Assembly (NCBI GenBank): GCA_027064085.1
Contig: JAMOQH010000185.1
Span: 1-26,950 of the forward strand
DNA from: a bacterium
GTDB lineage: Bacteria > UBP6 > JAFGXH01
Length of the DNA stretch: 26,950 bases
Direction of reading: 5' to 3'
The notes beneath the pieces were generated by a model. It saw only the letters and a program-made list of their open reading frames with translations, did not search any database and had not been told where the DNA came from. The translations under genes and the position numbers were made by a program. This document shows positions 1 to 26,950 of this stretch, one piece after another (within the stretch, counting starts at the first letter, position 1; each line of letters begins with the position of its first letter).

Positions 1-1
1 T

Positions 2-499
2 AACGAGTATTATATTGTAAAAATTTTACTTGATAACAAAGATAGATTAATTGCATCTACAATTATAGATGATTTTATAGATAATAGTGAGCATGACTTA
101 AATGAAAATGATAAAGTTGATGTTATTGTTTATAGAATTACTGAAATGGGGTATCTTTGTATTATAGAAAATAAATTTTATGGAATACTATATAAAAATG
201 AAGTTTTCAGAAAATTGAGTATTGGAGATAAATTAACTGTTTTTGTTAAAAAGCTTAGAAAAGATGATAAAATTGATTTAATGATTAATAATCCTGATGT
301 AAAAAGATTTGATGAATTTGCTGAGCTTGTTTTAGAGAGGCTAAAACAAGAGGGTAAAATAAACATTACAGATAAATCATCTCCTGATAAAATCTATCAA
401 GAATTTAAAATGAGCAAAAAGAACTTTAAAAAAGCTGTGGGTGCTTTGTATAAAAAAAGATTAATAAAAATAGAAAGAGATAAAATTATTCTAATTTAA
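2..499 (+). CDS. cvfB: CvfB/YitL-family S1-domain RNA-binding protein, C-terminal part (5' end outside window)
   Basis: The open frame runs in from the left edge without a start, and 165 residues are visible. In CvfB-family proteins, several S1-like OB folds are followed by a C-terminal winged helix; they bind RNA and influence gene expression and virulence factors in Firmicutes. The visible part fits this. An S1-like segment reads 'YRITEMGYLCIIENKFYG' then 'LYKNEVFRKLSIGDKL' and 'KIDLMI'. The winged helix follows with 'DKSSPDKIY', 'FKMSKKNFKKAVGALYKKR' and a final 'IERDKIILI'. These blocks match the family closely. An internal ATG near 146 is not a plausible start, because the conserved S1 segment continues upstream of it. 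Recognition is by family motifs only. Confidence 0.85.
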   Translation, partial: NEYYIVKILLDNKDRLIASTIIDDFIDNSEHDLNENDKVDVIVYRITEMGYLCIIENKFYGILYKNEVFRKLSIGDKLTVFVKKLRKDDKIDLMINNPDVKRFDEFAELVLERLKQEGKINITDKSSPDKIYQEFKMSKKNFKKAVGALYKKRLIKIERDKIILI

Positions 500-512
500 C
501 TATTGAAATTTG

Positions 513-541
513 TTGACAAAAAATAACTTTAATGTTAGTGT
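513..541 (+). promoter_or_regulatory. candidate sigma70-type promoter of the cytochrome operon
   Basis: A perfect TTGACA lies at 513-518, with TAGTGT as a possible -10 at 536-541 after a 17-nt spacer. It lies in the 91-nt gap between the cvfB stop and the first cytochrome start. The -35 is consensus but the -10 is weak, so the site may need an activator. Confidence 0.4.
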
Positions 542-565
542 TTATTCACTTGATGGTTAGTGTTT
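534..565 (+). promoter_or_regulatory. direct repeat, possible operator for the cytochrome operon
   Basis: The 10-mer GTTAGTGTTT occurs at 534-543 and again at 556-565. The start-to-start distance is 22 nt, about two helical turns, so both copies face the same side of the DNA. They overlap and follow the predicted -10. The geometry suits a dimeric regulator, but no regulator can be named. Confidence 0.3.
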
Positions 566-590
566 GTTAACTTTTGTGTTTTGGAAAAGC

Positions 591-1415
591 ATGTTAAGTA
601 AGTTACTGATATTTTTTGTATTAATTGCAACTGTTGTTTATGCACAGCACTATAAGGCTAAAATTGAAAGACTTGGGCTAAAAAATTGTGAGGAGTGTCA
701 TACCACAGCTAAATGGAATGAATTAAAACATAATATTGAGTTTAAGCATGAAAAAACTGGTTTTGACCTTGGGCCTCAACATAAAAATGTAGATTGTAAT
801 AGTTGTCATACATTTAAAACTAAAATAACAGAAAAAAAAGAGTGTAAAGATTGTCATTTTGACCCACATAAAAAAATTATTAAAACATATGAGAATAAAC
901 CCACCTCCCAAGAGGGGAGTGTTAATAAGTGTGAGGATTGTCATAAGAAAACTTTATGGCACAAAGTTGAGTTTAAACATGAAGAATTCTCAAAAGGTTT
1001 TATTCTTGATGGTGCTCATAAAAATGTAACATGTATTCAGTGTCATAAAACACATAATTATTCTGATGCAAAGGCAAATTGTGTTTCTTGTCATGAAACT
1101 GATTATGTAAAAAGTAGTTGGCCAAACCATAAAAAAGCTCATTTTAATAAAGATTGTGTATCATGTCATACAACTTATAGTTGGAGTCAAGGTCGTTATT
1201 ATGAACATGAACAATATTTTCCTATATTAAACAGTATACATGCTGGATTTAGTTGTAAGAGTTGCCATAATAATCCCGATGATTTTAAAACTATAACCTG
1301 TACTTCCTGTCATGAACACAGTAAAGGTAAGACAGATAAAATACATAAAGATATGTTTGGATATAAATATGATAGTAAATCATGTTATTCTTGTCATCCA
1401 AGAGGTAAAAAATGA
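591..1415 (+). CDS. exported decaheme c-type cytochrome
   Basis: This 274-residue protein has a cleavable signal peptide ('LLIFFVLIATVVYA', cut before Gln-His) and ten CXXCH heme-binding motifs, predicting a periplasmic or cell-surface electron carrier. Three motifs are preceded by the module pattern F/Y-x-H ... G/S-x-H ... CXXCH common in multiheme cytochromes, where the extra histidines probably act as distal ligands. The ATG at 591 was chosen because the signal peptide begins there; an upstream in-frame TTG at 564 would add nine residues of no clear use. It is the first gene of a four-gene operon and overlaps the next by ATGA. There is no lipobox, so any surface attachment would need a partner such as the downstream barrel. 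A 20-nt repeat-derived insert (899-918) is translated as 'KPTSQEG' between hemes 3 and 4. Confidence 0.88.
   Translation: MLSKLLIFFVLIATVVYAQHYKAKIERLGLKNCEECHTTAKWNELKHNIEFKHEKTGFDLGPQHKNVDCNSCHTFKTKITEKKECKDCHFDPHKKIIKTYENKPTSQEGSVNKCEDCHKKTLWHKVEFKHEEFSKGFILDGAHKNVTCIQCHKTHNYSDAKANCVSCHETDYVKSSWPNHKKAHFNKDCVSCHTTYSWSQGRYYEHEQYFPILNSIHAGFSCKSCHNNPDDFKTITCTSCHEHSKGKTDKIHKDMFGYKYDSKSCYSCHPRGKK
899..918 (+). repeat. short (deleted) copy A of the in-frame palindromic element
   Basis: This segment joins the two ends of the element found complete at 5078-5130 (ACCCACC at the left, TCCCAAGAGGGGA at the right) and lacks 33 nt of the middle, exactly 11 codons. It is GC-rich against an AT-rich gene and translates as KPT-SQEG. 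The left part of the terminal hairpin is lost, leaving a 4-bp stem (CCTC/GAGG). Confidence 0.75.
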
Positions 1416-3028
1416 TAAAATATATTGTATTTTTACTTCTTTCTATTACATTAATTGCAAGTCAAACTGTAAAAATACAAGAAGTAACTAAAGATGGTAT
1501 TTATTTAAATATAGGAACTAAAAATGGAGTTGAGGAATTTTCTGAATTATTTGACAAGTTACATAAAATAAAAATAAAAATAATAAAGTTATCAGACAGT
1601 CATTCTATTGCTTGTTTAATAGGTAAAGATGGTGGCTGTGATTATAATATTGAGCATATGCTTAAAATAAAGAATAAACAATTTTTTTTCTCTAAAATTG
1701 ATGATGAAAAGAAACAAATAAAAAATGAAAAAATTATTTTTGTAAGAAACGACCCTAAAAAATTTGAAGAAATAACAAATAATGATATAAAATTATTTAA
1801 AAATAGTAACAAAGTTTTTGATTTAGTAATTTTTAATCACGATAAAGAATTAAAAGATAGTAATTACAGAATAAATGGTTCTATTAATTTATATAATATA
1901 GCAGGACTGGAATTAAAAGAAACTGATTTAAATTATTTAAATACAATTTTGCAATCAGATTTTGTTTATAGAGATGAAAATCAAGAGTTTAATTTAATTT
2001 TTGATGCAAATATATTTTTACAGAAGGATTATTCAACAAAATCATTTAATTTATATCAGATGAGTTATGGTTATAAATATAATAAATTTACATTTAAAGT
2101 AGGAAGAGACAATTTAAGCGATTTGGGGGATTTTTATCTGACAGATGGTTTATTTGTGTTTTATAAAAAGCAAAATATAAAATTTGGAGTAATTACAGCT
2201 TTCGGAATAGATTATTATGATAATATGAAAACAGACTTTAATCATATTTATGTTGGAGGATACGGAAAGTACAACAAAAAGTTTAATACGGATTATGAAT
2301 ACAGTGGGGTATTAGGTTTTGTACCAGAAGTTTTTGATAATTCTTTAGGTGTATTACCTATTTATATTAATAATAACTTTTCATATAAAGAAAAATTTAA
2401 TTTTGATTATCAGTTTAAAATGTCTTATTCCAAATTAAACACAGAAAAGGAATTGTATTTTAATCATTATTTAACAATTTATACAAGGCCTCTTGATGAC
2501 CTTAAACTTACTTTGGGATTTGATTCAAGAGAGTATTTAGACCTGATTAACTATTCGTATTATCAAACTATCTTAGAGCAAATCGACAGTGATAAATCAA
2601 AAAATGTTCATGGAAATATTTCTTATAAATTCAGTAAGGATTTACTTAGCTTTTCATACAGAAGAAGGTTTAATTATGGTGGAATGAATGATTTTAGTTT
2701 AAGATATTTTAATTATTATTTTTCTCCGTTTGAATTTGCTTTGAGAACAACAGCCTTATTAATGAAAGATGTTAATATTTTTATTGCTGATACCAATATT
2801 AACTATATGTTTTCTAATGAGTTAATGTTAAACTTTGATTTATTTGTAATGATGGAAAAGGTTAAAGAGCCAGAAAATAAAGCTATAAGTTTTGTTCCAC
2901 AGATAAGTTTATATAAAAAGTTTTTTTCGTATTTTTATTTAAAAGGGCAGGCAGAGTTTGAACTTAGGTCAAAAAAAATAAGTGCAATGATAAAAATAGG
3001 TTATATTTTTGATACGGAAATAAAATGA
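1412..3028 (+). CDS. predicted outer-membrane beta-barrel (porin) of a cytochrome conduit
   Basis: The 538-residue product has a signal peptide ('YIVFLLLSITLIASQ'). A small N-terminal soluble domain follows; its opening (V-x-x-V-T-x-D-G-I-Y-L-x-I-G-x-x-x-G-V) is a pattern often seen in small SH3/OB-like beta domains of exported proteins. From about residue 180 to the end it shows alternating aromatic/polar short strands (for example 'YQMSYGYKYNKFTFKVGR' and 'NYYFSPFEFALRTT'), typical of a large barrel. It contains no heme motif. It overlaps both neighbours by ATGA and lies between cytochrome genes, the arrangement expected of a porin-cytochrome complex that carries electrons across the outer membrane. 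I do not see clear similarity to MtrB, PioB or the Geobacter OmbB proteins. The barrel call rests on composition and strand pattern, so strand number is not claimed. Confidence 0.7.
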   Translation: MIKYIVFLLLSITLIASQTVKIQEVTKDGIYLNIGTKNGVEEFSELFDKLHKIKIKIIKLSDSHSIACLIGKDGGCDYNIEHMLKIKNKQFFFSKIDDEKKQIKNEKIIFVRNDPKKFEEITNNDIKLFKNSNKVFDLVIFNHDKELKDSNYRINGSINLYNIAGLELKETDLNYLNTILQSDFVYRDENQEFNLIFDANIFLQKDYSTKSFNLYQMSYGYKYNKFTFKVGRDNLSDLGDFYLTDGLFVFYKKQNIKFGVITAFGIDYYDNMKTDFNHIYVGGYGKYNKKFNTDYEYSGVLGFVPEVFDNSLGVLPIYINNNFSYKEKFNFDYQFKMSYSKLNTEKELYFNHYLTIYTRPLDDLKLTLGFDSREYLDLINYSYYQTILEQIDSDKSKNVHGNISYKFSKDLLSFSYRRRFNYGGMNDFSLRYFNYYFSPFEFALRTTALLMKDVNIFIADTNINYMFSNELMLNFDLFVMMEKVKEPENKAISFVPQISLYKKFFSYFYLKGQAEFELRSKKISAMIKIGYIFDTEIK

Positions 3029-3588
3029 AAATTAAAAAACTGAATAAAAAAACAAAATATACAGTATTGTTTTCTTTATTGTTTTCTCTTGTGTTTATAT
3101 TGTGGTTACATTTTGAATTTAATATTATGTATTACACTCATAGTTATGACTTAAGAAGGAGAGAGTGGCGAGCTGTTCATAAATTATTAAGACCATCAGG
3201 AGATCTAGGGCATGGTTTTGGTATAATCGGAGTTATTTTAGTTTATGTAGGTTTATTATATCACATTAGAAAAATTCATAAGAAAAGATTAAAAAAATTT
3301 TTAAAGGTTCAAACATGGCTTTTAATACATATTGCTACTTCTATTGTTGGTGGAATGTTAGTGGTATTTCATGCTTCTGCATTATTTGAAAATTTAAGTG
3401 GAAGTGTAACATTAATATTATTTTTAATTGCTCTTATAAGTGGTTTTTTATTAACTTTATTTAAGTATAAGCCTAAAACCAGAAAAATAATTTATTGGAC
3501 TCATTATTATTCCACTGTATTAATGATGGTTTCATTATCTATTCATGCTTTATATTTTTTATTTATAGGGTTTACATGGATTTTTTAA
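3025..3588 (+). CDS. five-helix membrane protein with diheme cytochrome b histidine pattern
   Basis: This 187-residue protein has five hydrophobic helices (about 11-33, 63-82, 98-120, 126-147 and 159-181). Helix 3 carries His102 and His116, and helix 5 carries His160 and His174. Both pairs are 14 residues apart and the two helices run in the same direction. That matches the bis-histidine arrangement holding two b hemes in cytochrome b of the bc1 complex and many quinol-cytochrome modules. The likely role is an inner-membrane subunit taking electrons from quinol to the periplasmic multiheme cytochromes beside it. The start overlaps the preceding stop (ATGA), and the end overlaps the next start by 13 nt, so translation is probably coupled. 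I do not recognise a named family. Other His residues (52, 63, 80) could also be ligands. Confidence 0.7.
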   Translation: MKIKKLNKKTKYTVLFSLLFSLVFILWLHFEFNIMYYTHSYDLRRREWRAVHKLLRPSGDLGHGFGIIGVILVYVGLLYHIRKIHKKRLKKFLKVQTWLLIHIATSIVGGMLVVFHASALFENLSGSVTLILFLIALISGFLLTLFKYKPKTRKIIYWTHYYSTVLMMVSLSIHALYFLFIGFTWIF

Positions 3589-5594
3589 AAGTAACATTTC
3601 TATTATTGCTGTTTTCAGGTGTCGTATTTGCAGATATTGATGTAAATATATTTTCGCCGGGCAGGCTTTCAAAAGCCCATAAAGATTTGGAAGGGAGTAA
3701 AAATTGTATTCAATGTCATGCCAAAAAAGGAGAATCTTTAATTCAAAAGGATTCGTGTTATAAATGTCACAAAGCAATAAAAAAGCGCGTAAATGCTCAT
3801 AAAGGATATCATAATCAGGCTATAAACATAGAAAAGAAAAATTGTGAAGATTGTCATAAAGAGCATTTTGCTGATCGTTATGACCTTATTACTTGGCCAA
3901 ATAAAGGTGGGTATAAAAAATTTAATCATGATTTAACTGGTTTTAAATTAAATGGTGCTCATAAAAAAATAGATTGTGAAAAATGTCATAAAAAAGAAAA
4001 TATAAAAGATAAATCTTTATTTAAAGATGAAAATGTAAATATTAAAACAACATATCTTGGATTAGATACAAATTGTGTTTCATGTCATCTTAATGATGTT
4101 CATCAAGAACAAATAGATAATAAAAATTGTGCAAATTGTCATGATGAAACAGATTTTAAAAATGCTAGAATTAGTTTTAATCATAACTTAACAAACTTTC
4201 CTTTAAAAGGGCAACATAAAACAGTTAATTGTGAAGCTTGTCATAAACCCTTAAAACAGATTTTTTATGAAGATAAATGGAGATATAAGTTAAAGCATAA
4301 AGGTATTAAATACAAAAGATGTGTTGATTGTCATAAAAATGATGATATTCATGAAAATGTTTTTGGTGATAATTGCGAGCGTTGTCATACAGAAAGTTCT
4401 TTTAATGATATTATTTTTGATAAAAAAGAGCATGCTGTGGATAAATTTCCTTTAACTGGTAAACACCTTAAAGAGGATTGTCGGTCATGTCATACAGATA
4501 AACTGAACATTGTACCTAATGAATCTACATGTGTTTCATGTCATAAAAAAGATGATCCTCATAGGAGAAAATTTGGTGAAACATGCGAAGATTGCCACAA
4601 TACAACTGATTTTAAGGATATTGATGAGAAAAGTTTTAATCATAATTTAACAGGTTTTAAAATTGAAGGCTATCACAAAAAATTAAACTGTATTGAATGT
4701 CATAGCTTGAAAGGTGATTATAAAAAGAAATATCTTACATACAATAAAGATAATAGTTGTATCAAATGTCATACTTCTGACAATCCTCATAAAGATGAAT
4801 TTAAAGATGATGATTGTTCAAAATGTCATAATCAGGATAGATTTATCCCTTCTGAATATAGTGTTGAAGAGCATAATAAAACAGATTTTAAACTTGATGG
4901 TAGCCATGAAGTTGTTTCATGTAATCAGTGTCATAAACCTTATCACACAGATAAGAGTAATGGAGCAAATAAAGATGGTATAGTTCTTACTTTTCATACA
5001 GAAGAAAAAGATTGTGTTGATTGTCATAAGAATCCACATATAAAACAATTTGAGAATTATGTTATAGAGGGGAATAAACCCACCCCCCAAAGTCTAAGCA
5101 TCTCGACTTCGTACCCCTCCCAAGAGGGGAATAATAAGGTTAATTGTGAAAAATGCCATACAACTGAAAGCTTTCATAAAACTATCTTTGACCACAATAA
5201 AGATACTGATTTTAAATTAATAAATTCTCACAAAGATGTTACATGTGAAAGATGTCATGAATATAAAAAAGATAAAAATCATGAATTTGGAGGATATTTT
5301 TTATATACTCAAAATAAAAATAAAGATTGTTCTTATTGTCATACGGATATTCATTACGGACAGTTTAACGATAAAAAATGTTCTGATTGTCATACTGATG
5401 TAAAATGGGAAGATTTATCTCTTTTTGAGCATAATAGAGATACAAAATTTAAAATTGACGGAGCTCATGAAAAACTTGAGTGTGAGGATTGTCATAAAAC
5501 TATTAAAATTAAAGAAAAAGATGTAATAAATTATAAAATAAAAAAATATTCTTGCATTGATTGTCATGATACTTATCATAAAGATGGAAATTAA
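3576..5594 (+). CDS. large periplasmic 23-heme c-type cytochrome
   Basis: The 672-residue protein starts with a signal peptide ('FLKVTFLLLLFSGVVFA') and contains 23 CXXCH motifs. After three N-terminal motifs it consists of seven repeats of one module: F-x-H, then T-x-F-x-L-x-G-x-H, then CXXCH, followed by two more CXXCH per repeat ('DxH...F' between them); the last repeat has only one extra motif. The heme count is therefore 3 + 6x3 + 2. Such modular multiheme chains act as molecular wires or electron stores. The ATG at 3576 was preferred because the signal peptide begins there, although it lies inside the previous gene; an upstream in-frame start at 3495 would place 27 unrelated residues before it. 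An inserted palindromic element (5078-5130) lengthens the loop between hemes 17 and 18. Confidence 0.88.
   Translation: MDFLKVTFLLLLFSGVVFADIDVNIFSPGRLSKAHKDLEGSKNCIQCHAKKGESLIQKDSCYKCHKAIKKRVNAHKGYHNQAINIEKKNCEDCHKEHFADRYDLITWPNKGGYKKFNHDLTGFKLNGAHKKIDCEKCHKKENIKDKSLFKDENVNIKTTYLGLDTNCVSCHLNDVHQEQIDNKNCANCHDETDFKNARISFNHNLTNFPLKGQHKTVNCEACHKPLKQIFYEDKWRYKLKHKGIKYKRCVDCHKNDDIHENVFGDNCERCHTESSFNDIIFDKKEHAVDKFPLTGKHLKEDCRSCHTDKLNIVPNESTCVSCHKKDDPHRRKFGETCEDCHNTTDFKDIDEKSFNHNLTGFKIEGYHKKLNCIECHSLKGDYKKKYLTYNKDNSCIKCHTSDNPHKDEFKDDDCSKCHNQDRFIPSEYSVEEHNKTDFKLDGSHEVVSCNQCHKPYHTDKSNGANKDGIVLTFHTEEKDCVDCHKNPHIKQFENYVIEGNKPTPQSLSISTSYPSQEGNNKVNCEKCHTTESFHKTIFDHNKDTDFKLINSHKDVTCERCHEYKKDKNHEFGGYFLYTQNKNKDCSYCHTDIHYGQFNDKKCSDCHTDVKWEDLSLFEHNRDTKFKIDGAHEKLECEDCHKTIKIKEKDVINYKIKKYSCIDCHDTYHKDGN
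5078..5130 (+). repeat. copy B of the in-frame palindromic element (two hairpins)
   Basis: This 53-nt, GC-rich segment begins ACCCACC and ends TCCCAAGAGGGGA. It holds two hairpins: AAGTC (5090-5094) with GACTT (5105-5109), and CCCCTC (5114-5119) with GAGGGG (5124-5129) around a CCAA loop. It is read in frame as 'KPTPQSLSISTSYPSQEG'. The 12-mer AGAGGGGAATAA occurs at 5066-5077 and again at 5123-5134, 57 nt (19 codons) apart, which may mark the duplicated boundary of the insertion. Confidence 0.85.
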
Positions 5595-5682
5595 ACTGTA
5601 ATTTGTTTTTTTTATTAAATTTAATTTTTGACTTTTTTATAAAATATTGTTATAAACGACTATTATTTTTTATGAGGTAAAT

Positions 5683-6039
5683 ATGAAATTTTTTATTATG
5701 TTGACTGTAATTTTATCAGCTTTTCTTATGTTCTCATGTGGTGGAAGTGATTCTGGAACCAGTGGTGGAATAAGCGAAAGTGAATTTTATACAGCTAGTG
5801 CAGTTCAAACTTGTGAAAAGGGTTTTAAATGTGATATTGATTACTTAAAAGGTGGTAAAACAGATATAAGTGAGTGTAAAAGTGAAACGACTCAAAGTAA
5901 TTGCACTTATGACTTTAATGGGGTAAAGGCTAAGGAGTGTAATGATTGTATGGAAAATATAAGTTGTGAAGATTACAAAAACGATGCTGGAGTAAAGGCT
6001 TGTCCTGTTTGTAGTGAAGTTTGTACTTATAAACCTTAA
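5683..6039 (+). CDS. small cysteine-rich lipoprotein of unknown function
   Basis: The 118-residue product has a lipoprotein signal ending 'AFLMFSC' with Gly-Gly after the cysteine, so it should be lipid-anchored. A Gly/Ser linker follows, then a short domain with ten cysteines, several in C-x-x-C spacing ('ECNDCMENISC', 'ACPVCSEVC'). They could form disulfides or bind a metal; there is no CXXCH. The ribosome site GAGG precedes ATG at 5683. It is separated from the cytochrome operon by 88 nt of very AT-rich DNA, so co-regulation is possible but not shown. I do not recognise a family. Confidence 0.7.
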   Translation: MKFFIMLTVILSAFLMFSCGGSDSGTSGGISESEFYTASAVQTCEKGFKCDIDYLKGGKTDISECKSETTQSNCTYDFNGVKAKECNDCMENISCEDYKNDAGVKACPVCSEVCTYKP

Positions 6040-6050
6040 TATTTAAATGG

Positions 6051-6144
6051 GTTGACTTCTCGATGTTGCTATACGCAACGGGTTCTGCGAAGCCACTATG
6101 TGAGAAGCGTGGTTCTCACGCTGTTGACTTCTCGATGTTGCTAT
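6051..6144. repeat. intergenic composite repeat: 22-nt direct repeats around hairpins
   Basis: A 22-mer starting GTTGACTTCTCGATG and ending GCTAT occurs at 6051-6072 and again exactly at 6123-6144, 72 nt apart. Between them lie two hairpins: GTTGC (6065-6069) with GCAAC (6075-6079), and GTGAGAA (6100-6106) with TTCTCAC (6113-6119) around GCGTGG. The block is much richer in G+C than its surroundings and fills the convergent gap between the lipoprotein and yedF. The second copy contains the yedF stop codon. It looks like a transferred REP/MITE-like unit that may also end transcription. Confidence 0.65.
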
Positions 6145-6752
6145 GGTCTTACTATCCTATCGTGTTCGCCCAATAGTGTCATAATTTCATGTAAATTGCT
6201 TACAATTCCTACTTTTATATCCTTTGTAACATTAAAATGTTCAGAACAAGTTCCACAGTAGTAAGTTTCTACACCCATTTCTATTAATTCTGCAACATTC
6301 TTTTGCATTTCTTCACTTTCTGCTAGTGCTTTTACGCCTGTATTTATAAAAACTAGGGTGTTTGGTAGTTTGTCTAAATTTTTGATATTTGCTATTAATC
6401 CATGAAGCATAGCTTTCCCAAGGTCACAATCTCCCGCTCCTACGGATGCAGAGGCAATATAGTATAACAGTGTTTGCCCTTTGGATTCAGAAGGAGATAA
6501 TAACTCCTCTTTTTTAACAACATCAGAATATAGTAAATATCTAGTATCACTTTCTTTTATAATTTCATAATCACAGTTATTTTGTTTTAAAAATCTTTCT
6601 ACATTTAAAGATGAAATTTCATTATCAACTATTACTTTGAAACTTGTTCCCGGTTGTGCTGTTTCGTAGTAGGTTTTGGTTTGTATGAGTGGGCCTGGAC
6701 AAGAGTATCCACTACAATCTATTACTTCAAGTATCTTCATTTTATTTAGCAT
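6141..6752 (-). CDS. yedF: selenium-metabolism protein YedF (TusA-like plus DsrE-like domains)
   Basis: The 203-residue protein has an N-terminal TusA/SirA domain with the sulfur-carrier motif 'DCSGYSCPGP' (Cys18 of CPGP) and a C-terminal DsrE-like domain with 'YYCGTCSEHF'. This two-domain order matches the YedF family, which occurs in genomes that use selenium and is thought to handle selenium or sulfur as a persulfide-type carrier; its exact reaction is not established. The start at 6752 has GGGAG five bases upstream. The gene follows selU by 17 nt on the same strand, supporting a joint role in selenium delivery to tRNA. The last codons ('HDRIVRP') run into the repeat at 6123-6144, which supplies the TAG stop. 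Confidence 0.85.
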   Translation of the reverse strand: MLNKMKILEVIDCSGYSCPGPLIQTKTYYETAQPGTSFKVIVDNEISSLNVERFLKQNNCDYEIIKESDTRYLLYSDVVKKEELLSPSESKGQTLLYYIASASVGAGDCDLGKAMLHGLIANIKNLDKLPNTLVFINTGVKALAESEEMQKNVAELIEMGVETYYCGTCSEHFNVTKDIKVGIVSNLHEIMTLLGEHDRIVRP

Positions 6753-6769
6753 ATAAACTCCCAAAAAAT

Positions 6770-7849
6770 TTAATATAGTTTTTTTAATTCATTTATAATC
6801 AGGTCATCATCATCTGAAATTATTTCTTTTATTATATTTTTATTTTTGTTAATTGAGTGGTTGTATAATTTATCATAATAGTTGATTAAAAGCTCTCTTA
6901 TTACTGCTTCGTCTTCGTGATTTTCAAGCATTTTTGATATTTGCTTGTATCTTTCTCCACCTAGTTTTTTAGTAATTCTATCTAAGGCATTTTTAAACTC
7001 AATATCATTTATATCATAATCCTCAAGTATTTTCCTTATACGGTAGTTTTCACTTCGTTTTATTATTACCATATCGGAATTAGTCATTTTTTCATAAAAA
7101 TTTTTATTTAAATTTACCCAACCTATTCTTTTACTTTCACCCTCTAGAAATATTGTTTTACTTCCTTTTAATTTAATTAATGATGTTGCTAACCTATTTT
7201 CAAATTGTTGTTGACTTGTTCTTACTCCATTATATGGAATTGAGCCAAAAGCACTTCCCATGTGTTTTGCTATTCCTTCTAAATCTATAATAGGTAAATT
7301 TTGTTTTTGCATTTTGTGTAAAACAGTAGTTTTTCCACTTCCTGTATAACCATTTAATATTATAAATTTTATATTAGGAATTTTTCTTTCTATGTGGTCT
7401 AAAACAATATTTCTATATGTTTTGTAGCCTCCGATAAGCCTTTTACTTTCTATTTTTAAACTACTCATAAAGGAATGAACTGCACCTGAACGCATTCCTC
7501 CACGAGCACAATAAATTATTATATCTTTTTGATTACTCCCCTCTTGGGAGGGGTTCGAAGCTAGATGCTTAGCTTCAGGGGGTGGGTAATTTCCTTCATT
7601 TCTTCTTTGAATTTTTAAAAGGGACTCATAAATATTTACAAAATTAGGTCCAGCTAATTCAAGAGCTTTTTTTATAGCTTTTTCTTGGCCTTGTTTCTTG
7701 TAAACTGTGCCAACTATTGCTCTTTGTTCATTATCTAAAAGAGGAATATTAATTGCATCAACTATATGACCTTTTTCAAATTCAGCAGGAGACCTAGTAT
7801 CTATAAAAATTGCTTTATTTAAATCAATATCTTCAAATTTTATATCCAA
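6770..7849 (-). CDS. mnmH: tRNA 2-selenouridine synthase (MnmH/SelU)
   Basis: This 359-residue enzyme replaces sulfur by selenium in 2-thiouridine at the wobble position of certain tRNAs, using selenophosphate. An N-terminal rhodanese domain begins 'FIDTRSPAEFEKGHI' and holds the catalytic cysteine in 'IIIYCARGGMRSG' (Cys114). A P-loop domain follows with 'GYTGSGKT' (167-174). The start is TTG at 7849, supported by AGGAG five bases upstream. It sits between a NUDIX gene and yedF on one strand, probably one transcript. Residues about 88-105 ('YPPPEAKHLASNPSQEG') come from an inserted palindromic repeat placed just before the catalytic-cysteine strand; the reading frame and all motifs remain intact. 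SelD, needed for selenophosphate, is not in this window. Confidence 0.93.
   Translation of the reverse strand: MDIKFEDIDLNKAIFIDTRSPAEFEKGHIVDAINIPLLDNEQRAIVGTVYKKQGQEKAIKKALELAGPNFVNIYESLLKIQRRNEGNYPPPEAKHLASNPSQEGSNQKDIIIYCARGGMRSGAVHSFMSSLKIESKRLIGGYKTYRNIVLDHIERKIPNIKFIILNGYTGSGKTTVLHKMQKQNLPIIDLEGIAKHMGSAFGSIPYNGVRTSQQQFENRLATSLIKLKGSKTIFLEGESKRIGWVNLNKNFYEKMTNSDMVIIKRSENYRIRKILEDYDINDIEFKNALDRITKKLGGERYKQISKMLENHEDEAVIRELLINYYDKLYNHSINKNKNIIKEIISDDDDLIINELKKLY
7537..7587 (-). repeat. copy C of the in-frame palindromic element, inside selU
   Basis: Read on the gene strand, this 51-nt segment begins ACCCACCCCC and ends TCCCAAGAGGGGA, like the copy at 5078-5130. It again has two hairpins: GAAGC/GCTTC and CCCCTC/GAGGGG. 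It is 2 nt shorter than copy B because one base is missing from each arm of the first stem. The left half is therefore read in a different frame from copy B and the right half in the same frame; both frames are open. Confidence 0.85.
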
Positions 7850-7857
7850 AATATCTC

Positions 7858-8325
7858 CTAAAAAAATTCAACTTCATGACTTTTAAAAACTTTATTTTCA
7901 TAAATAAATTTAGCAGAAAATCTTTTATTTTCCAAAACCCATGGAATAAATAATTTATCTCCTTCCCAAATATTTAAATCTAATACTTCATTTTTATCTA
8001 TCCATTTTAAGTTACCTTCATTTGAAGTTTCAAAAAGCTCACCCTCAAATTCTGTAACATGGTATAAGTAAGCATGCCAGTCATTTTCTCCGTCAAAATT
8101 AGGGAAAACAATAAGGCCGTTTAAAAAGAGTTTGGTTGCTTTTAGACCCGTTTCTTCGTAGATTTCTCTAATTGCACATTCTTTTGGGCTTTCCCCAAAT
8201 TCAAATTTTCCTCCAACACCATTCCACTTACCCTTGTGCATATCTTTTTTCTTTTTAACTCTATGTAGCATCAATATTTTATCATCTTTTTCTATATAAC
8301 ATAGGGTAGCTGGTATAAATCTCAT
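7858..8325 (-). CDS. NUDIX hydrolase, MutT / 8-oxo-dGTP diphosphatase-like
   Basis: The 155-residue protein contains a complete Nudix box: Gly39, Glu45, Arg53-Glu54, Glu57-Glu58 and Gly60, fitting GX5EX7REUXEEXGU. It is preceded by 'GKWNGVGGKFEFGE', a form typical of MutT/NUDT1-like enzymes that clean oxidised nucleotides. The length fits the family. Strong ribosome site (GGAGGA) before ATG at 8325. It is the first gene of the minus-strand group with selU and yedF, 8 nt before selU, so it is probably co-transcribed with them. The substrate cannot be fixed from sequence. Confidence 0.88.
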   Translation of the reverse strand: MRFIPATLCYIEKDDKILMLHRVKKKKDMHKGKWNGVGGKFEFGESPKECAIREIYEETGLKATKLFLNGLIVFPNFDGENDWHAYLYHVTEFEGELFETSNEGNLKWIDKNEVLDLNIWEGDKLFIPWVLENKRFSAKFIYENKVFKSHEVEFF

Positions 8326-8351
8326 ATTCCTCCGATAAATAAGATTTTATT

Positions 8352-8379
8352 ATTATAAACAAAAAAGTATGTAAATCAA
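8352..8379 (-). promoter_or_regulatory. promoter of the NUDIX-selU-yedF transcript
   Basis: Read on the minus strand, TTGATT (8379-8374) is followed after 16 nt by TATAAT (8357-8352), 27 nt before the NUDIX start codon. Its -35 lies back-to-back with the divergent promoter for the DsrE gene. Confidence 0.5.
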
Positions 8380-8389
8380 GTGGTGAAAT

Positions 8390-8418
8390 TTGACATTGAA
8401 TTTGTTTAGTATTAGAGT
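8390..8418 (+). promoter_or_regulatory. promoter of the DsrE-family gene
   Basis: A perfect TTGACA at 8390-8395 and a weaker TAGAGT at 8413-8418 are spaced by 17 nt. The start codon follows at 8439 with GGAG upstream. Confidence 0.45.
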
Positions 8419-8438
8419 ATAGTTTTTATGGAGAAAAT

Positions 8439-8798
8439 ATGCAGGAAGTACTAATTATTATCAATGATGCTCCTTATGGAACAGAAAAAGCATATAATGC
8501 TTTAAGAATGGCAAAAACTTTACAATCAGAATACAAAGAAAATGTAAAAGTAAATATATTTTTACTTGCCGATGCTGTTTTTTGTGGATTACCTAACCAA
8601 AAAACTCCTAATGGTTATTATAATATTGAAAAAATGTTAAAACTGGTTATAAAAAATGGAGCAGAAGTAAAAGCATGTGGTGGTTGCTCAGAGGCTCGTG
8701 GTATTGCCGAAGTGCCTTTTATTGAAGGTGTACAACTTAGTAACATGAAAGAGTTTGCAAAATGGACTTTTGAAAGTGACAAAGTCTTGAGTTTCTAA
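8439..8798 (+). CDS. DsrE-family sulfur-relay protein (YchN/COG1553-like)
   Basis: The 119-residue single-domain protein begins 'QEVLIIINDAPYGTEKAYNALR', the characteristic opening of DsrE/YchN proteins, and keeps cysteines at 49 ('AVFCG') and in 'ACGGCSEARG' (Cys80, Cys83). Such proteins hold persulfide sulfur or form oligomeric complexes in sulfur transfer. It is transcribed divergently from the NUDIX-selU-yedF group, whose YedF also carries a DsrE-like domain, so a link to sulfur/selenium trafficking is plausible but inferred. It converges with the next gene, with 13 nt between stops. Confidence 0.8.
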   Translation: MQEVLIIINDAPYGTEKAYNALRMAKTLQSEYKENVKVNIFLLADAVFCGLPNQKTPNGYYNIEKMLKLVIKNGAEVKACGGCSEARGIAEVPFIEGVQLSNMKEFAKWTFESDKVLSF

Positions 8799-8811
8799 TA
8801 TCGCAAATAAT

Positions 8812-9603
8812 TTAAAACCCCCAAGCTAAATCAACTAATGGAACGATATTTAATTGGCTCCCATAAGGATAATTACCATAGATAAGTTTATAACCTGCAT
8901 AAATTGAGAATGTTTTGCTATTTTTCCAAATTAACATAAATTTATGTTCATAACTTGAGCCTATTCCTTCTGAATTATAGATATTTATAGCTAAGTTGTT
9001 ATAATAATCTAAATCTATAGAATAATAAAGTTTATTCCATATTAATCCATCTATATCTAATGATAGGGTGTATACAAAATCTCCATGAAATGGGGCTGTT
9101 CTTGGATATAATAAAAACATATCTATAGTAGGGAATTTTTTATAACTATTAAAGATTATAGGGATAGATACAGATATTTTAGGAGTAATTATAAAATATT
9201 TAGATAAATTATAACTAAACATTATTGAATGTTCTGTATATATTTGTTGAGGAATGTTTTCTTTTGCTGTTGAAGGTAGTAATCCTCCTACACCTTTTTT
9301 TGATATTAATTTTAGCAAAAGAGTAGGGTAGGATATAAAATGTTCACTGCTTAAACTCCATTTGTATTTTTTTAAATAATTTTTCTTTATAGAAAAATTA
9401 GGCATAATAAAATTTACAAGAGGATAGGTTGAAAATTCAATGCTGTTAGTGAAACCATATTTTAGAGGTTGAAATATTCCCACTTCAAATCTTCCCTTTT
9501 CTATTGTATCGGCCTGACCGGTATTCCATATAGTTGTTGTTTTTTGGTTTCCGACTATCTTAAGACTAAATAAAACTATGAGTATAAGTATTAATGACTT
9601 CAT
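8812..9603 (-). CDS. predicted small outer-membrane beta-barrel protein
   Basis: The 263-residue protein has a short signal sequence ('LILILIVLFSLKIVGNQ') followed by 'WNTGQADTIEKGRFEVGIF', a phrase common at the start of exported barrel proteins. It continues with many short strands of alternating aromatic residues and ends in Trp-Gly-Phe, a C-terminal aromatic typical of outer-membrane barrels. ATG at 9603 overlaps the stop of the upstream nuclease-like gene (ATGA), so translation is coupled. I do not recognise the family; a role in the envelope is all the sequence supports. Confidence 0.6.
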   Translation of the reverse strand: MKSLILILIVLFSLKIVGNQKTTTIWNTGQADTIEKGRFEVGIFQPLKYGFTNSIEFSTYPLVNFIMPNFSIKKNYLKKYKWSLSSEHFISYPTLLLKLISKKGVGGLLPSTAKENIPQQIYTEHSIMFSYNLSKYFIITPKISVSIPIIFNSYKKFPTIDMFLLYPRTAPFHGDFVYTLSLDIDGLIWNKLYYSIDLDYYNNLAINIYNSEGIGSSYEHKFMLIWKNSKTFSIYAGYKLIYGNYPYGSQLNIVPLVDLAWGF

Positions 9604-10676
9604 TTGTTACCTTCATTAAAAGAAAAAGTAACAGTTAAAGGTGCATGGTCGGATAATCTCATTGTTTCTGTACCACCTCTTTCTATATTTTGATGTATCA
9701 ATCCATTTTTAAACTTTGCATTTGTAAATAAATAATCTAGTTTTCTATTCCAAAATCCATTTTTATTTGTTGTATGAGAAAAATACTTGCTATTATCTGC
9801 TTCATAATCATTTAAACTTATTGCTGGAGTATAATCTGTATAAAAATCGTCTAAAATTCCTAAATCTGCACTATAGTCATCAGCTTGAAAATCTTCATCG
9901 GTACAAATTGAATCAGGAAAATTCTTTAATTTTTCACTTTTAGGAGGAATGGTATTTAAATCTCCTCCTGCAATAAATGCTTCACTATTTTTATTGATTT
10001 CATCTATCTTTTCTTTAAGAATTTTTATTTGTTTTAATTTAGTTCCATCTTGTGAGTATGCAGAGGTATGAATAGCCAAAAGATGGATTTTTTTGTTTTT
10101 CCAAGTAATATATGAGCTGAGTATATTTCGCCTTAAATAAAAATATTTTGTTAGAGAATCCTGACTGCTCATTAAAGGAAGAGCTATCCTTTTAGCATCT
10201 TTAAGTGGATATTTTGATAAAATAGCATTTCCTGTATCAACTTTTCCTATTCCATCACTTGGAACATAATCAGCTTTCCATTGAGAGGCATATACTCCAT
10301 AATTTAGCTTAGTGTGGTCTAGTAAATATTGAACTTGGTCTACATATGCAGCTCTTTTTGAGTTTATATCTGCTTCTTGTACAAATAATATGTCAGGATT
10401 TTCTTTATTTATTTTTTCAGCAAGTTTTTTCATATTGGAATTAACTTCATCTTTAGTCATAATAACTCTATCTCCATAGCAATCAAAGAAAAAGTCTATT
10501 CTAGCTCCACCAAATTTGATATTCCAATTCATTATTTTTAATTCACTAGAATTCTCTGTTGTTTCTGTTATTTCTTTCGCCTCTCTATATCTAGCACTCT
10601 CATTGTCATTAAATTCTGTATGAAATGGGTCGCAAGATAACATAAGAATCATGGTTAAGAAAATTAATTTTTTCAT
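9600..10676 (-). CDS. lipoprotein of the endonuclease/exonuclease/phosphatase (EEP) superfamily
   Basis: The 358-residue product has a lipoprotein signal ('LIFLTMILMLSC') with Asp immediately after the cysteine. It then carries the EEP fold motifs in order: 'KIMNWNIKFGG', 'DILFVQEAD', 'LLAIHTSAYS', 'FIAGGDLNTIPP', 'KLDYLFTN' and 'LSDHAPLTV'. The metal- and phosphate-binding residues (Asn, Glu, Asp-x-Asn, Asp-His) are all present, so it should be an active metal-dependent phosphoesterase: a DNase I-like nuclease, or a sphingomyelinase- or inositol-phosphatase-like enzyme. The substrate cannot be told. Its export and coupling to an outer-membrane barrel gene point to an envelope or extracellular role. 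In E. coli, Asp after the cysteine favours inner-membrane retention; whether that applies here is unknown. Confidence 0.85.
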   Translation of the reverse strand: MKKLIFLTMILMLSCDPFHTEFNDNESARYREAKEITETTENSSELKIMNWNIKFGGARIDFFFDCYGDRVIMTKDEVNSNMKKLAEKINKENPDILFVQEADINSKRAAYVDQVQYLLDHTKLNYGVYASQWKADYVPSDGIGKVDTGNAILSKYPLKDAKRIALPLMSSQDSLTKYFYLRRNILSSYITWKNKKIHLLAIHTSAYSQDGTKLKQIKILKEKIDEINKNSEAFIAGGDLNTIPPKSEKLKNFPDSICTDEDFQADDYSADLGILDDFYTDYTPAISLNDYEADNSKYFSHTTNKNGFWNRKLDYLFTNAKFKNGLIHQNIERGGTETMRLSDHAPLTVTFSFNEGNK

Positions 10677-10802
10677 TGTTTATTCTCCTTGTCAAAAATC
10701 CTAGAATAGTTCCACCTATAATAACTTTATCTAAAAAATATTTCAATAAACTAGAGAAAATTTAAATAAAATGTATAATATTAATTGCTAGCAGGAGGTT
10801 TG

Positions 10803-11843
10803 ATGACTAAAAATGAACAATTTACAGATACATTAACCAATTTTATAAATATTTTTGAAGAATCTATTCCATTAATAGAACAATTATTTACAAATTTAAA
10901 AACTTTCATTCCGTTAATAGAAACAAGTTTGGATTCTATAGATAAATTATTACCAACTTTACAAAAAACAATACCGGTTGTTAAAAAGATTTTGCCTCTA
11001 ATTAACAGAAGTATTCCTATTGTTGAATTATTTATTCCTATTACTAAAAAAATAATAGAAATATCTAAAACTGGTGTTCCTATAACTGCTGAAATTATGA
11101 AGATATTAGATGGTAATATTGAGTCTTTGATTAAACTTATTGTAAGTTTAGGATTTGTTAATGATGAAATAGAAGAAAAGTTCAATGAAATATTAAATAA
11201 ATTACCATTTTTAAAAACAGCTTTTTCAAGTATTGATAATGCTTATGGAGTTATCAGTAAACTAGATAAGTATTTTATTGTAGCGGTAAAATACTTAAAG
11301 ATTATTTTACCTCAAATTGAAATAGTAATAAAAACTTCTGCTAAAATTATATCATTTATTGAAGTATTTTTAATTTATGCAGAAAAAATAATTCCAATTA
11401 TTGATTATTTATTTCCAATTGTTAGCAGGTTAATTACTGCTTCAGAAAAGATAATTCCTATGATTGAAAAAATTATTACAATTATAGAAATGTTAATTCC
11501 ATTAGTTGATTCTACACTTAAATTTATAGATGGTAACTTTTCTAAATTTAGCAAAGCATTAAAAATTATAAACTCTAGTTTTAAAAAGTCTTCTACTGAA
11601 AAAATAGATAGCTTATTAGGTAAGTTAAAAGATAAAATATTAAATTTAGACCCTCTTTTTAAATTATTTAAAATGGAAAAGTTTAAATCATCTATTTCTA
11701 TTTTAATTTATAAATTTTTAGAAATTATTTCTGTTCTTGCTGATGAATTTTATAAGTATCAAAAAGATTTTAATGAATTTATAGAAAATGCCCATAAAAT
11801 TTATATGGTTATCGTTAATAGTTTTAAGGGTAGTGAGTTGTAA
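10803..11843 (+). CDS. unknown helical protein with proline-punctuated heptad repeats
   Basis: The 346-residue protein has no signal peptide and no family I recognise. Its outstanding feature is a heptad pattern rich in Ile/Leu in which proline returns every 7 or 14 residues, for example 'TIPVVKKILPLINRSIPIV' and 'KIIPIIDYLFPIV'. Two such blocks (about residues 20-80 and 185-230) flank less regular helix. Lys and Glu fill the other heptad positions, giving long amphipathic helices kinked by proline. The start at 10803 was chosen because AGGAGG lies at 10793-10798; an upstream TTG would overlap this site. TATAAT at 10774-10779 may be its -10. It ends 2 nt before the convergent DUF4175-like gene. 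Surface binding to lipid or a hydrophobic granule, or a scaffold role, are possibilities only. Confidence 0.65.
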   Translation: MTKNEQFTDTLTNFINIFEESIPLIEQLFTNLKTFIPLIETSLDSIDKLLPTLQKTIPVVKKILPLINRSIPIVELFIPITKKIIEISKTGVPITAEIMKILDGNIESLIKLIVSLGFVNDEIEEKFNEILNKLPFLKTAFSSIDNAYGVISKLDKYFIVAVKYLKIILPQIEIVIKTSAKIISFIEVFLIYAEKIIPIIDYLFPIVSRLITASEKIIPMIEKIITIIEMLIPLVDSTLKFIDGNFSKFSKALKIINSSFKKSSTEKIDSLLGKLKDKILNLDPLFKLFKMEKFKSSISILIYKFLEIISVLADEFYKYQKDFNEFIENAHKIYMVIVNSFKGSEL

Positions 11844-11845
11844 TT

Positions 11846-14713
11846 TTATCTTTTGATTATATTCTTAAAATATTCATTTACTGTTTTCTTTTGCCCTTTT
11901 GGAGCTTCTTTTTTCATTGCTTTTAAAATATCTTCTCTCAATTCTTTTGGTCCCTTGTAGTTTTCGTCGGGTATTTTAATCTTTCTACCTTTTCCTTTTG
12001 AATTTTGAGACATTTGATTTTTATTTGCTTGTTGTTTTTGTTTTTGCATAGATTTTTTAAGAGATTTTAATTTATCTAAAGCTGAACTTTGTTTAAATTT
12101 AGCCATATTAGGATTATTGCTCTCTAGGTTTTCTTTAGCATTTTGCATATCTGATTCACCTTGTTGTAAGTTTTCTTGTGTGTCTGGGGGTGTCATGGCT
12201 AATTTTTGAGCTTGATTTTGTAGTTGTTTAATTTTTTGTTTTAAATTCCCTTGTGCTTTTGAAAATTTTCTCATATTCTCAATGTCTTTAGGAGTGATAG
12301 ATTTTTGAGTTTTTTTTATTATTCTTTCTATGTTTTTTATAACAGTATTTTTATTTTTATAGGCATTTAGATATAGTTTAAAATCATTTTTTATTTTTTT
12401 ATAATTTTTGCTATTCATTGTCCATTCAATAAGGCCTTTATAGCTATTTTTGACTTTTCTTGATTCCGAATCTATATCATATAAACTAGTTAATGCTATT
12501 AATATATTTTTAGACTTTAAAAAACTTATAGCTAAATTAATCCCTTCGGTGATTCTATTGATATTTTCTTTACTTCCATTGGAGATTAAATCTTTATTTA
12601 AGTTAAATAAATAATTATTACTTTCTTGGAGTAAATTAATATTTTTTTCAAGAAATTTATTAGATTTTAATTCTTTTTTTAATGTTCTTTCTAATTTTCT
12701 AGTAATTTTTTCACTTTCTTTCATTAAATTTTCTTGTTCATGTATTAAATCTTGTAAATCATTCATAAATTGTTGGCTTTCTTTATCTGATTGTTGATCC
12801 CTTTCTCCCATTAATCCATCTTTTTTATCTTGAGTACCTTCTATCATTTCATTTAATTGATTTTCTAAATCATCTAATTGTTTTAATAATTTATCTAATT
12901 CTCCCTTTTCAAGTAAGTCTTCCATCTTTTCCATATTTTCAGCCATTTTCTTAACCTTTGAAGCTTCTCGGTTAATAAACTTACTATCGATATCTGCAGA
13001 TAATTCAGAAAGTTTTTCCATGATTCGTTTAATTTTTCTTTTAATGTTTCTAATTTCTTTTAATATCTTCTTTTTAGTTTCCTTATTTGGATTTTTTTTA
13101 TAATCGTTTATTAAATTTTTTAATTTGCTTTTTGATGTTTTTAAAGACTTATAAAGTTGATTTATTATTTCTATTTTTTCTCTATCAGACACATCTGTGA
13201 TATAAATAATAGAGTTTTCAAGTGTTTTAATTAATTCTTGTGAGTACCTTGAATTGTCATCATTTAGTAGTTCTTCTGATAATTTTTTTACAACAGAGTT
13301 TAGTATAGTTTTAGAACTAATTGAAAGCAACGGGTCATCAGACTTCAATAAGAATTTTAACTTGTTGTTTGTTTTTGTAATTTTATTATTCAATTCTCGT
13401 TTTTTGATTATTAATTTTCTTGGGGAAAGTTTTCTATTTAAAACTAAATGATCTGCTAGTTCTATAACAAGCTCTTTGACAATTTCATTTAATTTTTTCA
13501 AAAAGTTTTCATGTAGTTTCATTTCAGAAATAATCTCTACCTTTAATCTTCTTGTTGTAGCGATTTTAGGGCCTAATATTGTATCATTATCATAGGCTTC
13601 AAAATAGTATGTAATAGTATCTCCTTTTTCAAATTCTGAGAGTTTTAATTTATAGTTAATAGTTTCAGTTTTAGAGCCTAAATTTTTTATTTCAACACTT
13701 TCAAATTCAGTATCATCAATTTGATATTTAAATATTATTTTTTTTACAGAAATATCATCATTTGCTTCTGCTGTAATTTCAAGAGTATCTTTGTAGTTTA
13801 GTGTTAAACTTTCTTCTGGAAATGCAATTTTTATTGTAGGAGCTGCATCGGGGATAATTTCTCCTTCTAAGTTTCTAGACTTATATTTTATTTTATTATT
13901 TTTTTTCATAAATTTAATATAGTATAATGAATTCATAAGAACTTTATGTTTTATATTAAATTTATTATTTGTAATATTACAAGTAAATTCTCTAGCTCCA
14001 TATACAAATATACATTTGTTATAATTTTCTTTTGTTATACCAGATAATTCTATAGTAGAGCCAGTATAAGCCTTAAATGATCCATCAAAGTTATTTATAT
14101 TTTGTTTTTCTTTATTTAAGTAATCTGGAGGAGTTATTTCAATACTTAAGTTAAAAAGTTCTATTATTTGAGTTTTTTCTGTGATTTCAGGACTAGGTTT
14201 ACCTAAAAAAAGGTTTTGTACACTTTGTTTCAATGGAAATAACAATAATATCCATAAAAAATTAGTTATAAACATAAAATATCTTAGTTTTTCAAATGCA
14301 AAAAGAGGTGGTATGTCTTTTCTTTTTATCTTTTTGATTTCTCTAAGAGCTAAGTTTTCTGTTTCTTTTATAAAATCATTTGATGCGGTATTTTTTAGAG
14401 ATGTATCTGCAATTGTAGTTAATGATGAAGATAAGCTTGGAAAATTTTTTTCTATATATTTATAATAAAAATATTTATTTTTTGTTTTTTTTCTATATTT
14501 AAAAATATTTATTGTTAGTATGATGAATATTGATATTATAGAGGATACTATGAATAAATTAAGATTGATATTATTGAAAAAATTGGTCAAAAAACCTAAA
14601 ATTGTAATGATAATTGTTTCTATAGATACTATTTGTAATAATATAAAGAGGTAGAACATTATTTTTAGATGATTCTTTATTTTATTAATTCTTTTTTGTA
14701 GTTTAATATCCAT
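11846..14713 (-). CDS. large DUF4175-like membrane protein with coiled-coil C-terminus
   Basis: The 955-residue protein starts with 'LQKRINKIKNHLK', has two adjacent membrane helices (about 17-45 and 52-72) and a third near 148-165. Next comes a beta-rich domain opening 'IEITPPDYLN' with a later 'AYTGSTIEL', and then a very long Lys/Glu/Gln-rich coiled-coil region ending 'PKELREDILKAMKKEAP'. This order and the local phrases resemble the DUF4175 (PF13779) family of proteobacterial envelope proteins, whose function is unknown. Similarity is judged from memory of the architecture, so the assignment is moderate. Ribosome site GAGG precedes ATG at 14713. It converges with the proline-heptad gene and diverges from the xer gene. 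Confidence 0.65.
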   Translation of the reverse strand: MDIKLQKRINKIKNHLKIMFYLFILLQIVSIETIIITILGFLTNFFNNINLNLFIVSSIISIFIILTINIFKYRKKTKNKYFYYKYIEKNFPSLSSSLTTIADTSLKNTASNDFIKETENLALREIKKIKRKDIPPLFAFEKLRYFMFITNFLWILLLFPLKQSVQNLFLGKPSPEITEKTQIIELFNLSIEITPPDYLNKEKQNINNFDGSFKAYTGSTIELSGITKENYNKCIFVYGAREFTCNITNNKFNIKHKVLMNSLYYIKFMKKNNKIKYKSRNLEGEIIPDAAPTIKIAFPEESLTLNYKDTLEITAEANDDISVKKIIFKYQIDDTEFESVEIKNLGSKTETINYKLKLSEFEKGDTITYYFEAYDNDTILGPKIATTRRLKVEIISEMKLHENFLKKLNEIVKELVIELADHLVLNRKLSPRKLIIKKRELNNKITKTNNKLKFLLKSDDPLLSISSKTILNSVVKKLSEELLNDDNSRYSQELIKTLENSIIYITDVSDREKIEIINQLYKSLKTSKSKLKNLINDYKKNPNKETKKKILKEIRNIKRKIKRIMEKLSELSADIDSKFINREASKVKKMAENMEKMEDLLEKGELDKLLKQLDDLENQLNEMIEGTQDKKDGLMGERDQQSDKESQQFMNDLQDLIHEQENLMKESEKITRKLERTLKKELKSNKFLEKNINLLQESNNYLFNLNKDLISNGSKENINRITEGINLAISFLKSKNILIALTSLYDIDSESRKVKNSYKGLIEWTMNSKNYKKIKNDFKLYLNAYKNKNTVIKNIERIIKKTQKSITPKDIENMRKFSKAQGNLKQKIKQLQNQAQKLAMTPPDTQENLQQGESDMQNAKENLESNNPNMAKFKQSSALDKLKSLKKSMQKQKQQANKNQMSQNSKGKGRKIKIPDENYKGPKELREDILKAMKKEAPKGQKKTVNEYFKNIIKR

Positions 14714-14788
14714 TCAAAGCCTCAAAACTTTTTTAACTTATATCATAAAAAAAATAATATGTAAAATTAGATGAAAATGATGTTTATT

Positions 14789-14817
14789 TAGACAAAATTG
14801 GATTCTTGTTGTATAAT
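14789..14817 (+). promoter_or_regulatory. promoter of the xer-type recombinase gene
   Basis: TAGACA at 14789-14794 and TATAAT at 14812-14817 are separated by 17 nt; the start codon at 14841 follows a GAGG ribosome site. Confidence 0.5.
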
Positions 14818-14840
14818 AGAATAGCTTTAGTGAGGTTATT

Positions 14841-15737
14841 ATGATTAATAATGAAGAATATTTAGATTCATATTCAACTTATTTGAAAATAGAGAAAGGT
14901 TTAGCCGAAAATAGTATAGAAAGTTATAAAAATAATGTAATGAAATATGTAAATTTTGGAATAAAAAATAAAATAGATGTAAAAAATGCAGATGAAGACT
15001 TTATTAATCAATTTTTAGCTCTTTTATATGATGAGCAATATTCAGATACCTCTGTAACGCATACAATTATAGTGCTTAAGGGGTTTTATAAATATATGAT
15101 ACTTGAAGGCTATTGTGATTCTTCTCCTATTGCAAATATAATATCTCCTAAAATTTCAAGAAAACTTCCAATATATTTAACTTATGAAGAAATTGAACAA
15201 TTAGTTTCAGCCCCTAATAAAGAGACTAGTCGTGGGCTTAGAGATTACGCAATGATAGAATTAATGTATTCTTCTGGATTAAGAGTTACCGAACTTGTAA
15301 TGTTAGAAGTAAATCAATTACAACTAGAGCAAGGCTATCTTATTTTAATGGGAAAAGGTAACAAAGAAAGAATCGCTCCTTTTGGTGCAAGTGCTAAAAA
15401 AGCTCTTGAGGATTATATTGATAATGCAAGGGGAGATTTTTATAAAAGGGGAATTTCAAAAGATTATGTTTTTTTATCTAGATTAGGCAAACCATTTACT
15501 AGGCAAGGATTTTGGAAGATGATAAAGAAGTATTCAAGAGAGGCTGGAATTGAAAAAGAGATATCTCCACATAAATTAAGGCATAGTTTTGCAACTCACT
15601 TACTTGAAAATGGTGCAAATTTAAGAGTAATTCAAAAAATGTTAGGGCACTCAAATATTACAACAACTCAAATTTATACTCATATAAACTATGAAAGGCT
15701 ATCAAAAATTTTTAATAAAGCTCATCCGAGGGCCTAA
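14841..15737 (+). CDS. XerC/XerD-type tyrosine recombinase
   Basis: At 298 residues it has the usual length of chromosome-dimer-resolving Xer recombinases. The N-terminal SAM-like core-binding domain is followed by the catalytic domain with Arg148 ('SSGLRVTEL'), Lys172 ('GKGNKER'), His244 and Arg247 ('HKLRHSFATHLLENGA'), His270 ('MLGHSNITTTQ') and Tyr279 ('IYTH'). The catalytic set is complete. The C-terminal block resembles XerD as much as XerC, so no symbol is given. No phage, integron or attachment site is seen nearby, which favours a housekeeping role at dif over a mobile-element role. Confidence 0.9.
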   Translation: MINNEEYLDSYSTYLKIEKGLAENSIESYKNNVMKYVNFGIKNKIDVKNADEDFINQFLALLYDEQYSDTSVTHTIIVLKGFYKYMILEGYCDSSPIANIISPKISRKLPIYLTYEEIEQLVSAPNKETSRGLRDYAMIELMYSSGLRVTELVMLEVNQLQLEQGYLILMGKGNKERIAPFGASAKKALEDYIDNARGDFYKRGISKDYVFLSRLGKPFTRQGFWKMIKKYSREAGIEKEISPHKLRHSFATHLLENGANLRVIQKMLGHSNITTTQIYTHINYERLSKIFNKAHPRA

Positions 15738-15744
15738 AACCTCG

Positions 15745-15775
15745 ATAAAGAATTTCAATAAGGCTTTATTTTTTT
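15745..15775 (+). terminator. possible weak intrinsic terminator after the xer gene
   Basis: ATAAAG (15745-15750) can pair with CTTTAT (15764-15769), directly followed by a T run (15770-15775). A competing stem GAATTTCAA/TTGAAATTC overlaps it (15750-15785). The stem is short and AT-rich. Confidence 0.35.
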
Positions 15776-15823
15776 GTTGAAATTCCGATTCTTTGATGCT
15801 AGATATATTTTGTAGGAGTTAAT

Positions 15824-16822
15824 ATGGATAATGAATTAATTTTAAGACTCTTTTCTTCAAAAGATAAAAATTATAGAAATTTTGGATTTAAGTACCTAAT
15901 TTCAAGAGGTAATAAATATCCTGAAATTATAAAAATATGGTTAAACAGTATTAACGAATTTGGTTACAGGCCTGGTGATGTTGATGTAAGAGATTTATTT
16001 GTTTTTTTTAATTTTTCAAATAAGCATGTTAGAGAAAATTTTATTGAACTACTTTCTTTTTATCATACTTTGGGTGATTCTGAATATAAAAAAGATTTTT
16101 TCTTTTTAATATACATGTCTTCTATAGATATACAAAAAGTTTATATTAAAGATTTGAAAATGTTTTTATCAAAAGAGGAATATCAAATAATAGAAGGTAA
16201 TTTTAAAGAGTATGAAAACTTTAAAGGATATAAGCTAGATGAACTATTTTTAGCTTTAATAAATTTATTAAATGATACTGAAGAATTAAATTTTATGGAT
16301 TTAGATCATAGGTTAATAGAAACTATTATTGATTTAATTATAAAATTTCCGGCAGGTGAAGTTTCTGCATTTATTGAAAATATTATTAGTGAGAAGATAG
16401 AATCATATTATTTAAATTCGTATTTATTTTATATAAATGCTCATTTAACTGGATTTATTAATGCTGATGATGTAATGAATATGCTTATAAATAGATTTAA
16501 GGTCATAAAGTATGCTATAATAGAGCAATCTTTTTTTGTTAGACCAATAAAAGATATTGCTTTTAGTTTGATAGAAAAAGATTTTGGATATATTGGTTTA
16601 TTAAAATATTTTAGTGATGATGAAATTATGACATTTTATACTGAATTAAAAGAAAAGTATAAAGATAAAGAGCTCTTTATAGAGTATTTTACAAAATTAT
16701 TTTCTGTTATTTTCTTAAGAGATGGAATAAAAATCGCAAAGATATGGTTAGAGAAGAAACTTTTGGTAAATAGAGAAGCTGTAAAGCTTTTAAATTCAAG
16801 TTGTAAAATTTTAAATTTGTAA
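15824..16822 (+). CDS. unknown cytoplasmic helical protein
   Basis: The 332-residue protein has no signal peptide, membrane helix or motif I recognise. It opens 'MDNELILRLFSSKDKNYRNF' and is predicted almost wholly alpha-helical, with repeated pairs of amphipathic segments that could be HEAT/ARM-like, though no repeat is clear enough to claim. Aromatic residues (Phe, Tyr) are abundant. TAGGAG precedes ATG at 15824. It leads a same-strand group with the zf-TFIIB (14 nt downstream), RidA and Pgi genes, so it is probably co-transcribed with them. Nothing in that context fixes its role. Confidence 0.6.
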   Translation: MDNELILRLFSSKDKNYRNFGFKYLISRGNKYPEIIKIWLNSINEFGYRPGDVDVRDLFVFFNFSNKHVRENFIELLSFYHTLGDSEYKKDFFFLIYMSSIDIQKVYIKDLKMFLSKEEYQIIEGNFKEYENFKGYKLDELFLALINLLNDTEELNFMDLDHRLIETIIDLIIKFPAGEVSAFIENIISEKIESYYLNSYLFYINAHLTGFINADDVMNMLINRFKVIKYAIIEQSFFVRPIKDIAFSLIEKDFGYIGLLKYFSDDEIMTFYTELKEKYKDKELFIEYFTKLFSVIFLRDGIKIAKIWLEKKLLVNREAVKLLNSSCKILNL

Positions 16823-16836
16823 ATTAAGGAGGATTT

Positions 16837-17205
16837 ATGTACGAATGTCCAAAATGTGGTGGAAAATTAGATGTTATAATGAGTAATGATGTTAAGCTTG
16901 ACAAGTGTATTTCATGTGGTGGAATATGGTTTGATGATGGTGAATTATATAAACTTTTAACAACTTCAGTTAGCTTAATGATTGATGGTTTAGAATCAAC
17001 TGATACCGTGGCCTATAATAAACAAGAAGGATACTGTCCTTTATGTAATATGGTTAAACTTGAAAGAATTCAGAGTAAAACAGACCCCGATTTAGTAATT
17101 GATAAATGTCCTTCATGTCATGGGGTATGGTTGGAAAGAGGAGAACTTACAGCACTTACTATAAAAGCTAAGAAAAGTGATTTATTAGATATAATTAAGG
17201 GGTAA
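16837..17205 (+). CDS. protein with two zf-TFIIB-type zinc ribbons
   Basis: The 122-residue protein consists of two related zinc-ribbon modules: 'CPKCGGKLD' with 'CISCGGIWFDDGEL', and 'CPLCNMVKL' with 'CPSCHGVWLERGEL'. This C-x2-C ... C-x2-C-x-G-x-W form is the zf-TFIIB (PF13453) type, found widely in small bacterial proteins with no assigned function. The paired modules suggest an internal duplication. AGGAGG precedes the start, and the next gene begins 2 nt after the stop. Confidence 0.85.
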   Translation: MYECPKCGGKLDVIMSNDVKLDKCISCGGIWFDDGELYKLLTTSVSLMIDGLESTDTVAYNKQEGYCPLCNMVKLERIQSKTDPDLVIDKCPSCHGVWLERGELTALTIKAKKSDLLDIIKG

Positions 17206-17207
17206 AA

Positions 17208-17582
17208 ATGAAAAAGCAAATAAATACAAAAAATGCTCCAGTCGCAATTGGACCTTACTCTCAAGGTGTTAGCTTTGGTGATTTGATATTTTTATCAGGT
17301 CAAATACCTTTAAATCCTAAAACGGGTGAACTTGTTAAGGGGATTACAGAAGAAACAACTCAGGTTTTTGAAAATATTAAAGCATTACTAGAAGAATCTG
17401 GAAGTAGTTTTGATAAAGTACTTAAATGTTCTGTATTTTTAAAAGATATGAATGATTTTGCTGCAATGAATGCTGTATATGCAAAGTATTTTACTGAGCC
17501 ATATCCTGCAAGAGAAGCTGTTCAGGTTGCTCAATTACCAAAAGATGTTTCAGTTGAAGTTTCTGTTATAACAACTAAGTGA
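17208..17582 (+). CDS. ridA: RidA-family reactive-intermediate deaminase (2-iminobutanoate/2-iminopropanoate)
   Basis: The 124-residue protein matches RidA from end to end: 'NAPVAIGPYSQGV', 'LIFLSGQIPLNPKTGELV', 'VLKCSVFLKDMNDFAAMN' and 'PYPAREAVQVAQLPKDVSVE'. The conserved arginine of 'PAREAV', which binds the substrate carboxylate, is present. RidA trimers hydrolyse enamine/imine products of PLP enzymes before they damage other proteins. It is sandwiched between the zf-TFIIB gene (2 nt) and pgi, whose ribosome site lies just after the ridA stop. Confidence is high for the family and good for the subgroup. Confidence 0.93.
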   Translation: MKKQINTKNAPVAIGPYSQGVSFGDLIFLSGQIPLNPKTGELVKGITEETTQVFENIKALLEESGSSFDKVLKCSVFLKDMNDFAAMNAVYAKYFTEPYPAREAVQVAQLPKDVSVEVSVITTK

Positions 17583-17593
17583 TAGGAGGAGTT

Positions 17594-18901
17594 TTGAAAA
17601 ATATAAAAATAAATTTTAATCTTTTACACAAAAGTATAATTGGCGAAAATGGCATTAAGTACGGTTTAGTTAAGAAACATGAGGAAACAATAATAAAAGC
17701 AATGCTCAAAATGAAAGAATTTCAAAATGATGGTGTTAATTTTATGAGTCATCCCTTTAAGTGTGAGCAAATTGAACATGTTTTATCTTATACGAAGCAC
17801 TTGAAAAGCAAATTTAAAAATATGGTTATTGTTGGAATTGGTGGGTCTTCTTTAGGCACAGAGGCATTATATACTTCTTTTAGAGAAAAATATAGAGATT
17901 CTTTTGATGAAAATGCTAAAAAATTGTATTTTATTGATAATTACGATAGTAATACTGTTGAATACTTGTTAGATAATATAAATTTTGATGATACCGTTTT
18001 TTTGGTAATTAGTAAATCAGGAGGAACACTTGAAACAATGGCTCCTTTTTTCTACATTAAAGAGTTGATTTTAGCTAATCATAACTTAGACTACTTAAGA
18101 GAAAGATTAGTTTTTGTTACAGATGAAGAAAATGGGCAATTAAACATTTTGAATAAAGAGCTAAATGTAGAGAAATTTATCATACCTTCAAATGTTGGAG
18201 GAAGATTTTCTATGTTTACTCCTGTTGGTATTATTGCTGCTAATTTTGTTGGTATTGACATACTAGATATCAATAAAGGTGTGAAAGATGCAACGAATGA
18301 TTTTTTTACTACAGATATGGAAGAAAATGATTTCATAAAATATGCAATAACCCAAGCTATTTATGATATGGAAAGGGATTTTCATATTAATGCAATTTTA
18401 TTTTATAATGATAGATTTATTAAATTTGCAGAATGGTTTAGGCAACTTTGGGGAGAAAGTTTAGGTAAGCCTTCAAAAGACGGTAAAAAGCATTTTGGGA
18501 CAACTCCTATATCATTTAGGGGGTCTACAGATCAACATTCTCAGCTACAATTGTTTGCAGAAGGTAAAAATGACAAAATTTATACTGTAATTTCCTATAA
18601 AGAAGAGGGAAATCATAAATTTAATAAGCCAGATCTTGAAAAATTTTCATATATACAAGGAAAAGGATTTAATGATTTATTAAATGCTGCAAAAATAGGA
18701 ACAGTTAAATCACTTGTTGAGAAAAAACGCCCTGTAATAGAAATTGAGTTAAGTAAATTTACAGAATATGAATTAGGATATTTTTATCAATTTTTTATGA
18801 TAGTAACAGCTTTAACTGGTTATATATTTGATATAAATCCATTTGACCAACCTGGAGTAGAGCAGGGTAAGATTTACACAATTGAAGAGTTAAGTAGGTA
18901 G
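17594..18901 (+). CDS. pgi: glucose-6-phosphate isomerase
   Basis: This enzyme interconverts glucose 6-phosphate and fructose 6-phosphate. The 435 residues include 'VGIGGSSLGTEALY', the sugar-phosphate-binding 'ISKSGGTLETMAPF', 'NVGGRFSMFTPVG', 'WFRQLWGESLGK' and a C-terminal 'NPFDQPGVEQGK', all diagnostic. The length is of the shorter, Bacillus/thermophile-type Pgi. I prefer the TTG at 17594 because AGGAGG lies at 17584-17589; a GTG at 17579 overlapping the ridA stop would place the ribosome site inside the gene. It is the last gene of the 15824-18901 group. Confidence 0.94.
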   Translation: MKNIKINFNLLHKSIIGENGIKYGLVKKHEETIIKAMLKMKEFQNDGVNFMSHPFKCEQIEHVLSYTKHLKSKFKNMVIVGIGGSSLGTEALYTSFREKYRDSFDENAKKLYFIDNYDSNTVEYLLDNINFDDTVFLVISKSGGTLETMAPFFYIKELILANHNLDYLRERLVFVTDEENGQLNILNKELNVEKFIIPSNVGGRFSMFTPVGIIAANFVGIDILDINKGVKDATNDFFTTDMEENDFIKYAITQAIYDMERDFHINAILFYNDRFIKFAEWFRQLWGESLGKPSKDGKKHFGTTPISFRGSTDQHSQLQLFAEGKNDKIYTVISYKEEGNHKFNKPDLEKFSYIQGKGFNDLLNAAKIGTVKSLVEKKRPVIEIELSKFTEYELGYFYQFFMIVTALTGYIFDINPFDQPGVEQGKIYTIEELSR

Positions 18902-18906
18902 TTTTG

Positions 18907-18922
18907 TGGCTTTTCAAAGCCA
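18907..18922 (+). terminator. hairpin after pgi, possible terminator
   Basis: TGGCTTT (18907-18913) pairs with AAAGCCA (18916-18922) six bases after the pgi stop. The 7-bp stem has only a 2-nt gap, so at least one pair must open to form the loop. No clear T run follows, so termination would be inefficient or factor-dependent. Confidence 0.4.
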
Positions 18923-19004
18923 TAAATGTCTTTTACAAGCAAATTTTTGCTGAAATCAAAAATTTAAAGATATAGGAAACAATATTGCTTCTTTATTTAT
19001 AAAA

Positions 19005-19063
19005 AATGTTTTTAGGTAAAAAACATTAATTTATATTATATTTTGAAACATGAAAATTCAAAA
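19005..19063 (+). repeat. two AT-rich hairpins upstream of the transposase gene
   Basis: AATGTTTTT (19005-19013) pairs with AAAAACATT (19019-19027), and TTTTGAA (19041-19047) pairs with TTCAAAA (19057-19063). Hairpins at element ends are recognised by Y1 transposases, but AT-rich hairpins arise easily in this genome, so they may have no function. The rest of the 185-base gap holds nothing I can name. Confidence 0.3.
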
Positions 19064-19086
19064 TGAAACATAAAATAGAGGTAAAT

Positions 19087-19746
19087 ATGCGATGGAGTAA
19101 ACGAAAATCGATAAGATTAGATGAATATGATTATTCACAAAATGGACATTATTTTATAACAATTAACATATATCAAAACGAATGTATATTAGGTAAGATT
19201 AAAAATAAAAAAATAATATTAAATGATGCCGGAAGAATAATAAGAGATGAATTGTTAAAAACCGAAATAATAAGAAATGATATTTTTATAAACGAATATG
19301 TAATAATGCCAAATCACATTCATTTCATAATGGAAATCCGTAGGGGCGAGGTGGTGACTCGCCCTAAATCAGAAAAATCAGAAAAATCAGATAAATTAGA
19401 TAAATTAGATAAATTAGATAAATTAGATAAATTAGATAAATTAGAAAAATCAGAAAAATTTGATAAATCAGATAAATTAGATAAATTAGATAAATCAGAT
19501 AAATTAGATAAATTTGATAAATTAGATAAATTAGATAAAAAGGGTTTGTCACCGCCAAACCCGTACGAATTGGGATTTGTTGTAGGGCAGATTAAATCAA
19601 TTTCAGCCAAGAAAATTAGAAAGGTTTTAGAGAGAAAGAAGATATGGCATAGAAATTATTATGAGCATATTATTAGGAATAAATATGATTATAATAGAAT
19701 TGTTAATTATATTATAAATAATCCTAAGAATTGGAAGAAGAATTAA
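19087..19746 (+). CDS. REP-associated tyrosine transposase (RAYT, Y1/HUH family) with expanded repeat linker
   Basis: The 219-residue protein has the RAYT opening 'RKSIRLDEYDYSQNGHYFITI', the HUH metal-binding motif in 'VIMPNHIHFIM' (His77-Ile-His79) and the C-terminal block 'WHRNYYEHIIRN' (Tyr191/Tyr192) with a final 'YIINNPKNW'. Such enzymes cut single-stranded REP hairpins and are thought to spread them. Between the HUH motif and the C-terminal part lies an unusual linker: a REP-like hairpin sequence, 19 tandem KLD/KSD/KSE-type tripeptides (residues 94-150), and an inverted second hairpin sequence. The frame stays open because the unit is 9 nt. The start at 19087 has GAGG upstream and matches the family start; an ATG at 19063 adds eight unrelated residues. 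The enzyme may still be active, but the linker could impair it. Confidence 0.85.
   Translation: MRWSKRKSIRLDEYDYSQNGHYFITINIYQNECILGKIKNKKIILNDAGRIIRDELLKTEIIRNDIFINEYVIMPNHIHFIMEIRRGEVVTRPKSEKSEKSDKLDKLDKLDKLDKLDKLEKSEKFDKSDKLDKLDKSDKLDKFDKLDKLDKKGLSPPNPYELGFVVGQIKSISAKKIRKVLERKKIWHRNYYEHIIRNKYDYNRIVNYIINNPKNWKKN
19339..19365 (+). repeat. REP-like hairpin 1 inside the transposase gene
   Basis: This 27-nt unit begins CGTAG and has a 7-bp stem, GGGCGAG (19344-19350) with CTCGCCC (19358-19364), around GTGGTGA. A GTAG-type head next to a GC-rich hairpin is the classic REP form recognised by RAYTs. It encodes part of 'RRGEVVTRP'. Confidence 0.75.
19366..19536 (+). repeat. 9-nt minisatellite, 19 copies, in coding sequence
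   Basis: There are nineteen consecutive units of the type AAATTAGAT with scattered variants (TCA for TTA, GAA for GAT, TTT for TTA). The unit is a multiple of three, so copy-number change keeps the transposase frame. It lies exactly between the two REP-like hairpins and encodes Lys-Leu/Ser/Phe-Asp/Glu repeats. Confidence 0.95.
19541..19567 (-). repeat. REP-like hairpin 2 (inverted) inside the transposase gene
   Basis: Read on the minus strand this 27-nt unit aligns with the unit at 19339-19365 without gaps: CGTA head, stem GGGTTTG/CAAACCC and loop GCGGTGA. Three stem base pairs differ (CGA/TCG in unit 1, TTT/AAA here), each change being compensated on the other arm. Confidence 0.75.
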
Positions 19747-19806
19747 TTTAAATTATATTTTAAATCAATTCTCTAATCTATTATCATTTTGCAAGTTTGT
19801 TTCTTC

Positions 19807-20229
19807 TCAGATGACCATAAAAGATGTCGTTGCCATTGCTTTTAACTTATTTGCTTTATTAAAAACTTCTGCTTTCATATAAATCATTTTTTTAGTTTGA
19901 TCTATGATTGTTGCTTTTATAAATATAAACTCATCGCTCATAGGGATTGGCCTATGATAAGTAATGTTCATAGTTGTTGTTACACTTGGTGGAGCAACTA
20001 AAAAACTTAATGGTCCAACAGTGTTGTCAATAGCTGCCGCGATCATACCACCTTGCATAAATCCAAGAGGATTTTTATATTTTTCTTTTATTGGTATTTT
20101 GGTTGTTAAAGATTTTTTGTTTTCATAATCAATGATTTCTGTATCCATATCAACAAAAATCTTTGGTGGCATTTCAATTCCTAGTTCTGGAGGAATTGAC
20201 TTTATTATCTTTTCAAGTTCTTTTAACAT
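19807..20229 (-). CDS. hotdog-fold thioesterase, PaaI-like
   Basis: The 140-residue protein has the hotdog signature 'NPLGFMQGGMIAAAIDNTVG' with the general-base region Q-G-G...D, followed by 'TTTMNITYHRPIPMSDEF' and a closing 'KAMATTSFMV'. PaaI-like enzymes hydrolyse acyl-CoA or aryl-CoA thioesters, often as housekeeping. The usual His of the HGG motif is Gln here, a variant that is common in this family. The start at 20229 is supported by AGGAG upstream; a longer frame starting at 20277 would run through a hairpin region. The substrate is not predictable. Confidence 0.82.
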   Translation of the reverse strand: MLKELEKIIKSIPPELGIEMPPKIFVDMDTEIIDYENKKSLTTKIPIKEKYKNPLGFMQGGMIAAAIDNTVGPLSFLVAPPSVTTTMNITYHRPIPMSDEFIFIKATIIDQTKKMIYMKAEVFNKANKLKAMATTSFMVI

Positions 20230-20274
20230 TTTATCTCCTAAATTTAAACCTTGGGTTAAATTTTCTGTGTAAAA

Positions 20275-20303
20275 CAAGGAAATGGCTTTTAGATATTTCC
20301 TTG
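20275..20303 (-). terminator. intrinsic terminator after mtaB
   Basis: A perfect 9-bp inverted repeat (CAAGGAAAT at 20275-20283 and ATTTCCTTG at 20295-20303, 11-nt loop) lies 12 nt beyond the mtaB stop. On the minus strand it is followed by a short TTTT tract. Confidence 0.5.
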
Positions 20304-20315
20304 GTTGAAACAGTT

Positions 20316-21617
20316 CTAAATCAATGTTCCAATAATAATATTATCATTGTATAATTCCTTTAATTTAACATTCACAATGATATTATCCGATAGCTCAGAA
20401 GTTTTTTCTATGATTACATCAAAATAGTTATTTGTGTGTCCTCTAAAGTATATTTTACCATTTAAATCCTCAAATTTTCTTTCAATTAAAACTAATTCTA
20501 TTTGCCCTAATGAAAATTTCATCTTTTCTAGTTTTAGTTTTTTGCCTAATTCTCTAAGTTCTTTTGCTCTTTTTTTTATTATAGTTCCATTAATTTGCTG
20601 TTTATAGTTAGCTTCTGCACTAGTTAGTGGTCTTTTAGAGTAAGGAAATACATGTAAGTATCCGGGTTTTGTTAATTCTAATATTTTTTTAGTGTTATTA
20701 AAAGCTTCTTCTGTTTCTGTTGGAAATCCTACTATTACATCATATCCGTAAACTAGATTTTTTATTTTTTTGTTGGCATATTCAATATTTTTTAATAATG
20801 ATTCAGTTGTATATCCTCTTTTCATATCATTTAAGACTTTGTCATCACCATATTGTAAGGCAATGTGTAAATGATTAGAAATTCTTTTTGAATTTGCTAT
20901 TATATCAACAAACTCTTTAGTAACTTCATGGGGATCTATTGAACTTATTCTAATCCTTTCTATAGTTGTATTTTTATCTAAATACTGTAATAATTGATTA
21001 AAGTTTATATCTTCATCAAGGCCAATTCCATAATATCCAAGATGTATTCCTGTTAAAACTATTTCTTTATATCCTTGGTTGGATAATATATTAATTTGTT
21101 TAGCAATATCTTCTTTTTTTACTGAGCTCATAATTGGTCTAGTACGAGGAATAATACAATAACTACAATTAGACTGACATCCATCTTGGATTTTAATAAA
21201 CGGCCTTGTTTGGTTGTCAAAAGATTGAATAAATATGCTGGTTTCATCAATTTTTTTTTCAGTAGGGAAGTATTTTTCTCTTATAAAACTTGAAATATTG
21301 TCTTTTTTTATATTTTCTATAACATAAGTTACTTCCTCTAGTTTCTCTATAGCTTTCTTGTCAGCTTGGGCATAACAACCAGTTACCAGTATATCAGCTT
21401 CTTTATTATTCTTTTTAGCTCTTCTTATTATTTGTCTTGAATGTGCTTCTGAATGATTGGTAACAGCACATGTATTTATTATATATAAATCAGCTTTTTC
21501 TTCAAAGGGGATAATTTCAATAGGATATCCTTTTAAAACTTCTTGTAATTTTATAGTATCATATCTATTTGATTTACAGCCTAATGTATTAAATGCTATT
21601 TTAAGTTTTTTAGCCAA
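20316..21617 (-). CDS. mtaB: tRNA t6A37 methylthiotransferase MtaB (radical SAM)
   Basis: The 433-residue enzyme adds a methylthio group to t6A at position 37 of ANN-decoding tRNAs, giving ms2t6A. The N-terminal UPF0004 domain has its three cluster cysteines at 14 ('TLGCKSNRYD'), 50 ('INTCAVTN') and 81 ('VTGCYAQ'). The radical SAM motif is 'DGCQSNCSYC' (147, 151, 154), and a C-terminal TRAM-like segment closes it. 'GCKSNRYD' and 'NTCAVTNHSE' favour MtaB over MiaB and RimO. The start is TTG at 21617 with AGGAG upstream; an ATG 18 codons earlier lacks a good site and adds residues absent from the family. Confidence 0.92.
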   Translation of the reverse strand: MAKKLKIAFNTLGCKSNRYDTIKLQEVLKGYPIEIIPFEEKADLYIINTCAVTNHSEAHSRQIIRRAKKNNKEADILVTGCYAQADKKAIEKLEEVTYVIENIKKDNISSFIREKYFPTEKKIDETSIFIQSFDNQTRPFIKIQDGCQSNCSYCIIPRTRPIMSSVKKEDIAKQINILSNQGYKEIVLTGIHLGYYGIGLDEDINFNQLLQYLDKNTTIERIRISSIDPHEVTKEFVDIIANSKRISNHLHIALQYGDDKVLNDMKRGYTTESLLKNIEYANKKIKNLVYGYDVIVGFPTETEEAFNNTKKILELTKPGYLHVFPYSKRPLTSAEANYKQQINGTIIKKRAKELRELGKKLKLEKMKFSLGQIELVLIERKFEDLNGKIYFRGHTNNYFDVIIEKTSELSDNIIVNVKLKELYNDNIIIGTLI

Positions 21618-21714
21618 TATTATCTCCTTATATTTAATCCTATAAATAACATAGGAAATTCTGTATAGCATTTTTTGATTGATAAAAAAAGATTATATTT
21701 TATAATTATGCTTC

Positions 21715-22041
21715 TTAGTTGAATTTTGCTGCTTTAATATACATAAAACCACATGGATTCATTTCTTCTTTTGAGTTTGCATCTAAAATACAATCTCTCC
21801 ATTCCGAATTATCTTTTAATTTACAAGTTCCATGTACAGAAGGAATACAAACTGTGTCCCATTGTTGCACACAAGCTCGCTGAAGGCCCTTTGTTTGGTA
21901 GGCTCTATTTTTTATATATCCATATTTCATGAGTGCAAATGCTACTTGATCGCATCTTTCTTCTTTTGATGTACAAGATGATAAACTAGGGAACATAAAT
22001 ACAGTTAAGATTATAAGTATTAATAATTTAGTATATTTCAT
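21715..22041 (-). CDS. small lipoprotein of unknown function
   Basis: The 108-residue protein has a lipoprotein signal ending 'MFPSLSSC' followed by Thr-Ser, and six further cysteines in a short domain ('ERCDQ', 'RACVQQW', 'TVCIPS', 'GTCKLKD', 'RDCILD', 'NPCGF'). The even number suggests three disulfides in an exported domain. AGGAGG lies just before the ATG at 22041; a longer frame from 22068 adds nine residues before the signal peptide. Its stop is about 100 nt before the mtaB start, so a shared transcript is possible. I do not recognise it. Confidence 0.68.
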   Translation of the reverse strand: MKYTKLLILIILTVFMFPSLSSCTSKEERCDQVAFALMKYGYIKNRAYQTKGLQRACVQQWDTVCIPSVHGTCKLKDNSEWRDCILDANSKEEMNPCGFMYIKAAKFN

Positions 22042-22178
22042 AAATATCCTCCTAAAAAAAAAGATCATTACATCATATAATAATATTTATTTAAAAGCAA
22101 ATTATATTAGATTCTAAATTGTGATTTTTCTTGTTTGTTTTTATGAATATAAAAGATTAAATGTGTATTTTTATTAAA

Positions 22179-22865
22179 TTAGAATCTTAAACCAAATCCT
22201 ATAGCAGGTAATATGAGTAATTTTTCAAAATCTTTATTTAATACAATTGTTGCTTCAGGTCTTATCCAAAAACTTTTTCCTTCATAAGAAAATCCAAGTG
22301 CTGCTGTATAAAGATTACCATCTGCAAATGCATTTGAACCATCATCAGATGCATCATCAATACCAACAGCAAGATAGTTATATCTTACATTACCATAAAA
22401 AACCATTCTTTCAGAAATTCTTTGTGATGCAATAAGTCCCATTCCAAACTTATACATTTTAAAATCACCAATAACCATTCCTGATGCTGATGGTTGAAGA
22501 GAGATTGTTGTATTTGATGTTTTATCTCCTATTTGAAGAACCTGATATTTTAAATCAACTTCAATATTTGCTATAACACCAGCTACTTTTAGACCTACAT
22601 CCATATTATTATTAATTCCAAATCTAAAAATTGTTTCAGGAAAGTAAGGAACTGAAGTTGATTTATGTTTTGTACCTGTTTTGTTGCCATCTGCATCGTA
22701 TGTGTCAATATCGTAATCAAACATTAAATATCCTATTCCTTCTCCCCATTCTACTTGGTCTTCTTTAAGAACTTCTGCTGTTTGATGTGATGAAAACGAT
22801 ACGCATGCATTCATAAAGATTAATGCAAATAGCGATAATAATAAAATAAAAGTTTTTTTCTTCAT
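22179..22865 (-). CDS. lipoprotein/outer-membrane barrel-like protein
   Basis: The 228-residue protein carries a lipoprotein signal ending 'ALIFMNAC'. The mature part is beta-strand rich with barrel-like phrases ('FRFGINNNMDVGLKVAG', 'MVFYGNVRYNYLAVG', 'NLYTAALGFSYEG') and ends in Gly-Leu-Arg-Phe, a C-terminal aromatic expected of an outer-membrane barrel. A lipid anchor plus a small barrel is unusual but known in some envelope proteins. AAGGAG precedes ATG at 22865. No specific function can be assigned. Confidence 0.62.
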   Translation of the reverse strand: MKKKTFILLLSLFALIFMNACVSFSSHQTAEVLKEDQVEWGEGIGYLMFDYDIDTYDADGNKTGTKHKSTSVPYFPETIFRFGINNNMDVGLKVAGVIANIEVDLKYQVLQIGDKTSNTTISLQPSASGMVIGDFKMYKFGMGLIASQRISERMVFYGNVRYNYLAVGIDDASDDGSNAFADGNLYTAALGFSYEGKSFWIRPEATIVLNKDFEKLLILPAIGFGLRF

Positions 22866-22910
22866 GTCTATCTCCTTAAAAATAAAAATTTAGACTATTA
22901 TATATGAGTT

Positions 22911-23609
22911 TTATTCATTATTTTTTATCCATTTATTTAATTTTTTATCAAGTATTTGATTTTCCTTGAAATTATTTTTATATTTCATGGATTTATTTTC
23001 TTTTATATAGTAGCCTAGATAATAAAAATCTAAATTTAATGATAAAGCATATTGAGATTCGTAAATCACAGAAAATGTTCCTAGGCTATAATTTGAGTAA
23101 TCAGTATTATAGGCAAAATAAATACTACTTAAAGCATTATTTACTTTATCAAGAAACCCTATTGCTACTAATTTGTCATCTATATAATATTCTGATTGCA
23201 ATGCGAAATCGTTTTTATAATAGTAAGTTTCTAAAAATTCTTGAATATTAGTTTTTTTATTAAATTTATTTAGAGAATGATTTTCATAAACTTTGTAAAT
23301 TTCCATACTTGGTTGAAGGGTTCTTATTATTACTTTTGTGTTTTTATTTTTTTTTACTACCTTTTTTTGTGATTTGGTCAAATTGAAATTTTTCAGGTTA
23401 ATCCGGATAGGCATACATTTGTTGCAGTTTTTACAGGCATATCTGAAATAAAAAATACCAAACCTTCTCCATGATGCTTCAAGTAAGGATTGATATTCTG
23501 ATTTTGTTACATTTGTTGCAAAAAAATATTCTTGTATAAATTTCTTTTCGGAGCTTATATAGGGGCAAGTTATTGCAGTAGAATATCTATTTTCTTGTAG
23601 TAATTTCAT
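22911..23609 (-). CDS. aminoacyl-tRNA-protein transferase, Bpt/Ate1-like
   Basis: At 232 residues it fits bacterial Bpt, which transfers leucine from Leu-tRNA to proteins with N-terminal Asp or Glu and so marks them for ClpAP degradation (N-degron pathway). The N-terminal block keeps 'CPYISSEKKFIQEYF' and the cysteine cluster 'WRRFGIFYFRYACKNCNKCMPIRI'. The C-terminal ATE block has 'LVAIGFLDKVNNALSSIYF', 'YSLGTFSVIYE' and 'YYLGYYIKENKSMKYKNNF', matching the family order. Whether it transfers leucine or arginine cannot be decided from sequence alone. It is divergent from the protease gene at 23703. Confidence 0.85.
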   Translation of the reverse strand: MKLLQENRYSTAITCPYISSEKKFIQEYFFATNVTKSEYQSLLEASWRRFGIFYFRYACKNCNKCMPIRINLKNFNLTKSQKKVVKKNKNTKVIIRTLQPSMEIYKVYENHSLNKFNKKTNIQEFLETYYYKNDFALQSEYYIDDKLVAIGFLDKVNNALSSIYFAYNTDYSNYSLGTFSVIYESQYALSLNLDFYYLGYYIKENKSMKYKNNFKENQILDKKLNKWIKNNE

Positions 23610-23651
23610 TGAATACCTAAAGTTTATTGTATTATATATATTTTTTTTGTA

Positions 23652-23679
23652 TTTACAATATTTTTTATATGACTATAAT
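23652..23679 (+). promoter_or_regulatory. promoter of the exported protease gene
   Basis: TTTACA at 23652-23657 and a perfect TATAAT at 23674-23679 have a 16-nt spacer, 23 nt before the start codon at 23703. Confidence 0.55.
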
Positions 23680-23702
23680 GTTGATATTGTGTATGAGGTT
23701 CT

Positions 23703-25265
23703 ATGTTTAAAGTTTTTTTTATTTTATTTTTTGTTTCATTTGCAATAATTGCAAATGAAAAGAGCGACATAAAAAAGGTAAGTGAATACTTTCATCAGTG
23801 GCATCCAGAGAAAACTAAAGCATTATTAAATAAATTAGAAAACAGTAATAAAATTTATGTGATTTATTTAAGAGCTAGATATCATTACTTAATGGGCAAT
23901 TACAAAAAGTCTAAAGAGTTGTTAGAATATTTTGAAACAAATGCTCCTAATAGCTTAAAAGTAAGTTTAAATAGAAATTTAACAATTATGAATAATGCAA
24001 TTGAAGAAGTTTCAAAATATGAAAAATTTGTTTCATCTGACAATAAGTTTATTGTATATACTCCAAAAGGAGATAATGAAATATTAGGAAAAAAAGCACT
24101 AGAAGTTTTAAGAAAAGCGTATTTAACACACTCAAAAGATTTAAATTATAAGGATAATATGATTGTTAGGCTTGAGATATTACCGTCAATAGAAGTTTTG
24201 GCTAAAATGTCTGGTTTAACTCTTGAAGAGATACAAACATCGGGCACAATTGCACTTTGTGATGATAATAAAGTTATGATAACTAGCCCCAAAGCACTAG
24301 TGAAGGGTTACAATTGGTTAGATACTATTTCTCATGAGTTTGTTCATTTAATTATAAGTAAAAAAACAAATAATAATACACCAATATGGATACATGAAGG
24401 AATTGCTAAATTTCAAGAAACAAGATGGCGTTTAAAACCAGGGCTTGTAATGCCAAAATATAGTGAAAGTATTTTAGCAACAGCTCATAAATTACATCAT
24501 TATATTAGTTTTCAAGCTATGTCTCCTTCTTTAGCAAAATTACCTTCTCAACATGATGCAGCATTAGCTTATGCTCAAGTATCAACCTTGATAGATTGGA
24601 CTTATCATAATTGGGGATATAAAAGAATTAATAAATTATTAATTGGTTTAAAAAAATTTCATAGTGATAAGCGTGCAGTAAGATATGCTTATGGTTTAAG
24701 TTTAAACCAATTGCTTAATAAATGGAAAAAATATTTAGATGTAAAAAAGTATAAAATATATAAAGGACTTATTACAAAACCTTTAATATTTAAAACATTA
24801 GAAAATAAAAAAGATAAATTATCTGAAATTAAAGTTTTTAAAAACAGTAAACTTAAAAGATTTTTAAGGCTTGGCAATATGCTTTATGAGCAAAATAGAA
24901 TTAAAGCATCTAAAATAGAATACTTGAAAGCCTTAAAATATAAAAAATATGAATATCCATATTTAGAAAATAGACTCGCTGAAATATATTTATTAGATAA
25001 AGAGTACAAAAATGTTATTAAAATTTTAAGTAAAACTCTAAATATGTTTCCTGAATATGTTGATACTTATATGAACTTAGCTGAGGCATACTATAAATTA
25101 AAAAAGTATAATAAAGCAATTAGCATGTTTAATTTTGCAAAGATGTACAATCCTTTTTTAGTTGAAATACATCAAAAACTTGTCGAAATATATAAAAAAC
25201 AGAAAAAAGATGATTTAATAAAACAAGAATTATGGAATTTGGATAAATTAAGCTCAACTCTTTGA
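23703..25265 (+). CDS. exported gluzincin-type metalloprotease (peptidase MA-like) with TPR repeats
   Basis: The 520-residue protein has a signal peptide ('FKVFFILFFVSFAIIA'). A zinc-protease motif 'SHEFVHLI' (His211-Glu212...His215) is followed 15 residues later by 'IWIHEGIAKFQE' (His231-Glu232), where Glu232 can serve as the third zinc ligand. This is the peptidase MA-like (gluzincin) arrangement seen in other bacterial exported proteins. From about residue 385 to the end there are TPR-like helical pairs ('RLGNMLYEQNRIKASKIEY', 'AEAYYKLKKYNKAISMF'), which usually bind partner proteins; a short TPR-like unit may also lie before the protease. Substrate unknown. Confidence 0.8.
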   Translation: MFKVFFILFFVSFAIIANEKSDIKKVSEYFHQWHPEKTKALLNKLENSNKIYVIYLRARYHYLMGNYKKSKELLEYFETNAPNSLKVSLNRNLTIMNNAIEEVSKYEKFVSSDNKFIVYTPKGDNEILGKKALEVLRKAYLTHSKDLNYKDNMIVRLEILPSIEVLAKMSGLTLEEIQTSGTIALCDDNKVMITSPKALVKGYNWLDTISHEFVHLIISKKTNNNTPIWIHEGIAKFQETRWRLKPGLVMPKYSESILATAHKLHHYISFQAMSPSLAKLPSQHDAALAYAQVSTLIDWTYHNWGYKRINKLLIGLKKFHSDKRAVRYAYGLSLNQLLNKWKKYLDVKKYKIYKGLITKPLIFKTLENKKDKLSEIKVFKNSKLKRFLRLGNMLYEQNRIKASKIEYLKALKYKKYEYPYLENRLAEIYLLDKEYKNVIKILSKTLNMFPEYVDTYMNLAEAYYKLKKYNKAISMFNFAKMYNPFLVEIHQKLVEIYKKQKKDDLIKQELWNLDKLSSTL

Positions 25266-25290
25266 TTTAAATTTCTTTTTTTGTTATAAT
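25262..25290 (+). promoter_or_regulatory. promoter of the EGF-domain lipoprotein gene
   Basis: TTGATT at 25262-25267, which overlaps the upstream stop codon, and TATAAT at 25285-25290 have a 17-nt spacer. AAGGAG then precedes ATG at 25316. Confidence 0.55.
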
Positions 25291-25315
25291 AAAATTATGT
25301 TTTAAGGAGTAGTTT

Positions 25316-26950
25316 ATGAAATACATTTATTTTTTACTAATAATATTATTAGCTACAGCTTGTTCAAATACAACTAGCTCAAATAATAGTTGTGAAGATG
25401 ATAAAGCTTGTAATAAATCACAAGGTCTTCAATGTTCTGATAATATAATCTATAGTTGTGATTATGATAAGCAGGGTTGTTTGGTAAAAACTCCATTTGA
25501 AGATTGCTCAGCAATTGGTAAAAAATGTGAAACAGGAGCTATAGAGTGTACTGATAAAGTTGATTGTTCTGATGATTGCAATATGATTGGAGCAAGTTGT
25601 AAAGATACTAATACTATTATGTTTTGTGGTCAATTTGATGATGATGCTTGTAATGAGTATAGTGAAGAAACAATTAAATGTGGCCAAGCAGAAGAATGCA
25701 AAAACGGAGAATGTGTTTTAAAACAAAGCTTTTGTGAAACAAATTCAGATTGTGGTGGCGATGCAACTTGTGAATCAAGTGATGAGGGGCCAAGTATCTG
25801 TACTTGCTCAGATGGTTATACTTATAACTCTGTAACAAAAACTTGTGATGATATAAATGAATGTGAAATTGATAATGGTGGTTGTGAGCAAATTTGTGCA
25901 AATAACGATGGTGGATTTGCTTGTAGTTGTGGAGATGGCTATAGTTTAACTGGTGATAATAAAACTTGTAGTGATATTAATGAATGTGAACAAGAGATTG
26001 ATGATTGTGATATAAATGCTACATGTAAGAATTTAGAAGGCAATGAAGGTAAATTTGAATGTATTTGTAATGAGGGCTGGGCTGGAGATGGAGTAACTTG
26101 TACAGATATAGATGATTGTGAATCTAATCCATGTGTTCATGCTACGGCATGTGCAGATACTGGAGTTAATTCTTATACTTGTACTTGTGAAAGTGGTTGG
26201 CAAGGAATTAATTGTGATGAAGATATAAATGATTGTGCCCCTAATCCCTGTGTTCATGCTACTAGTTGCACTGATACAGGAACTAACTCTTACAGTTGTG
26301 CTTGTGAAAGTGGCTGGCAAGGAACTAATTGTGATGAAGACATAAATGATTGTGTCCCTAATCCATGTGTTCATGCTACCATCTGCACTGATACTGGAAA
26401 TAATTCTTATAGCTGTACCTGTGAAAGTGGTTGGCAAGGAACTAACTGTGATGAAGATGTAAATGATTGTGCCCCTAATCCATGTGCCCATGGTACCTGT
26501 ACTGATACAGGAATTAACTCTTATACTTGTGCTTGTGAAGGTGGTTGGCAAGGAATCAATTGTGATGAAGATATAAATGAATGTGCTAATGCTGGATTAA
26601 ATAATTGTCATGATGATGCAATTTGTACTAATACCCCTGGTAGTTTTAATTGTATTTGTAAAGATGGATATGCAGGAAATGGTATAACCTCATGTATAGA
26701 TGTAGATGAATGTGTAAACAATGATGATAATTGTAATGCTAATGCTACTTGTTATAATACTCCTGGTAGTTTTACTTGTGCTTGTAATGATGGTTATCAT
26801 GGAGGAGCTGATGATGGTATTGAGTGCTTGGAAGTATGTGGTGATGGTATTAATACTGAATCTGAAGAATGTGATGATGGTAATAATGATTCTGGAGATG
26901 GTTGTAGTGATACCTGTATTGTTGAATACTGCGGTGATGGAATTGTAAAT
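25316..26950 (+). CDS. lipoprotein with EGF-like modules and DUF4215/Myxo-disulfide repeat (3' end outside window)
   Basis: The frame is open from ATG 25316 to the window end (545 codons, no stop). The signal peptide ends 'LLATAC', a lipobox. A Cys-rich spacer follows, then EGF-like domains of the calcium-binding kind (D-I/V-N-D/E-C start, later D-T-G-x-N-S-Y), four of which are nearly identical 38-39-residue tandem copies (26108-26572). Next come two EGF modules with 'NTPGSFNC' and 'NTPGSFTC', and a DUF4215-type repeat ('[20 protein letters not shown]', then 'GDGCSDTC'), whose second copy begins at the edge. Such proteins are surface or secreted adhesion-type molecules in myxobacteria and relatives. 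AAGGAG precedes the start. Large antisense frames here are shadows of the repeats. Confidence 0.85.
26108..26572 (+). repeat. four tandem EGF-module repeats (117, 117, 117, 114 nt)
   Basis: Units begin at 26108, 26225, 26342 and 26459. They share long identical stretches at the DNA level (for example around GAAAGTGG(T/C)TGGCAAGG), pointing to recent duplication by unequal crossing-over. The last unit lacks one codon. Confidence 0.9.

Follow-up and report, generated by a model that had tools for sequence, protein, structure and literature searches.

The REPINs and BIMEs known from Pseudomonas and E. coli lie, as a rule, outside genes, flanking the gene of the RAYT. A similar placement, flanking RAYT genes and typically extragenic, is given for REPs in the part of Di Nocera et al. 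(2013; PMC3733652) considered here, which describes most REPs as intergenic and those associated with RAYT genes as flanking them, not inside. The same part of that work records GTAG REPs and their dimers in frame within repair and housekeeping genes, in genomes that also have RAYTs. REPs within RAYT genes have been described by Quentin et al. (2018; PMC6006769), who report that TnpA_REP subclass 2.4 is unique in having in-frame REPs between the HuH and Y motifs. This subclass is RAYT group 4 (the correspondence to the groups of Bertels 2017 is stated in PMC6006769), and it is marked by the key motifs NH[IFV]H, WQ and YIxNNP and by a median HuH-Y distance of 88 aa (PMC6006769). REPs in the linker of a RAYT gene are already described for subclass 2.4 and are not unusual for this branch. 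Palindromic DNA in protein genes is also known from the Rickettsia palindromic elements (RPE; Ogata 2000), which are presented in the portion of the review used here (PMC2229807) as in-frame elements of 105-146 bp tolerated in conserved protein genes.

Here we describe a RAYT gene within a 26,950-bp stretch of DNA with 26.7% GC (hereafter the window), whose linker holds a pair of REP hairpins of the genome's own, mostly genic, REP family. We also compare this linker with those of related RAYTs from many phyla.

The RAYT gene and its disordered linker

An earlier note on this DNA, made from the sequence alone, had taken the host gene for a RAYT, and profile and fold searches bear this out. The ORF matches the NCBIfam family NF047646 REP_Tyr_transpos (E=4.7e-19) and Pfam Y1_Tnp (PF01797, E=1.7e-5), and its closest PDB fold is 4ER8, the E. 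coli RAYT-REP complex (E=1.4e-6), which is also the sole match when a profile of related RAYTs is compared with PDB sequences. The NF047646 score falls below the family cut-off because the linker insert between HuH and Y splits the match in two. A second in-frame ATG lies at 19087, downstream of the start listed in Table 1. Across 50 aligned RAYTs, M, P and both H of the HuH motif are invariant, as is N220 of the Y motif, in which Y216, I217 and P221 are conserved at 90% or more. Judged by these sequence motifs, HuH and Y---NP, the gene is classed as a RAYT (TnpA_REP), that is, a class 2 Y1 HuH transposase.

AlphaFold, run with 50 relatives, models most core blocks of the protein at pLDDT above 90. 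Linker residues 101-160 reach pLDDT of about 53-62 and are predicted to be disordered; they are placed between the strand that follows HuH (residues 85-92) and helix C (residues 170-189). The HuH-Y distance is 128 aa.

Table 1. Features of the RAYT gene and its linker in the window (positions are those of the whole stretch).
Feature	Position	Strand	Details
RAYT / TnpA_REP gene, 227 aa	19063..19746	+	ATG 19063; NF047646, PF01797, fold match 4ER8
HuH motif MPNHIH, residues 82-87	19306..19323	+	sequence; conservation in 50 aligned RAYTs
REP hairpin 1, GTAG head, encodes RRGEVVTRP	19339..19365	+	stem 19344-19350 / 19358-19364
9-nt coding microsatellite, consensus TAAATTAGA, 19.4 copies, K-L/S-D/E repeats, between both REPs	19365..19539	+	
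REP hairpin 2, inverted, GTAC head; gene strand encodes KGLSPPNPYE	19541..19567	-	stem 19542-19548 / 19556-19562
Y motif YIINNP, Tyr216 presumed nucleophile, class 2 signature Y---NP	19708..19725	+	sequence; PMC6006769 motif definition

An inverted pair of hairpins in the linker

The linker between HuH and Y contains two in-frame hairpins with 7-bp stems and GTA heads that face outward, and the coding, low-complexity microsatellite between them spans 175 bp. Unit 1 (CGTAG GGGCGAG GTGGTGA CTCGCCC) and unit 2, read on the minus strand (CGTAC GGGTTTG GCGGTGA CAAACCC), form a gapless 27-nt alignment with eight differences: three compensated pairs (CGA/TCG to TTT/AAA), one head base and one loop base. 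Both the alignment of the two units and the concerted change of three stem pairs had been proposed in the earlier note and are confirmed, as is its description of a BIME-like inverted pair within the RAYT coding sequence between HuH and Y, the outward-facing heads being those of a BIME or REPIN. Its claim of a shared CGTA head with near-identical loops stands with a single loop base changed, and the GTAG form of the head applies to hairpin 1 and not to hairpin 2, which reads GTAC.

Perfect 7-bp stems with at least four GC occur three times in the whole window, and two of these are the linker hairpins. First-order Markov simulations predict 0.84 such hairpins per window, and 0.08 with a GTA head against the two seen; two GTA-headed hairpins were reached in one of 200 simulations. 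As single-stranded DNA, hairpin 1 folds at -8.3 kcal/mol (z -4.1) and hairpin 2 at -6.5 kcal/mol (z -2.4), and as RNA they fold at -15.3 and -9.1 kcal/mol, respectively. No match to a known structured RNA was found in Rfam at the gathering score.

A genome-specific REP family

The hairpins have further copies in this genome, contrary to the lack of other copies that the earlier note had named as refuting its reading. With the loop and three G-C pairs fixed, a pattern search that allows up to three mismatches yields 13 sites, and no site in either of two genomes from the same family or in the reversed control. A consensus pattern gives 102 matches (53+49, where a perfect palindrome may count on both strands), and none in the genomes of five relatives or in the reversed control. 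In an alignment of 12 copies, five of the seven stem pairs are changed on both sides, and the covariation score is 0.394, compared with 0.162 +/- 0.039 after shuffling. The covariance model R1, built from aligned copies, places at least 94 sites at E<=1 and at least 76 below 0.01 among the 150 of 374 candidates scored in this genome, counts in which a perfect palindrome may again appear on both strands and copies may be missing, several REP arrays being located at contig ends where the assembly breaks. The same model finds no site in four relatives and three weak ones in the fifth. The fourth head base varies within the family (GTAA, GTAG, GTAC and GTAT) while GTA is kept. The hairpins thus belong to a genome-specific REP family with many dispersed copies and compensated stems. 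A strict division of the REPs into subfamilies, one for each RAYT, was dropped, as R1 finds all three linker REP types, which are variations on a single theme.

REP copies inside ordinary genes

To place the dispersed copies, the DNA surrounding 58 REP sites was read and ORFs of at least 150 aa were counted. Forty-nine of the 58 classified sites fall inside such ORFs, 32 ORFs in all, so the family lacks the predominantly extragenic placement of GTAG REPs. Within these ORFs, 48 of 53 occurrences lie on the coding strand and in one frame (xGT ARG GAY...), giving peptides such as SKDEALTRP and SRDESLTHP with the consensus (S/R)(K/R)D(E/K)(A/S)xT(R/H)P. Hairpin 1 of the window RAYT (RRGEVVTRP) has the same strand and frame as these genic copies. 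Counted by ORF, 29 of 32 carry the REP in that one strand and frame against 26% expected if all open strands and frames were equally likely (P about 2e-14), with the reservation that contig ends may have split one gene into a few of these ORFs, so that the 32 are not fully independent. Stop codons alone were considered as the cause of the frame lock and rejected, since open frames predict about 26%.

The REP lies between Pfam domains in TilS (L211), DnaX (L217), CheA (L222) and an ABC-F ATPase, and inside the domain of a metallophosphoesterase. PurM (L001, 1880-2170) is host to a related family of elements that have internal tandem repeats, REP-bounded and 80-odd aa long, and a GTAGGGGCGA hairpin is inserted separately near its N terminus. 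These elements are insertions, because the PurM proteins of four other genomes are without all of them.

Two further genic sites show structures of their own. At the first (L177, around 1501), about seven coding repeats in tandem (ATHPATSK-like) come after a REP hairpin; the right arm of the hairpin is part of the repeat unit, and the repeats appear to grow from the REP. The second is a Maf gene (L180, around 1480-1540), where the REP is bordered by an inverted target copy, ttacaatattggg ... cccaatattgtaa, possibly a fold-back footprint of insertion.

We tentatively suggest, as a possibility that falls short of being probable, that the REP family has turned into a coding element. It would have spread into genes by, or at least alongside, group-4 RAYTs, and would be kept almost exclusively in one frame of the sense strand, where it encodes a short, hydrophilic stretch of protein ((S/R)(K/R)D(E/K)(A/S)xT(R/H)P). 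Tandem expansions bounded by REPs would go with it, and the RAYT linker would hold its cis-linked copy. If true, this would tie the coding-palindrome phenomenon of the RPE type to a transposase.

Linker hairpins in related RAYTs

Two further RAYTs of this genome (L042 and L043) have REP-containing repeat tracts in their HuH-Y linkers. A fourth RAYT, a paralogue, has a short linker without a REP, which indicates that an intact ORF does not require the insert.

The earlier note had pointed to the linkers of other RAYT genes as a place to look for REPs, and headed hairpins are found there across phyla. Among 96 related RAYTs from many phyla, 69 (72%) carry a GTAG/CTAC-footed linker hairpin of 7 bp or more, a feature seen in 0.33% of codon-shuffled linkers; as the sample was drawn with a profile mostly from long-linker members, the 72% is valid for this branch and not for all RAYTs. 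The same criterion detects a hairpin in three of 94 segments of equal length before HuH and in none of 96 segments from the Y block on, within-gene controls that are unaffected by the long-linker sampling. The other 27 of the 96 sampled RAYTs are without a headed linker hairpin by the criteria used, and a stricter criterion, which misses long stems that include the GTAG foot, gave 53 of 96. Double-foot hairpins number 29, and in the 19 linkers with two single-foot hairpins the heads face outward in 15 and inward in two. As expected for coding sequence, none of the GTAG feet stands in the TAG-reading frame (61 of 61 are in other frames).

The core of the linker hairpin also occurs within 3 kb of its own RAYT in 33 of 55 loci, versus 28 of 825 when compared against other loci. 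For two other linker REP types, pattern tests across 44 and 45 genomes found that copies of the linker hairpin are often few in the whole genome, with many of these at the RAYT itself, and that genomes without a given linker type can have more matches. These tests leave the strict rule that the linker REP is the genome's amplified REP unsupported, and the few genome-wide copies of the two types indicate that linker REPs and dispersed REPs are not always matched.

We further note that tandem coding repeats, each different in sequence, lie within the RAYT linkers of L042, L043, L044 and L057, and that expansion between or of linker REPs recurs across RAYTs.

Origin and maintenance of the linker REPs

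We consider it probable that the window gene is a group-4 RAYT (TnpA_REP subclass 2.4, an assignment based on motifs and linker) whose disordered HuH-Y linker holds an in-frame, heads-outward REP pair of the genome's own family. This pair, a REPIN or BIME unit, is split by an expanded coding microsatellite, and as a tolerated, self-inserted REPIN it would keep a substrate copy in cis. If the enzyme acts as its E. coli counterpart does, it would bind GTA-headed single-stranded hairpins by structure and head, and cut and join them. REP copies may then land in, or be copied into, the tolerant linker of the RAYT itself, where they would be kept when in frame and when the catalytic core is undisturbed. 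Through such a linker REP, the enzyme gene would take a physically linked copy of the substrate along when it is transferred. The stems would subsequently drift with pairing preserved, while the tract between the hairpins would grow by replication slippage in multiples of three.

The in-frame copies in TilS, DnaX, CheA, the ABC-F ATPase and other proteins, usually between domains, and the PurM homologues of four genomes without related-family inserts are also consistent with passive landing. In that case coding palindromes resembling those of Rickettsia would insert wherever they are tolerable in frame, the RAYT linker would be one more permissive disordered site, and the RAYT would have no special relation to them. 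We regard this as unlikely, because headed hairpins with different stems concentrate in the linker of one enzyme family across phyla (69 of 96) and match the flanks of their own genes far beyond those of other loci. Passive landing in permissive loops accounts for the copies in ordinary genes, yet it leaves the clustering in RAYT linkers across phyla unexplained.

Alternatively, the linker REPs could be kept since the RAYT, by binding its own mRNA or its own gene (single-stranded during replication or transcription), limits its own production. The stable folding of both hairpins as RNA and the recurrence of a headed hairpin in the equivalent gene segment of many phyla agree with such autoregulation, which the earlier note had raised. 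It nevertheless appears distinctly unlikely, given the REP-free paralogue and the presence of the same family in about 30 other ORFs, whose REPs cannot be explained by self-regulation. Indeed, as the family lies in frame in about 30 unrelated ORFs, an intragenic position alone is no evidence that a REP regulates the gene around it. An origin as chance inverted repeats or low-complexity coding sequence, which the low complexity of the interval between the hairpins might suggest, is ruled out for practical purposes by the Markov expectation (0.08 headed hairpins against two), by the 102 matches to the family, compared with zero in the reversed control, and by the stem covariation.

Other repeats in the window

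The window contains a second composite palindromic element, about AAGTCTAAGCATCTCGACTTCG[T/A]ACCCCTCCCAAGAGGGG, at 5078-5130 (+) and 7531-7591 (-), in frame in a multihaem cytochrome ORF (3495-5594) and in a SelU-like ORF (6770-7849). A shorter relative lies at about 895-917 (+) in the ORF 564-1415. The exact core of this element, CCCTCCCAAGAGGG, occurs four times in the genome and not at all in the reversed control. A coding tandem repeat with a 117-bp unit and 4.2 copies is found at 26104-26586.

Comparison with known systems

The window RAYT resembles subclass 2.4 (group 4) in its HuH/Y1 core, its NHIH and YIINNP motifs and its long variable linker between beta3 and alphaC, and also in having in-frame REPs between HuH and Y whose long stems have three G-C pairs at the bottom. 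It differs in having WH where the subclass has WQ in the alignment, in the coding microsatellite that sets its REPs 175 bp apart, and in the GTAC head of the second REP. The REP family of this genome is further unlike that of the subclass in lying mostly within genes and in being locked to a single strand and frame. A literature search, which was not exhaustive, found no earlier report of the frame lock or of the matching of linkers to flanks. The features that we have not found described are the quantified linker enrichment with its own-flank match, the REP pair split by a microsatellite, and a strand- and frame-locked family of genic REPs that are also found in the RAYT linkers of their genome. 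The report of REPs inside subclass 2.4 genes, formerly qualitative, now has numbers (69/96; 33/55 vs 28/825).

The comparison with coding palindromes bears on how such elements enter genes, how they survive there and what moves them. Unlike the REPs in the part of Di Nocera et al. (PMC3733652) considered here, 49 of the 58 classified sites of this family fall within ORFs of 150 aa or more, and nearly all of them share one frame. The RPEs are similar in being palindromic elements read in frame in protein genes (PMC2229807), but the units described here are 25-27 bp long, GTA-headed and also present in the RAYT genes of the genome, while the portion of that review used here names no dedicated transposase. 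PARCEL coding palindromes (PMC2996958) share the palindromic DNA in coding tandem arrays and differ in being 25-aa amphipathic repeats of the DUF285 type in membrane proteins, unrelated in sequence. This genome lets insertion, frame selection and tandem growth be read from sequence, and its three RAYT genes with in-frame linker REPs, together with a mostly genic family, provide a concrete candidate enzyme-substrate pair. In the arrangement of two inverted REPs with heads outward, the linker pair is like the REPINs and BIMEs of Pseudomonas and E. coli.
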